Position numbers and translations under genes: made by a program. A DNA stretch of 64,000 nt from Halobellus inordinatus (GTDB lineage: Archaea > Halobacteriota > Halobacteria > Halobacteriales > Haloferacaceae): NCBI RefSeq assembly GCF_024464655.1, contig NZ_JANHAV010000012.1, forward strand, positions 1 through 64,000. The letters run 5' to 3'. The notes beneath the pieces are model-generated. The model did not search any database, was not told the DNA's origin, and was given only the letters and a program-made list of their open reading frames with translations. Each line of letters starts with the position of its first letter. Position 1 is the first letter of the stretch. Below are positions 1-64,000 of this stretch, one piece after another.

Positions 1-90
1 CGACGCGTCGGGCCGTCCCCGCAAACCGGCCACCTGACGACCGGTTCCACCGGTAGTCACCGACCGAGCACGCCTCCACGTGAGTGGCAA

Positions 91-126
91 CGCTGTCGCG
101 TCGGCGGCTGACCGCCGCCGACAGCG
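91..126. repeat. Strong GC-rich hairpin
   Basis: An outer stem CGCTGTCG/CGACAGCG and an inner stem CGGCGG/CCGCCG close over a CTGA loop, with a small asymmetric bulge between them. It lies in gene-free sequence left of the potassium island. It may be a transposon-end or terminator structure; nothing adjacent decides which. The rest of 1-544 shows no convincing gene. Confidence 0.5.
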
Positions 127-237
127 AACGCTTCCTCTTTTCCCAGCGTTACTTGCTCGCTACCAACGGCTCATCAGGACAGACTGGTGAGCTCAGATCG
201 GGTTAGCTGACGACGCCTTGTGAGGTACTGAGACTGA

Positions 238-452
238 GTTCGTCACTACTTCTTGTCTGTTGGGGACTGACTTTTCACAGATTCCGTAGCAGTTTCCAGT
301 ACGTCCAGCTACAACAAAAACGTTCGATTGGTCATCCAGACTGGCCTCAATACAGTGGTTTTCTTCGCCAGAGTGTCCGCTCAACCTCCGCCTGTTCGCT
401 CCTTGGTTCCGACTGGAGTCGGAACACTCGTCACTCACGGGAAAGCAGGGGT
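238..452 (-). repeat. Diverged mobile-element remnant, left copy
   Basis: This segment aligns with 8465-8681 over most of its length in the same orientation. Shared blocks include CTTGTCTGTTGGGG, GATTCCGTAGCAGTTTCC and a hairpin around TTCCGAC/GTCGGAA. Read on the minus strand, both copies preserve short peptides such as TGNCYGI and PNRQ, although neither keeps an intact gene. The right copy ends beside an IS200/IS605-type hairpin, so I infer both derive from the 3' part of a TnpB-type element (gene tail or its guide-RNA region). The repeat itself is seen directly; the family assignment is inference. Confidence 0.5.
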
Positions 453-544
453 ATGCGCTCGTATCTCTATCACTATCTCAATTTCGTGCAGTCGTAGTCG
501 AAGGTGACTTTGCTCGAACCGCATACACACTTGACGTACGATCT

Positions 545-1201
545 ATGCGAGTCATCATAGTTGGCGCGGGACGCGTCGGTCGTAGCCTCGCCGAACAACT
601 GGTGGGCCGGGGCGAAAGTGTCGTTATTATCGATACCGACCAGCGAACCGTTGAAACAGCGCGGAGTGCTGGGTTCACTACCCATCACGGTGATGGAACT
701 GATACGAGTGTCCTTCAGAGTGCTGGAATTGAGAATGCTAAAACTGTCGCCGCAACGACGGCCAACGACGATGTGAACTTGCTCATCGCGCAGCTCACAA
801 ACTCTAAATTCGATGTCGAGACTGTCATTGCTCGCGTGAATACGCCAGATAATGTCGAAGCGTTCGAGGAGCTTGGCGTCCGCGCAATCTCGGCGAGCGA
901 TGCGATCGCTCAGGAGATGGATAACGCGATTGAGCGACCTGCACTATCGGAATGGATGACTGATCTCGGCCGGGATAAAGACGTTCAGGAGATCGAAGTT
1001 ACGGCGGAGTGGTTGATTGGGAAATCAATCCGTGAACTTGATGAGTTCCTTCCGGATGGTGTCCTGGTCGCGCTCGTCAGCTGTGATGGTGATGCACAGA
1101 TTCCCAAACCAGATCTGACGCTGCAGCACGGTACCCGCTTAACATTCGTTGGTCAACGGGATACTGTTCGCAGCGCGATTGCACAGTGCCACCCTCAGTG
1201 A
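545..1201 (+). CDS. TrkA-type potassium channel/transporter regulatory protein
   Basis: This is a cytosolic NAD(H)-binding regulatory subunit of a Trk/Ktr potassium system (218 aa). The N-terminal RCK_N Rossmann fold shows the Gly motif with G7, G9 and G12 and the acidic D30 that would hold the adenosine ribose. An RCK_C (TrkA-C) domain fills about residues 135-218. The length matches single-unit haloarchaeal TrkA proteins rather than the duplicated enterobacterial form. It is read toward the trkH operon on the other strand and is a second trkA beside the one at 3056. Its codon use is less GC-rich than that of genes beyond 9.8 kb. It probably gates the neighbouring TrkH or another cation channel. 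Family assignment is firm; the partner is inferred. Confidence 0.93.
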   Translation: MRVIIVGAGRVGRSLAEQLVGRGESVVIIDTDQRTVETARSAGFTTHHGDGTDTSVLQSAGIENAKTVAATTANDDVNLLIAQLTNSKFDVETVIARVNTPDNVEAFEELGVRAISASDAIAQEMDNAIERPALSEWMTDLGRDKDVQEIEVTAEWLIGKSIRELDEFLPDGVLVALVSCDGDAQIPKPDLTLQHGTRLTFVGQRDTVRSAIAQCHPQ

Positions 1202-1247
1202 GCGTTCGCTGAGGATGGAAACACAACGAGGAGTCTCCCTTTTCGCT

Positions 1248-1448
1248 TTACTGGACCCCTCGATAGAGGATGTACACGACGAACACCCCGAGATATGCAA
1301 TCGCAAGCGTCTCAGTGACGAGAGACCGATTCAGAACGATAATCAAACCAATAATGAGGGGACCAAGCAACAGCAGCGAATCGAAGATGCGGTCATCGGC
1401 ACCAGCTTCGAACACAGAGGAAAGAACCGGAAGACTGTCCAGTTTCAT
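1248..1448 (-). CDS. Small two-helix membrane protein downstream of trkH
   Basis: A 66-aa protein with two hydrophobic stretches (about residues 24-43 and 47-63) and a short charged N-terminus. The start is the ATG at 1448, which overlaps the trkH stop as ATGA; the open frame extends further upstream, but only inside trkH. The tight coupling implies co-translation with TrkH, perhaps as an accessory or assembly subunit. I recognise no named family. It closes the six-gene potassium operon. Confidence 0.6.
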   Translation of the reverse strand: MKLDSLPVLSSVFEAGADDRIFDSLLLLGPLIIGLIIVLNRSLVTETLAIAYLGVFVVYILYRGVQ

Positions 1449-2995
1449 TGGTAGAGTCCTCCACGCTTGAAGATTGTTCGGAGCATCACGAGTACGGGAA
1501 TGATCTCGAGCCGCCCGATCCACATATGGAAGAGAAACACGATCTTTCCAATCGTCGGGAGTGACTCAGGCCCCGTAATTCCCGACGAGAGACCCACGTT
1601 CCCCTGTGCGCTAGCTACCTCGAACACGACGTTGGCGAGTGAATACTCTCCTGACGGGAGCGTGAGAAGTAGTATGAAGGTACCGACGACCAGGAAGGTA
1701 ATCCAAAGGACGACGATGATTGCTGCCTCCATAAATTCGCGGCTCGCTTCATCCTCATTCAGTCGCCGGCCGTTAATTTGCAGTCGGCGCACGGCAGTCT
1801 CGGGGTAGAAGACATCCGCAATCTGATACCGAATTCCCTTCGCGAGCGTCAGTCCACGAATGAGTTTGATGCCGCCGGCAGTTGATCCAGCAGCACCACC
1901 AACAAACATCCCGAATGTGACCGTCAATTGAGCGTACGAGGGCCACCGGCCAAGTGCAACATTGGTCGAATCGACAGCCGTCTGGAATCCGGTACAGGTG
2001 GCAGCCGAGACGAACTGGAACAGGCCATAGCGCAAAGCAGCGAAGGGTGTCCCATAGGGACCAGCGTAGTAGAGGAAGCCCCACAACAACGCCGACCCAA
2101 TACTCATATAACCAAATACCCACCGCGTCTGAAGATCCGAATAGAAGTTTCGGAGATCCCCTCGGAGGATGAGATAATGTACCGGAAACGCGATGCTGCC
2201 CAGCAGCATAACCGGAATCAACACGAAGTCGATCAGGGCGCTATCGTAGGTCGCAATCGAGTTGTCTGTAATTGAGAACCCACCGGTTGCGAGGCCGGTC
2301 ATCCCGTGATTGATCGCTCCCCAGATCGGCATCCCCGCGAGCCACAGCGCGAGGATAGAAACGAACGTGAACAGAATGAAGATCCACCAGATCGTCCTAA
2401 CCGTCGAGACAATGCTTGGGTGAATCTTCTCCGAGCGAGCCTCGCTTTCATAAAGCGTCAGTGACCCGCTCCCAGGGCGTGAGAGAATCGCTGTCGTCAA
2501 AACGATCACTCCGACCCCACCGACCCATTCGGTGAACGTCCGCCACCACTGGAGTGTGCGTGGGAGCACTTCCTCATTGTCGGTCATCGTGAGTCCTGTA
2601 CCCGTGAAGCCACTCATACTCTCGAAGACGGCGTTGAGCGGCTCGGTAAACGCTGCCAGAGTCGCTGTCTGAGCGGGTGTTGTAAATCCTGATACGCCGA
2701 GTTGGACGCTCCAGGCAATCAACAGGAATGGCAACGAGCCGAAGAGGCCAACGGAAAACCATCCTAACGCGGCGACAATCATCCCGTGGAACCGGCTCGG
2801 TGCTTCAGCGTCCTTGAATCGTCGATAGAGCAGCCAGCCAATTCCTAACGGAATGATAGCGGAGACCAGCAATGCCGGGAGCGCATAGTACTCTCCCCAG
2901 AGGAGAGGTACAGCGAGCGAGACTAGCATCAGCCCGCCAAGCGCTTCCAAGATGCGACCGATATCTCGGCCGACAGTTGCAATGGCTCCGTTCAT
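1445..2995 (-). CDS. TrkH-family potassium uptake protein
   Basis: Pore-forming membrane subunit of a Trk potassium transporter, 516 aa and hydrophobic throughout. All four pore loops typical of the SKT (superfamily of K+ transporters) family can be read: SGFTGTGLT, TGLATGGFS, CTGFQT and AQGNVGLS, each centred on the selectivity glycine. The N-terminus carries a few polar residues before the first helix, with no cleavable signal peptide. The gene follows the trkA at 3056 on the same strand and overlaps the small membrane gene downstream. A halophile that balances external salt with cytoplasmic K+ needs such uptake systems. The family call is certain; affinity and coupling ion cannot be told. 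Confidence 0.96.
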   Translation of the reverse strand: MNGAIATVGRDIGRILEALGGLMLVSLAVPLLWGEYYALPALLVSAIIPLGIGWLLYRRFKDAEAPSRFHGMIVAALGWFSVGLFGSLPFLLIAWSVQLGVSGFTTPAQTATLAAFTEPLNAVFESMSGFTGTGLTMTDNEEVLPRTLQWWRTFTEWVGGVGVIVLTTAILSRPGSGSLTLYESEARSEKIHPSIVSTVRTIWWIFILFTFVSILALWLAGMPIWGAINHGMTGLATGGFSITDNSIATYDSALIDFVLIPVMLLGSIAFPVHYLILRGDLRNFYSDLQTRWVFGYMSIGSALLWGFLYYAGPYGTPFAALRYGLFQFVSAATCTGFQTAVDSTNVALGRWPSYAQLTVTFGMFVGGAAGSTAGGIKLIRGLTLAKGIRYQIADVFYPETAVRRLQINGRRLNEDEASREFMEAAIIVVLWITFLVVGTFILLLTLPSGEYSLANVVFEVASAQGNVGLSSGITGPESLPTIGKIVFLFHMWIGRLEIIPVLVMLRTIFKRGGLYQ

Positions 2996-3055
2996 TCGTT
3001 CTCCGTATTTGCGATCAGAGTTTCCGAGATGTTCTCGGAATTCGACATTGTCAGC

Positions 3056-3742
3056 CTACTGGGAGTGATCTTCATAGTGTCCAAAGATGTCCGTAATCTC
3101 TGGATCAGCACCGACACCAGAGTACACTGTCAGCAGGTCGCCTTTCTTGATGGTTGTATTCCCGCGAGGAGTGATCGGTTGATCATCGCCTTCACGTTCG
3201 ATCGCAACAACGAGCATCTCGGCAGTAATCAGTCCCTCCTGTGTAGCTTCTTGGAGCGTCTTCCCTGCGATAGGTGCCTCTTCGGTGACCTCGATTTCGA
3301 ACACCTCTGCATTTTCACCAATACGCATATAATCGACAATTGCCGGCCGCGCTACAGCCCGGTAGAGATACTCAGCAATGAGCTGTTGAGGGTTTTCCAT
3401 TGTGTTGACACCAATCTGTTTGAACAACCCCATATGCTCCGGGTTGTGGACGACCGAGAGGATCGCAGGAATTTCGAACTCTTTTGCGAGCAGGCAGGTC
3501 ATCACGTTCGTTGCATCTTGATCAGTCGTCGAGATGAGTGCGTCAGCCCGCTCAGCACCAGCATCCTCTAGCGTTTCTTTTGTTGTGGCGTCAGCATTCA
3601 ATACCAAGCAATCAAACTGATCTGCAGCCTGATTCGCGCGCTTTTCATCGCGCTCGATAGCGACGACTTCGTTTCCAAACTGCGTCGCAATATCAATAAG
3701 CGGTGTGCCAATATCTCCGGCGCCGATGACGATGATGTACAT
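3056..3742 (-). CDS. TrkA potassium uptake regulatory protein
   Basis: A 228-aa RCK_N plus RCK_C protein. The Rossmann motif GAGDIG sits near residues 7-12, with the acidic EIR-type end of strand 2 represented by VVAIERD. The C-terminal RCK_C domain contains EAPIAGKTLQEA, strikingly close to EAPIAEKTLQEA in the Lrp-type regulator at 7388. It is the cytosolic gating subunit for TrkH, which follows about 60 nt downstream on the same strand. The start at 3742 lies 5 nt after the APC transporter gene, consistent with one transcript. RCK_C domains are known binding sites for c-di-AMP in bacteria; whether this one binds it is unknown. Confidence 0.95.
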   Translation of the reverse strand: MYIIVIGAGDIGTPLIDIATQFGNEVVAIERDEKRANQAADQFDCLVLNADATTKETLEDAGAERADALISTTDQDATNVMTCLLAKEFEIPAILSVVHNPEHMGLFKQIGVNTMENPQQLIAEYLYRAVARPAIVDYMRIGENAEVFEIEVTEEAPIAGKTLQEATQEGLITAEMLVVAIEREGDDQPITPRGNTTIKKGDLLTVYSGVGADPEITDIFGHYEDHSQ

Positions 3743-3747
3743 AGTGG

Positions 3748-6024
3748 TTAGACCTCCAATCTCCGCATCAGTGCTTCACGAATTGACATCGGAGATTCCT
3801 CCTCTCCGCGTGCCATCACGACCGTTTGCGATAGTTCTGCGCCGATTTTCTCCGGGAGCGATCCAAATACAGCCTGCGAAACCGTCCCCGAACGTGTCGC
3901 ACCGACGCAGACCGTGTCGTATTCCTGAGCGACCTCGATAATAGCCTGTTCGGTATCTTCGGCAACTTCCACTTTGGTATCGTACGACATATATTCAATT
4001 CCGGCGCGTTCAGCTAACTCGGCAATCACTGCTTCACCACGCTCAGTTGGCGAGAGGTCTTCATCACTGTCGTTCTCGGGAGATTGCACATTAAGCAGCG
4101 TCAGCGAGGCATCATCAGCTGCAGAGACGAATTCGGCAGCACGCCGGGCTGCGACCGGCGCGTGTGGGCCCTCGCCAGCGAGCGCAATAATATCCCCTTC
4201 TCCGCGCCCACCTTCGGATCCGAGCTTTACCAGCGTCGCATCACACGGGGCACGTCCAATGACAGGATCGATTGTCGATCCGAGGACGTGCTCACGCCGA
4301 CTTCGCGTCCCTTGCCAGCCAAGAAGGACGTGATCGGCGTTTTCTTCTTCAATCACATCCAGAATGACGGACCCAGCACTTCGCCCCGCAATTGCCCGGG
4401 TTCGGAGCCCGATATCGAGTTCAGATGCGATATCGCGGGCAGAATCAAGCAATGCCTGCTGTCGCTCAACCCGTTCCTCCTCGAATGTTAGATCCTGAGA
4501 GAGCGACGTCTGGGGTGGAACCTCAATGACGTTCACGGCGATTACCTCGGCGCGTTCGTCTTCGTGAGCGTGTGCGCTCGCTGCTGCCATTTTGAGGAGA
4601 TCGCGTTCGGTCTCCGGATTCGCGACCGGGACGACGACGCGATAGCGACCTTCGCCGCCTTCCATTGCTTCTGGTTCAGGAGCAATTGCTTCACCGACCA
4701 AGCTCGCACTGAGTGCCCGATTGCGTGCATATCCGAAATACCAGAGCACACCGAAGACGACGATAACAGTACCGATAGCCTGGACAATAAAGTTCATTTG
4801 TACCAGAATCACAAGACAGGACACGAATCCCAGAATTGGCACAATAGGATACAGACCTATCGGGATCTTGAACGACGGATCGTACGCATCTGGGTTTGCC
4901 CGGCGCAACACGACGACAGCAACGTGGACGAGGGCGTACGTCACGAGGTACATAAAACTCGCCACCTCGGCGAGTGTTCCGACCCCAACGCCGACCGCGA
5001 TCAGGACGAGCGTGATAATTCCCGTAACCGTAATCGCCCGGTACGGCGTCCGGAACCGTTCGTGAACCTCGTTGAGCCAGTTGACGAGGATCCGATCACG
5101 ACCCATCGCGAAGTTGACTCGAGCAGCTGAAAGAATGCTGGCATTCGCACTCGAAACCGTCGCAAGCACAGCTCCGACGATCATTACCAGCGCTCCGATT
5201 GCCCCCATAAATTCGGTCGCAACGTCGGCAACCGGAATCTGGGATGTCGCAAGAGCTTCAATCGAAAGCGTTCCCGTCGAAACGAACATCACGCCCACGT
5301 ACATCAGCGTCGGCGTTACCACGGCTGCGATCATCGCGAGCGGAAGGTTTCGGCTCGGGTTTTTGATCTCCTCGGCACTCGTCGCAATGACCTCGAAGCC
5401 GATGAACGAAACATAGACTGTTCCGATCGTCGCTGCAACTGCGGGCCACCCATTAGGGTTGAATTCACCGAGCGTCGGCCCACTGATGATACCCAGAGCG
5501 AGGAAGGCGAGAATAAGTCCAACAAGCGATAGGACGATGACGTTCTGGAGCGCACCGGTTTCTTTGACGCCATAGTAGTTGACGCCAGTCAGCAACGCTG
5601 CCATTACGAGTGCTGCGACAGTAATGCCGATCTGCCCCCAGCCAGCAAGGAACCCAATGTACTGGCCGAGTCCCGGCAGAAGGTATTGGCCGAAGCCAAT
5701 CATATAGAATGCTGAAGCGAACGTCAGCCCAGCCCACATCCCCCAGCCGACGATACTTCCGAAGAATGGGCCGAGCGCTCGATTGACGTAGTAGTAACTG
5801 CCGCCTGCTTTCGGCATTCCGGTCGCCAATTCCGAGAGGGAGAGAGCCGCTAACAACGACACCAACCCTCCACCGAAGAAGGAGACCATACTAGCGGGAC
5901 CGGCCTGCTCGGCAGCGATGCTTGGAAGAACGAAAATCCCTGCACCAATCATTGTCCCGAGACCGATCGTGTAGGCCTCGAGGAAGCCGAGATCACGGGC
6001 GAGTTCTTGCTCGGTCTCACTCAT
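3748..6024 (-). CDS. APC-superfamily transporter fused to two universal stress (USP) domains
   Basis: 758 aa. The first ~430 residues form an amino acid-polyamine-cation transporter with about 12 helices; the family's unwound helix 1 shows as GTMIGAGIF near residues 22-30. Two USP domains follow (about 455-600 and 610-745). The first keeps the full ATP-binding pattern G-2X-G-9X-G-S (GWQGTRSRREHVLGST); the second is a variant with different spacing. Such APC-USP fusions are common in haloarchaea and are usually annotated as cationic amino acid transporters. Here the gene sits between a uspA gene and trkA-trkH, so K+ or an osmolyte is an equally reasonable cargo. Bacterial KimA is an APC potassium importer with a USP-like C-terminal domain. 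Substrate is unproven. Confidence 0.92.
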   Translation of the reverse strand: MSETEQELARDLGFLEAYTIGLGTMIGAGIFVLPSIAAEQAGPASMVSFFGGGLVSLLAALSLSELATGMPKAGGSYYYVNRALGPFFGSIVGWGMWAGLTFASAFYMIGFGQYLLPGLGQYIGFLAGWGQIGITVAALVMAALLTGVNYYGVKETGALQNVIVLSLVGLILAFLALGIISGPTLGEFNPNGWPAVAATIGTVYVSFIGFEVIATSAEEIKNPSRNLPLAMIAAVVTPTLMYVGVMFVSTGTLSIEALATSQIPVADVATEFMGAIGALVMIVGAVLATVSSANASILSAARVNFAMGRDRILVNWLNEVHERFRTPYRAITVTGIITLVLIAVGVGVGTLAEVASFMYLVTYALVHVAVVVLRRANPDAYDPSFKIPIGLYPIVPILGFVSCLVILVQMNFIVQAIGTVIVVFGVLWYFGYARNRALSASLVGEAIAPEPEAMEGGEGRYRVVVPVANPETERDLLKMAAASAHAHEDERAEVIAVNVIEVPPQTSLSQDLTFEEERVERQQALLDSARDIASELDIGLRTRAIAGRSAGSVILDVIEEENADHVLLGWQGTRSRREHVLGSTIDPVIGRAPCDATLVKLGSEGGRGEGDIIALAGEGPHAPVAARRAAEFVSAADDASLTLLNVQSPENDSDEDLSPTERGEAVIAELAERAGIEYMSYDTKVEVAEDTEQAIIEVAQEYDTVCVGATRSGTVSQAVFGSLPEKIGAELSQTVVMARGEEESPMSIREALMRRLEV

Positions 6025-6084
6025 ACGATACCACCAGTGTTACGCGCGTCGCTACGTGTATGCATATTCAAATTAGCTCTCCGA

Positions 6085-6504
6085 TCATTTGTTTTCGGTC
6101 TCTTCTGGGAGTGCAATAACGGGCAGATCTGCCTCCGTAATCAGTTTGAGCGCCGTGTCACCGGACAAGAACTGGACGAGACGGTTTCCACCACGAGGAC
6201 GAAACGCGATAGCGCTGGCATCCACATCCGCTGCGACGTCGAGGATCGCAGCAACGACATCTCGACGGTATGCAGTTTCGGTGTCAATCTCCGGGATGGT
6301 TCCACGAAACGCACCATATGCCTCCGAAGCCCGTTGTTCAGCCTGTTCGAGAGGGAGCTTGTCGGGAACTCCTTCTCCTTTCTCGATTACGTGGACGACG
6401 GTTACGTGGCCATAGTCATAGTCATCGAGTATCTGGGCCGTTTCACGTGCATCCTCTTCGTCTACAACCGGGACGAGAAGACGCTTTGTCAGTGACTTTG
6501 TCAT
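6085..6504 (-). CDS. UspA-like universal stress protein
   Basis: A 139-aa single-domain USP with the alpha/beta pattern beginning [12 protein letters not shown]. The ATP-binding signature is only partly kept: the segment [16 protein letters not shown] lacks the first glycine and the final Ser/Thr, so nucleotide binding may be altered. It lies 60 nt upstream of the APC-USP-USP transporter and 3 nt downstream of the zinc-ribbon gene, clearly in the same transcript. A free USP domain next to a transporter bearing two more suggests a soluble regulatory partner for it. Confidence 0.88.
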
Positions 6505-6507
6505 CGC

Positions 6508-6963
6508 TTACTCCTCCGTCTCAGACTGGGTGATGTGCTTATTGCCACAATGAGGGCAGACAGATGCATTTTTATCGAGGTGGGCCCCGCAGGAATCACA
6601 GCGAATTTGTTCCGAATTATGGACATCTCCGAGGTACGCCCAGTGCAGTGATTCTGTTCCATCTGGCTGCGGTTCTCGGTGGACGTGGTATAGTGAGACA
6701 ATATCCGTGTTAACTCCAGGACCATCCGGATTCGGCGGATGCTTACGCACGAGTGCGTACACTCCATAGTTCTCAATTTGGAGGACCTCTCCAGCCGCGG
6801 TCGCCTCAATTTCCTCTTCGATGGGGACACGAAGCGCGTCAATACGGCGTTCAACGTACGAGAGAACGGCTTTCAGCTCAGGGGGTTCTAACGAGTCGAT
6901 CCGTTGGATTAGCGCCTCAGGTAAGGTATCCGGTACCTCTGGTTCATCGTGCGGATCACTCAT
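6508..6963 (-). CDS. Haloarchaeal protein with C-terminal zinc ribbon
   Basis: 151 aa from the ATG at 6963; a more upstream start is open but adds only nine residues. An acidic N-terminal region (1-70) includes a helical stretch resembling small haloarchaeal regulatory domains. A beta-rich middle includes YALVRKHPPNPDG and SLYHVHRE. A zinc ribbon at about 120-142 has two CxxC pairs (CDSC and CPHC). It is the first gene of the potassium operon. No enzyme motif is visible. A role in protein-protein or nucleic-acid contact during regulation is plausible, but this is inference from position and the ribbon alone. Confidence 0.75.
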   Translation of the reverse strand: MSDPHDEPEVPDTLPEALIQRIDSLEPPELKAVLSYVERRIDALRVPIEEEIEATAAGEVLQIENYGVYALVRKHPPNPDGPGVNTDIVSLYHVHREPQPDGTESLHWAYLGDVHNSEQIRCDSCGAHLDKNASVCPHCGNKHITQSETEE

Positions 6964-7387
6964 ACTTACATCACCATTGTTCAAAAGCAACCTGGTACTT
7001 GTCTAGTGCACGACGCAAACCATATGAGTACTGCCATAAGTACGGTATGGACGTACTTTCGGTGAAGGATGCAAGTTGGCGGATGGTTCTGTGGCTCGGA
7101 CTAGCCCGTGTACCGATCCCAATTGACGTTGCAGCAAGCGTGAACTGTGAGACCATATTGGTTGCCATACTACGATAAGATAAATATTCTCCGTTTTTAC
7201 AAACGATTCAGTAGGTGAAGTGGAGAAATGTTTCTATTCGTTCTTCTAGTGTGTTACGGATTCTATCGCGGGTATAGCGGACTTCTGGCTATCAAATTCT
7301 TGCTAGAATCGGAAACTGTACCAGAAATTAATCAGACACCAAACAGTAACTTAAAAGACGATACGGACCTAATCCTAGCGTATAAGT
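6964..7387. promoter_or_regulatory. Divergent promoter region of the potassium operon and the Lrp-type gene
   Basis: About 420 bp of AT-rich sequence between two divergently transcribed units. No open frame in it looks like a gene. A TATA-like TTAAAAG at 7351-7357 is about 31 nt before the ATG of the regulator, which fits a leaderless or near-leaderless transcript. The right end is therefore promoter; the middle (about 7000-7230) shows nothing I can assign. Confidence 0.5.
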
Positions 7388-8131
7388 ATGTCTCTTCAGA
7401 TCGATACCGTCGACGAACGAATTCTGTATTATCTGTCGCAGGAGGCCCGCCACACATCTGCACCTGATATCGCGGAGAAAGTCGATGTTTCAGCGCCGAC
7501 TGTGCGGAATCGAATTCGTCGTCTCGAAGAAGCGGGCGTAATCCAAGGATATCATACCGATATTAATTATCAGAAGGTTGGAGGACGGCTCACGAACCAT
7601 TACGTCTGCAGTACGGGATCTCGTGACCGGGAGGAGATGGCCCAACGAGTCCTCGATATACCAGGCGTGATAAATATCCGCGAGATTATGTCTGGCAAAG
7701 GCGATCTCCGGATTACAGTTGTTGGGACAGATACCGACGATCTCACGCGAATTGCACAGGAAATTACATCACTTGGTATCGAGATTGACGACGAGGATCT
7801 AATCCACCGAGAGTATTTTCGCCCCTATTCCCCCTTCGGCCCTCGTGATGAAGAGTTGGCATCACCAGTCACTGGTGTCGCAGGGCTTGCTGGCGATGCA
7901 GATGTCATTGAAGTTATTGTCAGAAAAGAAGCGCCAATTGCGGAAAAGACGCTCCAAGAAGCGAACGAAGAGGGACTCATTCCTTCAGATGTGTTGGTCG
8001 TCAGAATCAATCGTGATGAAGGAACTATTACGCCAACAGGACAGACCGTGATCAAAGAGAACGATTTTGTTACAATCCACTCCCGGTCCGGGGTTACTGA
8101 AGAGACGTTGACTACGTTCACTGGCCAGTGA
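7388..8131 (+). CDS. Lrp/AsnC-family transcriptional regulator with C-terminal RCK_C (TrkA-C) domain
   Basis: 247 aa. Residues 1-50 form an AsnC-type winged helix (VDERILYYLSQEARHTSAPD leads into the HTH). Residues about 60-140 are an Lrp/AsnC ligand-binding domain, and about 173-247 an RCK_C domain with EAPIAEKTLQEANEEGLI. That C-terminal segment is nearly the same as the corresponding part of TrkA at 3056. The gene is divergent from the potassium operon, the classic position for its regulator. The fusion suggests the DNA-binding protein senses the same small ligand as the TrkA gating subunit; c-di-AMP is the best candidate because RCK_C domains bind it in bacteria. Domain calls are firm; the ligand is inference. 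Confidence 0.92.
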   Translation: MSLQIDTVDERILYYLSQEARHTSAPDIAEKVDVSAPTVRNRIRRLEEAGVIQGYHTDINYQKVGGRLTNHYVCSTGSRDREEMAQRVLDIPGVINIREIMSGKGDLRITVVGTDTDDLTRIAQEITSLGIEIDDEDLIHREYFRPYSPFGPRDEELASPVTGVAGLAGDADVIEVIVRKEAPIAEKTLQEANEEGLIPSDVLVVRINRDEGTITPTGQTVIKENDFVTIHSRSGVTEETLTTFTGQ

Positions 8132-8464
8132 TCCGTTACAGTGGTAGCGAGGCGAAAGCCCATCCCTTCACAGTAGATGCCGAAGTTCGGAAGGGAGTCA
8201 CTCGGTGACCTCCTCCACGGCCTTCAGGCCGTGGCATCCGGCCACTGGATGACCGGCCTGCCGAAGCAGGACGTTACGGTTCCAACCCGCACTCAGAGGG
8301 AACCGGCAGCATACCGGCGAAACTCTCGTTTTCTCTCTCGCTGTAGGGCTGTGGCCCGGTCACGCAGGTCGTTCGAAAATCGGAGATTTTCGTGATCACG
8401 AGAGACGGAGTCTCTCGGACGACCCCATCGGAATCGACGTCATTGCCGTGTGACGAACAGACCG
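8132..8464 (-). mobile_element. IS200/IS605-type element 3' end remnant
   Basis: On the minus strand this stretch continues from the repeat at 8465-8681 and terminates at a perfect 8-bp hairpin, CCACGGCC-TTCA-GGCCGTGG (8215-8234). Hairpins of this form close the right end of haloarchaeal IS200/IS605 and IS1341-type elements. No transposase or tnpB gene remains. I infer a relic of the region encoding the tnpB tail and its overlapping guide RNA. Nothing else is coded here. Confidence 0.45.
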
Positions 8465-8681
8465 CGTTCGTCACCGCCCCTTGTCTGTTGGGGGCCAGCG
8501 TCTCACCGATTCCGTAGCAGTTTCCGGTATGGTGGGCCACGGCAAAACTTTCGGTCGGTCACCCAGTCCGACCACAGTCCGGTGGTTTTTCCCACAGAGT
8601 GTCCGCTTGATCCCCGCCTGTTCGCTCCTTGGTTCCGACTCGGCGTCGGAACACTCTCGCCTCGCGGAAAGGGCGGGGGTT
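8465..8681 (-). repeat. Diverged mobile-element remnant, right copy
   Basis: Partner of 238-452, in the same orientation, on the other side of the potassium genes. It contains the conserved hairpin TTCCGAC-TCGGC-GTCGGAA at about 8634-8652, whose left counterpart keeps both stem arms but has a different loop. Minus-strand peptide scraps resemble those in the left copy. See that entry for the inferred origin. Confidence 0.5.
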
Positions 8682-8772
8682 TCGCCTCGAATAGCAGATA
8701 AGTGAGGTAACGCTTGGAGAAACAAATAATTCAACTCTTGCGGTATTTTACCTGTCTTAAGAGAAAGGTAAT

Positions 8773-9168
8773 ATGGAACCTTCGTCATCTCGTACTGCCC
8801 GAACTGCGGGTGCTCTAGAGAGAGGCCTCAAAAGATCCGTCTTCATCGGTATCCGAGGGATGCTTGTGGCCGGGACAGTGGCGGTTGGCTACCTATTCAT
8901 CGGCAGTGTACTCACTGTTATAAATAGCCCGCTGGCACCAGATTCCTTTTTATCTATCGAGAGTGATCCATATTATATCTCTCAGCAGCTATCGTCTCGA
9001 TGTTCATCGTCCAAGCGTTTCAGACGGACCCTTGTGGGGTCGAAGCCTCTCGCGGACGCTCCCGCAGTACGCGGAGAACGAAGTTTCAGACGGACCCTTG
9101 TAGGGTCGAAGCCTGCTCGGCTGAACCGCAGTTCGGCGCGATCGAGGGTTTCAGACGGACCCTTGTAG
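8773..9168 (+). pseudogene. Truncated small membrane protein running into the CRISPR array
   Basis: The frame opens at ATG 8773 and encodes about 50 residues that look natural: a basic N-terminus and a hydrophobic helix (GMLVAGTVAVGYLFIG). After about residue 75 it becomes translated CRISPR repeat (FRRTLVGSK appears twice), so the C-terminal half is artefactual. The original gene seems to have been cut when this region was rearranged. I do not recognise the family. The AT-rich stretch 8920-9010 at its end would coincide with the CRISPR leader. Confidence 0.4.
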
Positions 9169-9238
9169 GGTCGAAGGCGAACCACGACGCGATGATGGAG
9201 TGGGTCAAGCAGGTTTCAGACCCTTGTGGGGTCGAAGT
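9017..9238 (+). CRISPR. Four-repeat degenerate CRISPR array
   Basis: 30-nt repeats start at 9017, 9083 and 9148, with a shortened 26-nt copy at 9213-9238. The repeat begins GTTTCAGACGGACCCTTG and ends GGGTCGAAGC, close to the well-known haloarchaeal type I-B repeat. Spacers are 36, 35 and 35 nt (9047-9082, 9113-9147, 9178-9212). Repeats 2 and 3 carry G-to-A in the TGGGG block, repeat 3 ends in G, and repeat 4 lacks CGGA and ends in T. Decay rises to the right, as expected if the leader is on the left in the AT-rich 8920-9016. No cas gene is present in the window. Confidence 0.85.
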
Positions 9239-9439
9239 GAGTACGACGCCGACGACGGAACTGTTAGAATGGCGACCACAGTACCGGGCACGCAATGATC
9301 GTGGCTCGCTCCCGTCGATGTTCCGCACCGAGCCTGGCAAACGGTTCAGCTACGTGCCCGAGCATCGTTGTGATCTGCCCGTGTTCGGCGGCATCTATCG
9401 GATTTTTCGTGAACTCAACGGGCTGTCCAAGAGTGCTCT

Positions 9440-9575
9440 AGCTGCCGGAAGAGACACGTCCCGACGACGAGGATCCCGGCGATAGCCATCAGCACCCCCA
9501 GGGCGGGACGATCAGAAAGAGAAGTCCAGCGAGTCCGATATCAATCAGACCAATGAGTGCCGGATAAGTGACTGA
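9440..9575 (-). pseudogene. Frameshifted relic of a small membrane protein
   Basis: The minus strand encodes the hydrophobic run ALIGLIDIGLAGLLFLIVPP, which hits a stop. One frame over it continues at once with GVLMAIAGILVVGTCLF, a second helix. The two halves read as one two-helix protein split by a frameshift, with no intact start. The family is not recognised. The rest of 9239-9850 has no gene: a plus-strand reading of 9240-9480 stays open but shows no recognisable domain. Confidence 0.35.
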
Positions 9576-9752
9576 TGCATCATCCTAGTTGATAATAGTT
9601 GTAGGATCACCAAAAGGCATACAAATCTCAAACAAGCGTTGTATCTATCGAGCGCGCTGGGTGGACTCCGAACAGAACTGGGTGGCGGACACAACGGGTT
9701 GCTGACTCCGTTCCACTGATGGAGACCACAGAGCGAATACTGTCTGTAGAGA

Positions 9753-9770
9753 ATTATAATATCTTATATA
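9753..9770 (+). promoter_or_regulatory. TATA-rich promoter of the COG1361-RND-TrmB operon
   Basis: The AT-only run ATTATAATATCTTATATA stands out from GC-rich flanks. It would place transcription start near 9790-9800, about 60 nt before the chosen ATG at 9857. Confidence 0.5.
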
Positions 9771-9856
9771 CCATCATTCAGACGTGTAAATGATAGCCAC
9801 GTCACACGGGAGTGGAAACCCTCCATCCAACCACAACACGGCGTGGCATCGCAGCT

Positions 9857-11395
9857 ATGAAAAGGAAGCTTTGCACCGCCCTGATAGTCGCATCGCTTCT
9901 CGCGAGCGCAGTTCCTGCGGTCGCGTTGACGTCGAACCCAAATATACAGACGGTCACGCCGGACCCGTCTCTCCAGCCCGGCGGCGTGAACGAACTCGCC
10001 TTCCAGTTGGTGAACGACGGCGAGGGTGCCGAAGACGGCACGCGCGCGGCACATAACGTTCACATCCGACCGCGAGATGCTGGTCCGATCGAAGTCGAGA
10101 CCGAACAATTGTACGTCGAACAGTTGCCGGACGGGACGCCCGCCGAACTCTCGTTGAAGCTGAACGTGCCCTCGAACGTCAACAGCGGTACCTACCGGAT
10201 TCCGCTCCGCCTCTCTTATGAGTATGATAACGGCGCGGGCAATGACGTCGAGCGGGAGACCACGATTTACCTTCCAGTTCGTGTCGAGTCCGGTCCCCGG
10301 TTCGACGTCGTCGACACCGCTTCTACGGCCACCGTGAGCGGGCAGGGAACGCTCGAGGTGACGGTCAAGAACGTCGGCGACGACGCTGCCTACGACTCAG
10401 AGCTGACACTCTCGTCGTCGGCACCCGACGTCTCAGTCGGCTCCAACAAGTCGAGCACGCAGTTCGTCGACGTCTGGGAGCGCAACGAGAACCGTACGTT
10501 CGAGTTCGACATCGGACTTCGGGACAGTGCTTCTGCGGGGAGCTATGCGCTCTCGTCGCAGATCGACTTCGAGAAGTCCGACGGTACCACCGGATCGACC
10601 CCCTCGCTGACTGTGCCGCTTCGCGCGCACTCCGAGATGACCTTTGAGATATCGAACCTCAACAGTTCTCTTCGTGTCAGCGAGGAGGGGGCCGTCACGG
10701 GGACGATCACTAACACGGGCCCGATGCCCGCCGACAACGCGGTCGTGACGTTACAGGATCCCGGTCCGACGATCACGCCGGTCGAGGACTCCGTCGCTGT
10801 CGGCTCGCTCGACCCGGGCGAGTCAGCGGCGTTCTCGTTCGAGGTCGAAGTCGCGAGTAGTGCCTCCGCAGTGCCGCAGCAGTTCGATTTCGGCGTCAGC
10901 TACCGCGATCAGGACGACACCGCGCGGCAGGCCGAGGCAGTCCCCAAGCGAGTGATGATCAGCGAGCAGTCGCCCGAGTTCGACGTCGAACCGGTCAACG
11001 GGACGTTCGGCGCGGGCTCCGGCGGCGAGTTCGAGGTGACGGTGACGAACACCCGCGACTATGCGGTCTCGGACGTCTCCGCGAAGATCTATATGAACTC
11101 GCCGCTGTCGTCGTCCGACGACGAGGCGTTCATCGGTCGCCTCGAACCCGGTGAGTCCGAGACGATGGTCTTCCAGCTCAGCGCCGACGGCGACGCGACA
11201 GCGAAGACGTACCCGGTGAAGATGGACTTCCAGTACGACGACGAGGACGGCGATACGATCATCTCCGATACGTATCAGGTCCCCGTCGAGGTGATGAGTA
11301 GCTCCGGCGGTGGACCGCCGATCGTTCCGATCGCCGGTGTCGTGATCGTGCTCGTCGTCGCCGGCGGGGGCCTCTACTACCGCCGACGGGGGTGA
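9857..11395 (+). CDS. COG1361-type secreted protein with repeated CARDB-like domains
   Basis: 512 aa from the ATG at 9857, chosen because it begins directly with a signal peptide (MKRKLCTALIVASLLASAVP). An upstream in-frame ATG at 9812 would bury it. The mature part is three to four beta-sandwich repeats of the CARDB/COG1361 kind, each with phrases such as LEPGES and VTNT. It ends in one membrane helix (VPIAGVVIVLVVAGGGLYY) followed by basic residues, so the bulk is outside the cell, membrane-anchored. It is 3 nt upstream of the RND exporter gene. It probably acts with that exporter, perhaps in place of a bacterial periplasmic adaptor; this is inferred from gene pairing. Confidence 0.85.
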   Translation: MKRKLCTALIVASLLASAVPAVALTSNPNIQTVTPDPSLQPGGVNELAFQLVNDGEGAEDGTRAAHNVHIRPRDAGPIEVETEQLYVEQLPDGTPAELSLKLNVPSNVNSGTYRIPLRLSYEYDNGAGNDVERETTIYLPVRVESGPRFDVVDTASTATVSGQGTLEVTVKNVGDDAAYDSELTLSSSAPDVSVGSNKSSTQFVDVWERNENRTFEFDIGLRDSASAGSYALSSQIDFEKSDGTTGSTPSLTVPLRAHSEMTFEISNLNSSLRVSEEGAVTGTITNTGPMPADNAVVTLQDPGPTITPVEDSVAVGSLDPGESAAFSFEVEVASSASAVPQQFDFGVSYRDQDDTARQAEAVPKRVMISEQSPEFDVEPVNGTFGAGSGGEFEVTVTNTRDYAVSDVSAKIYMNSPLSSSDDEAFIGRLEPGESETMVFQLSADGDATAKTYPVKMDFQYDDEDGDTIISDTYQVPVEVMSSSGGGPPIVPIAGVVIVLVVAGGGLYYRRRG

Positions 11396-11398
11396 CCA

Positions 11399-13948
11399 AT
11401 GATAGTCGACTTCCAGCGCTTCATCGACTGGGCGGATTACAACATCGTCAACCGCCCAAAAAAGGTAATGCTGGTGTTCCTCGTCGTGACGCTGGTCTTC
11501 AGCGCTGGGCTGGGAAGCATCTCGACGGAGTCGGGGACACAACAGTTCGCCGAGGACATTCCCGCCGCGAATGCGCTCGATCGCATCGAAAATGAGTTCA
11601 TCCCCGTGTTCGGGCCCGAACCGGGAAGCACCCAGCTCGTCCAGCGGAGCACGAACGTCCTCTCGAAGCAGTCGTTGCTTGCGATGCTGCGATCCCAGGC
11701 GGCACTCGAAGAGCGTGACGATATGCACGTCTCAGAGACGTCCTCCGCCGCGGCCACGATTGCACAGACCATCGACCCGTCGGCGACGACGCTTGACGAG
11801 CAGATCTCGGTGCTCGAGCACGCGACGCCGACCGAAATTCGGCGGGCCATCCGTGACAATGCAGACAACCCGGAATTCACTGGCACGCTGAGCAACGATT
11901 TCAATCGAAAGGCGGCGTCGGCCTCGGCGACAATCGGCGTCGTCACGCACGATCTGCCACAGGACGTGGGTGGCGGCACTGGCCAGTCCGGCGAAAGCCC
12001 GATGACGTCGATCCAGAATCAGGCCCAGCGGATCATCGACGCCGAACTGTCGGCAGACGTTACAGCCTTCGGCAGCGGGACGATCGCCGACGAGTTCAGC
12101 ACGGTCATCTCCGACTCACTGTTGATCGTCACGCCGGCGGCCGTGATTCTCATCGTCGGATTCCTGATTGTCGCCTACCGCGACCTGCTGGATCTCTTCC
12201 TCGGGGTAATTTCGCTCCTGATGGCGGTGATCTGGACCTTTGGATTCCTCGGTCTGGCGGGGATCCCGTTCAACAATATTATGATCTCGGTCCCGCCGCT
12301 GCTTCTGGCGGTCGGGATCGACTTCGGAATTCACGCGATCAACCGCTACCGGGAGGACCGCGCAACCGGATTAGACGTCGAAGAAGCGATGACGGTCGCG
12401 ACCGATCAGTTGCTGGTTGCGTTCTTCATCGTCACCGGCACGACAGTTATCGGCTTCCTCTCGAATCTGGTCTCTGCACTTCCGCCAATCCGTGACTTCG
12501 GTCTCGTCGCGGGCGGCGGCATCATCTTCACCTTCCTGATCTTCGGTATCTTCCTGCCGGCAGCGAAAGTGTGGCTCGATCGGAACCGCGACAGTTGGCC
12601 AGTGCCAACCTTCAGCCAGAAGCCCCTCGGCGAGGAAGGCTCGAGTCTGGGACAGGTGCTCTCTGTCGGCGTCCTGTTCGCGCGGAAGGCTCCGGTCATC
12701 GTCCTCGTCGCCGGCTTGATATTCAGCGCAGGCGCGGCAGGCTACGCAACCGGCGTCGACACCTCCTTCTCCCAGGAAGACTTCCTGCCGCCGGAAGAGG
12801 TCTCTCCGTTCCTGAAGTCACTCCCCGAACCGTTCGCGCCCAGCGAGTACAGCGTCGTTGCGACGCTGAATTTCCTTGAGGACGAGTTTACGCGGTCACA
12901 GGGGGGGTCGGTAACGATATATGTGGAAGGGCGATTGGAGAACGACGCCGCCCTCGAGCGCATCTACCGCGCAGGAAAGAACCCACCGGAGGAGTTCGTC
13001 AGCGCAACTGACCGCCGCCCGGAGTCGACGAGCATCGTGACGATCATCCAAGACTACGCGGACCAGAATCCCGAGTTCGCCGCGCTGGTCGAGCGGAACG
13101 ACCGCAACGACAACGGCGTGCCCGACGATAACCTCGCGACGATCTACCGCGAACTCGAACAGTCGCCGGTCGGCGATCGGGCTTCGCAGTATCTCGCCGG
13201 CGACCACCGGAGCGCCCGCATCGTCTACTCAACGACCGCTGACGCCTCCGATAGGGAGGCCACCGCGGCCGCCCGAGAGGTCGCAAAGCGGTTCCGATAT
13301 GACGCGACCGCGACAGGCAACACCATCGTGTTCCAGCAGGTCTCGGACCTGATATTCGAGTCCGCGATCACTAGCCTCTCGATTGCGCTCGGTGCGACTG
13401 TCGTCTTCCTCGTCTTCGTCTACTGGATCCTGGAGGGGTTGCCGTCGCTTGGGGTCGCGAATCTCGTTCCGATCGTCGTCGCGGTCGCAGCCGTTGCCGG
13501 GACGATGCGAGTGCTCGGGATCTCGTTCAACTCGTTCACCGCGACGATCCTCTCGCTGACGATCGGTCTGGGGATCGACTACTCGGTGCACGTCGTCCAT
13601 CGCTTCATCGACGAGCGCCGCGAACGGCCGTTGTTCGAGGCGCTCGAGCGCACCGTCGTCGGAACCGGTGGGGCACTTCTCGGCAGTATGGCGACGACGT
13701 CGTTCGGTATCGGCGTCCTTGTCCTCGCGGTGCTCGCAGTGCTCGGTCAGTTCGGCGTGCTGACGGCGATTTCGATCATCTACTCGTTCCTCGCCTCGCT
13801 GCTCATCTTACCGTCGGCGCTCGCGGTCTGGGACTACATCGTCAACGACGATCCCAACACGGCGCTTGGGCCCCGAACCGACGACAGAACTGCGACCACC
13901 GCAGATGAACCGCTCGACGGGACCGAGGGCGCGGGAGGAACAGTATGA
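11399..13948 (+). CDS. RND superfamily (HAE3/MMPL-type) exporter
   Basis: 849 aa in two similar halves. Each has a helix near the N-terminal edge, a large extracytoplasmic domain and a block of five to six helices. The helix-4 type proton-relay motifs appear as GIDFGIHAINRYRED in the first half and GIDYSVHVVHRF in the second, with the conserved Asp in each. This layout is that of the hydrophobe/amphiphile efflux-3 group found in archaea and actinobacteria, which moves lipids or amphiphiles. The preceding gene encodes a membrane-anchored extracellular protein and the following one a TrmB-like regulator that overlaps it by ATGA. The substrate cannot be read from the sequence. Confidence 0.93.
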   Translation: MIVDFQRFIDWADYNIVNRPKKVMLVFLVVTLVFSAGLGSISTESGTQQFAEDIPAANALDRIENEFIPVFGPEPGSTQLVQRSTNVLSKQSLLAMLRSQAALEERDDMHVSETSSAAATIAQTIDPSATTLDEQISVLEHATPTEIRRAIRDNADNPEFTGTLSNDFNRKAASASATIGVVTHDLPQDVGGGTGQSGESPMTSIQNQAQRIIDAELSADVTAFGSGTIADEFSTVISDSLLIVTPAAVILIVGFLIVAYRDLLDLFLGVISLLMAVIWTFGFLGLAGIPFNNIMISVPPLLLAVGIDFGIHAINRYREDRATGLDVEEAMTVATDQLLVAFFIVTGTTVIGFLSNLVSALPPIRDFGLVAGGGIIFTFLIFGIFLPAAKVWLDRNRDSWPVPTFSQKPLGEEGSSLGQVLSVGVLFARKAPVIVLVAGLIFSAGAAGYATGVDTSFSQEDFLPPEEVSPFLKSLPEPFAPSEYSVVATLNFLEDEFTRSQGGSVTIYVEGRLENDAALERIYRAGKNPPEEFVSATDRRPESTSIVTIIQDYADQNPEFAALVERNDRNDNGVPDDNLATIYRELEQSPVGDRASQYLAGDHRSARIVYSTTADASDREATAAAREVAKRFRYDATATGNTIVFQQVSDLIFESAITSLSIALGATVVFLVFVYWILEGLPSLGVANLVPIVVAVAAVAGTMRVLGISFNSFTATILSLTIGLGIDYSVHVVHRFIDERRERPLFEALERTVVGTGGALLGSMATTSFGIGVLVLAVLAVLGQFGVLTAISIIYSFLASLLILPSALAVWDYIVNDDPNTALGPRTDDRTATTADEPLDGTEGAGGTV

Positions 13949-14774
13949 GCACGGCGGTCGACACTGACATCTCCGAGCACGAGGCGGTCGAGTCGCTCGA
14001 ACGACTTGGGTTATCGAACTACGCGGCGCAGGTATTCGTCGCGCTTCAGTCCCTCAACGTCGGCACGGCGAAACAGATCCACGAGGAGACGGATGTGCCG
14101 CGCTCACAGGAGTATGGCGCAGCCGAAGAACTGGCCGACTTCGGCCTGGTCGAAATACAGAAGTCGACGCCGAAGCGCTACCGACCGGTGAGCCTAGACA
14201 CCGCACGGGGGCAGTTCGCCGAGCGGCTGAAACGCGAAGCCGACCGTGCCTTCTCGTTCCTGAAAGCCCAGCGCGAGACACAGGTCGACGGCGAAATGCG
14301 CGGCGACGTGTGGATCACCCACGGCCGCGATCCGGTCCACCACCGCGTCGGCAACTTGCCCGTCAGGCGACGGAGACGGTACTCTTCGCTGCTCCATCGC
14401 CTGCACTGGTCCCGACGGAGCCCCCGGCGACCCTCGAGTCGCAGGCCGTCACCGCTCCGGTCCGCGTCATCTGCGAGAGTGCGGCCGTGAGAGAGCAATT
14501 CTCCGAGATCGACGAGGTCAGTGTCGCGAAGGCGATCGAGCGTCCCGTCGATCATTCCGGCCGAGTCCTCATCGTCGACGACCGCGTCGTGTTGCTCTCG
14601 GCGAGGCCACTCGATTCAGAAGGTGAAGAGACCGCGATCTGGTCGGCCGACACCGCGATGGCGAAGATCCTCTCTCGGGCCATCGAGAGTAGCATCGACC
14701 CGTTCATCGAGGGAGCGTTCAGTGAGGAGCAGCGAAGCGCCAGGGGCGACGCTCACAGCCCCGCTCGGGAATGA
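13945..14774 (+). pseudogene. TrmB-family transcriptional regulator, frameshifted
   Basis: The first frame encodes a TrmB-type winged helix (LGLSNYAAQVFVALQSLNVG, then EETDVPRSQEYGAAEELAD) and a coiled linker up to about residue 137. Near 14357 the sensible reading moves to the frame in which ARQATETVLFAAPS continues smoothly into a C-terminal effector-like domain ending at 14774. One missing base around AACTTGCCC explains the break. Left as is, translation ends at 14490 with an Arg-rich nonsense tail. This could be real inactivation or a sequence error. It overlaps the RND gene stop (ATGA), so it should be the local regulator of that exporter. Confidence 0.8.
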
Positions 14775-14778
14775 GACA

Positions 14779-15438
14779 CTAACGCGAGACAAGTTCGCCG
14801 AACACACGCTCTTCGACTTTCCGGAGGTGTTCACCGACCGTTCCGGGAGAGATCTCGACGGCCTCACCGACGTCTGCAAGTGACGCCTGCCGGGGTGCAG
14901 AGTAATATCCCAGCTCTACGGCTGCCTCAAGCACTTCTTCTTGCCGGGAGGTGAGCACCCTACTGAGCGAGGACCCGTCCGCCTCATACGTTCCCATACT
15001 GAGGATTTCGAACGTGATTGAGTCCATTTCAGCAGCGTAGTCGGACAGAGTTCTGAATGTCTTCTCGGTTCCGAGGTACGTGATCTTCAGGTAGTCTTCG
15101 GGCGTGAAGCGTATCGGCGTGTCCATCAGCACGAACGACTCGCGTTGGAGTTCCAGTGCCCGACGAATCTCGTCGGTCGGTTCAAATTGGCTCACCGCCA
15201 TCCAGCGGTTGTCGCCGGCGGTAAGATAATTAATCACGTATGGGGACGCCGCCATAATTTCCTCGTAACGCTCTTGACTGCCGCTTGCCTCGGCCAGCAG
15301 CAACACGGTGTCATCAGCGAGAAGATCGACGCGATGAATGGCCTGCCGCTTGATGGACGGTTCAGCTGTCAGTTCGTCTCCAAGCGGATGGAAGGCACCG
15401 CCATCATCCGGTTTGACTAACACCGTGAGATAGCGCAT
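14779..15438 (-). CDS. Bat-type helix-turn-helix regulator (HTH_10 family)
   Basis: 219 aa from the ATG at 15438 (MRYLTVLVK); a longer frame exists but this start fits the family. About 150 residues form the sensor-like N-terminal domain of bacterio-opsin-activator-like proteins. The C-terminal HTH_10 domain (about 160-215) begins LTSRQEEVLEAAVELGYY and includes ISPGTVGEHLRKVEE. It converges with the frameshifted TrmB gene, with only 4 nt between the stops. Haloarchaea carry dozens of such regulators. The target is unknown; the adjacent exporter operon is a candidate. Confidence 0.88.
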   Translation of the reverse strand: MRYLTVLVKPDDGGAFHPLGDELTAEPSIKRQAIHRVDLLADDTVLLLAEASGSQERYEEIMAASPYVINYLTAGDNRWMAVSQFEPTDEIRRALELQRESFVLMDTPIRFTPEDYLKITYLGTEKTFRTLSDYAAEMDSITFEILSMGTYEADGSSLSRVLTSRQEEVLEAAVELGYYSAPRQASLADVGEAVEISPGTVGEHLRKVEERVFGELVSR

Positions 15439-15493
15439 ATGCTGCGTTCGAGAACGGATACCTAAATCTTCACTCACACCGCCCCGTGAATCG

Positions 15494-15514
15494 CCTCGGG
15501 GTCAAGCACCGAGG
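15494..15514. mobile_element. Transposon-end-like hairpin
   Basis: CCTCGG and CCGAGG pair over a 9-nt loop containing TCAAGCA. Similar CCTCGGGGTC hairpins mark right ends of haloarchaeal IS200/IS605-type elements. No transposase is nearby, so this would be a solo end. It could alternatively be the terminator of a lost gene. Confidence 0.35.
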
Positions 15515-15544
15515 AACTCGCCTTGCTTATAAACACCAAGGAGA

Positions 15545-15694
15545 ATGCCCGCGCCTTGTGTGGTCACTGTAACTGCTGAATACGAGCAAGTACAGTACTT
15601 GCTGGATATGCACGCTTTCGAGACGATTGAAACGGGGTTACGGCACTGCTTCACTCGCCGTCCGTTGGCTCGGCTATTGGATATTTACAACTAG
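15545..15694 (+). CDS. Possible 49-aa protein
   Basis: A short open frame runs from ATG 15545 to TAG 15692-15694. Its composition looks natural: a middle TAEYEQVQYLLDMHAFETI followed by an Arg/Leu-rich helix LRHCFTRRPLARLLDIYN. GGAG lies directly before the ATG, and TTATAAAC sits about 20 nt upstream, which is too close for a standard TATA box. It may instead be the tail of a gene whose front was lost when an element inserted, since a transposon-end hairpin lies just left of it. The family is not recognised. The remainder of 15439-15925 holds only promoter sequence. Confidence 0.3.
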   Translation: MPAPCVVTVTAEYEQVQYLLDMHAFETIETGLRHCFTRRPLARLLDIYN

Positions 15695-15857
15695 CGCAGA
15701 CCACTCTAGCCGGAGGAGGATGTCAACTGTAGAGTGCGGACGCTGGATCACAGTACCTCGACCACGACCCACCGGCAGGGCCGCCGGATAACCGCGCGGG
15801 TTGAGCACCGACGGCCGCTCTAGAGATCGGCGTTTGCGGGCGGAGCCTCCGTGGCGT

Positions 15858-15866
15858 ACTTATATG
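15858..15866 (+). promoter_or_regulatory. TATA box of the nuoCD-like gene
   Basis: ACTTATATG in otherwise GC-rich sequence, about 60 nt before the ATG at 15926. It would give a 5' leader of roughly 35 nt. Confidence 0.45.
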
Positions 15867-15925
15867 GCCACACAGATGAGGCAGAGTGCCTACCGTCCTA
15901 CACCGAAAACTGACGTCCGTGAACG

Positions 15926-17575
15926 ATGCAGCAACAACAGCGCGTGACCGCCGACTCGGTCGGAGACACAGCGGTCACTGTTCTCCCCGACGACGCCGTC
16001 GTCAGCCGTGAATCGCACGGGAACATATCTGCGATCGTGATCCGGGCCGACCGCGTCCAGGCGGTCCTTTCGACACTTCGCTCTGCGGCGGGGTTCGACC
16101 ACTGTTCGTGCGTGACCGCTCAAGAGTACGAAGACCGCTTCGAGACGATTTATCACCTCACGAGCTACGACGACAGGACCCGCGAGCTGGCAGTCGTGGT
16201 CCCTGCTCCGAAAGATAATCCGGTCAGCGAGTCGGCCGCGCCGGTCTACCGCACAGCAGAGTGGCACGAGCGGGAGGCCTACGACCTCGTCGGAATCGAG
16301 TATGCAGATCACCCAGACCTGCGACGGATTCTCCTGCCGGAGACGTGGCAGGGCCACCCATTGTCGATGGAGTACGATCAGACCCAATCACAGATCGTGA
16401 CGCTGCGGGAGCACGTTAACCCGTTGCAGGAGGATCATCGCGAGGACGGAGCGGCGGAAACGATGCATATCAACATCGGGCCACATCATCCCTCCACTCA
16501 CGGGGTGTTGCATTTAGAGGCGAGGCTCGACGGAGAGACAGTCGCCGAGGTCGAGCCAGATATCGGGTATATCCACCGGTGCGAAGAACAAATGTGCCAA
16601 CAGGGCACCTACCGTCACCAGATTATGCCCTACCCCGACCGCTGGGATTGGGGAGGTGCGGGCTTGCTCAACGAATGGGCCTACGCTCGCGTCATCGAAG
16701 ACTTAGCCGACATCGACGTCCCGGAGTACGCACAGGTCATCCGAACGATGAGCGCCGAATTGTCGCGGATCCTCTCGCATCTGCTCTTCACCGCTATGTA
16801 TGCGTTGGATGTCAGCGGTGAATTCAACGCTACATTTATGTATGGCTTCCGGGATCGAGACGTCGTCCAAGACCTCCTAGAGGACCTGACAGGCCAGCGG
16901 ATGATGTTCAATTACTTCCGGGTCGGCGGTGTCGCCTGGGATCTCCCCAAGCCCCGCGCGAAGTTCTTTGAGGACGTACGCGCCTTCACCAACGGACTCC
17001 CGCGGAAGCTTGCGGAGTATCACGACCTCCTGACCAGCAATGAGGTCTTCCAGATCCGCTGTGTCGACACCGGTGAGTTGCCACCGGAGGTGGCAAAGCA
17101 GTACGGGGTGACTGGGCCAGTCGCTCGCGGCTCCGGTATTGAGTACGACCTTCGGCGAGACGATCCATACGGGTACTACGACCAGCTTGAGTGGAACGTC
17201 GTCACCGAGGACGGCTGCGACAACTTCTCTCGGGTACTCGTCCGACTGCAAGAGATCGAGGAATCCGCCGCAATCGTTGAACAGTGTCTCGACCTTCTCG
17301 AGGGCTGGCCGAAAGCCGATCGGATCTGTCAGGCCAACGTGCCGCGGACGCTAAAACCATCTGGCGAGTGTTACCGGGCCGTCGAAGGCGCCAAGGGCGA
17401 ACTGGGAATCTATATCCGCGCCGACGGCACGGAAACCCCTGCACGGTTCAAGATCCGCGGCCCGTCGTTCTCGAACCTGTCAGCACTGCCAGCAATGGCG
17501 GAGGGCGAGTACGTCGCCGACCTCGTCGCGACGCTCGGCAGCCTCGATACCATTATGGGGGAGGTGGACCGGTAA
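15926..17575 (+). CDS. NuoCD-like NADH dehydrogenase subunit C/D fusion (orphan paralogue)
   Basis: 549 aa. Residues about 30-155 match the 30-kDa (NuoC) subunit, ending in the signature region EWHEREAYDLVGI and RRILLPETWQGHPL. Residues about 175-549 match the 49-kDa (NuoD) subunit, with GPHHPSTHGVLHLE, GYIHRCEEQMCQQGTYRHQ and the C-terminal GSLDTIMGEVDR. The fusion is normal for haloarchaea. What is unusual is the setting: no other complex I gene lies nearby, and the N-terminus is shorter than I expect of the operon-encoded form. It is probably a second copy, with a role in an alternative quinone-linked complex or none. Quinone-pocket residues look kept. Confidence 0.9.
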   Translation: MQQQQRVTADSVGDTAVTVLPDDAVVSRESHGNISAIVIRADRVQAVLSTLRSAAGFDHCSCVTAQEYEDRFETIYHLTSYDDRTRELAVVVPAPKDNPVSESAAPVYRTAEWHEREAYDLVGIEYADHPDLRRILLPETWQGHPLSMEYDQTQSQIVTLREHVNPLQEDHREDGAAETMHINIGPHHPSTHGVLHLEARLDGETVAEVEPDIGYIHRCEEQMCQQGTYRHQIMPYPDRWDWGGAGLLNEWAYARVIEDLADIDVPEYAQVIRTMSAELSRILSHLLFTAMYALDVSGEFNATFMYGFRDRDVVQDLLEDLTGQRMMFNYFRVGGVAWDLPKPRAKFFEDVRAFTNGLPRKLAEYHDLLTSNEVFQIRCVDTGELPPEVAKQYGVTGPVARGSGIEYDLRRDDPYGYYDQLEWNVVTEDGCDNFSRVLVRLQEIEESAAIVEQCLDLLEGWPKADRICQANVPRTLKPSGECYRAVEGAKGELGIYIRADGTETPARFKIRGPSFSNLSALPAMAEGEYVADLVATLGSLDTIMGEVDR

Positions 17576-17883
17576 TGCTAACTGCTCCGACGGTAGGGAA
17601 AGACGGCACCGACCAACAGGTGACCTGCATCGCGTGCGGCGAGACAGTCGCGCGTGACGACGCGCGGGAGTACGATAAACACGGAGACCGCTGGAGCCGT
17701 AAGGGGAAGGACTTCGAGTACCTCTGTAAGCCCTGCCACCGCGAGTGCTGTCACCAGAACCGCGACGGACTGGAGGAGACGCTCGTGGCGGCCGGCGCCG
17801 GCCAAACGGACCAGAAGACGTTCCTCCGACAGTTCTGCGAGCAGATGTCCGACGGCGCGGACCCGAACTGGAAGAAGTCATAA
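17575..17883 (+). CDS. Small CxxC zinc-finger-like haloarchaeal protein
   Basis: 102 aa. The ATG at 17575 shares its A with the TAA of the nuoCD-like gene, so the two are co-translated. Four to six cysteines are arranged as CIAC near residues 20-23 and CKPCHRECC about 30 residues later, a likely zinc site. The middle is rich in charged residues (YDKHGDRWSRKGKDFEYL). Its family is uncharacterised as far as I can tell. Coupling to an orphan NuoCD makes an assembly or redox-linked role conceivable. Confidence 0.7.
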   Translation: MLTAPTVGKDGTDQQVTCIACGETVARDDAREYDKHGDRWSRKGKDFEYLCKPCHRECCHQNRDGLEETLVAAGAGQTDQKTFLRQFCEQMSDGADPNWKKS

Positions 17884-17975
17884 GGAAAACCACTCGCCCG
17901 AAAGAACGAATGCGGATGGGGCATCTCCGGAGTCCAGCGTCAAGGGCTATAGCACGAGGTGTTTGGGAAGCAGCC

Positions 17976-19007
17976 TCAGCGGAGAGCGCCGGTCACGCCA
18001 AGCACCTCCGCAATGATCCAGGCGACGAACAACAGATAACTGACGATCAGCGCGTACGCTTCGAGTTTTGTCAGCGAGAGGTCAGTTCGAAGGGCCGCAA
18101 AGAGCAGCACGGTCGCGAGGGTGAGCACACCCATCATCGGGACGGCCGTCGCAAAATCGATGACGACGCTGCCTGCGATGAGCACTCCGAGCGGGATCGC
18201 GACGAGCAGATCGAACGTGTTCGAACCTAATACGTTCGCGAGGCTCGTGACGCTCTTCCCCCTGCGGGCGGCGCGAACACTCACGAGGAGGTCCGGCAGG
18301 CTGGTCGCCGCAGCGACGATCGTCACCCCGGCGAGCAGTTCCGGAATCCCGAACGTGGTCGATAACGACTCGACGCTACCGACCACCTGTTCGACGGCGA
18401 CGAGGATGACGGCGAGACCGGCGACCAGCGTGAGCCACTGTCGTTCGATCTGAATGTCATCCGTGAGATGTTCGGCATCGTGGTCGTTGACGTCTTGCCA
18501 CTGGATGAACAGGTACAGGCCGTACAGGAGCAGCGGGAGAATAGCGAGCGGTCTCGTGATCCGTCCGAGGAGCGGCGGGCCATCGGGAACGGGAGCGTAG
18601 ATAACAGCGAATGCGAACGTGACCACGAGCACCGACACGGCGATCATATAGAACTGCGCTTCCTTGTAGACGAGCGTCCGGTTCGTTTCGAGCGGTTCGT
18701 CCGACACGAGCGCCGAAAAGGCGGGGATCGCAAGGATGTTGAAGATCGCAGAGCCGACGATCGCGCCGACACCGATGTCGAAAACGCCCGAAAGGGCAGC
18801 GAAGACGACGCTCGAAAGTTCGGGGAAGCTCGATCCGACAGCGACGACGATCGACCCCTGAACGACCGCCGGAAGCCCGTAGTACATCGAGAGCCGCTCA
18901 GCCGACCCCTCGAGCCAGCCGCTACCCATCCAGATGAGCCCAGTCGCGACGAAGACGACGAAGACATCCACGACCGGCGTGTGAGGGAGGAGACCGAACA
19001 GTGCCAT
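17976..19007 (-). CDS. Calcium/sodium antiporter (CaCA family)
   Basis: 343 aa, about 10 membrane helices in two inverted repeats. The family's alpha-repeats can be read: GSSFPELSSVVFAALSG with GAIVGSAIFNI in the first half, and ATSLPDLLVSVRAA with NVLGSNTFDLL in the second. The second repeat has Asp where the first has Glu, as in several prokaryotic members. It exchanges Ca2+ or K+ against Na+ across the cytoplasmic membrane. A hydrophilic loop near the middle (residues 165-185) links the repeats. It is monocistronic by position. Confidence 0.92.
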   Translation of the reverse strand: MALFGLLPHTPVVDVFVVFVATGLIWMGSGWLEGSAERLSMYYGLPAVVQGSIVVAVGSSFPELSSVVFAALSGVFDIGVGAIVGSAIFNILAIPAFSALVSDEPLETNRTLVYKEAQFYMIAVSVLVVTFAFAVIYAPVPDGPPLLGRITRPLAILPLLLYGLYLFIQWQDVNDHDAEHLTDDIQIERQWLTLVAGLAVILVAVEQVVGSVESLSTTFGIPELLAGVTIVAAATSLPDLLVSVRAARRGKSVTSLANVLGSNTFDLLVAIPLGVLIAGSVVIDFATAVPMMGVLTLATVLLFAALRTDLSLTKLEAYALIVSYLLFVAWIIAEVLGVTGALR

Positions 19008-19085
19008 AGCGTCCGAACGAATTCCCGAGAGAGCGACGTGAACGTATCGGTCCGCGGTGGGAGCCCCTCCGCAGGGAGTCCCGCT

Positions 19086-19982
19086 CTATGGAGCGCGATA
19101 GAGCAGGTCGTACTGGTGGGCGACGTAGAGGAGTTCGCCGGCCGCGAGCTGGTCGCGCCGCGCGTCGAGCCAGACGTCGAGGGCGGGCACTGTCTGGTCC
19201 GAATCAGAGATCGTCTCCTCGACGAACCGGAGGATCCGCGAGAGGAAGTACCGCTCGTCGGCCGGGTACACGGCGTCGACGGGGCGAACGATCCAGTCGG
19301 AGCTTTCGATCGCGAGCAGATCACCGTCCCGTCGGCGGAGCAGATCCGCGAGGTGGCGACCGGCCCGGACATCACGTCCGGATCGCTCGTCGATCGCGGC
19401 GTGGTACGCGCGTTCGACCGCGTCGTCGGCGGGATGGTCCGGCTGGAAGATCGTGCCGCCGTCGAACGTGATCGGGAAGTAAGCGAGTCCCCCCGGGCTG
19501 AGCGCCGACTCGACGGCTGAGACGAGACGCGGTAGTGGAACCAGGTCGGCGAACGCCTGGGCGATGACGAGGTCCAGATCCGACGCGCTGTCGAGTGCGT
19601 CGAGCGCGTCGCCGGTCTCGAAGGAGACGGCGAGATCCGAGACGGTGAAGTCGGCCGCAGCGGTCATCTCGTCGCGCTCGGACACCGACGACACCGGTGA
19701 CGGGCCAGTGACAATCCCGTAGCCCGCCCGCTGGAGCGCGGCCGGGCGGACCCGACGGGCGAAGGCGACGATGCACTCGTCGCTGTCGACGCCGCGATAC
19801 CGGCCGGAGTCGAGCCCCCACGAGAGCAGGCGTGGGACGGTGACGCCCGTCCCACACCCGGCTTCGAGGATCCGCGGCTCCGCAGGAAGCGCGTCCAGTA
19901 ACCGGTCGCGGACATACCGAGATAGCGCCCGCTCGTCGACGGACCGCTTCGATTCGAGATACCGGGGAAGCGCGTGCGTCAT
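19086..19982 (-). CDS. Class I SAM-dependent methyltransferase
   Basis: 298 aa from the ATG at 19982, which overlaps the upstream stop as ATGA; ten more in-frame residues are possible but unlikely. The SAM-binding motif I is ILEAGCGTGVTV (about residues 35-46), followed by an acidic strand-2 end (YRGVDSDE) and a motif-IV-like DLVIAQAF. The C-terminal third carries a separate small domain and ends DLLYRAP. It is the last gene of a three-gene operon with a dehydrogenase and a pterin-synthase-like protein. The acceptor is probably the small molecule those two make. Confidence 0.88.
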   Translation of the reverse strand: MTHALPRYLESKRSVDERALSRYVRDRLLDALPAEPRILEAGCGTGVTVPRLLSWGLDSGRYRGVDSDECIVAFARRVRPAALQRAGYGIVTGPSPVSSVSERDEMTAAADFTVSDLAVSFETGDALDALDSASDLDLVIAQAFADLVPLPRLVSAVESALSPGGLAYFPITFDGGTIFQPDHPADDAVERAYHAAIDERSGRDVRAGRHLADLLRRRDGDLLAIESSDWIVRPVDAVYPADERYFLSRILRFVEETISDSDQTVPALDVWLDARRDQLAAGELLYVAHQYDLLYRAP

Positions 19983-20383
19983 TCCTCGAGGACGCGGCTG
20001 TGACTCGCCCACGAGACGTCGTCTTCCCAGATCCGCACAGTCAGACTCGTTGGCGTGGGATCGTCGAGCGCCGCCGCGACGCGGTCGCCAAACAGGCGCG
20101 CGAAGTGCTCGATGCTCGGGTTCAGGCCCTCGAACTCGGGGAGGTCGTTGAGAAGCGCGTCCCCGTACCGGTCTTCGAGGTCGTCGAGGATGGCCTCGAC
20201 GGCGTCGATGTCGACCAGGTACCCGTAGGCGCCGAGTTCCGGGCCTGCGAACCGGAGTTCGACCGTGAAGTGGTGGCTGTTGATCTCGCCTTCGGGCCCG
20301 GGGTCCGGGACGGTGAGATAGTGCTGTGCGATGAACTCCCGCGTGACAGTCAGTTCGTACGTGTCGTCGGTGGGTGGGGCCAT
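19979..20383 (-). CDS. 6-pyruvoyl-tetrahydropterin synthase-like (QueD/PTPS fold) protein
   Basis: 134 aa, the normal length of the T-fold family. The metal-binding histidines survive as QHYL (about residue 16) and the SHHF pair (about 37-38), and a catalytic acid occurs in IWEDD. The catalytic cysteine that normally precedes the LHGH-type motif is absent: the sequence reads GEINSHHF. The enzyme therefore probably does something other than standard QueD or PTPS chemistry, although family members with other catalytic residues exist (PTPS-III uses Glu). It sits between the dehydrogenase and methyltransferase genes and overlaps the latter. Confidence 0.85.
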   Translation of the reverse strand: MAPPTDDTYELTVTREFIAQHYLTVPDPGPEGEINSHHFTVELRFAGPELGAYGYLVDIDAVEAILDDLEDRYGDALLNDLPEFEGLNPSIEHFARLFGDRVAAALDDPTPTSLTVRIWEDDVSWASHSRVLEE

Positions 20384-20421
20384 TCGTGGAAGTGAGAGCT
20401 GCGGTTGTTACTGAAAGCCGT

Positions 20422-21429
20422 TCACGGATACGTGAGCAGTACCTGGAGGACGCCGTCGGCGCGCTCGTCGAGGAGGCGATACGCGTCCGGCGCGTCGGAG
20501 AACGGGATCCGGTGTGTGATGAGCGATTCGACGTCGAGGTCGCGAAGCCGGGACAGCGCCGTCTCCGCCCGTCGAGCGCGCGTCCAGCGACCGCGGGTTT
20601 CCGGCGCGAGCGTGCTCACCTGGCTCGATTCGACCGAGATCCGATCGCGGTGGAACGACGCTCCGAGATCGACCGTCGCCGGCTTGTCACCGTACCAGGA
20701 ACCGACGATAACGCGGCTGTCGTAGCCGGCAGCCCCGACCGCGTCGTCGAGCGTCTCCGGGTGTCCGGAGAGTTCATAGACCAGGTCAGCACCGTCGCAG
20801 TCGGGCCCACGATCGAGGACGTCGTCGAGTTCGTCGGGCGCGACTGCGACGTCCGCCCCCAGGTGTCGAGCCCGCTCTCGCCGGCCCGGGATCGGCTCGA
20901 CGGCAACGAGCCGCCCGAGTGGGAACGACGCCAGCACGCCGATCGTACAGAGGCCGACGACGCCCGCACCGAAGACGACGACGTCCTCACCGACCCGCGG
21001 TCGTCCGTCGAGAACCAGCGACGTTGCCGTCTCGACGGAGGGAAACAGCACCATCTCCTCGACGGACACGTCCTCGGGGACTTCGATGAGTTGCTCGGGC
21101 GCGATCGAGAAGTGCGTCTCGTGGGGGTCGAACGCGAAAACCGTTCGCCCGAGCCAGTCGTCGTCGACCGCCTCGCCGACCGAGACGACGTCTCCGACGG
21201 AGGCGTACCCGTACCGCAGCGGGAACGAGAGGTCGCCGTCGATCGTTTCGAGCGTTTCGTCGGCAGGGAGCTCTTCGGGGGCGTCGCCCCGATAGATGAG
21301 CAGTTCCGTTCCGGCGCTGACGCCCGAAACGCGCGTTTCGACTAGCACTTCGTCGGCGGCCATCTCGACGGACGTCTCCTCAATCGCCGTCTCGAACGGG
21401 CCGGTGAAGTAGAGAGAGCGTCGGTTCAT
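20422..21429 (-). CDS. Medium-chain dehydrogenase of the BchC-like, zinc-poor type
   Basis: 335 aa from the ATG at 21429 (MNRRSLYF); the open frame begins ten residues earlier. A GroES-like N-terminal domain has SGVSAGTELLIYRG, the signature of BchC-like bi-domain oxidoreductases, in place of the catalytic-zinc cysteine of true alcohol dehydrogenases. A Rossmann domain carries VVVFGAGVVGL (about residue 150). Its substrate is probably a cofactor-like or sugar-derived molecule rather than an alcohol. It is the first gene of the operon, 38 nt ahead of the pterin-synthase-like gene. Confidence 0.88.
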   Translation of the reverse strand: MNRRSLYFTGPFETAIEETSVEMAADEVLVETRVSGVSAGTELLIYRGDAPEELPADETLETIDGDLSFPLRYGYASVGDVVSVGEAVDDDWLGRTVFAFDPHETHFSIAPEQLIEVPEDVSVEEMVLFPSVETATSLVLDGRPRVGEDVVVFGAGVVGLCTIGVLASFPLGRLVAVEPIPGRRERARHLGADVAVAPDELDDVLDRGPDCDGADLVYELSGHPETLDDAVGAAGYDSRVIVGSWYGDKPATVDLGASFHRDRISVESSQVSTLAPETRGRWTRARRAETALSRLRDLDVESLITHRIPFSDAPDAYRLLDERADGVLQVLLTYP

Positions 21430-21615
21430 CGTTGAGCGAGCAGAGAGGACACGCCGCATCGCCGGCTCACAACCCTGTCAGAGGTCCGGGAAGCCGCCCG
21501 ACAGCCGGGCCGTCGGGAGAGATCGAGTGGGGTGATACCAGCAGATGCGAGCTATACGATTATCATACTATCGGCCGGGGAGAATCGCGTCACACACCGG
21601 ACGAGCCGTAGCGAT

Positions 21616-22920
21616 TCACCCGCGGCGGGAACTCGTCAGGGCCAGGAGAGCGGAAGCTACGAGGAGAACAGCCAGCAGTCCAGGGACGGCGCCGAAGCCG
21701 TCGCCGAAAGCGTCCGACCCGCCGGTCGTGGCTCCAGTTCGGTCATCTCCGTCAGCACCGAGGACGTCGCTCCCGCCATCGGCTGCCTCGATTGCCGGCG
21801 TGGTCTCGGTAGTGACGCGTGGGGCTGTCGTCGGGGTCCTAGAGCGAGGATCCGAGGTACCGGAGGGAGTCATCTGGGATTGCTCGACGACGACCAGTCC
21901 GGCGGCTGTCTCTTTGGTGCCCAGCGCGTCGCCGACGCTGAGTTCGTAGCTCCCGGACTGCTCCAACGAGACGGTCATCGTGACGTGCTCCGTCTCTCCC
22001 GGATCGAGCGTGACAGTCGGCCCGTCGGCGGTCCGTGATCCGTTGACCAAGAGTTCGAGCGACGTACTGCCCGTCGCGCGGCCGCGGTTCTCGATCGTGG
22101 AGGTCACATCGACGCTCGCGTTCGGCGCCACTGAGCCATTCGACACACTGGCGTTGGTGAACGTGATATCCGCTCGCGACGAATCGGAGGAACTGCCACC
22201 GCCGCCACCGCCACTGCTACTGCCACCGCTGCTATCGTCGTTATCGTCGTTATCGTCGTCACCGTCCGAGGAGTCAGGAGTCGGCGTGGTGGTCGCTGTC
22301 GTGGTCGAATTCGGTGTGGGGGCCGCTGTCGTGGTCGAATTCGGTGTAGAGGTGGCCGTCTCCGTCGGCGTTGGTGTTGCAGTCTGAGTCGGCGTCCCCG
22401 TCGAATCCTCGACGATCTGCACAGCTGACGGCGACCGGTACGTGGCCGGTGAGAAGGTGCCTCCGTCCCCGTCCGCGAATTTCGTATCGGCCGCGACGAA
22501 GGCGACCTCGCCCTCGGTGTCGGCGTTCTCGGTGAATTCGAACGTGATGGTGGCGAGGACCGGATCGTCGGTCGCCGCCGACCGGTACTGATTGAACGCG
22601 ACCCAGCCTTGCTCGTCGTTCACGGTCGAGACGGGATCCTCGAAGTCGGACGTGCCCGCAACGTCCTGGACCTGGAGCACCGCAGGGTCGTAGGTGAGGT
22701 TCGTCTGGTAGCCTCGAACGTCGGAGGCGGAGGCCCACACAGTGAGCGTGACCGTCTCGCCGGGCTCACCCGTGATCGAGTCGGCGGGCGCATCGCCCGC
22801 TTCCTGACCGAGCGTCACCGACGAGTCGGGAGCCGATGCGGCGGGGGTGACGCCCGCCGCGACGATCAGGAGCCCAGCGACGCACACGACGACAACCGAC
22901 ACAGAGAGCGAGTCACGCAT
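21616..22920 (-). CDS. Cohesin-domain surface protein with CARDB domain and C-terminal membrane anchor
   Basis: 434 aa. A Sec signal peptide (VVVVCVAGLLIVAAG) precedes a cohesin-like beta-sandwich at about 38-172 (VTLGQEAGDAPADSITG, then NLTYDPAVLQVQDV and LATITFEFTENAD). A Thr/Pro-rich linker (172-210) and an Asp/Ser/Gly run lead to a CARDB domain at about 250-345. A final helix (VPGLLAVLLVASALLALTSS) ends in RRG, resembling PGF-CTERM anchors without the exact motif. The linker is probably O-glycosylated. Six nt upstream on the same strand lies a phosphoesterase ending in a dockerin, the natural partner of a cohesin. Confidence 0.82.
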   Translation of the reverse strand: MRDSLSVSVVVVCVAGLLIVAAGVTPAASAPDSSVTLGQEAGDAPADSITGEPGETVTLTVWASASDVRGYQTNLTYDPAVLQVQDVAGTSDFEDPVSTVNDEQGWVAFNQYRSAATDDPVLATITFEFTENADTEGEVAFVAADTKFADGDGGTFSPATYRSPSAVQIVEDSTGTPTQTATPTPTETATSTPNSTTTAAPTPNSTTTATTTPTPDSSDGDDDNDDNDDSSGGSSSGGGGGGSSSDSSRADITFTNASVSNGSVAPNASVDVTSTIENRGRATGSTSLELLVNGSRTADGPTVTLDPGETEHVTMTVSLEQSGSYELSVGDALGTKETAAGLVVVEQSQMTPSGTSDPRSRTPTTAPRVTTETTPAIEAADGGSDVLGADGDDRTGATTGGSDAFGDGFGAVPGLLAVLLVASALLALTSSRRG

Positions 22921-22926
22921 CCGCGA

Positions 22927-24783
22927 TCAGCCCCCTCCGGCGCTGTCGGCAACGGTAACGATGTCCCCAATGTCCACGTCACCGTCGTCGTCGACGTCGG
23001 CCGCGTCTCGGTCGATAGTGACGTCGTCGCCGTTGACGTACTGTTGCATCCGATCGACGTCGTCGCCGTCGACGTCCCCGTCGCCGTCGGCGTCACCTGC
23101 GAGCGATCCGTCGGAGCCGTCGGCGGGCGGCCCGTCAGCGTCGTCTACGTACCGGACGGTCAGTGTCGGCGGCGTCTCGCCCTCCGCCGTCTCGAAGTCC
23201 CAGCCGTCGTCGCCGAGCGGGAGGAACGCCCAGCCGTAATTGGCGGCCCCGTCGGCCCAGCGCTCGACGCTGTCGGTGACGTCGATCCGTGTCGAGCCGG
23301 ACGCGACGCTACCAGTTTTCGCATCGGGCGTCGTCGCGGCCTCGCTTCCGTCCGCCTGTATGCCGCCATCCATCGAAGCCCACGTGTCGTCTGCACGCCA
23401 CTCCGAGAGCATCCGATGGACCGCTGCGCCGTCACCCTCGTCGATCGTCTCGACAGTCAGCGTTGCTGATTGGACAGTCGCCTGAGACGGAATCTGTCCG
23501 TCAGCGTCGCCGACGATGTCGTCGAATCGAAGGAGCGCCTGCGCTCGATTCTCCGAGTTCTGCGGGTCGTTGGTGTCGACAGTGATCGTTGACGCAGTCC
23601 GATCGCTGCTCTCAGGGTCGGCTTCACGGAGGTTCGTATCGACCGTGCCGTCGTAGCCGTCGACGCCTTGCTGGAACGACGTGCGCGTGTCCTCGCTGGC
23701 AGACGGATCGAACCGAGCGTCGAAATCGAGGTCGAACGCGAACTCGCTGTCGCCGCCGGTCTCGTACTCGCCGAGGCTCGGCGAATAGGTGCGGAACTGA
23801 ATTCGGTCGGGTGTTTCATCGCCGCCTCCGGGATGAAACTGCACGAGCCGGAGCCACCCGGTGCCGCCGTCGCTTCGATCCTGGTAGTCCGCGACGACTT
23901 CGTAGACTGATTCGCCGGCCGCGTTCTCGGAGACCTGGTGGTACTCCCCGTCGTCTTCGTGCCAGTGGCCGTTCAGTACGAGGAATATCTGGGGATTCGG
24001 CTCGATCAGATCCTGCCACACCACCTCACCCGGGTTCCCTTCGCCGCCGTCGTCCTGGGAGTTGGTCGCGCGGCTACCGTCGTCGCGGAGGTACGAGTGC
24101 GTCGTGAGGATCGTCGGGCGGTCGGGGTAGTCGTCGAGGACAGACTGTGCCCACCCCAGCGGCGTGGCGTCGTCGTCGACAGTACCTGACGGTTCCCACT
24201 CCAGGGCGAGGTGAAGGAAGTCGTAGTCGCCGGCGGAAAACAGTTGATAGGAGTTGAGGCCCTCCGCTCGCGGCCCCGACCCGCCGTACCACGAATAGTC
24301 GTCGAACCGTGCCGGGCCGAAGTACGCGGCGTAGTTCTCGACCGAGGAGGATTTGTCGTTCGTCTCGGCCCAGTCGTGGTTGCCGGGCAGCGTCGAGTAC
24401 GGGACGACGCCATCGAGTGTCGACATCGCCCCGTCGATGCGGTCCCACTCGTCCTCCTCGGAGCCGTTTTCCACCAGATCGCCCTCGTGTGTGACAAATC
24501 GGATGGACTCGCTGTCGACGTTGTCGGCGATCCAGTCCGTCTGATCGGTCGCATACGAGATCAGCCGCTCTTTCTCGGCGTACTTCTGGGTGTCGGGGAT
24601 CGCGACGACGGTCCAGTAGTCGTCTGTCTGTCCCGCGGCTGGCGTCGGCTGGAGGGCCGCGAGTGCGCCGCCCCCGAGAGCGCCGAGAAGCGTCCGTCGC
24701 GAGATGCTGAACCGATCGGACGCGTTCGAGACGACACCCGGGCGAACGTCTGGACCGTCTACGGGGGGATCAAAATGGGACAT
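22927..24783 (-). CDS. Tat-exported metallophosphoesterase with DNRLRE and dockerin domains
   Basis: 618 aa. A twin-arginine signal (SRRTLLGALGGGALAAL, about residues 29-45) implies folded export. The calcineurin-like phosphoesterase (about 55-310) shows the metal motifs IPDTQKY, HEGDLVENG, PGNHDW, TTHSY and LNGHWHED. A DNRLRE beta domain (about 370-550) follows. The last ~60 residues are a dockerin with two calcium-loop repeats (DADGDGDVDGDDVDRM and DVDDDGDVDIGDI). The enzyme probably hydrolyses an external phosphomono- or diester and docks to the cohesin protein of the next gene. The domain order is clear; the substrate is not. Confidence 0.9.
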   Translation of the reverse strand: MSHFDPPVDGPDVRPGVVSNASDRFSISRRTLLGALGGGALAALQPTPAAGQTDDYWTVVAIPDTQKYAEKERLISYATDQTDWIADNVDSESIRFVTHEGDLVENGSEEDEWDRIDGAMSTLDGVVPYSTLPGNHDWAETNDKSSSVENYAAYFGPARFDDYSWYGGSGPRAEGLNSYQLFSAGDYDFLHLALEWEPSGTVDDDATPLGWAQSVLDDYPDRPTILTTHSYLRDDGSRATNSQDDGGEGNPGEVVWQDLIEPNPQIFLVLNGHWHEDDGEYHQVSENAAGESVYEVVADYQDRSDGGTGWLRLVQFHPGGGDETPDRIQFRTYSPSLGEYETGGDSEFAFDLDFDARFDPSASEDTRTSFQQGVDGYDGTVDTNLREADPESSDRTASTITVDTNDPQNSENRAQALLRFDDIVGDADGQIPSQATVQSATLTVETIDEGDGAAVHRMLSEWRADDTWASMDGGIQADGSEAATTPDAKTGSVASGSTRIDVTDSVERWADGAANYGWAFLPLGDDGWDFETAEGETPPTLTVRYVDDADGPPADGSDGSLAGDADGDGDVDGDDVDRMQQYVNGDDVTIDRDAADVDDDGDVDIGDIVTVADSAGGG

Positions 24784-24935
24784 ACTGTCGCCACCAAACG
24801 AGAGAGAGACCCGTCGCTTCGCAAATAAGTATAGACCAGTTGTGTGCCCAGTAGGAACGCGTTATCGAGGAACGGAGACGTTACCGTGTGGTGTGGCGCT
24901 CGTTCCACGCGTGAGGTCGGTGCGGGAACACGCGT

Positions 24936-26114
24936 TTAGTCGGTTGCCTCGACCGTCCGGGCGGATTCGAGCGATCGGACAGTCTCGACGATAGCCCGGT
25001 CCAGCCCGTGTTCGGTCCAGTCCCGTTTCCGTGGGATCTGTGCCCGGTACGTCACCACGTCGTCGAACAGTTCACGGAAGATGTCGCGCTCGCTGCGGAC
25101 GACCTCGTCGAGCGTTTCTACCATCGTGCCGCCCTCGACGAGCGAATCGTACGCGTGGAAGTACTCTCGGAGCCGGCCGTCCCACTCGTAGTTGCAGATG
25201 GCCGACGTCGCGGCCATCGCCGCCTCGGTCGAAATCCGCGCGGCGGAGACCGTCTCGGCGTTCGGCGCCGCCTCCAGAAACAGCACGTTGTCCACACTCG
25301 CTCGCTCGACGTCGTTCGCAGCGGAGTACAGCGTCGTGACGTCGACGAAGTCCCGGTCGTTATCGGCGAGATACGCGTTGTTCAGATACCCGATAGCAGT
25401 ATGCGGGAGCGAATGGCCACGGCTGACACGCTTGTCGATGAACGCGTGGACGTCGTGGCGGAGCCGGTCCTGGAACGTGTCGTACTCGGGCTCGATCTCG
25501 GTGAACGAGTCGAGATTGTAGGGCTGGAGATTCACGCCCAGAGGGTACCCGCGGGCTGAACCATCCGCGCCGACCCAGAGGCGGTCGTCCGAGAGGAAGT
25601 CCGCCCCGTTGCGGAGCAACGCCAAGAGCGTGTTCGTCTTGCCAGCGCCGCGCCAGGCCGGGAACAGCGTGGTCTGTCCGTCCAGTGTGACGCCGGACGC
25701 GTGAATCAGCGCCTGTCCCTGTTCGATGCGTCGCCGGCGAATCTCGAACTCCATCGGATAGATCGAGTAGAACGGCTCGAACCCGGGCGTCACGCGGATT
25801 TGCTCCCAGCCCGGTTCGACCGCCATATAGTCACCGCGGTTGTAGACGAGGAACTCCTCGCCGGTCCACCCGTAGTGATCCGTCGGATCGCCGAGAACGG
25901 TCTCGGAGTCGACCTCCACGGGTGCCTCTTCGATGACGAGGTCGGGGTCACGGGACGGCGAATCGGTCAGGAACTGGTCGTACATCTGGCGGTACTGGGT
26001 CGATGTACGTCCACCGTCGCCGACGACGGCTACCAGCAGGTCGCCGAAAAAGTCGTAATAGCGACGTGTTCTGTGTGGTCGGGTCGCGCGTGAGTTTCTG
26101 TTTGAGTTGGTCAT
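24936..26114 (-). CDS. HPr kinase/PEPCK-like P-loop protein
   Basis: 392 aa and soluble. The middle has a degenerate Walker A, AWRGAGKTNTLLAL (about residue 155), preceded by IHASGVTLDGQTTLFP and followed by FLSDDRLWV, the acidic motif of the HprK/PEPCK nucleotide-binding fold. No phosphotransferase-system HPr is near, so classical HPr phosphorylation is unlikely. Related proteins sit in surface-polysaccharide and peptide-modification clusters, acting on unknown substrates. It is divergent from the membrane protein at 26354. The substrate is unknown. Confidence 0.7.
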   Translation of the reverse strand: MTNSNRNSRATRPHRTRRYYDFFGDLLVAVVGDGGRTSTQYRQMYDQFLTDSPSRDPDLVIEEAPVEVDSETVLGDPTDHYGWTGEEFLVYNRGDYMAVEPGWEQIRVTPGFEPFYSIYPMEFEIRRRRIEQGQALIHASGVTLDGQTTLFPAWRGAGKTNTLLALLRNGADFLSDDRLWVGADGSARGYPLGVNLQPYNLDSFTEIEPEYDTFQDRLRHDVHAFIDKRVSRGHSLPHTAIGYLNNAYLADNDRDFVDVTTLYSAANDVERASVDNVLFLEAAPNAETVSAARISTEAAMAATSAICNYEWDGRLREYFHAYDSLVEGGTMVETLDEVVRSERDIFRELFDDVVTYRAQIPRKRDWTEHGLDRAIVETVRSLESARTVEATD

Positions 26115-26353
26115 ATGAACGTGCCTGTGGCGTCGGACGGTTCCACAGGGCCTCCCAGAAGGGGACGTACCTCACGGAATGGCATTGTTAAATGGAACGT
26201 AGTTCGTTCCAGGGAGGGTACCAGAAGACGGCGCTTTCGGCCGCCGATAGAGCCGGTAACAGCGGTCTCGAAGCGGGCGTATAAGCAAACCGTACCGTAG
26301 CCTTCGCCGATCCAACCAGAACGGTTTAGACCGAGCTTTCTGTACACTGTGAC

Positions 26354-26692
26354 GTGGTCCTGGGCGTTTCCGAGTCGGTGATTCGAACACTCGCACTCGT
26401 GCCGGCAGAGTGGGTCGACCGGCAGTACGCTGTCTTCCTCTTCGCAGGCATTCTCCTGGCCGGGATCGGCACGGTCGTGGTGTTCGCCCTGGGCGTCGCC
26501 GCCTACGCGCGCCGCAGAGAGTTTCACTACCTGCTCATCACGCTGGCGCTCGGTGCGCTCGTCGTCCGGACGGGAATCGGTCTCGCGACGGTGTACGGAC
26601 TTGTGCCGATGACGATGCATCACCTGCTCGGCCACGCGCTCGACTTTCTCGTCTCCGCGCTCGTGCTGTACGCCGTCTACAGCACGCGGTAA
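26354..26692 (+). CDS. Three-helix membrane protein paired with a winged-helix regulator
   Basis: 112 aa from a GTG start at 26354; no in-frame ATG precedes the helices. Hydrophobic segments lie at about 26-48, 57-78 and 88-108, with conserved-looking histidines in MTMHHLLGH. It is followed 118 nt later by a two-domain winged-helix regulator. Gene pairs of this kind recur next to copper genes in haloarchaea. No function is established to my knowledge; a membrane sensor for the regulator is a guess. Confidence 0.65.
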   Translation: MVLGVSESVIRTLALVPAEWVDRQYAVFLFAGILLAGIGTVVVFALGVAAYARRREFHYLLITLALGALVVRTGIGLATVYGLVPMTMHHLLGHALDFLVSALVLYAVYSTR

Positions 26693-26810
26693 GCGGAGCG
26701 ACCGACGAATCCCAGAGAGTGAGATTCGGCGACTGCGTTTTGTACGTCGATTCGATAGCTACGACGTCCAGTAATCGGTATCCGACGACGGCCATCTCGA
26801 CTCACTACCT

Positions 26811-27323
26811 ATGCAACACCAACGCCAGCGGATCGAACGCTACGTTACGGATCATCCCGGGACCCACTTCAGCGAACTCAGCCGCGAACTCGACCTGGCA
26901 GCAGGGCAAGTCCAGTATCACGTCCGGAAACTGCTGAAACGCGACACACTCGTGCAGAAGCAACTGTACGGCCGGACGCACTACTACCCCCCGACGTACG
27001 ACGAGTGGGAACAGAGCGCGCTCGCGCTGCTCCGACGCGAGACGGCGCGGGAGATCCTCGTCACACTGTTAGAACGCGGGCCGTCCCATCCCGACGAGGT
27101 AGCTGCGGCCGTCGGCGTCGCGAGAGCGACGCTCGAACACCACGTCGACCACCTCACTGAGCAGGAAATCGTCGAGAAGGAGTACGGCCGAAACAACCGC
27201 GTGACGCTCTCGGTCGTCGATCCCGAAGCGACAGCGGACCTGCTCGTCGCGATCGAGCCGTCGCTCCCCGATCGGCTGGTCGATCGGTTCGTCGTCCTCC
27301 TCGACGACATCTTCGGTGAGTAA
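26811..27323 (+). CDS. Winged-helix transcriptional regulator with two HTH domains
   Basis: 170 aa. The first winged helix (1-65) includes FSELSRELDLAAGQVQYHVR, and the second (about 75-140) includes HPDEVAAAVGVARATLEHHV. Both are ArsR/MarR-like. No metal-binding cysteines are visible, so a copper signal would have to come through a partner such as the upstream membrane protein. Convergent downstream is the SafE-SCO pair, so it may control copper-centre assembly genes. Confidence 0.85.
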   Translation: MQHQRQRIERYVTDHPGTHFSELSRELDLAAGQVQYHVRKLLKRDTLVQKQLYGRTHYYPPTYDEWEQSALALLRRETAREILVTLLERGPSHPDEVAAAVGVARATLEHHVDHLTEQEIVEKEYGRNNRVTLSVVDPEATADLLVAIEPSLPDRLVDRFVVLLDDIFGE

Positions 27324-27367
27324 GCGGGGCCGAAGGGGCTCCGATTCTCGCGAGCGATCGCGACCAA

Positions 27368-28225
27368 CTACAATGGCTGATAATGCGGGAGGCTGAACAG
27401 ATGCGGGACCGCGATGCCGAACAGACGTAATCCCGCGAGGAGCGTGTGTGCGCCCAACAGCAGGAAAACGGCCCCCAAGAGCCGGTGAACGAGGCGTCGG
27501 CGTCGCGAGCCGATAGACTGGAACAACGTCCCGTAGAGGAACAGCGCGGGGAAGGTTCCGAGCCCGAGTGCAGCGAGCGAAATCGCGCCGAAGGCGGGGT
27601 CGGCCTGGCTGAACGCATAGAGGAACGCGGGATACAGCAGCGGACACGGGAGAAATCCGTGGACGAATCCCAACGCGAAGATGCGTTCGGAGCCGACCCA
27701 CCGGTCGATGCGGGGAGACAAAAACGCGTGAATCCGTCGAAACAGTCGATCGAGGAGCGGGAGGTGATCGACGATCGCCGTGCCACTCCCAGTAAGATAG
27801 CCGACCCCCGCGGCGACGATTGTGAGTCCGACAGCGACGCCCGCGACCGCCCGGATCTCGTCGCCGAAGGGTACCGTCGTCGCGGCCGACGCGAACAGTA
27901 GACTCCCGAGCAGTCCAAACGCCGCGCCCAGGATCGTGTAGATCGTGACGCGCCCTGCGTTGAAAAGCAGGTGCTGGCGGACCGCATACAGCGAGAGGAA
28001 GTCGTCGTCGCGGGCGCTAGTGGGTCCGCCAGCACCGCCAGCGCGTCCACCGTCCATCCGATCGGCGTACATCGACACGAGCGGTCCGCACATCCCGAGA
28101 CAGTGGCCGGTTCCGAACAGGCCGACGAGCACGAACAGGCCGAGTTCGACCGTGCGCGTCGTCGGCGGTTGGGCCCCCGGGGCGACGCACGTCCCCCCGG
28201 TCTGCAGGAGCGCGTCGACGATCAC
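27368..28225 (-). CDS. SafE/UreH-like membrane protein (copper-centre maturation type)
   Basis: 285 aa from the GTG at 28225, which overlaps the SCO stop as GTGA. The frame stays open for a further kilobase upstream, but that part is the antisense and frame shadow of the SCO gene and beyond. Six to seven helices; the first carries GTGHCLGMCGP, the Cys-rich motif of the sulfite exporter TauE/SafE subgroup related to DsbD_2, and a second motif, FVHGFLPCPLLYPA, adds His and Cys. Members lie beside cytochrome oxidase or nitrous oxide reductase genes and are thought to move copper or electrons. Pairing with SCO supports that role. Confidence 0.85.
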   Translation of the reverse strand: MIVDALLQTGGTCVAPGAQPPTTRTVELGLFVLVGLFGTGHCLGMCGPLVSMYADRMDGGRAGGAGGPTSARDDDFLSLYAVRQHLLFNAGRVTIYTILGAAFGLLGSLLFASAATTVPFGDEIRAVAGVAVGLTIVAAGVGYLTGSGTAIVDHLPLLDRLFRRIHAFLSPRIDRWVGSERIFALGFVHGFLPCPLLYPAFLYAFSQADPAFGAISLAALGLGTFPALFLYGTLFQSIGSRRRRLVHRLLGAVFLLLGAHTLLAGLRLFGIAVPHLFSLPHYQPL

Positions 28226-28902
28226 GCTTGCAGGACGGTCTCCAGATCCGACCACACGCGGTCGCCCGCCGGGTCGTTGCCGGTGTAGGCCCGTTCGACG
28301 TAGCCGTCGGCGTTCGCCAAGAGCAGGAGGCCGAGGTGGTTGTACATATACATACTGCTCTCGGTCTCGCTCGTCTTCTCGAAGGTGACGCCGTAGGTCT
28401 CCTGGACCACCTCCTTTGCGTGGTCGTGATCGTCGGGGCGGAGGAAGTGCCAGTTGCCGGCGTCGAGATCGACGTTCATCATCTCGGCGTACTCTTCGAG
28501 CCGCGCCGCGTCGTCGCGCTTCGGATCGAAGGTGACAGGGAGGAACGTGACGTCGTCGCCGTAGCCAGCTTCGATGGCGTTCGTCTGGACTTTTCGCATC
28601 GAGGAGATGAGGAACGGGCAGACCGTGTTGCAGTGGCTGTAGAAAAACGTCATTACGACGGCGGTGTCGAGGTCGCCGACCGAGACGCTTTGATCGGTAG
28701 TGGCCGCCGGGAGGGTGACGTCCGGGAGTTCCTGGCCGTAGGCCGGATACGGGAGGTTCGCACTGCGGATAGTCTGGTCGTCCGGCTTTCCGAGGACGGT
28801 GTTCCCACCGCCGCCGAAGACGCTTGAAACCCCGCCGAGACAACCAGCGCTCGCAGCGAGGCCGGCCCCGCCTGCCGTCGCAAGAAACGTGCGTCGTCGC
28901 AT
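28222..28902 (-). CDS. SCO1/SenC-family copper chaperone/thioredoxin-like lipoprotein
   Basis: 226 aa. The N-terminus MRRRTFLATAGGAGLA with lipobox SAGC marks a Tat-exported lipoprotein. The thioredoxin-fold core has the copper-binding CxxxC as SHCNTVC (about residue 102), and the third ligand is likely His in YMYNHLG (about 185). SCO proteins deliver copper to CuA sites. It is translationally coupled to the SafE-like gene. A second SCO gene lies at 39940 and shares the SHCNTVC segment. Confidence 0.93.
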   Translation of the reverse strand: MRRRTFLATAGGAGLAASAGCLGGVSSVFGGGGNTVLGKPDDQTIRSANLPYPAYGQELPDVTLPAATTDQSVSVGDLDTAVVMTFFYSHCNTVCPFLISSMRKVQTNAIEAGYGDDVTFLPVTFDPKRDDAARLEEYAEMMNVDLDAGNWHFLRPDDHDHAKEVVQETYGVTFEKTSETESSMYMYNHLGLLLLANADGYVERAYTGNDPAGDRVWSDLETVLQA

Positions 28903-29051
28903 TGGATGCTACCACGTACTGTCCGATGAAAGGCCGTCTGGTACGTTCCTCGAATACCGGAGAGAGTCGCTGTGACACGGTATCACTGGGCCTGTCGAAG
29001 CAGGCCAGACCTGACAGAAGACACTTACGTTGGTCTGGAAATAGCAAATAT

Positions 29052-29738
29052 ATGAAACGTCGGAGCGTTCTGACCACGGCAGGGGTCTCCTGGCTCTTTC
29101 TCTCAGGGTGCATCGCGAGGAGTCCCGGCAGCTCTCGGCAGTCCGATTCATCCGAAGCGCCCACTGGGACCGCTCGCTCGGCTACGTCGTCCGCGGACAC
29201 GACGGACGAGGAGCCGCCACCGATTATGGAGGGACAGGGTCCGGCCCGTGGCGAGAGCGACGTCGAACTCGAGGTCGAGGAAGTCGAAGACGACGAGGAG
29301 GTGACGTACGTCGAGGACGAACACGCGGTCCGGTACGTCGCCGCGTGGCGCTACACGAATCGAGACGAAGTCGACGAAGGCGAGCCGCCCGAGCGTGAAC
29401 CCGTCTACGAGACGACGCCGTTCGAACAGTGGGCGAAGACGCAGTGTACCAGCGCCGCCGCACGAACGGCCGCCGAACACGTCAACGACCAACTCGAAAC
29501 CGACGAGGTCGGCGGCGGCATCACGAGCGCCGTGGAGGGTAAAGACCTCGTCGCGGTCATCTCGGTCCAGACGATCCTCGATCGAGACGGCGATCCAGTC
29601 AGTGAGACCGCAGTTACGTTCGATGCACTCGTCGCAGCGACGCCCGCGAACGTCCGCGGGACGTACCGCTTGGACGCCGAAGAATACCAGATGACCGTAC
29701 CCGTGTACGCACAGTACCGCGTACTCCAGCAGGAATGA
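29052..29738 (+). CDS. Uncharacterised lipoprotein
   Basis: 228 aa from the ATG at 29052. MKRRSVLTTAGVSWLFLSGC gives a Tat-like signal with lipobox. A Ser/Thr/Asp-rich linker (to about 65), an acidic segment (VELEVEEVEDDEEV) and a folded C-terminal part with one cysteine (KTQCTSAAART) follow. No known family was recognised. The phrase YVEDEHAVRYVAAWRYTN suggests an extracellular beta-rich domain. It is divergent from the SCO gene and may be unrelated to copper. Confidence 0.75.
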   Translation: MKRRSVLTTAGVSWLFLSGCIARSPGSSRQSDSSEAPTGTARSATSSADTTDEEPPPIMEGQGPARGESDVELEVEEVEDDEEVTYVEDEHAVRYVAAWRYTNRDEVDEGEPPEREPVYETTPFEQWAKTQCTSAAARTAAEHVNDQLETDEVGGGITSAVEGKDLVAVISVQTILDRDGDPVSETAVTFDALVAATPANVRGTYRLDAEEYQMTVPVYAQYRVLQQE

Positions 29739-29779
29739 CGGACGGATTGGAGGGAAAGAAATGTCGACGAAATCGCATT

Positions 29780-29851
29780 TCAGGGGCCGAATCCGAGGAG
29801 GCCGAGGACGATGAGCGTGATCCCACCTAGTATCGCGAAGAAGGCGGTCAT
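29780..29851 (-). CDS. Possible 23-aa hydrophobic peptide
   Basis: ATG 29851 to TGA 29780 encodes MTAFFAILGGITLIVLGLL and four more residues (GFGP): a single membrane helix with nothing else. The segment is free of other genes (29739-30013) and its sequence is clearly compositionally shaped. Tiny one-helix proteins of this sort are common in haloarchaea. No promoter is obvious. Confidence 0.35.
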   Translation of the reverse strand: MTAFFAILGGITLIVLGLLGFGP

Positions 29852-30013
29852 AACACACGAATCGTTCCTTTACAGGCTGCCAAGGCGAATGCCACGGGGA
29901 TTGGCTCCCGGGCAATTCACCAATCAGCACGCTCGCTCTAGTGGTTGCTCCGCATACTCAGGCCGCGAAAGGGACGCCGTAACAGAAGTTCCGTGACGAC
30001 CGCGTCCGAAAAC

Positions 30014-30853
30014 TCACCAGAGCGCGTAGGCAGCGACAGCGAGAGCAACGACGGTCCAGCCGACGAGTGAGAGCACTCCGACCACTGGTTCGACCGCGGC
30101 GGTCGCCTCGACCGTCGCCGCGTCGAGGACGGTCGCGAAGACGAGTCCTCGATACGCGCCGCCAGGACCGAGTGCGACGGCCGTCGGCAGGCCGCCAACG
30201 TCGAGAAATCCCCGCTGCAGGGCCGCGAGCGCCCCGACGTCAGCGCCGACTGCCAGGACCGCCCAGAGACCGAGCGCCAGGCCGACGGCGCTCTTGGCAC
30301 TGCGAGCGACTGCAGAGACGGCGAGTGCACCGGCCAGCGCGGCGAGGCCCAGAAGCGTCGCGACGGCGACGAACCGAGCGAACAGAAGCGGCGAGTCCGC
30401 ACCGCGCTGGGCGGCGTAGATCGGCGACGTGCCGTCACCCGAGAGCACGACGAAGACGAGCGCGGGGAGCGCTGCTGCGGCGACGCCGAGCGCGAGGATC
30501 ACGCCACGGCCGAGAAACGTCCCCAAAACGATCGACGACCGCGACGGCGGGAGCGTGGCGTGAACGGCCAGTTCTCCGCGTTCCCGATCGGAGACGAACA
30601 CGCGATAGCCGATCGCGAATGCGAGGACGGGGACCAGCAGTTCGACCGGCGTGAGGAGGTCGACGACGGTCGGGACGTAGCCGGACGCGTGGCCGCCGCC
30701 GGCCCACGTGAATCCGAGCAGGAGGAGCGAAAAGCCGACGAAGAGGACGATCGTGCCCCGGTTTCGCGTGACGGTCTTGACCTCTCGACGGGCGATAGCG
30801 GCGACGTGGACCCTGTTGAGGGCGATTGCGCGTAGCGGGTCGACCGCACTCAT
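30014..30853 (-). CDS. NosY-type ABC transporter permease
   Basis: 279 aa with six predicted helices and the N-terminal IARREVKTVTRNRGTIVLF typical of ABC-2 permeases of the Nos system. It overlaps the ATPase gene upstream (ATGA). NosY with NosF forms an ABC exporter in the membrane; with NosD it is needed to assemble the copper sites of nitrous oxide reductase. It is the last gene of nosLDFY. Confidence 0.9.
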   Translation of the reverse strand: MSAVDPLRAIALNRVHVAAIARREVKTVTRNRGTIVLFVGFSLLLLGFTWAGGGHASGYVPTVVDLLTPVELLVPVLAFAIGYRVFVSDRERGELAVHATLPPSRSSIVLGTFLGRGVILALGVAAAALPALVFVVLSGDGTSPIYAAQRGADSPLLFARFVAVATLLGLAALAGALAVSAVARSAKSAVGLALGLWAVLAVGADVGALAALQRGFLDVGGLPTAVALGPGGAYRGLVFATVLDAATVEATAAVEPVVGVLSLVGWTVVALAVAAYALW

Positions 30854-31596
30854 ACGGGTTCACCACCAGAGGCGCGACCGGGGTCAGCCGTCTCTCGACC
30901 GCTCCGAACGGTCGTCTCGCCGTCGACAGCGTCGTCGTAGGCCGTCGCGAACGCTGTTCCCTCGATCGGGAGTGTTCGGTCGGCCTGCAACCGCCCGCGG
31001 TCGAGGAGCAGCGCGCGGTCGGCGACGCGCTCTACGGTCGGCAAGTCGTGTGTGGCGACGACGACGCCGCAGTCCTCGCCGGCGAGCGTCGCACAGCTCT
31101 CGAAGACCCGTCTGGTCATCGTGCGATCGAGGCCGCTCGTGGGTTCGTCGAGGACGACGAGACCGGGGTCGCCGACGCCCGCGACCGCGACGCCGAGTAA
31201 GCGCAACATACCGCCGGAGAGCGCGCCGACACGTCGGTCGGCGACGTGCGCCAAGCCGACCCGATCGAGCAGTTCCTCGGGCGTCGGCCCGTCACCGACG
31301 AGCGCGTCGTAGTACCGGACCGTCTCGCCGACCGTCAGGTCGTCCCGAGGGCGGAACGACTGCGGGAGGTAGCCGACCGCGTGCGTTCCCTCCGTCACCG
31401 GATACGCGACCGTGCCGCTCGTCGGGGTCGCGACGCCCGCAAGCGTCCGTAAGAAGGTCGACTTGCCGCCGCCGTTCGGGCCGACGACAGCCGTCACCGA
31501 TCCCGGATGGATCGACGCGGAGACACCGGCGAGTGCCGAGACAGGGCCGTACTCGCAGGCGACGTTCGAGGCGGTCACCACTGGGTTGTCCGTCAT
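30850..31596 (-). CDS. NosF-type ABC transporter ATP-binding protein
   Basis: 248 aa. Walker A GPNGGGKSTFL, signature LSGGMLRLLGV, Walker B GLVVLDEPTSGLD and the H-loop ATHDLPTVE are all present in order. The signature is followed by M rather than Q, as seen in NosF-like proteins. It pairs with the NosY permease and overlaps nosD by 4 nt. It energises the NosDFY complex that serves copper-site assembly. Confidence 0.92.
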   Translation of the reverse strand: MTDNPVVTASNVACEYGPVSALAGVSASIHPGSVTAVVGPNGGGKSTFLRTLAGVATPTSGTVAYPVTEGTHAVGYLPQSFRPRDDLTVGETVRYYDALVGDGPTPEELLDRVGLAHVADRRVGALSGGMLRLLGVAVAGVGDPGLVVLDEPTSGLDRTMTRRVFESCATLAGEDCGVVVATHDLPTVERVADRALLLDRGRLQADRTLPIEGTAFATAYDDAVDGETTVRSGRETADPGRASGGEPV

Positions 31597-33524
31597 CTAT
31601 CGAAGTTCGTGGTCACGAGTGAGTCGTTCATCATACGTTGAGAGTCATTTCGCGCGACCGCCAGCAGGTCGGGGTTCACGGGCGTGGCGGCCGGCCGCTG
31701 GTCGACAATGCCGCCGCTGCGCATCCCGGGGACGGTGCCGCGAAGTTCGCGGAGGGCGAGGAGACCGGGCGACTCCGAGAGGAGACGAGTTCCCGGCGCA
31801 CCGTACCGTGCGTCGACGGCGCTCGTCGGGCGATACGGGCGATCGACGGCGTCGACTGGGCCGCCCGCCGCTCGCGCCCAGTAGTTCCCGCCCCCGGCGC
31901 TCGACCAGACGCGCGTCGCGCCACCGGTTGCATCCGCGGGCCGGTCGTTGTCCACGAAGTCGTTGGCGAGGACGCGGTTGGAGGCGACGATCCCGGTCGC
32001 GTCGGCCCCGACGCCGTTCCGCAGGAGGACGTTGTGTTCGTACAGCGAGCGCCGCGTTCCGATCTCCAGGCCGACCTCGTTACCGACGAGTCGGTTTCGC
32101 GCGACGTAGGAGTCGCTGCCGGCCGTGACGATCCCCCGACCCGAGTCACGAACGTCGTTGCCGACGAGCGCGTTCCCCGAGGGACGAGTCATCACGACGA
32201 GACCAGTGTCGGTATCGCGGGCGACGTTCTCGGCGAGCAGCGTCTCGGAAGTGAACATCAGGTGCGTCCCAAAGCGGACGTCCCGCATACGGCTGTCACG
32301 GACGACGAGGCCGTTCGACCGGTGGGAATAGACGCCGTCGAGCGTCCCGCTGAACGTCGAGTGCTGTACGACCGCCGACGTCGCTTCCATCGCCATCACG
32401 CCCATATAGCCCGCGCCGTCGGTCGCGGTTCCGTGAACGGTGACGTCCTCGACGAGCGTCTTGTTCGTCTGCCGGAGCAAGACGCCGTTCGACGGCGTCC
32501 GCACCGTGACGTCGGCAACCAGAGCCCCAGAAGTGTTCACGAACGCGACGCCGGCGTCGCCGCGGCCGTACGTCTGCTTGACGTGCGTGTCCCACGCCTC
32601 GCTCCCGTTACCGACGTCGATGGTCTCCGTGCCGACCTCTGTCACCGCGAGGCCGACGACGGCGACGCGGTCGCTCGTCACTGTAACGCCGGTCCCGTTC
32701 GACCCGGCCGAGACAACGGTTTCTGGGCCCGCCCCACGGAGCGTTATGGGGTGGTCGATCCGAACGCGTTCTCCATACGTTCCGGGTGGGACGTAGACGG
32801 TCGTATTCGGTGGCGCGGCGTCGACGGCGCGCTGGATGCTGGGTGCGTCCTCGCCGACGACCTGCGAGACGGGGCGGTCTGCGAGTGACCTGACCTCCGT
32901 AGCGGTCCGATTCGCCGCCTGGTCCCTGGATTCGACGGTCTCGGGCCACGAGCGTGTGCGAGACGGGCCGTCGATTCGATCGCGGACGGTCGCCCACGAC
33001 CAGACTGTCGCGTCGGAACCGACGCGGTCGGCGAACTGCCGGGCGCCCGCCGCGTCGCTGAACGGAACGATGGCGCGCCCACGCGACTGCCCGGCCGAAG
33101 CGGAGCGCTCGGGGACGATCACGTAGTGTGCATCGGCCGCTGTGGTCCACCCCGGGCGGCCCGCAGTGGGGACCGGATACCCGGCGTCGCTCACCGTCGG
33201 CGACGTCCCGGCGAAGTCGCTGACGAAGACGCCGAGCGGCGGACCGAACCGCTGAGTGTGGCCCTCGCGACCGAGCGCGGCGACGAGCGAGCCGATACCG
33301 TAGTAGCCGACGACCGTCTCGAACTGGGCGTAGGAGACCTGCGCTTTCGGGACGACAGCCCCCGCAGCCTGTGTCTCACGGACAGTCTCCGCCGTCAGAC
33401 CGGAGCTAGCTGTGGTGCCGAACGAGACGGGCTCGGGGTCGTGGGTCGCGTCCGCCACGAACGCGCCGCCGTACGCGGTCACAAGGATGAGCACAGCGGC
33501 GGCGAGGGCGGCGTCCCGACGCAT
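31593..33524 (-). CDS. NosD copper-site assembly protein with N-terminal NosL-like domain
   Basis: 643 aa. A signal-anchor helix (AALAAAVLILVTAYGGAFV) is followed by about 190 residues resembling NosL: DAHYVIVPERSASAG, then GRAIVPFSDAAGARQFADRV. From about residue 220 comes the NosD right-handed beta-helix, starting IQRAVDAAPPNTTVYVPPGT and continuing through many short repeats (VVRDSRMRDV, LVGNDVRDSG) to about 540, with a C-terminal tail. The combined NosL-NosD layout is longer than standard NosD (about 450 aa). Overlaps with nosF imply a single transcript. Confidence 0.9.
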   Translation of the reverse strand: MRRDAALAAAVLILVTAYGGAFVADATHDPEPVSFGTTASSGLTAETVRETQAAGAVVPKAQVSYAQFETVVGYYGIGSLVAALGREGHTQRFGPPLGVFVSDFAGTSPTVSDAGYPVPTAGRPGWTTAADAHYVIVPERSASAGQSRGRAIVPFSDAAGARQFADRVGSDATVWSWATVRDRIDGPSRTRSWPETVESRDQAANRTATEVRSLADRPVSQVVGEDAPSIQRAVDAAPPNTTVYVPPGTYGERVRIDHPITLRGAGPETVVSAGSNGTGVTVTSDRVAVVGLAVTEVGTETIDVGNGSEAWDTHVKQTYGRGDAGVAFVNTSGALVADVTVRTPSNGVLLRQTNKTLVEDVTVHGTATDGAGYMGVMAMEATSAVVQHSTFSGTLDGVYSHRSNGLVVRDSRMRDVRFGTHLMFTSETLLAENVARDTDTGLVVMTRPSGNALVGNDVRDSGRGIVTAGSDSYVARNRLVGNEVGLEIGTRRSLYEHNVLLRNGVGADATGIVASNRVLANDFVDNDRPADATGGATRVWSSAGGGNYWARAAGGPVDAVDRPYRPTSAVDARYGAPGTRLLSESPGLLALRELRGTVPGMRSGGIVDQRPAATPVNPDLLAVARNDSQRMMNDSLVTTNFDR

Positions 33525-33528
33525 CAGT

Positions 33529-34170
33529 TTACTCGAAGAAACTCGCGCGGTACTGCTCGGCGAGGTCGCGGTCGAAGGCGTCGAAGCCGACGACGTCCTC
33601 GGCCGTCAAGTCGTCGTACTGCTCGACGTACGCCGTCGCGTCGGCCTCAGTATCGAACGCCAGCGGATTGATCCGCATCGGGTCGTCGACTCGCTCTGAG
33701 TCCATCTCCAGGACGTAAGAGGCCGCGAGACCGTCGATCCAGTCGGTGGTGTCGTGGTCGTGGACGAACGCCGCCGCGATCGACGCATCGGCGTACGCCT
33801 CCTCGAAGTGCCCCGGATCGGCCGCGAACGACGCCATACAGCCGTTCGAGCAGAAGAATTTCGGCTCGGCGGACTCGTACTGGAGTTGGGCGTTGTAGTC
33901 CGGGAACTTCGCGGGCTTCATATTACAGACCGCACAGTTTGCGTCCTCGGGAACTTCGAGCGCGCTGAGTGAGGCTTCGCCGGTCTCGGTCGTCGTCGGT
34001 TCCGCGGTCGGCGTCGCCGTGTCCGTCTGCGTCGTGGTGGCCGTCTCGGTCTCCGTCGTCCCGCCGTCGCCAGTGCCGCTACAGCCTGCAAGCGCGAGTG
34101 TGAGTACCGCCCCGCCCGCACCGAGCGCGCGGCGACGAGTCAGTCCGTCGTTGTCGTGTGAATCTGACAT
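33529..34170 (-). CDS. NosL-family copper-binding lipoprotein
   Basis: 213 aa. A Tat signal (RRRALGAGGAVLTLALAGC) with lipobox Cys precedes a Thr-rich linker and the NosL domain (about 75-213). Copper-type motifs are CAVCNMKPAKFPD and FFCSNGCMASF, giving two CxxC/CxxxC-like pairs and Met. NosL delivers Cu(I) to the NosDFY system. It is the first gene of the nosLDFY operon, 4 nt before nosD, and divergent from the metal ATPase at 34391. No nosZ lies in the window. Confidence 0.9.
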   Translation of the reverse strand: MSDSHDNDGLTRRRALGAGGAVLTLALAGCSGTGDGGTTETETATTTQTDTATPTAEPTTTETGEASLSALEVPEDANCAVCNMKPAKFPDYNAQLQYESAEPKFFCSNGCMASFAADPGHFEEAYADASIAAAFVHDHDTTDWIDGLAASYVLEMDSERVDDPMRINPLAFDTEADATAYVEQYDDLTAEDVVGFDAFDRDLAEQYRASFFE

Positions 34171-34357
34171 AGACGAACGTAGCGTCGCTGCCCTGAAAGC
34201 CGATGTGGTAGGATCGTCGAAGACCGCCGGACGGAATCCGAGACGCCTATGTCGATGCAGTACCGAAGCGAGATATCGAAGCTGCTGTGCAGAAGTGTTA
34301 ATCTATCTCTTATTTTTTAATAATCACTGTGAATTTAGCCCGGGTAAATAGCAGATG

Positions 34358-34366
34358 AATTAATAA
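34358..34366 (+). promoter_or_regulatory. TATA box of the P1B ATPase gene
   Basis: AATTAATAA ends about 25 nt before the ATG at 34391, so the transcript would start at or next to that ATG. This argues against the upstream in-frame GTG at 34370 as the start. Further AT-rich runs at 34308-34325 may be a second promoter or the nosL promoter region. Confidence 0.5.
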
Positions 34367-34390
34367 GACGTGGATCCCACCGATCTAGTA

Positions 34391-36988
34391 ATGACAGGTT
34401 CGGCGCGCGGCGGCCGGGACGCCGGTCGTCCGGATTCGCAGGACGAAGGCGGCGGACGAGAGGGTGGGGCGTCCGCGGGCAGCGACGGTGCGGCCGCGAC
34501 GTTCGACGTCCCCGATATGGACTGTCCCTCCTGTGCGGGAAAGGTCGAGCGTAGCGTATCGAAACTCGACGGGATCGAGGACGTAGACCCCCGTATCGCG
34601 AGCGGACGCCTCACCGTCACCTACGACGCGGGCGCGACGACCGCAGACGACATCGAAGACCGGATCGAGAAAGCGGGCTACCGCGTCGAAGGACGCAGCG
34701 AGGCGACAGTCAGCCTCTCCGTGCCTGGAATGGACTGCGCCTCCTGCGCCGGAAAGGTCGAAAGCGCGCTCGACCGCGTCGAAGGAGTCGAAACACACGA
34801 AACCCGACCGACGACCGGGAGCGTGAGCGTCGCCTACGACGAGCGCGCGGTGTCGCCGGACGACCTCGTGAGCGCGGTCGAGGGTGCTGGCTACGAGGTC
34901 ACTGACGCGAAGGGACAGGGCGGAGATACTGACGGTAGCGTGAGCGGCGACGAGCGCGGTCGAGACTCGATCTGGACGAGTTCACGCGCGGTGAAAACGT
35001 GGATCAGCGGCGTCTTCCTGACGATCGGCCTCGTCTTCGAATTCTTCCTCCCGGGATCGAACGCGCAAGTCGCGAGCGCGCTGGGAACGGAGTTGCTGCT
35101 CGCGGACGTGCTCTTTCTCCTGGCCGTCGCCACCGGCGGGCAGGCGATTCTTCGGAACGGCTACTACTCCGCGCGGAACCTGAATCTCGACATCGACTTC
35201 CTGATGTCGGTGGCGATTGTCGGCGCGCTGCTGGCGAGTCTGGCGTTCGGCGAGGCGCTGTACTTCGAGGCGGCGACGCTCGCGTTCCTCTTCAGCGTCG
35301 CCGAGTTGCTGGAGCGGTACTCGATGGATCGCGCCCGCAACTCGCTCAGAGAACTGATGGACCTCTCGCCGGACGAAGCCACGGTGAAGCGTGGGGACGG
35401 CACCGAGACGGTGCCCGTCGAGGCCGTCGAACCCGGCGACGTCGTCGTCGTACGCCCGGGCGAGAAGATCCCGATGGACGGCACGGTAGAGACCGGCGGA
35501 AGCGCCGTCAATCAGGCCCCGATCACGGGCGAGAGCGTGCCGGTAGACAAGACCGTCGGCGACGATGTGTACGCCGGGTCGATCAACGAAGACGGCTACC
35601 TGGAGATCCGCGTCACGGCGGCGGCGAGCGACAACACGCTCTCGCGCATCGTCGAGATGGTCGAGGACGCCCAGTCGAAGAAGACCGAGCGCGAGCAGTT
35701 CGTCGAGCGCTTCTCGGCGTACTACACTCCGGTCGTGGTCGCGTTCGCGGTCGTCGTCACGCTCGGGACGCCGTTCGTCTTCGGCGTCGGCTGGCCGACG
35801 GCCGTCGTCTACGGCCTGACGCTGCTCGTACTCGCCTGTCCCTGTGCGTTCGTCATCTCGACGCCTGTCTCCGTCGTGTCTGGAATCACGAGCGCGGCGA
35901 AAAACGGCGTGCTCATCAAGGGCGGGTCACACCTCGAAGCGATGGGCGCGGTCGACGTCGTCGCGTTCGACAAGACGGGGACGCTCACGAGCGGCGAACT
36001 CACCGTCACCGACGTCGTCCCGCTGAACGGGAACTCCGAGGCGGAGGTCCTCCGGTGCGCTCGCGGACTCGAAGAGCGCAGCGAACACCCGGTCGGGGAA
36101 GCCATCGTCGCCGCAGCGAACTCGGCTGGCGTCGACGGGCGCACGGTCGACGACTTCGAGAGTCTCACTGGAAAAGGCGTCCGCGCGACGCTCGACGGAA
36201 CGCCCCACATCGCCGGCAAACCGGGGCTGTTCGAGGAACTCGGCTTCGACCTCGAACACGTCCACGCGACCACGGACGGCGGCGTCGTGACCCAGACAGC
36301 CCAGGAGATCTGCGAGCGCAACGACTGCGTCGACCTCCTCCACGGCACCGTCCCCGAGCTCCAGTCTGAAGGAAAGACCGTCGTTCTCGTCGGAACAGCG
36401 GACGAACTGGAGGGGGTCATCGCCGTTGCCGACGAGGTCCGACCCGAAGCCGAGCGCGCCGTCGCCCGACTGAAAGAACTCGGCGTCTCACGGACGGTGA
36501 TGCTGACCGGCGACAACGAGCGGACTGCGCGCGCGATCGCCGAGCGGGTCGGCGTCGACGAGTACCGCGCCGAACTCCTGCCCGAGGAGAAGGTGGATTC
36601 GGTCCGGGAACTCATCGACACCTCCGAGGACGGCGGCGTAGCGATGATCGGCGACGGCATCAACGACGCGCCGGCGCTGGCGACGGCCACGGTGGGAATC
36701 GCGATGGGCGCAGCGGGGACGGACACGGCGCTAGAAACCGCCGACATCGCGCTGATGGCCGACGACCTCGCGAAACTTCCGTACCTCTACGAACTCGCGA
36801 ACGACGCGAACGGCGTCATTCGACAGAACATCTGGGCCAGCCTCGGCATCAAGGCGCTCCTGGCGGTCGCCGTGCCGTTCGGCTACGTTCCGATCTGGTT
36901 GGCAGTGCTGGCGGGCGACGCCGGGATGACTGTCGGCGTGACCAGCAACGCGATGCGGCTCGCGCGGTTGCGGCCCGAAGGCGAGTAA
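34391..36988 (+). CDS. Heavy-metal P1B-type ATPase with two HMA domains (Zn/Cd class)
   Basis: 865 aa from ATG 34391. Two N-terminal HMA domains carry MDCPSC (C45, C48) and MDCASC (about 120). The ATPase core has ITGESVPVD, the phosphorylated DKTGTLT, the SEHPVGEA motif of the N domain and MIGDGINDAP. The membrane metal site reads ACPCAFVISTPVSVVSG. The SxPxxxxSG pattern after CPC is that of Zn/Cd/Pb ATPases, whereas copper pumps have CPCALGLATP. So despite its copper-gene neighbours it is best called a Zn/Cd exporter. It is divergent from nosL. Confidence 0.93.
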   Translation: MTGSARGGRDAGRPDSQDEGGGREGGASAGSDGAAATFDVPDMDCPSCAGKVERSVSKLDGIEDVDPRIASGRLTVTYDAGATTADDIEDRIEKAGYRVEGRSEATVSLSVPGMDCASCAGKVESALDRVEGVETHETRPTTGSVSVAYDERAVSPDDLVSAVEGAGYEVTDAKGQGGDTDGSVSGDERGRDSIWTSSRAVKTWISGVFLTIGLVFEFFLPGSNAQVASALGTELLLADVLFLLAVATGGQAILRNGYYSARNLNLDIDFLMSVAIVGALLASLAFGEALYFEAATLAFLFSVAELLERYSMDRARNSLRELMDLSPDEATVKRGDGTETVPVEAVEPGDVVVVRPGEKIPMDGTVETGGSAVNQAPITGESVPVDKTVGDDVYAGSINEDGYLEIRVTAAASDNTLSRIVEMVEDAQSKKTEREQFVERFSAYYTPVVVAFAVVVTLGTPFVFGVGWPTAVVYGLTLLVLACPCAFVISTPVSVVSGITSAAKNGVLIKGGSHLEAMGAVDVVAFDKTGTLTSGELTVTDVVPLNGNSEAEVLRCARGLEERSEHPVGEAIVAAANSAGVDGRTVDDFESLTGKGVRATLDGTPHIAGKPGLFEELGFDLEHVHATTDGGVVTQTAQEICERNDCVDLLHGTVPELQSEGKTVVLVGTADELEGVIAVADEVRPEAERAVARLKELGVSRTVMLTGDNERTARAIAERVGVDEYRAELLPEEKVDSVRELIDTSEDGGVAMIGDGINDAPALATATVGIAMGAAGTDTALETADIALMADDLAKLPYLYELANDANGVIRQNIWASLGIKALLAVAVPFGYVPIWLAVLAGDAGMTVGVTSNAMRLARLRPEGE

Positions 36989-37021
36989 GATGCTCCCTGG
37001 CGGCGAACACCGCTCGGATCG

Positions 37022-37870
37022 CTATTCCACGCGGAGACGGATGCCGATCCCATCAGTGTCGGCGATTTCGACACCGTCAGAGCGGTCGGTGACGGCGACA
37101 CCTGCGTCCGCGAGACGCTCTCGAAGGGCCGCAAGCGCGTCACTACTCGGAACCACGATCTCGAACCACGCCAGTCCGCGGCCGCCCGCTGGCTCGGACC
37201 GTCCGTTCCACGTGTTGATCCCGACGTGGTGGTGGTAGTCGCCGGCAGCGACAAAGAGCGCGGCGTCGCTGTCGATCTGGACGCCGAGGCCGAGCGTCTC
37301 GACGTAGAACTCGCGGGCGGCCGAGAGTGACGTTGTCTCCAGGTGCACGTGGCCGAGATCGGTTCCAGCGGGTGCGTCCGCAGCGCTGTCGGACTGGGTG
37401 ACGATGGCGTCGACGTCGAGAGGCAGCGTCGACATCTCGACCGTACCGTCGTCCGAACGCGGCCACTCCTCGCGCGGACGGTCACAGTAGATTTCGACCC
37501 CGTTGCCGTCCGGATCACTGAGGTAGAGCGCCTCGCTCACCAGATGATCCGACGCGCCCTCCAGCGTCCAGTGGTCGCGGACCCGTTCGAGAGCCGCACC
37601 CAGCGCTGTGCGCGATGGGACTCTGAACGCGGTGTGAAAGAGGCCGGCCTGCCGGTCAGTTCGCGGCGCGGCGTCGGCGTCGCGGAGCAACACCAAAAGC
37701 GGCGTGTCGTCGGCGCCGAGGGTTGCGCGCGTCTCGCCGCGGGACTGGACGGAGAGACCGACGACTGTCCGATAGAACTCGATCATCTCGTCGAGGTCGG
37801 CGACGCGAAGTGCGGATCGGCCGAGTCGGGTCGCGTCCGGGAGAGGTGTGGGTGAGGCGGTGTTCGTCAT
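37022..37870 (-). CDS. VOC-family (glyoxalase/extradiol dioxygenase-like) protein
   Basis: 282 aa made of two paired VOC modules: the first about residues 12-130 (LRVADLDEMIEFYRTVVGLS, then YLSDPDGNGVEIYCDRP), the second about 165-280 (HVHLETTSLSAAREFYVETL, then HHHVGINTW). The arrangement is that of CatE-like catechol 2,3-dioxygenases, with metal ligands likely His166, His in YHHHVG and the Glu of the first module. The substrate is unknown. It is divergent from the MBL gene at 38022. Confidence 0.88.
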   Translation of the reverse strand: MTNTASPTPLPDATRLGRSALRVADLDEMIEFYRTVVGLSVQSRGETRATLGADDTPLLVLLRDADAAPRTDRQAGLFHTAFRVPSRTALGAALERVRDHWTLEGASDHLVSEALYLSDPDGNGVEIYCDRPREEWPRSDDGTVEMSTLPLDVDAIVTQSDSAADAPAGTDLGHVHLETTSLSAAREFYVETLGLGVQIDSDAALFVAAGDYHHHVGINTWNGRSEPAGGRGLAWFEIVVPSSDALAALRERLADAGVAVTDRSDGVEIADTDGIGIRLRVE

Positions 37871-38021
37871 TCGGTATCAGTACGTCGAAGATGTGGCGCT
37901 TGAAGCGTTTCGGTGTCGGCGACACCACCCGAGAAGTTTCGTGCCGGGACGATCGATACGTGCAACCGCGTTCGGCACGTGGTACACCAGCGTTCAAACC
38001 AGCAGGGAGCCTACACCGAGT

Positions 38022-38696
38022 ATGGCGACGCAGTTGACCGACGACGTGTGGCAGTTCGCGTTGCGCGGCGTCAACGCATATCTCGTCTTCGACGACGTGC
38101 CCACGCTGGTGGACGCGGGGACGCCCTTAGACGGGTCCGCGGTCCGGAGCGGACTCGATTCGGCTGGCGTCGAGGTGAGCGATATCGAACGAGTGCTACT
38201 CACCCACTACGACCTCGACCACATCGGGGCGCTCGCCGCGTTGACGCCGGAGTTAGACGCGACTGTGCACGCGGGACCGTTCGACGCAGACATTCTGACG
38301 AACCGGCGGTCGCCGCCCGTCACGAATCACAAGGGCGCGTTCCAGCGGCTCGCCAGCGTCTTCACGACCCATCCGTCACTCGACGTCGCCGCCGTCGACG
38401 ACGGCGAGGAGGTCGGGACGTTCACCGCCTACCACACGCCCGGTCACACGCCGGGACACGTGGCGTACGTGAGCACCGAGCTCGACGTGGGATTGCTCGG
38501 CGATCTGGTCGCGGAATCCGACGGCGCGCTCGAAGCGTCCGGCTGGGCGATGAGTTACGACACGGCCCAGGTCCGCGAGAGCATCCGACGGCTTGCATCG
38601 GACGCACCGCCGTTCGAGGTCGCGTGTATGGGACACGGAACGCCGCTCCGGAACGGCGGCAGCGACGCGCTCGAGGCGCTCGCACAGCGGTTGTGA
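38022..38696 (+). CDS. Metallo-beta-lactamase-fold hydrolase
   Basis: 224 aa from ATG 38022; an earlier in-frame start would add about 58 unrelated residues. The MBL signature is LTHYDLDHIGAL (HxDxDH), followed by HTPGHTPGHVAYV, the aspartate in GDLVAES and the final His in CMGHGTPL. This is the glyoxalase II-like class, with two metals. Function in the cell is unspecified: thioester or lactone hydrolysis are both common for the family. Confidence 0.9.
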   Translation: MATQLTDDVWQFALRGVNAYLVFDDVPTLVDAGTPLDGSAVRSGLDSAGVEVSDIERVLLTHYDLDHIGALAALTPELDATVHAGPFDADILTNRRSPPVTNHKGAFQRLASVFTTHPSLDVAAVDDGEEVGTFTAYHTPGHTPGHVAYVSTELDVGLLGDLVAESDGALEASGWAMSYDTAQVRESIRRLASDAPPFEVACMGHGTPLRNGGSDALEALAQRL

Positions 38697-38756
38697 GTTC
38701 CGAAGCAAGACGTCACGGTGTGAGACACGAAGTGAGACGTGGCGTGACCGCCAACT

Positions 38757-39410
38757 TCAGAGCACGTCGAGGACGACGATAGAGAGGTACAACTGCCCGA
38801 GACCGGCAAGGACGAGGAGTACCCCGGCGGCCTGCTTCAGATAGCCCGCGTACCGGCCCGCCCCGCGCCAAGCGGTCACGCCGGCGTCGGTGAGCAGCGT
38901 CACGCCGACGAGCGGGATCGCGACGCCCCCGGCGTAGGCTCCGAGGACGACGAGGCCGCGCGCGGGTGAGAGCGCCGACGCCTGCGCGATCACGCCGAGG
39001 AACAGCGGAACGACGCACCCCGCCGCGGCGACCGCGTAGACCGCGCCGAAAACACCGAATCCGAGCAGCGACTCCGGGCGCTTCGGGAGTGGGATCGTCG
39101 GCGGCGTCCACCCCGAGAGGACCAACAGACCGAAGACGACCAGCATCGCGCCGATCAGCGGTTCGAACAGCGGCAACAACGAGGTGAGTCGCTGGCCGAG
39201 GGCGAACGCGAGCATCGCGATAACGCCGAGCGCGACGATTGCGCCCGCAGCGGCCGCGAGTCCCGAGACGAGCCCGGGCGTGTCGTCGTTCCGGCGGACG
39301 TAGTACCCGACGTATCCGGGCAGCAGCGGGAAGGCACAGGGCGCGAAGAACGTCGTCACGCCCGTGCCGGCGGCGAACGCGACGGTTCCGAGGAAGGCAG
39401 CCGACGTCAC
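38757..39410 (-). CDS. CcdA-type thiol-disulfide electron transporter
   Basis: 217 aa, six helices. The two redox cysteines sit in FFAPCAFPLLPGYVGYY (helix 1) and AAAGCVVPLFLGV (helix 4), the CcdA/DsbD_2 pattern. It carries electrons from cytoplasmic thioredoxin to extracytoplasmic thiols. It overlaps the TlpA gene upstream by 4 nt, so it reduces TlpA and through it probably the SCO protein. Confidence 0.92.
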   Translation of the reverse strand: MTSAAFLGTVAFAAGTGVTTFFAPCAFPLLPGYVGYYVRRNDDTPGLVSGLAAAAGAIVALGVIAMLAFALGQRLTSLLPLFEPLIGAMLVVFGLLVLSGWTPPTIPLPKRPESLLGFGVFGAVYAVAAAGCVVPLFLGVIAQASALSPARGLVVLGAYAGGVAIPLVGVTLLTDAGVTAWRGAGRYAGYLKQAAGVLLVLAGLGQLYLSIVVLDVL

Positions 39411-39943
39411 GTCTCTGAGAGGACGGCGTCGAGTTCGGTTCGGAGGTCCGGTGCGCGGGTCAGACCGGCGTCCTGCCAGCGAATGGTGCCGGCGGCGTCG
39501 GTGACGACGAGATACGGGATCCCGCCGGCACCGAGCGCCGCCATCAGGTCACTGTCGGGGTCGAGAGCGACGGTCCACTCGCCGTGGTGTCGTCGCCACC
39601 ACGCCCGGATATCGTCGGCCGACAGTGTCCCGCCGATCCGCTCGTTGGTGACGGAGACGAACGCGACGCTGTCGCCGTACTCCTCGTAGACGGTCGAGAG
39701 TTCGTTCATCTGCTCTTTACAGGGCGCACACCACGTCGCGAACAGGTCGATTACCGTCGGCGTCTCGGGGACGGGAATCGCCGTCTCGCCGGCCTCTGAT
39801 CCGCGAGCGTCGAGCGTCTCGAGGCGCATCGGGAGCCCCGAGTCGTCGCCACCTGTGCCCGGCAGGTCGCCGCGGAACGCCGCGACGCTGGCACCCGTGA
39901 GCCCGAGCCCGCCGAGCGCGGTCAGGAGCTGTCGGCGGTTCAT
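39407..39943 (-). CDS. TlpA/ResA-like extracytoplasmic thioredoxin
   Basis: 178 aa. The signal peptide NRRQLLTALGGLGLTGASVA is Tat-like and without lipobox. A thioredoxin fold has the active site FATWCAPCKEQMNEL (CAPC, about residue 71-74). It overlaps both neighbours by 4 nt: SCO upstream, CcdA downstream. It presumably passes electrons from CcdA to the cysteines of SCO or a copper site. Confidence 0.92.
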   Translation of the reverse strand: MNRRQLLTALGGLGLTGASVAAFRGDLPGTGGDDSGLPMRLETLDARGSEAGETAIPVPETPTVIDLFATWCAPCKEQMNELSTVYEEYGDSVAFVSVTNERIGGTLSADDIRAWWRRHHGEWTVALDPDSDLMAALGAGGIPYLVVTDAAGTIRWQDAGLTRAPDLRTELDAVLSET

Positions 39944-40605
39944 CGGTTTCTGACGGTTTCGAGGTCGTCGATGATCTGTTCGGGGTCCGGCGAGTCGGTT
40001 CGGTAGGCCCGCTCGACGTAGCCGTCGCTGTTCACGAGGTAGGTCATCGCCGAGTGCGCGAACATATACATATCCATATTATCGGGGTGTGTCCGCTGGA
40101 AGTTCACGCCGAACTGCTCCTGCACCACGGCTTTCGCCCGCGCTTTCGACTCGGGCCTGAGGAAGTGCCAGTTGCCGGCGTCGAGCGCGACGTTCATCTC
40201 CTCGCCGTAGGTTCGGAGGCGTTCTGCGTCGTCACGCTGCGGGTCGAACGTCACCGGGAAGAACGCGACTGCGTCGGCGTACTCCTGTTCGAGAGAGTGC
40301 GCCTGGACGTTCCGCATCGACTGGATCAACACCGGACAGACCGTGTTGCAGTGGCTGTAGAAGAACGTCAGCAGTTGAGGTTTCCCGACGGACCGAACGG
40401 AAACTTCGCCGCCGTCGATTGGGTCCGGAAGCGTCGCGTCCGGGATGCGCTGCCCCCACGCAGGGTACGGGAGTTCCTCGCTCGTGTACTCGCGGTCCGG
40501 TTCAGGCAGGGCGACGTCGGGGTTCGAGTCCCCCAATCCGAGACAGCCCGCTGTGCCAAGCACGCCGGCGGTGGCCGCGCCGCGAAGGTAGGTCCGTCGC
40601 TGCAT
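39940..40605 (-). CDS. SCO1/SenC-family protein (second copy)
   Basis: 221 aa. Signal RRTYLRGAATAGVLGTAGC with lipobox. The copper-binding segment FFYSHCNTVCPVLIQSM is shared with the SCO at 28222. The likely third ligand is the His in MFAHSAMTY (about residue 183). It is the first gene of a SCO-TlpA-CcdA operon for copper-site or cytochrome maturation outside the membrane. It starts 103 nt after the GH42 gene end on the same strand, a gap large enough for its own promoter. Confidence 0.93.
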   Translation of the reverse strand: MQRRTYLRGAATAGVLGTAGCLGLGDSNPDVALPEPDREYTSEELPYPAWGQRIPDATLPDPIDGGEVSVRSVGKPQLLTFFYSHCNTVCPVLIQSMRNVQAHSLEQEYADAVAFFPVTFDPQRDDAERLRTYGEEMNVALDAGNWHFLRPESKARAKAVVQEQFGVNFQRTHPDNMDMYMFAHSAMTYLVNSDGYVERAYRTDSPDPEQIIDDLETVRNR

Positions 40606-40708
40606 ACTGATTGTCGTATCTCAGCGATACGGAGGCATAAGGCGAGTGGTCGTTCTCCGGCGCTGAAAACGGAGGGCTCGGGCTCCCGAGGAGGGCCGTG
40701 CGCGGCCG

Positions 40709-42799
40709 CTACTGGACCGACAAGTCGGTCACTGCAGCGCCGACGACGCCGACACCGTAGCCGGGGATCGACGCGTCGCCGACCTGCCATTCGGCGTCGT
40801 CGGGGGCGTCCACCTCGATGGGGTCGCCGCCGAAGTTGAGCACCCACGTGTGGCCGTCGCGCTCGGCGGCGCGGACAGTCTCCGGGAGCCGGTCGCTGTA
40901 AGCGACGCCGCCGCGGTCGAGGAGGTCGGTGACGAGCGCGTCCGCCAGATCCGACTCGGGACAGACGCCGCAGTAGGTGACCGAGCCGTCGCCGACGACG
41001 TGGTCGAGTACGGCTGGACGCCCACCGGCCGTTCCGGAGGTGTACTCACCGACCGCATCCGCTGTCTCCGGGCGGAGCCACTCGGCCCACGTCCGGTAGT
41101 CGTACGCGTCGCCGCGGTAGGTCAGCGTGGTGTCGACCGACTCGGGGAGACTCTCGTGTTGGTCGACGTGGCCGCCGACGAGCGACGCGAGCGGACCGGG
41201 TGCGAGGTCGGACTGGAGTCGGTTGCCCGGCAGTTTGTACCCCGAGCGCGGCCCCAGAAGCAGGTGTCCGCCGTCGTCGACGTACGATTCGAGTCGGGTC
41301 GCAAGCGACTCGTCCGCGAGGTGGAGCGTCGGTGCGACGACGGCCTCGTAGCCGTCGAGGTCAGTCGCGGGCTCGACGACGTCGACCTGTACGCCTCGCG
41401 CTCGGAGGGCGCGGTAGAACGCGCCGACGAGCCCCCAGTAGTCGAAGTCGGGGGCGTGGGGTTGCTCGGCGAGCGCCCACAGGTCGTCGTAGGAGAACGT
41501 GAGTGCCACGGGCGCGTCGACACCGTCGAGGTCGCCGAGCGACTCGAACTCCGTGGCCGCGCGAGCGGCGTCCTCGTAGCCGCGGTCGGGCGAGCCATCG
41601 TGCTTTCGCAGGCCGGCGTGGTACTGCTCTTGGCCCTGCCGACAGCGGCGCCACCGGAAGTACGAGACGACGTTCGCGCCGTGGGCGACCGCCTGGTGGG
41701 CCCACAGGCGCATCGCTCCCTCGCCGGGTTGCGGGCAGCGCGGCGGCCAGTTGACGTCACCAGGCTGTTGTTCCATCACCCAGAAGCCGGCCGGGCCGCG
41801 GTAGAGGTCGTGGTTGAGGCTCACCTGGTCGGGGTCGCCCGCGCGGAGGCGGTCCTCGGTGACTGATTCGGTATTTCGGTCCTGTGCGAAGCCAGTCGGA
41901 TAGGAGTCCCAGGTGGCGAAATCTAGCGATTCAGAGACGCTGAAGGCGTCGAGGGTGTCGAAGTGGCCCATAAAGTTGTGCGTCACGAACCACTCGTCGT
42001 TCGCCTCACGGAGGACGTCCGCCTGCATCTCGTTGTAGTCGACGACGCTCGCGTTGGCGAAGCGCGCGTAGTCGAGCAGTCGCGAGGGGTGGTGTTCGGC
42101 CGCGGTGTGTCGCGGCGGCTGGAGTTCTGCGAAGGAGCCGTACTGCTGGCTCCAGAAGGTCGTGCCCCACGTCTCGTTGAGGTCGTCGACGCTCTCGTAG
42201 CGGTCGCGACACCACTCGCGGAACGCCGCGGCGCAGTCGTCGCAGTAGCAGCGGACGGTGTGGTGACAGCCGTACTCGTTGTCAGTCTGCCAGCCGACCA
42301 CCGCGTCGACGTCCGCATAGTGCTCGGCCATCCGCCGAGCGACCCGTTTGCTCTCCTCGCGATACACCGGCGAGTTGAAGCAGTAGTGACGGCGACTGCC
42401 GAACTCGCGGGTCGTCCCGTCGGGCTCTTCCTGCAGGATCTCGGGATACTCGTCGATCAGCCACTTCGGCGGCGTCGCCGTCGGCGTACAGAGGACGGCA
42501 TCGATGCCGGCGTCGCCGAGCAGCGAGACGGCGGTGTCGAGCCACTCGAAGTCGAACGCGCCGCGTTCCGGTTCGAGCCGCCCCCACGAGAACTCGGCCA
42601 TCCGCACGACTTCGATGCCGGCCTCGGCCATCTGTTCGACGTCCGTCTCCCAGCGCTCGCGCGGCCAGTGCTCCGGGAAGTAACAGACGCCGATGCGGGG
42701 CGTCGCCGTCGCCGACGCGTCCGACGCAGTGAGTGCGGGTGTCGGGCGGGCGGCCTCGTCGCTGTGCTCCTCGGAATCTCCGTCTGTGTCGTCAGTCAT
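40709..42799 (-). CDS. Beta-galactosidase, GH42
   Basis: 696 aa from ATG 42799, which overlaps the GH36 stop (ATGA); an upstream frame extension is spurious. The catalytic acid/base is in WQTDNEYGCHH (about residue 173) and the nucleophile in WVMEQQPGDVNW (about 344). A structural zinc cluster is seen as CHHTVRCYCDDC. There is no signal peptide, so it works in the cytoplasm on imported beta-galactosides. A trimerisation domain (about 430-630) and a short beta domain follow. It is the last gene of the galactoside operon. Confidence 0.95.
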   Translation of the reverse strand: MTDDTDGDSEEHSDEAARPTPALTASDASATATPRIGVCYFPEHWPRERWETDVEQMAEAGIEVVRMAEFSWGRLEPERGAFDFEWLDTAVSLLGDAGIDAVLCTPTATPPKWLIDEYPEILQEEPDGTTREFGSRRHYCFNSPVYREESKRVARRMAEHYADVDAVVGWQTDNEYGCHHTVRCYCDDCAAAFREWCRDRYESVDDLNETWGTTFWSQQYGSFAELQPPRHTAAEHHPSRLLDYARFANASVVDYNEMQADVLREANDEWFVTHNFMGHFDTLDAFSVSESLDFATWDSYPTGFAQDRNTESVTEDRLRAGDPDQVSLNHDLYRGPAGFWVMEQQPGDVNWPPRCPQPGEGAMRLWAHQAVAHGANVVSYFRWRRCRQGQEQYHAGLRKHDGSPDRGYEDAARAATEFESLGDLDGVDAPVALTFSYDDLWALAEQPHAPDFDYWGLVGAFYRALRARGVQVDVVEPATDLDGYEAVVAPTLHLADESLATRLESYVDDGGHLLLGPRSGYKLPGNRLQSDLAPGPLASLVGGHVDQHESLPESVDTTLTYRGDAYDYRTWAEWLRPETADAVGEYTSGTAGGRPAVLDHVVGDGSVTYCGVCPESDLADALVTDLLDRGGVAYSDRLPETVRAAERDGHTWVLNFGGDPIEVDAPDDAEWQVGDASIPGYGVGVVGAAVTDLSVQ

Positions 42800-45027
42800 T
42801 CTCGTGTCTCGAATTCGAACTCGTTTGTGCCCGGTGCGGCGGTGAATGTGATGGTATCGACGCCGCCAGCGGCGCCGGCGCTGGTGCACTCACTGTCGGA
42901 GTCGTTCCGGTCAGACTCACACAGTCGCCACGGCTCCGGCACAGCAACGACCAACTCCATCGGCCTGTCGGCGTCGAGCCGCACCGACAGCGTGCCGTCG
43001 GCCCAGGTGACGTCGGTCACTTGCGATCCGGCGTTCGCGAGGTGATCCGCGCCGACGACCGTCGGGCGAGGATCGGTTGGGGCAGCCGTACAGTGGACGA
43101 GCAGGCAGCCGTGCGGGGCGACCTCGCGCTCGACTGGCCCACGGGCGAGACCGTTCGGCGAGTCGGTCGGTCCAAGCGCCGTCCAGGTGAACGCCGGTCG
43201 GTCCGAGTCCTGTGAGTCACCGGAATCGACGTACGCTGAAGGGTCGACGCGAACCCGACGCGGCTCGTCGCTCCAGTTGAACGCCGCGACGGCGACCGCC
43301 CCGTCAGCGGGGCGCTCGCAGACGACGCGGTCGGGGAACTCACCGTCGCCGACGCCGTGGACGCGGCCGTCCTCGACTGGTGGGAGCGTGCGCTCGAACA
43401 GCCGCCGGCCTGCGTCGTCGATCTCCGCGACGGCGTCGCTGAGGAAGTTCGACCCGCCCGTGAGTGCGACGAGCGCGGCGAAGGATTCCTGTTCGGGAAC
43501 GGTGAGTTCCGTGGTTTCGCGCACGAGCTGGCAGTCGGGATCGTTCACCCACAGCCGGCGGTGACAGAACTGCCGATTGAGGACGTTGCGGACGGCGTTC
43601 TCGTGGGCGGGTTGGCTCGCGCTGTCGCCCTCGCGCCGCCAGTAGGGCGCGGTGTCCGGCCCGATCCGCATCGCGTCGGCGAGGCCGACGCTGGGGAAGC
43701 CGGGTGCCCCGCAGCCGAGGATGAAGGCGTCGCCGACGGCCTCGCGAATCGTCCCCAGACCGTGCCGATACGCTTCGGCTCGCGTCACGTCGCCGTGTCT
43801 GTCGCCGGGAAGGGCCGCGGCGTAGAGGAAGTCGAGTTTGAGGTACTCGAAGCCCCACTCTTCGACGACGGTCGCGAAGGTCTCGCGGAGCCAGGCGGTC
43901 ACCTCGGGGTGCGTCGTATCCAGTGCGTACATCGGGCCGTGGCGCGCGCCGGCGTCGACGGGGTCACCCTCGTCGGTCAGCAGCCACTCGGGATGTTCGC
44001 GTGCCAGTCGTGAGTCGGCCTGGACGTAGAACGGTGCGAGCCACAGTCCGGGTTCGTAGCCCGCGGCCGCGACGTCGTCGCGCAGGTCGCGCATCGACTC
44101 GAAGCCGTCGGCGAGCGTCCGCCAGTCGCCGAAGGCGGTCTCGTAGCCGTCGTCGAGTTGGACGACGTCGAGGTCGACGTCCCACTCGTCGAGGTCCGCG
44201 ACGTTCGTTCGGACGTCGTCTGCAGTCACGTCGGTGAAATAGTGGTACCACGAGCACCAGCCAGTGGGTACCGTCTCGGGGACGCGCGCGTCCATCCGCT
44301 CGCCGACGTCGGCCGCGAGCGATTCGAGCCCCGCCGAGAGCGACTGACCCGCGTCGATCCGGAGCGTCGCACTCTCGCGTCGCTCACCGGGGCGGATCGC
44401 GACCCCGTCTAGCGGGCAGAGCGCCGTGAGCGCAGTCTGGTCTGCGTCGCGGTCGGCGCAAAGGTCGAACCGCGTCAGCGACGCGTCGTGATCGAGGAAG
44501 CCGAGCGTCAGCGTCCCCGGATCGCCAGTCAGCGCCGTGACGGCGTGGCTCGTCAGCGCGTCGTCCGGCGCGGCGAGATCGACCATTTGCGGGCGGCTCT
44601 TTGGAGTCTCCGCGGGGAACCGCTCGTCGATCCGGAGCGTCGCCGTCGGCGACCACGACTGGTAGCCGTGGACGAAAACGCGGTCGGCGGGGCCGAACGG
44701 AACGGTCCCGTCGAGCACCTCGATCGCGTCGAGGCGAACGGGCTCTCTCGTGCGGTTCTCGACCGCGACAGTCAGGTCGATAGCATCGCCGCCGTGATCG
44801 CCACGATCTCGATCCGCGGCTTCGACCGACACGTCGACGACGAGTCCATCGCGGTCGCCGTCGCTGTGGGCGTCCTCGTTGTCGGCGAGTCGGATCCCGA
44901 GGGACCCCGAAAAGAGCGTTTTCGGAGTTACGTCCGAATCCAGGGCATCGGCACCAGCTTCGATCGTGAGCCGACCAGTGTCGGGATCGTACGCGACCGC
45001 GGAGTGTCCGAGGTCGACCCGCGTCAC
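42796..45027 (-). CDS. Alpha-galactosidase, GH36
   Basis: 743 aa and cytoplasmic. An N-terminal beta-supersandwich (1-270) precedes the TIM barrel, which opens WCSWYHYFTDVTADDV and contains VVQLDDGYE. The nucleophile Asp is in YLKLDFLYAAAL (about residue 380), and the acid/base Asp in MRIGPDTAPYW (about 440). It hydrolyses alpha-galactosides such as raffinose or melibiose. It overlaps GH42 downstream and the SDR gene upstream, each by 4 nt, so both galactosidases are made together. Confidence 0.93.
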   Translation of the reverse strand: MTRVDLGHSAVAYDPDTGRLTIEAGADALDSDVTPKTLFSGSLGIRLADNEDAHSDGDRDGLVVDVSVEAADRDRGDHGGDAIDLTVAVENRTREPVRLDAIEVLDGTVPFGPADRVFVHGYQSWSPTATLRIDERFPAETPKSRPQMVDLAAPDDALTSHAVTALTGDPGTLTLGFLDHDASLTRFDLCADRDADQTALTALCPLDGVAIRPGERRESATLRIDAGQSLSAGLESLAADVGERMDARVPETVPTGWCSWYHYFTDVTADDVRTNVADLDEWDVDLDVVQLDDGYETAFGDWRTLADGFESMRDLRDDVAAAGYEPGLWLAPFYVQADSRLAREHPEWLLTDEGDPVDAGARHGPMYALDTTHPEVTAWLRETFATVVEEWGFEYLKLDFLYAAALPGDRHGDVTRAEAYRHGLGTIREAVGDAFILGCGAPGFPSVGLADAMRIGPDTAPYWRREGDSASQPAHENAVRNVLNRQFCHRRLWVNDPDCQLVRETTELTVPEQESFAALVALTGGSNFLSDAVAEIDDAGRRLFERTLPPVEDGRVHGVGDGEFPDRVVCERPADGAVAVAAFNWSDEPRRVRVDPSAYVDSGDSQDSDRPAFTWTALGPTDSPNGLARGPVEREVAPHGCLLVHCTAAPTDPRPTVVGADHLANAGSQVTDVTWADGTLSVRLDADRPMELVVAVPEPWRLCESDRNDSDSECTSAGAAGGVDTITFTAAPGTNEFEFETRE

Positions 45028-45812
45028 TCCTGTCCCTCCCGGCGAGCGCGATAATCAGGTAACGTATTGTCCTGCATCACGGCCGTGCGACCGCCGTCGA
45101 CCAAGAGGTTCGCGCCGGTGACGAAGCCGGCCTCCTCGCTCGCGAGGAACGCCACCGCGGCGGCGACGTCTTCGGGTGTACCGATTCGGCCCACGGGGTG
45201 GATCGACTCGATCTCGCGGCGGTCGGCGTCGTCCATCTCCGCGAGCGTCCGCTCGATGGCGACCCAACCGGGGTTGACGGTGTTGACCCGGATGTGCGGG
45301 CCGAGATCGAGCGCCATCGCGCGCGTCATTCCGTTAATGCCCGCTTTCACGGCGTTGTACGGGAACATCCCGGGCATCGTCAGGAACGCGTGATTCGAGG
45401 AGGTGTTGACGATCGCTCCCTCGTCCATCCGCGCGGCCGCTTCCTTGGCACACAGCCAGAACGACCGGAAGTCCGTCTCGACGACGAACTCCCAGTCCTC
45501 GCGCGTCGCCTCCGTGACGCCGGTGTTCGTCTCGACGCCGGCGTTGTTCACGAGCACGTCGAGGCCGCCGTAGGTGTCGACCGTCGCATCGAACAGCGCG
45601 GCGATGTCGTCGGGGTCGCGCATATCGGCGCGGACGAACGCCGCCTCGCCGCCGTCGGCCTCGATTTCGGCGACCGTCGCCTCGCCGGCGTCACGGGTGC
45701 GGCCCGTGACGACGACCTTCGCGCCTTCGCTGGCGAGTCGCTTCGCGACGCCCGCGCCGATACCGCGGGTCGAACCGGTGACGACGGCGACGCAGTCGGT
45801 GAATCGCTCCAT
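45024..45812 (-). CDS. Short-chain dehydrogenase (probable galactose 1-dehydrogenase)
   Basis: 262 aa from ATG 45812, 8 nt after the galactonate dehydratase stop. Cofactor motif TGSTRGIG, NNAG at about residue 88-91, the catalytic Ser in NTSSNHAF and YNAVKAG complete the SDR signature. The C-terminus LLVDGGRT is family-typical. Context (galactosidases plus galactonate dehydratase) argues for oxidation of D-galactose to galactonolactone. Sequence alone would allow other sugar or alcohol substrates. Confidence 0.88.
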   Translation of the reverse strand: MERFTDCVAVVTGSTRGIGAGVAKRLASEGAKVVVTGRTRDAGEATVAEIEADGGEAAFVRADMRDPDDIAALFDATVDTYGGLDVLVNNAGVETNTGVTEATREDWEFVVETDFRSFWLCAKEAAARMDEGAIVNTSSNHAFLTMPGMFPYNAVKAGINGMTRAMALDLGPHIRVNTVNPGWVAIERTLAEMDDADRREIESIHPVGRIGTPEDVAAAVAFLASEEAGFVTGANLLVDGGRTAVMQDNTLPDYRARREGQE

Positions 45813-45820
45813 CACCACGG

Positions 45821-46972
45821 TCACCACTCCGCGACGCTGCCGTCCTCGTGCCGCCAGACGGGGTTGTGCCAGTCGACCTCGTCGGCGAGGTCGCGGACGC
45901 GCCGCTCGTCGATCTCGATCCCGAGGCCGGGATCGGTCGGCAGTTCGACGTAGCCGTCGCGGTACTCGAACACCGAGGGGTCCGCGAGGTAATCGAGGAC
46001 GTCGCTCTGCTCGTTGTAGTGGATGTCGAGGCTCTGCTCTTGGATGAGCACGTTCGGCGAGCAGGCGTCGACCTGCACGCAGGCCGCGAGCGCGATCGGT
46101 CCGAGCGGGCAGTGCGGGGCCATCGCCACGTCGTAGGCCTCGGCCATCCCGACGATCTTCTTCACTTCGGTGATGCCGCCGGCGTGTGAGAGATCCGGCT
46201 GGATCACGTCGACTGCGCCGTCCTCGAAGACCTCCTTGAAGTCCCAGCGGGAGTACATCCGCTCGCCCGTCGCGATGGGCGTCGTCGTGTGCTCGGCGAG
46301 CTCCGGCAGACAGTCGTTGTGTTCGGGCAGTACCGGCTCCTCGATGAACATCGGATCGTACGGCTCAAGCGCCTTCGCGAGACGCTTGGCCATCGACTTC
46401 GAGACGCGACCGTGGAAGTCGACGCCGATGTCGACCTCGGGGCCGACGGTCTCGCGGACGGTGGCGATCCGTTCGCGCGCGGCGTCGATCGCGCCGGGGG
46501 TGTCGATCCGGCGGAGTTCCGCCGTCGCGTTCATCTTGAGCGCGCTGAACCCCTCGTCGACCTTCTCCTGGGCGGCCTGTGCGACGCCTTCAGGCCGGTC
46601 GCCGCCGACCCACTGGTAGACGCGTACGCGGTTGCGTGCGCGACCGCCGAGCAAGTCGTAGACGGGCGCACCGAACTCCTTGCCCTTGAGGTCCCACAGC
46701 GCCTGGTCGATGCCCGCGATGGCGGACATCAGGACCGGCCCGCCGCGGTAGAACCCGCCGCGGTACATCGTTTGCCAGTGGTCCTCGATCGGCGCGGGGT
46801 CCTCACCGAGGAGGTAGGTGTCGAGGAGTTCCTCGACGGCGGTCTCGACCGTTCGCGCGCGGCCCTCGACGACGGGTTCGCCCCAGCCGACGCGGCCGTC
46901 GCTGGTCTCCAGACGGAGGAAGAGCCACCGCGGCGGGACCTGATAGAGATCGTAGTCGACGATGCGGGTCAT
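45821..46972 (-). CDS. D-galactonate dehydratase (enolase superfamily)
   Basis: 383 aa. The capping domain (1-120) is followed by a barrel with ligand and base residues in DIGVDFHGRVS, FIEEPVLPEHND, IATGERMYSRWD, MAPHCPLGPIA and IQEQSLDIHYN. This His/Asp/Glu set is that of DgoD rather than mandelate racemase. It converts D-galactonate to 2-keto-3-deoxygalactonate in the DeLey-Doudoroff pathway. ATGA overlap with the ABC ATPase gene places it directly after the importer. Confidence 0.92.
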   Translation of the reverse strand: MTRIVDYDLYQVPPRWLFLRLETSDGRVGWGEPVVEGRARTVETAVEELLDTYLLGEDPAPIEDHWQTMYRGGFYRGGPVLMSAIAGIDQALWDLKGKEFGAPVYDLLGGRARNRVRVYQWVGGDRPEGVAQAAQEKVDEGFSALKMNATAELRRIDTPGAIDAARERIATVRETVGPEVDIGVDFHGRVSKSMAKRLAKALEPYDPMFIEEPVLPEHNDCLPELAEHTTTPIATGERMYSRWDFKEVFEDGAVDVIQPDLSHAGGITEVKKIVGMAEAYDVAMAPHCPLGPIALAACVQVDACSPNVLIQEQSLDIHYNEQSDVLDYLADPSVFEYRDGYVELPTDPGLGIEIDERRVRDLADEVDWHNPVWRHEDGSVAEW

Positions 46973-48129
46973 TCGATCGCCTCCTCGAGCGCCTCGTCGG
47001 TCTCACTCGGCCGGGCGTCCGTGTCGGCTCCCCGGTCTGGAATCTCGCCGTCGTCTTTCGTTTTCAAGGCATCGCCGGTGTCGGGATCGAACAGATACAG
47101 CGCCGATTCCTCGAAGGCGAACTCGACCGTCTCGTCGGGTTGCGGCCGCTTCGTGGGGTCGATACGGGCCGTGATATCGTGATCGCCGAGCGTGGTGTAG
47201 AGGAAGTTCTCGTTGCCCATCGGTTCCAGAACGTTCGCGACCATCGGGATACCGTCGTCGACGAGGGTGATGTCCTCGGGTCGGATTCCCACGCGGACCG
47301 TATCGAGGTCCTCGACTGGCGAGGCATCCGAGAGGTGGTAGGTGAACCCGCCCGGGCCGTCGAGGCGCGAGCCGTCGACGGTGGCGTCGAAGACGTTGAT
47401 GCTCGGCGAGCCGATGAAGTCCGCGACGAACTCGTTGACCGGGGACCGATAGACCTCTTCGGCGGTCCCGACCTGCTGGAGTCGGCCATCGTTCATCACG
47501 GCGATCCGATCGCCCATCGCCATCGCTTCGGTCTGGTCGTGCGTCACGTACACCGTCGTCACGTCGAGATCGTGCTGCAGCGTCTGCAGTTCCGTCCGCA
47601 TCTGCGAACGGAGCTTCGCGTCCAGGTTCGAGAGCGGTTCGTCCATCAGGAACGCCGCCGGATCACGGACGATCGCGCGGCCGAGCGCGACTCGCTGCTG
47701 CTGGCCGCCGGAGAGTTCCTTCGGCTTGTCGTCCAGCAAGTCCTCGATACCGAGCATCGCGGCGACGTCTTCGACCTGTTGGTCGATCTCGGCCGCCGAC
47801 TGCTGGGTCGACAGTTTCAGCCCGAAGCCGATGTTGTCGCGGACGTCCATATGGGGGTAGAGCGCGTAGTTCTGGAAGACCATCGCCACGTCGCGTTCGC
47901 GGGCCCTGAACTCGGTCACGTCGCGGTCGCCGAACAGAATCCGACCGCTCGTGACGTCTTCGAGCCCCGCGATACAGCGCAGTGTGGTGGTCTTCCCGCA
48001 GCCGGACGGCCCCACGAGGACGAGGAACTCGCCGTCCTCGATCTCTAGATCGACGTCCTCGACCGCGAGGACGGCCTCCTCGCCGGAACCGAACTCCTTC
48101 CGTACCGTGTCTAATGTGATGCCTGACAT
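46969..48129 (-). CDS. Sugar ABC transporter ATP-binding protein (MalK/UgpC type)
   Basis: 386 aa. Walker A GPSGCGKTTTL, signature LSGGQQQRVALGRA, Walker B AFLMDEPLSNLD and H-loop VTHDQTEAMAMGDRI are complete. A C-terminal TOBE/OB region (about 240-355) is the MalK-type regulatory domain. The last 30 residues are very acidic. It powers the two permeases upstream, 3 nt from the nearer one. Confidence 0.95.
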   Translation of the reverse strand: MSGITLDTVRKEFGSGEEAVLAVEDVDLEIEDGEFLVLVGPSGCGKTTTLRCIAGLEDVTSGRILFGDRDVTEFRARERDVAMVFQNYALYPHMDVRDNIGFGLKLSTQQSAAEIDQQVEDVAAMLGIEDLLDDKPKELSGGQQQRVALGRAIVRDPAAFLMDEPLSNLDAKLRSQMRTELQTLQHDLDVTTVYVTHDQTEAMAMGDRIAVMNDGRLQQVGTAEEVYRSPVNEFVADFIGSPSINVFDATVDGSRLDGPGGFTYHLSDASPVEDLDTVRVGIRPEDITLVDDGIPMVANVLEPMGNENFLYTTLGDHDITARIDPTKRPQPDETVEFAFEESALYLFDPDTGDALKTKDDGEIPDRGADTDARPSETDEALEEAIE

Positions 48130-48132
48130 AGT

Positions 48133-49056
48133 TTACTCCTTGACAGATCCTGCGAGAATCCCGCTGACGAACTGTTTCTGTAGGAACAGGAACAGTACGA
48201 AGATCGGGATGATCGAAAGCGTTGCAGCGACCATAATCTGGTCGTAGTAGACGCGCTGGGCGCCGACGAGCTGATTGATCGCGACCGGGATCGTGTACTT
48301 GCCCTGATCGAGGATGACGAGCGGGAACAGAAAGAGGTTCCACTGGAACAAGAACAGAATGATCGACAGGGCCGCCAGCGACGACTTCATCGTCGGCAGC
48401 GCGATCTTGTAGAACAGTTGGAACTCGGTCGCGCCGTCCATTCGCGCGGACTCCAGGAGGGCATCGGGGATCGAGCGCATATTCTGGCGCATCAGGAAGA
48501 TCCCGAGCGGGTTGGCCGCCCACGGGAGGATGATCGCCCAGTAGTTGTTCGTCAGCCCGAGTTGGCTCATAAGCAGGAACAGCGGGATGACGAGCAACTG
48601 AATCGGGAGGATCAGCGTCGCCAGGATGGCGTAGAAGATCGGCTTCTTGAACCGGAACTCGTACTTCGCGAAGGCGAAGCCGGCCATCGAACAGAGCAAG
48701 AGCGACAGCAGCGTGTAGACGCCCGCGACGAAGATACTGCTCTCGATCGCACCCATATTCCAGAGGTTCCAGAAGTCGTAGGCGATGTAGAACGGTCCCA
48801 GATCGATATAGTGCGTCATCTCGCCGACGTGGCCGACGAACTGGACGTTCTCGCGCGCCTGCAACGACTGGAAGTTCGCGAAGAAGCTATCGCCCGGGGC
48901 GAGCCGCGGCGACGTCGACGAGAGGAACTGCGACTCCTTGAGCGTCGACGCGACGAAGATCCAGTACAGCGGCACGAGCGTCAGGATCGCACCGAGGAGG
49001 ATGAACGCGTACGTGAGGAACTGCCAGACCGCCTCGCGGCGAGTCTCTTCACGCAT
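48133..49056 (-). CDS. Sugar ABC transporter permease (MalG/UgpE type)
   Basis: 307 aa from ATG 49056. This start is favoured over the GTG 9 nt earlier because GGAGGTGA lies five bases ahead of it, complementary to the 16S 3' end. Six helices; the EAA loop is LLESARMDGATEFQLFYKI. It overlaps the other permease gene by 8 nt. Together they form the import channel. Confidence 0.93.
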   Translation of the reverse strand: MREETRREAVWQFLTYAFILLGAILTLVPLYWIFVASTLKESQFLSSTSPRLAPGDSFFANFQSLQARENVQFVGHVGEMTHYIDLGPFYIAYDFWNLWNMGAIESSIFVAGVYTLLSLLLCSMAGFAFAKYEFRFKKPIFYAILATLILPIQLLVIPLFLLMSQLGLTNNYWAIILPWAANPLGIFLMRQNMRSIPDALLESARMDGATEFQLFYKIALPTMKSSLAALSIILFLFQWNLFLFPLVILDQGKYTIPVAINQLVGAQRVYYDQIMVAATLSIIPIFVLFLFLQKQFVSGILAGSVKE

Positions 49057-50062
49057 CGCTCTCACCTCCGACGTTGAGCTGGATCGCCGAGAGGACGCTC
49101 ACCACGCCGATGAGGACGTACGTGAGCGCGCTGGCGTACCCGAGACGGAAGTCGATGAACGCCGTCTGGTAGATGTACTGGACGATGGTGATCGTCGAGT
49201 CCAGCGGCGCGCCGCCGCCGTTGATGATGACCGGTTCGCTGAACAGTTTGAACGTCCCGATCGTCGACGTCACGAAGACGAAAAGCAGGACGGGGCGCAG
49301 TTGCGGGACGGTGACGTACCGGAACTTCTGGATCCGGGTCGCGCCGTCGATTTCGGCCGCCTCGTAGAGCTGCTGGGGGATGTTCTGCAGCCCCGCGAGT
49401 AGGATGATCATATTGTAGCCGGTCCAGCGCCACGTGACCGCGCCGACGATCGTCATTCGCGACCAGAACGAACTGGTCAGCCACGGGATCGCCGGGAGGC
49501 CGATCGACGTCAGGACGTAGTTGATGAGTCCCGCATCCTGCATCATCAGGAGGAACACCGTCGAGTACGCGACGAGGTTGGCCGAGACCGGCAGCGCGAG
49601 CACGGTCCGGAAGACGCCGCGGAGTCGGACGAACGAGGCGTCTAGCGCGACGGCGAAAAGCAGCGCGAGCGCCACCATCAGCGGGACCTGGACGACGAGG
49701 ATGAACGTCGTATTGAAAAGCGCCTGGTGGAACAGCGTGTCCGAAAACATCGCGATGTAGTTCTCCAGACCGATGAATCGCAGGTCCGCGATGCTCGTCA
49801 ACCGGTAGCTGAAAAAGCCGGTGTCGATCCACAGGAGCGTGTCGTTGCCGACCCCCTCGAAACGGAAGAACGAGAGGTAGAACGTGTAGACGATCGGGAA
49901 CGCCAGGAAGATCCCGAAGAGGAGAAACGCCGGGAGCAAGAACAGGTACCCGACGATTCCCTCTCCCGGCGTTGGCAGTCGCTCGCCGACCGACTGGCGG
50001 GCGAACCGCAAGCGGTCGCGTAACGACGGCTCCGTCCCCGAGAGAGAGTCGCGAGTGGCCAT
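49049..50062 (-). CDS. Sugar ABC transporter permease (MalF/UgpA type)
   Basis: 337 aa with six helices after a polar N-terminus of about 35 residues. The EAA loop is QLYEAAEIDGATRIQKFRYV. It lies 9 nt downstream of the binding-protein gene. A large extracytoplasmic loop of the MalF type is absent, as in UgpA-like permeases. Confidence 0.93.
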   Translation of the reverse strand: MATRDSLSGTEPSLRDRLRFARQSVGERLPTPGEGIVGYLFLLPAFLLFGIFLAFPIVYTFYLSFFRFEGVGNDTLLWIDTGFFSYRLTSIADLRFIGLENYIAMFSDTLFHQALFNTTFILVVQVPLMVALALLFAVALDASFVRLRGVFRTVLALPVSANLVAYSTVFLLMMQDAGLINYVLTSIGLPAIPWLTSSFWSRMTIVGAVTWRWTGYNMIILLAGLQNIPQQLYEAAEIDGATRIQKFRYVTVPQLRPVLLFVFVTSTIGTFKLFSEPVIINGGGAPLDSTITIVQYIYQTAFIDFRLGYASALTYVLIGVVSVLSAIQLNVGGESDA

Positions 50063-50071
50063 CGGTCGTCC

Positions 50072-51448
50072 TCAGGCGAGGTCGCGACCAGTTCGGTCAG
50101 CCACCTGTGACGCCGCGGCGTCGACGGCCTCTTTGGGCGTCTTGTCGCCGGCCATCATATCTCGGAAGTGCGTGTTGATCGCCTTGGTGACTTCGGGCGT
50201 GTCGATCGTGTAGCGGTAGGGTTTGATGTTCGGCGCGATCTCCGCGAACATACGGCCCGCAGGCTGTCCGTCGAGGAACGCGTGCGGGTCGTCGTAGGCC
50301 TCGGATTCGTAGGTCGTCTCCAGTGCCGGGAAGAGACCGTACTCGCGGTACATCGTAAGCTGGCTCTCCTCGCGACCGAGGGCGTAGGCCATATAGTCCC
50401 ACGCGCGCTTGGCCTTCTCTTCTGAGACCTGCGCGGGAATCGTGAGGTTCGAGCCGCCCCAGTTGGTCGCGCGGGAGCCACCGGATTCGACCGCCGGCGG
50501 CTTGAAGACGCCCCAGTTTCCGGACGTGTCGCCGAGTTCGGCCTTCAGCGTGCCTTCCATCCACGCACCGGCGGTCAGGCTCGCAGTCGTCCCGTCGCCG
50601 AACGCCGTGAACCACGACGACGACCACGAGGCGAGGTCGTTTGCGACGCCCGAGTCGCGGATGCGCTTGAGGATGCGGGCCACCTGCAGGCTCTTGTCGG
50701 AGGCGATGTTGACCGCGCCGTTCTGCGTGAACGGCTGGCCGCCGATCTGCCGGAACATCATCCGCCAGAGGCCGTCGTAGTCGTTCGACGGGAGGTTGAG
50801 CAGATACTGATCGTCTGGGAGCTTCTTGCCCTCCTCGATGTACTGGTCCCACGTCTCGACGCTCTCGACGTCGATGCCGTACTCGTCCATCACGTCGCGG
50901 CGGTAGAACGTCCCGACCGGGCCGATGTCCCACGGGAGCGCGTACGTGCCGCCGTCCTTCTCCAGCGGACCCCACTTTCCGGAGACGAAGTCGCCCTTGA
51001 TGCCCGACTCCTCGAGCCAGCCGGAGATGTCGCGGAGGCCGCCCGTGTCGACCCACGAGGCGGCGTCGACGCTCTCCATCATCGAGGCTGCCGGCGCGCC
51101 AGAGCCGGAGAGAAGGGTCGATTTGAACTTGTCTTTCAGGTCGGACCGACCGATCTGGTTGATCGAGACGTCGCCGCCGTTGGCTTCCTCGTAGGGCTCA
51201 TCGAGGAGGTTCAGCGCCTTCGCCGCGACGTCCCAGCCCCACACCTCGGCCGACTGCGCTATCGCCGACTGAGCGGCCGTCGTCGTCGACCCGCCCGCGT
51301 CCGTGCTACCGCCGCTCGTCTGCGTCGCCGTCGAGTCGGACGAGGGATCGCCCGTGCCGACGCAGCCCGCCAGGCCCGCGAGACCCGCGAGGCCAGCACC
51401 CTTGAGGACGTTTCGACGACCGACCGATCTTCTGTCATCATTTGTCAT
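50072..51448 (-). CDS. Sugar-binding lipoprotein of the ABC importer
   Basis: 458 aa from ATG 51448, preceded by GAGGTGA eight bases upstream; a GTG 12 nt earlier is an alternative. The signal is twin-arginine (RRSVGRRNVLKGAG) with lipobox LAGC. Type-1 extracellular solute-binding protein (family 1), with RAWDYMAYALGREES and AGAWMEGTLKAELGD as typical segments. It probably binds oligosaccharides released outside the cell, and context suggests alpha- and beta-galactosides. It is the first gene of the eight-gene operon. Confidence 0.92.
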   Translation of the reverse strand: MTNDDRRSVGRRNVLKGAGLAGLAGLAGCVGTGDPSSDSTATQTSGGSTDAGGSTTTAAQSAIAQSAEVWGWDVAAKALNLLDEPYEEANGGDVSINQIGRSDLKDKFKSTLLSGSGAPAASMMESVDAASWVDTGGLRDISGWLEESGIKGDFVSGKWGPLEKDGGTYALPWDIGPVGTFYRRDVMDEYGIDVESVETWDQYIEEGKKLPDDQYLLNLPSNDYDGLWRMMFRQIGGQPFTQNGAVNIASDKSLQVARILKRIRDSGVANDLASWSSSWFTAFGDGTTASLTAGAWMEGTLKAELGDTSGNWGVFKPPAVESGGSRATNWGGSNLTIPAQVSEEKAKRAWDYMAYALGREESQLTMYREYGLFPALETTYESEAYDDPHAFLDGQPAGRMFAEIAPNIKPYRYTIDTPEVTKAINTHFRDMMAGDKTPKEAVDAAASQVADRTGRDLA

Positions 51449-51760
51449 ACTGAGTCTCACCTCACATATGGGAAATTATAGACTTAAACCTTTGGTATAT
51501 TGGTCTACAAAACCCCGTTAGGAGGCTTCTAAAGCTGTTTTTACATAGGTAGAGGAATGTATTCATAACAAACTTGTTTATCTATAGTGAACGGAGAGCA
51601 GGAGGTGGTGAAGTCTAATTATGGGAGCTTGAGGCGTTCTACCCGGTCGATATCGCAAATTATGCCGCCGAGCATAACCTTCACTATCTATCATAAATCC
51701 GCCCGTTTCGTTTTTCATCGCTGAACAGTATTTAAGTAGTTCCGGAACTGAGACGGAGTC
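51449..51760. promoter_or_regulatory. Divergent control region between importer operon and IclR gene
   Basis: 312 bp, clearly AT-rich, with no gene. On the right, TATTTAAG (51729-51736) is the TATA box of the IclR gene. On the left, a TTTAAG-containing stretch near 51480-51490 on the minus strand is the likely TATA of the importer operon. A short run, GGAGCAGGAGGTGGTGAAG, near 51593 looks like a ribosome-binding site but leads to no convincing frame. Confidence 0.6.
51738..51749. promoter_or_regulatory. Perfect 12-bp palindrome, probable operator
   Basis: AGTTCCGGAACT lies 1 bp after the TATA box and 11 bp before the GTG start of the IclR-family gene, i.e. at the expected transcription start. 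A bound dimer here would block initiation, so autorepression is a fair inference. I did not see the same site before the importer operon or the aldolase gene. Confidence 0.45.
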
Positions 51761-52516
51761 GTGACCGAGTATCCAGTCGGCGCAACACACACCACGGCTC
51801 GGATCGTGAACGCACTCGCCGGCGGGCGGGAGGCCGGAGTAACAGAGCTCGCAGAGGAATTGTCGGTCTCGAAAGCGTCGGTGCACAACCACCTCGCCAC
51901 GCTGGAACGGCTGGGTATCGTGCTTTCATCGAACGGCCGATACCGACTCGGACTGCGGTTGTTGGACCTCGGGATGGGTATCCGAGACGGGATGACGCTG
52001 TACCAGACGGCGTCTCCGGAAGTGAACGGGCTCGCCGAATCAACCGGTGAGTCGACCGCACTCGTCGTTCCCGAACACGGGGAGGCCGTCCACGCGGCCG
52101 TCGAAGACGCCGAACGCAACGATCGCCGGATCAGATTGGGAAGCCGACTCCCGCTGCACGCGACCGCCGCTGGAAAGCTGATTCTCGCGTACCGATCGCG
52201 GGACGAGGTCGAGGCGTACGTGGAGACGCACGGGCTCGACAGACTGACCGACCGGACGGTCCAGTCGCCGTCGGACTTGCGCGACGAACTGCGGTCGATC
52301 TCCGACCGCGGGCTCGCGTTCGATCGCGGCGAGGTCTGGGAGGATATGCGCTCTGTCGCCGCACCGATTCGACAGGGGGAACGTGGTGACGCATTCGCCG
52401 GCGCAGTGGCGGTCCTCGGCCCCGCCGAGCGGCTCTCTGGCAAGCGCCTCGAAGAGGACCTTCCCGGACTCGTCCTCAGCGCGGCCAAACGGATCGAGCT
52501 CGATCTCGCTGACTAG
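51761..52516 (+). CDS. IclR-family transcriptional regulator
   Basis: 251 aa from a GTG at 51761; the transcript is probably leaderless given the TATA 25-32 nt upstream. A winged helix (1-65) includes VTELAEELSVSKASVHNHLA; the IclR effector domain (about 80-250) includes RLPLHATAAGKLILAY. It is divergent from the galactoside operon and upstream of the aldolase, hence its likely regulator. In Haloferax volcanii an IclR-type activator controls galactose catabolism; whether this is its orthologue needs comparison. Confidence 0.92.
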   Translation: MTEYPVGATHTTARIVNALAGGREAGVTELAEELSVSKASVHNHLATLERLGIVLSSNGRYRLGLRLLDLGMGIRDGMTLYQTASPEVNGLAESTGESTALVVPEHGEAVHAAVEDAERNDRRIRLGSRLPLHATAAGKLILAYRSRDEVEAYVETHGLDRLTDRTVQSPSDLRDELRSISDRGLAFDRGEVWEDMRSVAAPIRQGERGDAFAGAVAVLGPAERLSGKRLEEDLPGLVLSAAKRIELDLAD

Positions 52517-52639
52517 AGAACATTCATCGATGATGAACAGTGAGCCGCCTCTATTTTTTGTTCACCAATTCCAAACAGGGAGTGGGCCGAACGCGCCGTT
52601 CGTCGGTCAATTTATCACTGTCACTCGTCAGTGAGGCAT

Positions 52640-53296
52640 ATGAGCCAACACCGACATAGCGACCTCGCGCGCCTGCTCGACACCGGAATCGTGGGGATCC
52701 TCCGGGGCGTGCCGGCGCCGAAGACGGTCGACGTAGTCGACGCGTTCGTCGCTGGCGGCGTCGACGTGGTGGAAGTGACCGCCGACACGGACGGTGCGCT
52801 GGAGACGATCAGCCGTGTGAGCGACGCTTTCGACCGGTCCGAGGTGCTCGTCGGGGCGGGGACCGTCCTCGACGCCGAAACGGCGGGTGCAGCGCTCCGG
52901 GCGGGGGCGGAGTTCATCGTCACACCGAGTTTCGATCCCGAAGTCGTCGAGACCTGCAATCGGTACGGCGCCGTCGTCGCCCCCGGCGTGATGACGCCGA
53001 CGGAAGCCGTCGACGCCTACGAGGCAGGCGCTGACCTGCTGAAGATCTTCCCCGCGTCGACGCTCGGGCCCGGCCACGTCAGCAGTCTCAAGGGACCGCT
53101 CACGCACCTGCCGCTGCTTCCGACCGGCGGCGTCTCGCTGGACAACGTCGCGGACTTCATCGAGGCCGGCGCCGACGGCGTCGGGGTCGGCAGTTCCCTC
53201 GTCGATTCAGACGCCGTCGCGGCGGGCGACTACGAGGCGATCACCGAGCGCGCTGCGACATTCCGCGAAGCGATCGAGGACGCACGCGCGGAGTGA
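52640..53296 (+). CDS. 2-keto-3-deoxy-6-phosphogalactonate/gluconate aldolase (Eda/DgoA type)
   Basis: 218 aa from ATG 52640 (MSQHRHSD). The class I aldolase signature is present: the Schiff-base lysine in LLKIFPASTLGP (about residue 135) and the catalytic Glu in DVVEVTADT (about 44). FIVTPSFDPEVV and LLPTGGVSLDN complete the barrel. It cleaves KDPGal (or KDPG) to pyruvate and glyceraldehyde 3-phosphate. It lies next to the IclR gene and opposite the galactonate dehydratase operon, which favours the galactose route. A small inverted repeat CACTG/CAGTG precedes it (52616-52633). Confidence 0.92.
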   Translation: MSQHRHSDLARLLDTGIVGILRGVPAPKTVDVVDAFVAGGVDVVEVTADTDGALETISRVSDAFDRSEVLVGAGTVLDAETAGAALRAGAEFIVTPSFDPEVVETCNRYGAVVAPGVMTPTEAVDAYEAGADLLKIFPASTLGPGHVSSLKGPLTHLPLLPTGGVSLDNVADFIEAGADGVGVGSSLVDSDAVAAGDYEAITERAATFREAIEDARAE

Positions 53297-53364
53297 GATC
53301 TGGACCGACGGACGCGACGGGGACGACGGACGCGACGCGAGAGCGTGAGACAAGCAGGCGAACG

Positions 53365-53583
53365 CTACGCGTCGGCCGTCGACTGGATCTTCTTGCGGGC
53401 GACGCCGCCGAGCACCACGAGCACGGGCAGAAAGTGAACCGCCGCAGTGAGCGACGGGAGCGTGAACTCCGAGACGGGGATCTCGCTCGGGAGCACGCCG
53501 CGCAGGACCCCCGAACGATACCGCTTGCGCTGTGAGCGCGCGTCGGTCCCCGGGAGCAGGCGACCGCCCCCGTCTTCCCTCAA
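53365..53583 (-). CDS. Possible small one-helix membrane protein
   Basis: 72 aa if started at the TTG 53583, which overlaps the stop of the regulator upstream (TTGA). It has one hydrophobic stretch (LTAAVHFLPVLVVLGGVA) near the C-terminus and a basic tail. Haloarchaeal regulators with membrane tails are often followed by such genes. The start codon is weak and the first 35 residues look unremarkable, so this is tentative. Confidence 0.35.
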   Translation of the reverse strand: MREDGGGRLLPGTDARSQRKRYRSGVLRGVLPSEIPVSEFTLPSLTAAVHFLPVLVVLGGVARKKIQSTADA

Positions 53584-54182
53584 GCCCGAGTGAACGCGAC
53601 AGCGACGAAGACGGCGAGACCGCCGAGGAAAAAGAGCAGCCCCGGTTCGGCGAGGAGGAGGACGCCACGGAGCAGCACGTTCCCGTCGGCGACACCGAGG
53701 CTGGCGGGCTCGAAGAGCGACGAGGCGGGGCCGCTGAGGAAGCGTTCGGCAGCGATCTGTACGGCGAGGCTCGTCAACGCGAGAACCGAGAGTCCAGTCG
53801 CCCAGTCCGCGAGCGAGCGTCTGAGCGTCCCGCGCTGTGCGGGCGAGGAGTCCCCGACGAAGACGATCGGATCGGCCGCCGGCCCGTACACGGTCATCTC
53901 GTTGCCTTTCTCCGAGAGACGCGTCCCGACCGACTCGACGACGCCTGCAGACTGGAGTTTCGAGAGGTGGTAGTGAACGTTCTGCACGGAGGTATCGAGG
54001 TCACGGGCCAGTTCGGACGGTGGCGCGGGGTCGTCGTGAAGCGCACTGAACAGTTCACGCGCCGTTTTTGAGCTCAGTGCGTCGACGAGTTCGCCGGCGT
54101 CCTCGTCGGCGACGTCGACGACGGCCGGCGTGGCGTCGGGCGAGCGAGTCCGGTCGCCCAGTCGCGCGATCGGGGAGGACAT
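53580..54182 (-). CDS. ArsR-type winged-helix regulator with C-terminal membrane helices
   Basis: 200 aa. The winged helix at about 25-100 reads ARELFSALHDDPAPPSELAR and SVQNVHYHLSKLQSAGVVES. Two hydrophobic segments follow (about 128-148 and 175-197), so it is a membrane-tethered DNA-binding protein. It has no metal cysteines. Its target may be the subtilase gene that lies just beyond its promoter side or its own unit. This architecture recurs in haloarchaea without a known signal. Confidence 0.85.
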   Translation of the reverse strand: MSSPIARLGDRTRSPDATPAVVDVADEDAGELVDALSSKTARELFSALHDDPAPPSELARDLDTSVQNVHYHLSKLQSAGVVESVGTRLSEKGNEMTVYGPAADPIVFVGDSSPAQRGTLRRSLADWATGLSVLALTSLAVQIAAERFLSGPASSLFEPASLGVADGNVLLRGVLLLAEPGLLFFLGGLAVFVAVAFTRA

Positions 54183-54283
54183 CCTTGAGTAGACGTACGG
54201 CGACCGGGTGCATCAATGTCCGCGTAACTTAAGCGGCTCTTTGAGTCGTAGAAAAGCAGGGGCGAGCGATTCGGTCCTCGCCG

Positions 54284-55690
54284 TTACCGAGCGCGTACCC
54301 GCTGGACGGCGGCGACGACGTCGAGTCGGCCCCAGCCGCTGGAGAGATCCCGACCCGAACGGCCGAGATCCCCGGCCGAGCGACGCAGCACCTCGGTGAC
54401 GTCGCGGGGCGAGAGCGCCGGGTCGATACCGCGAAGCAGCGCCGCCACGCCGGCGGCGCGTGCCGCCGCCGCCGACGTTCCCGGGCGACCGTCAGCGACC
54501 CACGGGCGCGGCGGCGCAACCACGTCGACGCCGACACCACCCTGGGGCGTCGGTCCACGGCCGCTGTACGGCGAAACGGGGTCAGAAAGCGCGGCGTCCG
54601 AGGCAATCGCGGTCGCGTGCCCCGGAGGCGCTGCGTCGCGATCGGTCTCAGTGACGCCGACGCCAACGACGCCAGGGACGCTCGCTGGGGCGGCGATGCT
54701 CCCGAGCGGTCGCGCGGGGGAGAGCGCGTGCGTGGGCGTCGTCACTTCGACGCGACCGGTGCCGGCCGCCGAGTCCCCCGCTGCAGACGGCGAAAACGAG
54801 GACGTTCGGCCAGCCGGACGGACGACGAGCGCGTACTCGGCGTGCGAGAGGTCGGCGACGAGTCGCTGTCCCGCCCGCGACGCGACGGGCTGGGAGACGG
54901 CGACGAGGTTCCAGCGCTCGCCGCCGTCGACGGCGCGCAAGAGTGCGAGCGTCAGATCGACGCCCAGCGAGGGGTCGGTGACGAGCCACGCGAGGAAACG
55001 GCCCGAAAGAGAATCGGCGGCCGAGAGCGCCGTGATTCGAAGTCGCCGGCGGCTGTCCGGGCTGTCGCCAGCCAGTGCGGCGTACGGCCCGCGCCAGTGT
55101 CCGAGCGCAGCGTTGCCGGTCGGAGCCACGACGACGGTTCCCGAGTCGATCGCCCGTTGCGTCGCACGGTACACGTCCGATTGTGGCGTCGCCGCGGTTC
55201 CGTGGGCCGCAACCGGCGCGAGAACGACATCGACATCGCCCGTGCGGCACCAGTCGATGGCCGCGACGAACTCCTCGGGCGTGCGGAACGAGGCGAGGAG
55301 GACGCGCGCGTCGGGCGCGAGGTGAGCAACCGACGCCGCCGCGGCAGTGCCGTGTGTCGTCCGGTCGACGACGGCGCGTTCGGCGCCGAACTGTCTGATG
55401 TCTGCGACTGCGCCAGCGAGCGCCGCGTGCGTGGGGTCGAAGCCGGTCGGATCGAGAACGGCGACGCGAACCCCCGAACCGGTGACGCCAGCGTCGTGAA
55501 CGCGGCGGATCGGGTCGGCGTCGTCCCCGGGCGCACCGCGCTCTGGGCGGTCATCCGAACGGTTCGCTGAACTTGTGGCGACGGACAGTCCGCGCGCGCT
55601 CAACAGGCTCAACGCCGCCGCACCGCCGACCGTCAGCGCGCGGCGGCGGCTGACGCGAAACCCGGGTCCGTCCCGTCGGTCACTCGTCAC
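54284..55690 (-). CDS. Tat-exported subtilisin-like serine protease (S8)
   Basis: 468 aa from the GTG 55690 (VTSDRRDG); the longer open frame upstream is Arg-rich and spurious. The signal SRRRALTVGGAAALSLLSA is twin-arginine. The catalytic triad is Asp in VAVLDPTGFDPTHAAL, His in TTHGTAAAASVAHL and Ser in GRPGTSAAAARAAG; the oxyanion Asn is in VVVAPTGNAALGHW. Compared with halolysins the prodomain is very short, and no C-terminal extension is seen. It is secreted and probably degrades extracellular protein or processes surface proteins. Confidence 0.9.
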   Translation of the reverse strand: MTSDRRDGPGFRVSRRRALTVGGAAALSLLSARGLSVATSSANRSDDRPERGAPGDDADPIRRVHDAGVTGSGVRVAVLDPTGFDPTHAALAGAVADIRQFGAERAVVDRTTHGTAAAASVAHLAPDARVLLASFRTPEEFVAAIDWCRTGDVDVVLAPVAAHGTAATPQSDVYRATQRAIDSGTVVVAPTGNAALGHWRGPYAALAGDSPDSRRRLRITALSAADSLSGRFLAWLVTDPSLGVDLTLALLRAVDGGERWNLVAVSQPVASRAGQRLVADLSHAEYALVVRPAGRTSSFSPSAAGDSAAGTGRVEVTTPTHALSPARPLGSIAAPASVPGVVGVGVTETDRDAAPPGHATAIASDAALSDPVSPYSGRGPTPQGGVGVDVVAPPRPWVADGRPGTSAAAARAAGVAALLRGIDPALSPRDVTEVLRRSAGDLGRSGRDLSSGWGRLDVVAAVQRVRAR

Positions 55691-55891
55691 GACGTCAATA
55701 CTCCAGTCCGCTGACGTTTGAATCTCCCGGAACCACGGGTAGCGTAAATAGCTCTCGAAGCAATCGGGCGTTCTTAATCGGATGCACTCGTCAGTGGACC
55801 TGTATGCCCTCCAGATTAGTGCGAACGGACGTTGCAGTGCAGTCGATCGAGCCGTCGAGCGGCGAGACGGCCCGACCAGCGGAGGTAACGG

Positions 55892-56941
55892 ATGCGTAGC
55901 ACCCGGCCGATACTGCTCGCGCTCGTCGTTCTGACAGCGGCACTCGGACCCGCGGTCCTCGCGTCGCCGGCCGCCGCGGAGTCGACCGCGACGGCGTCTG
56001 CCACCGCGGACTCGGCGATCACTGTCGAGCACGACGGCGACCGCGTGACCGTCGCGAACGGAACGTCACAGGTTGTGCGCGGAACAGCGGACGCCCCGGT
56101 GGGGACCGAAGTGCTCGTTCGCGTCCGCTCGTCCGGCGACACCACGCCGCGATTCCTGAAGACGGCGACCGGCGTCGTGACCGAGAACGGGACGTGGGCG
56201 GTCGCGTTCGACTTCTCGGAACAGTACGCCGGTAACACCTTCGCGCTGAGCGCCCGCTTTGAGGACGGCTCCGCCGAGGCAGCGGTCGACGGCGATGTGG
56301 TCGCCTGCGAGGGTGACTGCGCCGAGACCCCGCCGAGCGGAACGCCGACGCCGATTCCCGAACAGACGCCGACGCCGACGCAGACGGCCCAGGCGACGGC
56401 TCCGGTCGCGTTCGGTGAGAACATCTTCGTCGTCGACGCTGGCGGCGTGGCAGCGGTCCCGCTCACCTTCGACGAGCGCGACGAAGCGGTCGTGGTGCTC
56501 GGGAACGAAACCAAATCCAACTACGAACTCGAAGCGCTCGTCCGCGACGAGGACGGCGACGGACAGGCCGTCCTCTACGTCGACACCTCGCTCGCCGGGC
56601 GCGGCGGCGAGACGCTCAGCACCTCCGGCGGCGATAGCGTAGAGGTGCGCTCGGAGACGTCGCTCGATTCGATGCTCGACCCGGCGACGTACGACGTGTC
56701 CCTGTACGCCGGCGGCGAACGGACCGCCCGACCCGCCGACGTGGGGAGTCTCGTCGTTCAGGCGGCCGACACACCGACGACGTCGGCAGCAGACACCGCG
56801 GACGCCTCGCCCGCGACGCAGACGCCGGCCGCGACCGGAACGACCGGCACCGGCTTCGGCTCCATCGCGATGGGCGCCATCGTCAGCGGCGCGTTCCTCG
56901 TCAGTGGCGCGGTCCTCGCCGCGGTGCTACTCAAGAAGTAG
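55892..56941 (+). CDS. BGTF-type surface protein
   Basis: 349 aa. A Sec signal peptide (ILLALVVLTAALGPAVLASP) precedes a BGTF-like beta domain at about 45-140 (VVRGTADAPVGTEVLVRVRS). A Thr/Pro linker (TPTPIPEQTPTPTQT), a second beta domain (about 170-285, FVVDAGGVAAVPLTFDERDE) and another Thr/Ala linker follow. A C-terminal membrane helix ends in KK. Such modules build haloarchaeal cell-surface proteins exported and anchored outside; the linkers are likely O-glycosylated. Ligand unknown. Confidence 0.8.
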   Translation: MRSTRPILLALVVLTAALGPAVLASPAAAESTATASATADSAITVEHDGDRVTVANGTSQVVRGTADAPVGTEVLVRVRSSGDTTPRFLKTATGVVTENGTWAVAFDFSEQYAGNTFALSARFEDGSAEAAVDGDVVACEGDCAETPPSGTPTPIPEQTPTPTQTAQATAPVAFGENIFVVDAGGVAAVPLTFDERDEAVVVLGNETKSNYELEALVRDEDGDGQAVLYVDTSLAGRGGETLSTSGGDSVEVRSETSLDSMLDPATYDVSLYAGGERTARPADVGSLVVQAADTPTTSAADTADASPATQTPAATGTTGTGFGSIAMGAIVSGAFLVSGAVLAAVLLKK

Positions 56942-57015
56942 AGACATCGTGTGATCCAGATATCAATCTGCCGCTGGGGCGAACGTATTTATCTCACGTT
57001 CGAGAATTTCCGGCT

Positions 57016-57471
57016 ATGGGTCTCCGCCCCTCCCTCCAGGGCGTCGCCCGCGGTGCGGGCGTCGCCGCCGCCCTCAGCGGTCTCGCTGGCGTACTCAGTA
57101 TGCTCGGCGCGTTCGGTCCGATCTACTGCCGGACCGAACGAATGGCATCGAGCGACGGGACGAGCGCCGTCAGCCGCACCTGTGGCTCCGGGATCGACTA
57201 CCTGCTCGGAAACGGCGGCGGCAACGCCGCCACGTTCTTCGCGTGGGCGATGGTGCTCCTCGCGGTTGTGGTCGTCGGCGTCGGAGCGGTTTGGACCGGC
57301 CGTCGTCGCCTGCTCTGGGGCACCGCCCTCGTCGGGACGGTCGTCTCAGTCATCGGACTGATGAGCATCGGCTGGTACTTCGTCCTCCCGACGGCGTGTC
57401 TCCTCCTTGCGGCGACGGCGCTCACGGGTCGAGCGCGACGCGCCCGCGACGACCGGTCAGCGAGCGCGTAG
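57016..57471 (+). CDS. Four-helix membrane protein
   Basis: 151 aa with hydrophobic segments at about 15-35, 74-94, 97-117 and 118-137. An extracellular loop between helices 1 and 2 holds two cysteines (IYCRTE and SRTCGSG) that could form a disulfide. No family was recognised. It converges with the DUF1684 gene, separated by an inverted-repeat element. Confidence 0.75.
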   Translation: MGLRPSLQGVARGAGVAAALSGLAGVLSMLGAFGPIYCRTERMASSDGTSAVSRTCGSGIDYLLGNGGGNAATFFAWAMVLLAVVVVGVGAVWTGRRRLLWGTALVGTVVSVIGLMSIGWYFVLPTACLLLAATALTGRARRARDDRSASA

Positions 57472-57528
57472 TGGTCGAAGGGCGCGTAATTCGCCCTCGA
57501 AAAGAGCCGTCAGCGGTGGCCGCAGTGC

Positions 57529-57616
57529 CTCATAATGATTACTCTCGTCTCTTACCGCCGACCATCGCCACCGGGAGTGGCGCTCGGCGGTCAACAGTGA
57601 GAGTAATCACTATCAG
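57529..57616. repeat. 88-bp inverted-repeat element (MITE-like), copy A
   Basis: Terminal inverted repeats of 18 bp: left CTCATAATGATTACTCTC, right reading inward CTGATAGTGATTACTCTC (16/18). A further internal inverted repeat CGCCGA/TCGGCG follows. It overlaps the stop codon of the minus-strand DUF1684 gene and fills the gap between two convergent genes. Its right arm resembles the left arm of the element at 63612-63697. It may be a non-autonomous mobile element or a two-way terminator. Confidence 0.65.
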
Positions 57617-58188
57617 TGATCGCCGTAGATGTCGGCCGGGAAGTCGCGTTCGCCGGCCTCGACCGGCACGTCGAGCCAGTTCGACGACGGCACGAGCGGG
57701 CACTCGTACGCCGGGTTGTACGCGCACGTCGGGTTGTACGCCCGGTTCAGGTCCAGCACCCACGTGTCGTCGCCGATCTTGTTCTCCTCCGGTTCGAGAT
57801 CGATGTACCGGCCGGCGCCGTAGGTCTCGTCGCCGCTCGTCGCATCGCGGAACGGCACCCACAGTCGGTCGCTCCCGTCTGTCGGCTCGAAGGCGTCGAG
57901 CGATACCTCGTTGCCGTCGACCTCGAAGCGGAACTGGCCGACGCGGCGGTACGTCTGCTCGCCGTCGGCCGTGGTCTCGACGGTGACCGTCTCGGGGTCG
58001 TCGTAGCGTTCGAGTTCCAGTTCGTACCGATAGTCGGAATCGACTTCGTAGTAGTCGAGGCCGGGGAAGTCCGCACCGCGAAGTTCCGGCGGAATCGGCG
58101 AGCGCTGATTCTCACGGAAGTACCGCTCCTTCCGCTCTCGGTTCTGCTCTACGGCCTGCTTCCACGCGCGTTCGTCTTCTGGGTCCAT
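57613..58188 (-). CDS. DUF1684-family protein
   Basis: 191 aa from ATG 58188. The family core is WVLDLNRAYNPTCAYNPAYE followed by CPLVPSSNWL, with Cys, Asn and Pro conserved as in bacterial DUF1684 proteins. It is soluble and acidic, with no catalytic residues of a known enzyme. Function is unknown. The stop codon falls inside the inverted-repeat element. Confidence 0.9.
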   Translation of the reverse strand: MDPEDERAWKQAVEQNRERKERYFRENQRSPIPPELRGADFPGLDYYEVDSDYRYELELERYDDPETVTVETTADGEQTYRRVGQFRFEVDGNEVSLDAFEPTDGSDRLWVPFRDATSGDETYGAGRYIDLEPEENKIGDDTWVLDLNRAYNPTCAYNPAYECPLVPSSNWLDVPVEAGERDFPADIYGDH

Positions 58189-58303
58189 TGATTTGAGTGA
58201 GAGAGGGTTGGTCGGTCGCGCAGTCACGTCGATATTGTGTGCACCGAACAAAAACACTTGTGCGGCCTGCGGTCGTCGGCGCACGACCGTGAGACAGGAG
58301 TGG

Positions 58304-58351
58304 GACACGACCGCGACGCCGAAAGATGACACGACCGCGACGCCGAAACCA
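58304..58351. repeat. 24-bp direct tandem duplication
   Basis: GACACGACCGCGACGCCGAA occurs at 58304 and again at 58328, with the four bases completing each unit being AGAT in the first and ACCA in the second. It lies about 100 bp upstream of cysE in the divergent intergenic region. Replication slippage is the simplest origin; a regulatory role is unproven. Confidence 0.75.
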
Positions 58352-58420
58352 ACTCCCCGCGCGAGCGCGTCGAGGAACTGGAGTTCGAGCGCCAATAACG
58401 GTCTGTCTGTCGGCAAGCGC

Positions 58421-58430
58421 TACTATAATA
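58421..58430 (+). promoter_or_regulatory. TATA box of cysE
   Basis: TACTATAATA centred about 29 nt before the ATG at 58454, which predicts a leaderless transcript. Confidence 0.5.
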
Positions 58431-58453
58431 GGCACCTGGCGACAATCGGCACT

Positions 58454-59320
58454 ATGGAATACCGGTACGCCGGCGACGCCCACGAGCGGTTGTACGCCTC
58501 GTATCACGACGACACGGACCCGTTCCCGTCCAGCGTGACGGCGTGCTTCCCGGAGCGCGATCACTCCCGACGGGAGATCTCGCTGCTGCAGGAACTGTTC
58601 TTTCCGACCGCCTGGAACGCACCCGAACTCGTCCGCGACGAACTGGCGATCGTCGATCGGCTCGACGAACTCGGGAGCCTCGTGAAGTCGGGCGTCTGCC
58701 CTTACTCGGACGGCCGACCGAACGAGACCGTCGCGGCGCTGCTCGACAGCCTCCCCGAGATCCGCCGACTGCTGAAGAAGGACGTCGAGGCCGCGTACAA
58801 GGGTGACCCGGCAGCGAAGACGTATATGGAGATCATCCGGTCGTACCCCGGATTCCAGGCGATTATGATCCAGCGGGTCGCTCACGTGCTCTACGACATC
58901 GGCGCGGCCGAGTACGCCCGCGAACTGACCGAGTACGCGAAGACCCAGACGGGGATCGACATCCACCCCGGCGCGGAGATCGGCGAGTACTTCTTCATCG
59001 ACCACGGCACCGGCGTCGTCATCGGCGAGACCGTGACCGTCGGCGAGTGGGTCCGCCTCTATCAGGACGTCACGCTCGGCGCGCTCCACTTCGAGGAGGA
59101 AGAGGGTGACGAACACGCGCTGAAGAAGGGCTACAAGCGACATCCCGACATCGGTGACCACGTCGTCATCGGCGCCGGAACCAAGGTACTCGGCGCGATC
59201 GAGGTCGGCGACCACGTCAGCATCGGTGCGAACTCCTGGATCACCGAGGACATCCCCGACCAGACGAAGGTCTACATCAAAGACCATCCGACGCAGGAAC
59301 GCAAGCGCTACGACGATTGA
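58454..59320 (+). CDS. Serine O-acetyltransferase
   Basis: 288 aa. A helical N-terminal domain (1-150) precedes left-handed beta-helix hexapeptide repeats: GIDIHPGAEIGEYFFIDHGT, then GVVIGETVTVGEWVRLYQDV and GDHVVIGAGTKVLGAIEVG. The catalytic His lies in FFIDHGTG. The long N-terminus is that of EpsC/plant-type SATs rather than the short form. It makes O-acetylserine for cysteine synthesis in the cytoplasm. It appears monocistronic. Confidence 0.93.
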   Translation: MEYRYAGDAHERLYASYHDDTDPFPSSVTACFPERDHSRREISLLQELFFPTAWNAPELVRDELAIVDRLDELGSLVKSGVCPYSDGRPNETVAALLDSLPEIRRLLKKDVEAAYKGDPAAKTYMEIIRSYPGFQAIMIQRVAHVLYDIGAAEYARELTEYAKTQTGIDIHPGAEIGEYFFIDHGTGVVIGETVTVGEWVRLYQDVTLGALHFEEEEGDEHALKKGYKRHPDIGDHVVIGAGTKVLGAIEVGDHVSIGANSWITEDIPDQTKVYIKDHPTQERKRYDD

Positions 59321-59442
59321 CGTGGCGGCGCCGAGGCGTCGCCGCTGAGGTGGGAGAGTGCTCTGGACGCCAGCGAAACCACGTGGGTAAGAACCACCGA
59401 AACCGGTTTTTCCCGTGAGTGACATATTACGGCAGACCGCCG

Positions 59443-60051
59443 ATGACTCTGTCCGACGATCCCGACCTCCGCGCGTTACAGCCCGACCAACCGTTCTTCG
59501 AGACGGTGTACACAGCGTCGCCCCTCGTGATCGTCGGCACGCGCGAACCCGATGGTTCAGGCGACCTCGCGCCGAAGCATATGGCCTTCCCGCTGGGGTG
59601 GTCGGACTACTTCGGGTTCGTCTGTACGCCCGCGCACAGCACGTACCAGAACGCCAAGCGGACGGGAGAGTTCACCGTCAGCTATCCCAGACCGGAGAAC
59701 GTCCTCGAAGCCAGTCTGGCTGCCGGACCCCGGGACGACGACGGCTCGAAGCCCTCGCTGACCGAGATCGAGACGGTCGACGCCGACGCCGTCGACGCGC
59801 CCGCAGTGAAAGACGCTTACGCGGTACTGGAGTGTGAGCTGCTGCAGACCGTCGACGAGTTCGGTGAGAACGCGCTCGTGGCCGGCGAGATCGTCGGCAA
59901 GTACGTCCACAGCGACGCCTACCACGCCGCCGACGAGGAGCCCGAATCGGTGCTCGAACGCGCGCCGGTGATGACGTATCTCTATCCCGACCGCTTCGCG
60001 AGCGTCAGCGAGACGCAGGCGTTCCCGTTCCCGGAGGGATTCGAGAAATGA
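59443..60051 (+). CDS. Flavin reductase-like protein (flavoredoxin family)
   Basis: 202 aa from ATG 59443 (MTLSDDP). FMN-binding split barrel: YTASPLVIVGTREPDGSGDL, then FVCTPAHSTYQNAKRTGEFT and VSYPRPENVLEA fit the family. It probably reduces FMN or uses it for a redox step. Its stop overlaps the M20 hydrolase start (ATGA), so three genes form an operon. Confidence 0.88.
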   Translation: MTLSDDPDLRALQPDQPFFETVYTASPLVIVGTREPDGSGDLAPKHMAFPLGWSDYFGFVCTPAHSTYQNAKRTGEFTVSYPRPENVLEASLAAGPRDDDGSKPSLTEIETVDADAVDAPAVKDAYAVLECELLQTVDEFGENALVAGEIVGKYVHSDAYHAADEEPESVLERAPVMTYLYPDRFASVSETQAFPFPEGFEK

Positions 60052-61307
60052 CTGCATCTGCATCAAACCACGACGGGCCCGTCGAGCAACGAATCGAAGA
60101 CTGGGTAGGAGGCCACCGCGACGACGTCGCCGAGCACCTCCTCGACCTGGTCGAGATCGAGACGCCGAGTGAGAACCCCGAGACGTTCGACGCGTTTTTC
60201 GACCGACTCGGGGACGACTTCCGGGAGGCAGGCTTAGAGACCGAGCGCTCCCCCGGCGGGGAGACAGGCGGGCGACTGGAGGCGTGGACGCCCGACCGAG
60301 AGCCCGCCGACGAGATCCAGCTCGTGCTCGGGCACGCGGACACGGTCTGGCCGCTCGGGACGATCGACGAGGACCCGCCGGAGCGTCGGACGGACGTGCT
60401 CGAAGGTCCGGGCGCGCTGGATATGAAGGGCGGGCTGACCCAGGCGGTGTTCGCGCTGCGCGCCCTCGATTCGCTCTCGCTGGAGCCGTCGCTGCCGGTG
60501 CACGTGCTCGTCTCCAGCGACGAGGAGATCGGCAGCCCCGAGTCCAAAGCGCGCATCCGCGAACTCGCAGAGCAGGCCAACCGGGTTTTCGTGCTCGAAC
60601 CCGCGAGCGGTCCCGAGGGCAAAATCAAGATCGCGCGGAAGGCAGTCGGCCGCTTCACGGTGACGATCGAGGGCAAAGCGGCGCACGCCGGCATCGAGCC
60701 CGAGGAGGGCGCGAGCGCGACCGAGGAACTCGGGAGCGTCATCCACCGACTCCACGAACTCACCGATATCGACTCCGGAGTCACCGTGAACGTGGGCCAG
60801 GTGGAGGCCGGACTCCGCCCGAACGTCGTCGCGCCGGGAGCGAAGGCCGTGGTCGACGTGCGTGCCCCGACCGAGGAGGCCGCCACGGCTGTCGAGGAAC
60901 AGATACGGTCGCTGGAGGCGTCGACGCCCGGCACCACGCTCACGATCGATGGCGGATTCGGTCGGCCGCCGATGGAGTTGACGCCGGGCAACCGGTTGCT
61001 CTGGGAGCGCGTGCAGGCGATCGGGCGGCGGTTCGGATTCGATCTGGAAGGAACTCGCTCGGGCGGAGCCAGCGACGGCAACGACGCCAGCCAGTACGCG
61101 CCGACGATCGACGGCTTCGGGGCCGTCGGCGACGGCGCCCACCAGACGTTCGAGTACGTCGACCTCAACGCGCTCGCGGATCGGGTCGCGCTGCTGACAA
61201 GTTGCCTGCTCGACGAGCCGCTTCCTGACGACCCTGCAGAGTACATAGACGGGAACGAAGGGGCCGCGAAAGGAGCCAGCGAGAGCGACGACGGGGGCAA
61301 CCGATGA
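60048..61307 (+). CDS. M20-family metallopeptidase/deacetylase (carboxypeptidase G2-like)
   Basis: 419 aa. Zinc ligands are in LGHADTVWPLG, GALDMKGGLTQAV (bridging Asp) and SSDEEIGSPESK (Glu pair), with the last His in AHQTFEYVDLNAL. The lid domain (about 205-320) includes GKAAHAGIEPEEGASA. It is cytoplasmic. It probably removes an acyl group from an amino acid or cleaves a C-terminal glutamate. Coupled downstream to a DUF1611 gene, it could be the N-acetylglutamate deacetylase of a D-glutamate route. Confidence 0.9.
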   Translation: MTASASNHDGPVEQRIEDWVGGHRDDVAEHLLDLVEIETPSENPETFDAFFDRLGDDFREAGLETERSPGGETGGRLEAWTPDREPADEIQLVLGHADTVWPLGTIDEDPPERRTDVLEGPGALDMKGGLTQAVFALRALDSLSLEPSLPVHVLVSSDEEIGSPESKARIRELAEQANRVFVLEPASGPEGKIKIARKAVGRFTVTIEGKAAHAGIEPEEGASATEELGSVIHRLHELTDIDSGVTVNVGQVEAGLRPNVVAPGAKAVVDVRAPTEEAATAVEEQIRSLEASTPGTTLTIDGGFGRPPMELTPGNRLLWERVQAIGRRFGFDLEGTRSGGASDGNDASQYAPTIDGFGAVGDGAHQTFEYVDLNALADRVALLTSCLLDEPLPDDPAEYIDGNEGAAKGASESDDGGNR

Positions 61308-62311
61308 ACGCAGACGTGCACGCGTCCGTGACGCGGATCGCGGACCTCGAAGACCGAGAGTACGACGTCGAAGAACGGCCACAGTCAGCGTGGGAGACCG
61401 GCGACTACGTGCTCGCGCGCGTCACCCGCCGGCCCGCGCCCGAGGCCCGACTGGAGAATCCACAGGGTCGCCGCGTCGAGTTGATAGAGGGAGAGACCAT
61501 CGTCGGCGCGCTCGGCACGCGACGGGCGACCCGCGGGTTCGTCGGCGGCTGGGAGGACGTCGGCGACGACGGACAGATGGACATCTTGACCGGCGGCGGC
61601 GTCCTCGGGCGTGCCACGTCCGTCTCGGCGTACGTCCCGACGCCGATCGAGATCGAATACGAGGGCCACGTCGTGATCGACGAGGAGGTCGTACGAATGC
61701 GGGACTACCGGATCGACGCGCCGCAGGCCGAACTCGACACGCCCGTCATCCTCGTCCTCGGGACGAGTATGTCCGCGGGCAAGACGCTGAGCGCCCGCGT
61801 GATCATCCGCGTCCTGATCGAGCAGGGATACGAGGTCGCAGGCTGTAAACTGACGGGCGCGGGGACGTACAACGACGCGCTCTCGATGAGCGTCGCGGGT
61901 GCGGAATCCGTGTACGACTTCGTCGACGCCGGCCTCCCGACGACAGTCGTCCCCGAGGAGACCTTCCGGGAGTCGATCCAGTCGGTGCTGAGTCGCATCC
62001 AGGAGCGGCAGGCCGACGTGATCGTCGCGGAGGTCGGCGCGAGCCCGCTCGAACCGTACAACGGAGCAGCCGCGGTCGATCTGCTCGACGACCAGGTCGC
62101 GTTCACGCTGCTGTGTGCGTCGGATCCCTACGCCGTCGTCGGAATCGAGGAGGCGTTCGGACATTCGCCCGATCTCGTGGCGGGCATCGCGACGAACACG
62201 ACCGCAGGCATCAACTTAGTCGAGAAACTCACCGACTGCCCGGCGCTGAATTTACAGAACGAGACGGCCAAGGGTCCGCTCCGGCATATGCTCTCGGACG
62301 CGTTGCCCTGA
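61304..62311 (+). CDS. DUF1611 protein (DgcN-like N-acetyltransferase candidate)
   Basis: 335 aa. N-terminal Rossmann-like region to about 145, then a P-loop-like GTSMSAGKTLSARVII (about 152-167) and DVIVAEVGASPLEPYNGAAA (about 240). DUF1611 homologues in marine bacteria (DgcN) acetylate D-glutamate, and relatives are reported in Halobacteria. The racemase partner DgcA is not in the window. It overlaps the M20 gene by 4 nt. The reaction remains an inference; older annotation calls this family NAD-dependent epimerase-like. Confidence 0.85.
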   Translation: MNADVHASVTRIADLEDREYDVEERPQSAWETGDYVLARVTRRPAPEARLENPQGRRVELIEGETIVGALGTRRATRGFVGGWEDVGDDGQMDILTGGGVLGRATSVSAYVPTPIEIEYEGHVVIDEEVVRMRDYRIDAPQAELDTPVILVLGTSMSAGKTLSARVIIRVLIEQGYEVAGCKLTGAGTYNDALSMSVAGAESVYDFVDAGLPTTVVPEETFRESIQSVLSRIQERQADVIVAEVGASPLEPYNGAAAVDLLDDQVAFTLLCASDPYAVVGIEEAFGHSPDLVAGIATNTTAGINLVEKLTDCPALNLQNETAKGPLRHMLSDALP

Positions 62312-62393
62312 GCGGGATCGGGGGTGAGAGACCGCCAAAACGTGGCGCATCTGTGACGAAAGGTCAAAATCCCCGGTGGTCGTTTGGAAGGGT

Positions 62394-62765
62394 ATGGCAA
62401 CTGGGCAGACGCTTGTCGAAGACGTGATGTCGAAACCGATCGAGACAATCAGTCCGGACGCGACGCTGGTCGAGGCGGCCAAAGCGATGCGCGAGAAGGA
62501 TATCAACGCGCTGCTCGTCCCGACGACCGAAATCGCGATCGTCACGAGCACCGACGTTCTGGATGCGATCGCCAACGATCACGACCCCGCCGAAACGTCC
62601 GTTCGTGAGGTGATGACCGAGTCCGTCGAGACGGTACCGCCGGAACTTCGCCTGACGGAGGCCGCGGCGATGATGGAGAACTTCGGCATCAGTCACCTGC
62701 CGGTCGTCGACGACGACCCCGTTGGGATGGTCTCCTCGACGGACATCGCCGCACAGCTTTCGTAA
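62394..62765 (+). CDS. Two-CBS-domain protein
   Basis: 123 aa from ATG 62394, preceded by GGAAGGGT. Two CBS motifs: VMSKPIETISPDATLVEAA and VMTESVETVPPELRLTEAA, each followed by the second strand-helix part (INALLVPTTE and SHLPVVDDDPVGMVSSTDI). It has no attached catalytic domain, so it is an adenosine-nucleotide sensor acting on another protein. It stands alone between the DUF1611 and yqeC genes. Confidence 0.93.
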   Translation: MATGQTLVEDVMSKPIETISPDATLVEAAKAMREKDINALLVPTTEIAIVTSTDVLDAIANDHDPAETSVREVMTESVETVPPELRLTEAAAMMENFGISHLPVVDDDPVGMVSSTDIAAQLS

Positions 62766-62877
62766 CCGGCCGAAGCGTCGCTGGGGTGGGGGCGTGCAGC
62801 ACTACAATCCAGCCGTCGATCCCGCGGCCGACCGAGCGAAGCGCACGATTGATCATCCCACACCGAGAGAACCGCGT

Positions 62878-63615
62878 ATGGACATCGTCACGGCACTCGA
62901 CGCGGCAACGGGGACGACCTGCGTCGTCGGCGCAGGCGGTAAGAAGACGACGATGAAGACCCTCGCCGATCGGCTCGATCGATCGATCGTCACCGCGACG
63001 GTTCGCATCCCGATTTTCGACGAGTGGGTCGACCGCGTCGCGGTCACGCCTGATCCGGTCGACGCCGTCCGCTCGCAGATCGAACGCGAGGGTGACGGTG
63101 AGTGGGCACTCGGCGTCGTGCCCGAACGGGAGCGCGAAGACCGATACTACGGCTACGACCCCGAAGAGATCGACCGCCTAAGCGAGTTCGACCTTCCCGT
63201 GTTCGTCAAGGCCGACGGCGCGCGGATGCGGAAGTTCAAAGCGCCCGACGAACACGAGCCGCGACTGCCGAGAACAGCGGACACGGTGGTGTCGATCGCG
63301 AGCGCGCACGTCGTTGGCGAACCGCTCTCCGAGGAGATCGTCCACCGGGTCGACGAGGTCGCCAGGCTCACCGGACTGGAGCCCGGCGATGAGATCACCG
63401 CGGCCGACGTCGCGACGGTGCTCGCGAGCGACGAGGGCGGACGGAAGGGGCTTCCGGACGGCGCGACGATGATTCCGCTACTCAACATGGTCGACGACGA
63501 GAGCCTCGAAGCGACGGCCCGCGAGATCGCCGCGGAGATCCACGAACGAGTCGACGTCCCGCACGTCGTGCTCGCGGAGATGCGCGCCGACGAGCCCCTC
63601 GTCGACATCGTCTGA
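62878..63615 (+). CDS. YqeC-like protein (selenium cofactor/molybdenum hydroxylase biosynthesis)
   Basis: 245 aa. P-loop-like CVVGAGGKKTTMKTLA near residues 18-33, then the family segment FVKADGARMRKFKAPDEHEP (about 115-134). YqeC is linked by context to selenium-dependent molybdenum hydroxylase maturation, together with a MobA-like cytidylyl/guanylyltransferase. That partner is the convergent gene at the window edge. Whether this organism uses selenium is unknown; haloarchaea mostly do not encode selenocysteine, so another cofactor role is possible. Confidence 0.88.
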   Translation: MDIVTALDAATGTTCVVGAGGKKTTMKTLADRLDRSIVTATVRIPIFDEWVDRVAVTPDPVDAVRSQIEREGDGEWALGVVPEREREDRYYGYDPEEIDRLSEFDLPVFVKADGARMRKFKAPDEHEPRLPRTADTVVSIASAHVVGEPLSEEIVHRVDEVARLTGLEPGDEITAADVATVLASDEGGRKGLPDGATMIPLLNMVDDESLEATAREIAAEIHERVDVPHVVLAEMRADEPLVDIV

Positions 63616-63697
63616 TAGGGATTATCGTAACTGTTCGGAGATTCTCGCCGTACCGCCCAGCGAGAGATCTATGAGGACTTACGATAGTCCCTATGAG
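63612..63697. repeat. 86-bp inverted-repeat element (MITE-like), copy B
   Basis: Terminal inverted repeats of 19 bp: left CTGATAGGGATTATCGTAA, right reading inward CTCATAGGGACTATCGTAA (17/19). It begins inside the stop codon of yqeC and lies between two convergent genes, as copy A does at 57529. Its left 24 bp match the right arm of copy A at 19 positions, so the two are members of one family. Confidence 0.65.
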
Positions 63698-63740
63698 AAG
63701 ACCGTTAGACCGTTCCGCCGAGTTAGCCGGGACCTCGGAG

Positions 63741-64000
63741 TCACTCCTCGCGCAGGCGTTCGGTCGCCGCCGCGAACTCTTCGGGCGTATTGACGTTCTC
63801 GAAGGTGTCGAGCGACGCGACCCGTTCGATCTCGGTCGCGTCGATGACGACGTCGTCGAGTTCCGAGAGCGGCGCGACGATGCGGTGCTCGCCGCGGTCG
63901 AGCGCGCGTCGACAGGCGGCGGCCATCGGCTCGGTCCGGTAGACAGCCTGGGTCGTCTGATACCACTCGTCGGGACGCGGGACGGCGGCGTCGCGTCCTG
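63741..64000 (-). CDS. MobA-like nucleotidyltransferase, C-terminal part (cut by window end)
   Basis: The frame stays open to the window edge, so only about the last 86 residues are present. Segments TTQAVYRTEPMAAACRRALD, DDVVIDATEIER and FENVNTPEEFAAA are the C-terminal hallmarks of MobA/MocA-type NTP transferases, which attach GMP or CMP to molybdopterin. It converges on yqeC, whose product acts in the same maturation context. The N-terminal nucleotide-binding motif lies outside the window. Confidence 0.85.
   Translation of the reverse strand, partial: GRDAAVPRPDEWYQTTQAVYRTEPMAAACRRALDRGEHRIVAPLSELDDVVIDATEIERVASLDTFENVNTPEEFAAATERLREE

Follow-up and report, generated by a model that had tools for sequence, protein, structure and literature searches.

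A cohesin–dockerin gene pair of a haloarchaeon as a probable surface tether for an exported phosphoesterase

In the haloarchaeon Halobellus inordinatus, a phosphoesterase ending in a dockerin and the cohesin protein encoded by the adjoining gene very probably form a private, one-to-one tether that holds this single exported enzyme at the cell surface, and not a cellulosome. This reading draws on the order of the genes, their domains and predicted folds, their conservation, and the way in which dockerin and cohesin go together. Two facts make a private tether probable: the pair is kept together in relatives, and copies of the enzyme without the dockerin plug come without the socket gene. Docking of the enzyme at the surface through cohesin and dockerin, put forward in the preliminary description of this DNA, is the best-supported reading in view of the fold, the perfect adjacency in the enzyme family and the class matching across loci.

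Organization of the locus

The window is the whole stretch of DNA that was analysed, 64,000 nucleotides long. Both open reading frames lie at the coordinates first given for them: the phosphoesterase-dockerin gene, 22927-24783(-), is upstream of the cohesin gene, 21616-22920(-), and the 6 nt between them keep the frame. The DNRLRE domain, the CARDB domain and the adjoining kinase gene were all three absent from the preliminary description.

24936-26114, minus strand: P-loop kinase of 392 aa, HprK-related; lies upstream of the pair and is conserved beside it (TIGR04355, E 6e-8, below cut-off)
22927-24783, minus strand: phosphoesterase with C-terminal dockerin, candidate for Tat export, 618 aa (open reading frame, domain matches)
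24628-24783, minus strand: putative Tat signal of the phosphoesterase, SRRTLLG at residues 28-34 (SRR 28-30), by its sequence motif
23701-24615, minus strand: metallophosphoesterase domain (Pfam PF00149; motifs DTQ, GD, GNHD, H, GHWH)
23155-23640, minus strand: DNRLRE / CBM96-like domain, residues 382-543 (NF033679, E 5e-14), optional in relatives
22942-23109, minus strand: dockerin, residues 559-614 (HMM E 9e-16; fold match 6kg9)
23059-23094, minus strand: dockerin calcium loop 1, DADGDGDVDGDD, residues 564-575; D/G positions invariant in 22 tails
22963-22998, minus strand: dockerin calcium loop 2, DVDDDGDVDIGD, residues 596-607; conserved in 22 tails
22921-22926, minus strand: gap between the genes, 6 nt, two codons, in frame; most relatives have a 4-nt overlap instead
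21616-22920, minus strand: cohesin anchor protein, 434 aa (open reading frame; Pfam Cohesin above cut-off)
22831-22920, minus strand: putative Sec-type signal peptide of the cohesin protein, residues 1-30, a hydrophobic stretch ending ASA
22447-22797, minus strand: cohesin domain, residues 42-158 (HMM E 9e-41; fold match to PDB cohesins)
22171-22428, minus strand: linker of the cohesin protein, residues 165-250, Thr/Pro/Ser-rich then Asp/Gly/Ser-rich, by composition
21934-22167, minus strand: CARDB domain of the cohesin protein, residues 252-329 (Pfam PF07705, E 5.5e-7)
21619-21699, minus strand: putative C-terminal hydrophobic anchor and SSRRG tail, degenerate PGF-CTERM-like (DGFGAVPGLL), read from the sequence

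The cohesin anchor protein

Pfam Cohesin (PF00963) matches residues 47-153 of the window protein (E 1.7e-12; 48.1 bits against a cut-off of 24.1), and a genome-wide profile search identified it as the sole Pfam cohesin of the genome. Structure prediction bore out the cohesin fold claimed at the outset: when the window cohesin domain was compared with PDB cohesins, the model superposed on a solved cohesin over 126 residues (Z 14.9, rmsd 2.2), and all 50 Foldseek matches listed are cohesin entries, the Archaeoglobus one included.

The protein had been called membrane-anchored, and the C-terminal hydrophobic stretch with SSRRG indeed points to such an anchor. The cohesin proteins of most relatives end in a PGFG or like motif, a hydrophobic stretch and arginines, tails that by these motifs resemble archaeosortase A substrates. 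Archaeosortase A is encoded in the genome. A profile scan with TIGR04126 (PGF-CTERM signal) gave no match in the window cohesin protein, and the score of relative L066 (24.0) is just short of the cut-off of 24.5. As the window tail is degenerate and lacks this match, a plain transmembrane anchor and a divergent signal are both possible.

The phosphoesterase and its dockerin

The enzyme had been described as a Tat-exported phosphoesterase with a C-terminal dockerin, in agreement with its SRR motif, which predicts Tat export, its Metallophos domain and its two complete calcium loops. The Metallophos match (PF00149, residues 82-276) is above cut-off with an E-value of 6e-7, and the calcineurin-like metal-binding motifs DTQ, GD, GNHD, H and GHWH are all present. 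An RR candidate is found near the N terminus in 24/24 phosphoesterase relatives, a few of which show no clear Tat motif.

Searched with the whole window protein, Pfam Dockerin_1 scores 15.7 against a cut-off of 22.9, which orthologous tails in two other genomes (G290 and G228) exceed; the cut-off concerns the score of a model and no feature of the structure. The best PDB sequence matches of the window tail are dockerins, and a profile built from 22 orthologous tails retrieves dockerins in the PDB. The model superposes on dockerin 6kg9 over 62 residues (Z 10.9, rmsd 1.4), with a helix after each calcium loop that yields the two loop-plus-helix repeats of a type I dockerin. Despite the sub-cut-off Pfam score, we thus assign the tail as a dockerin from its sequence and profile matches in the PDB, its complete and conserved calcium loops and its fold.

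Model of the joined dockerin and cohesin

The gap between the genes keeps the frame, so reading the window DNA past the stop yields a single chain containing both modules. AlphaFold2 was run on the joined dockerin-cohesin chain with an alignment of 41 sequences, leading to a mean pLDDT of 84.4 and a pTM of 0.74. The pLDDT is about 94 for the dockerin and about 96 for the cohesin, mostly above 90 within the domains, and falls below 50 in the linker, which is disordered. A rough count, an estimate only and made for the true pair only, gives an expected pTM of ~0.59 with the dockerin unplaced and of ~0.75 with the dockerin placed. A complex prediction had been proposed as a check of the pairing, and in this model, as judged from the pTM and this estimate, the two domains are confidently placed relative to each other.

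Docking classes in the genome and in other haloarchaea

A search of the genome for other dockerins, also proposed as a check, revealed three more above cut-off (two on C19, one on C21); their class is a different one, and so is that of the cohesins beside them. They stand beside, or are fused to, a diverged domain missed by Pfam Cohesin (L099, 8418-11761; L100, 7491-11239). Since a PDB search with the sequence profile of this domain retrieved no cohesin, its assignment as a cohesin relies on profile-profile comparison (96.5% probability against the cohesin profile) and on the predicted fold: the model has a pLDDT of 90.8, its best Foldseek match is the Archaeoglobus cohesin (E 9.6e-9, Z 14.1) and its top Z is 15.3, with 6kgc. 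The window pair comprises the only A-class cohesin and the only A-class dockerin found in the genome; together with the C19 and C21 loci, the docking loci number at least three and fall into two classes.

The cohesin protein could instead be a general surface receptor for several dockerin proteins, or for those of neighbouring cells, a reading favoured by the three other above-cut-off dockerins of the genome and by scaffoldin-like proteins in other haloarchaea. We consider it unlikely, since those three dockerins belong to the other class and are found beside, or within, proteins that have their own diverged cohesins. Classes also match across haloarchaeal loci with adjacent partners: 49 are A-A and 12 are B-B, the B cohesin being the diverged type. 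These counts are given without a p-value because related loci are not independent, and they include L153 as B, scored by its sequence KLEDVNGDG...DVQTLW, where the automatic label had been A.

The initial statement that this is not a cellulase system is true for the window locus, where there is just one cohesin and glycoside hydrolases are absent. No cellulosome scaffoldin with several cohesins was found in the genome, where Pfam finds one cohesin and the diverged-class proteins found have at most two cohesin-like domains each. Nor did we find dockerin-bearing plant cell-wall hydrolases: the partner at the window locus is a phosphoesterase, and the two other dockerin proteins of the genome that were scanned are a PQQ-propeller protein and a PKD/CARDB protein.

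Conservation of the pair in related genomes

The comparison drew on 60 regions, each surrounding a cohesin, a dockerin or a close relative of the window cohesin. A dockerin-tailed phosphoesterase was found at 24 loci, and in 24/24 the next gene downstream, on that strand, encodes a cohesin. Among the 22 pairs with called ends, 19 overlap by exactly 4 nt, two have spacings of 0 and 2 nt, and the window pair has 6 nt. Many of these 24 loci had been found through the cohesin, and the search was therefore repeated with the enzyme domain only, over 293 genomes of the order. This gave 18 enzyme loci, 12 with and 6 without a dockerin. An adjacent cohesin was present at 12/12 dockerin-bearing loci, a count weighted heavily to one genus (g37), and at 0/6 dockerin-less loci in the fetched flanks; the association of dockerin with adjacent cohesin is significant by Fisher's exact test (p 5e-5; 0.002 when each genus and class contributes a single locus). 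Two genomes (G202 and G245) each hold one enzyme locus with and one without a dockerin.

Such adjacency is not automatic: when loci were selected by a dockerin, whatever its kind, 6/20 had an adjacent cohesin gene. The 14/20 haloarchaeal loci without one mean that a dockerin alone is no proof of docking, and they lend weight to the idea that the dockerin tail binds substrate or is stabilised by calcium and has no protein partner, the adjoining cohesin having another role. Dockerins have likewise been read as substrate-binding in haloarchaeal mannanases and glycosaminoglycan lyases (PMC10963439, PMC13260240). For the phosphoesterase family, the perfect association with an adjacent cohesin, the class matching and the placement in the joined-chain model make this idea quite improbable. 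The conserved pairing suggests that the dockerin of this family more likely serves to plug the enzyme into a specific socket on the surface than to bind substrate.

The DNRLRE domain is missing in 9/24 relatives, as judged from length and BLAST coverage and not from a per-protein domain scan, and dockerin and cohesin are always kept. A mirror-tree test gave a weak signal of cohesin-dockerin coevolution beyond shared inheritance (partial r 0.19, about 3% of permutations). The largely congruent distances of cohesin, dockerin and catalytic domain would fit a vestigial pair that persists without function through operon inheritance, but this is most improbable, given that 22 tails agree throughout at the calcium-loop and core positions and that the pair is kept across genera while DNRLRE comes and goes and the kinase changes orientation.

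The neighbouring kinase

The match of the kinase to TIGR04355 (HprK-related kinase B) is confined to the surroundings of the P-loop and, with 32.2 bits, does not reach the cut-off of 200; no relative of its profile was found in the PDB. A kinase match lies within a few kb of 20/24 docking loci, one being an 83-residue fragment (L070), and it is sometimes on the strand opposite to the docking pair. Searching with the kinase only, we found 15 genomes with a kinase, which accompanies a docking locus in 11, a dockerin-less enzyme in one and lies elsewhere in three.

Proposed mode of action and wider significance

In the tether that we favour, the phosphoesterase would be exported folded through Tat and the cohesin protein would leave via Sec and remain membrane-bound through the hydrophobic segment at its C terminus. 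The flexible linker would raise the cohesin off the membrane. Outside the cell, and thus in high salt, the calcium-loaded dockerin would dock into the cohesin and so retain the enzyme on the surface. Phosphate or other products would then be freed beside the cell and not be lost to the brine.

We also lean, by a small measure, towards a broader view, in which at least two mutually exclusive cohesin-dockerin classes serve haloarchaea as a general orthogonal code for surface tethering. This code would comprise private enzyme tethers, a diverged class invisible to Pfam and, in one genus, true scaffoldins that have many cohesins and are loaded with subtilases. Within it, the window pair, with the HprK-like kinase beside it, would form one module dedicated to a surface phosphoesterase. 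Enzyme display in haloarchaea becomes directly testable in culturable species, and pairs of the window type are candidate salt-tolerant orthogonal binding pairs, usable as tools.

Relation to known systems

Single-cohesin surface anchors such as OlpA and OlpC are known from cellulosomal bacteria, where a surface cohesin holds a dockerin-bearing protein. The folds (3ul4, 4dh2) are the same as in the window pair. In contrast to these, the window locus has no cellulase, scaffoldin or SLH domain, its partner is a dedicated neighbour gene and its anchor is archaeal.

Non-cellulosomal archaeal pairs are already known, from Archaeoglobus and from ANME archaea, and the window system is a variant of them. 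Specific binding has been reported for the pair of Archaeoglobus fulgidus (Bayer 1999; Voronov-Goldman 2011, as cited in PMC9012536 and PMC9705933), which has also been used for surface display (PMC9705933). Its cohesin (2xdh) matches the fold of the window cohesin (Foldseek E 6.6e-7, Z 13.9). Unlike in Archaeoglobus, the window dockerin is carried by a phosphoesterase with predicted Tat export, and its partner is a putatively membrane-anchored protein with CARDB; the host is an extreme halophile, the pair is conserved over several genera and a kinase gene adjoins it. ANME archaea have surface proteins with cohesin and dockerin domains, and CARDB and PGF-CTERM are listed for the same genomes (PMC9012536, PMC5244752); these comprise scaffoldin-like chains and many copies, whereas the window locus has a single 1:1 pair with a phosphoesterase. 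Anchoring of enzymes by cohesins has been suggested in a methanogen (PMC11452385). Our literature search found no account of haloarchaeal cohesin-dockerin pairs, some of which may be listed in the review of non-cellulosomal modules by Peer and colleagues.

Other docking loci

A second paralogous pair is present in G321, G328 and G334 (L064, L065 and L069), and no kinase turned up near it. In L064 and L065 the phosphoesterase has GHWY in place of GHWH, and the cohesin frame of L069 is shortened by stops.

Short cohesin proteins of about 210-260 aa (L078, L087-L090, L094) had no dockerin in the fetched flanks. The dockerin proteins without an adjacent cohesin include a group of about 575-685 aa with a C-terminal dockerin (L138, L142, L143, L145, L150, L157) and another of about 1500-1800 aa with an internal dockerin (L139, L140, L144, L146, L147, L149, L152, L156).

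At L072-L075, L086, L091-L093, L095, L101 and L109-L112, large proteins with cohesin and dockerin in one chain are followed by a single-cohesin anchored protein; the two large ones scanned (L086, L095) are S8 subtilases. Scaffoldin-like proteins with 8 and 14 cohesins occur in genus g54 (L096, L097 and L098, in G087 and G264). Clustered around them are proteins with dockerin and cohesin tails, of which those scanned are S8 subtilases, and the cluster possibly encodes a surface multi-protease complex.
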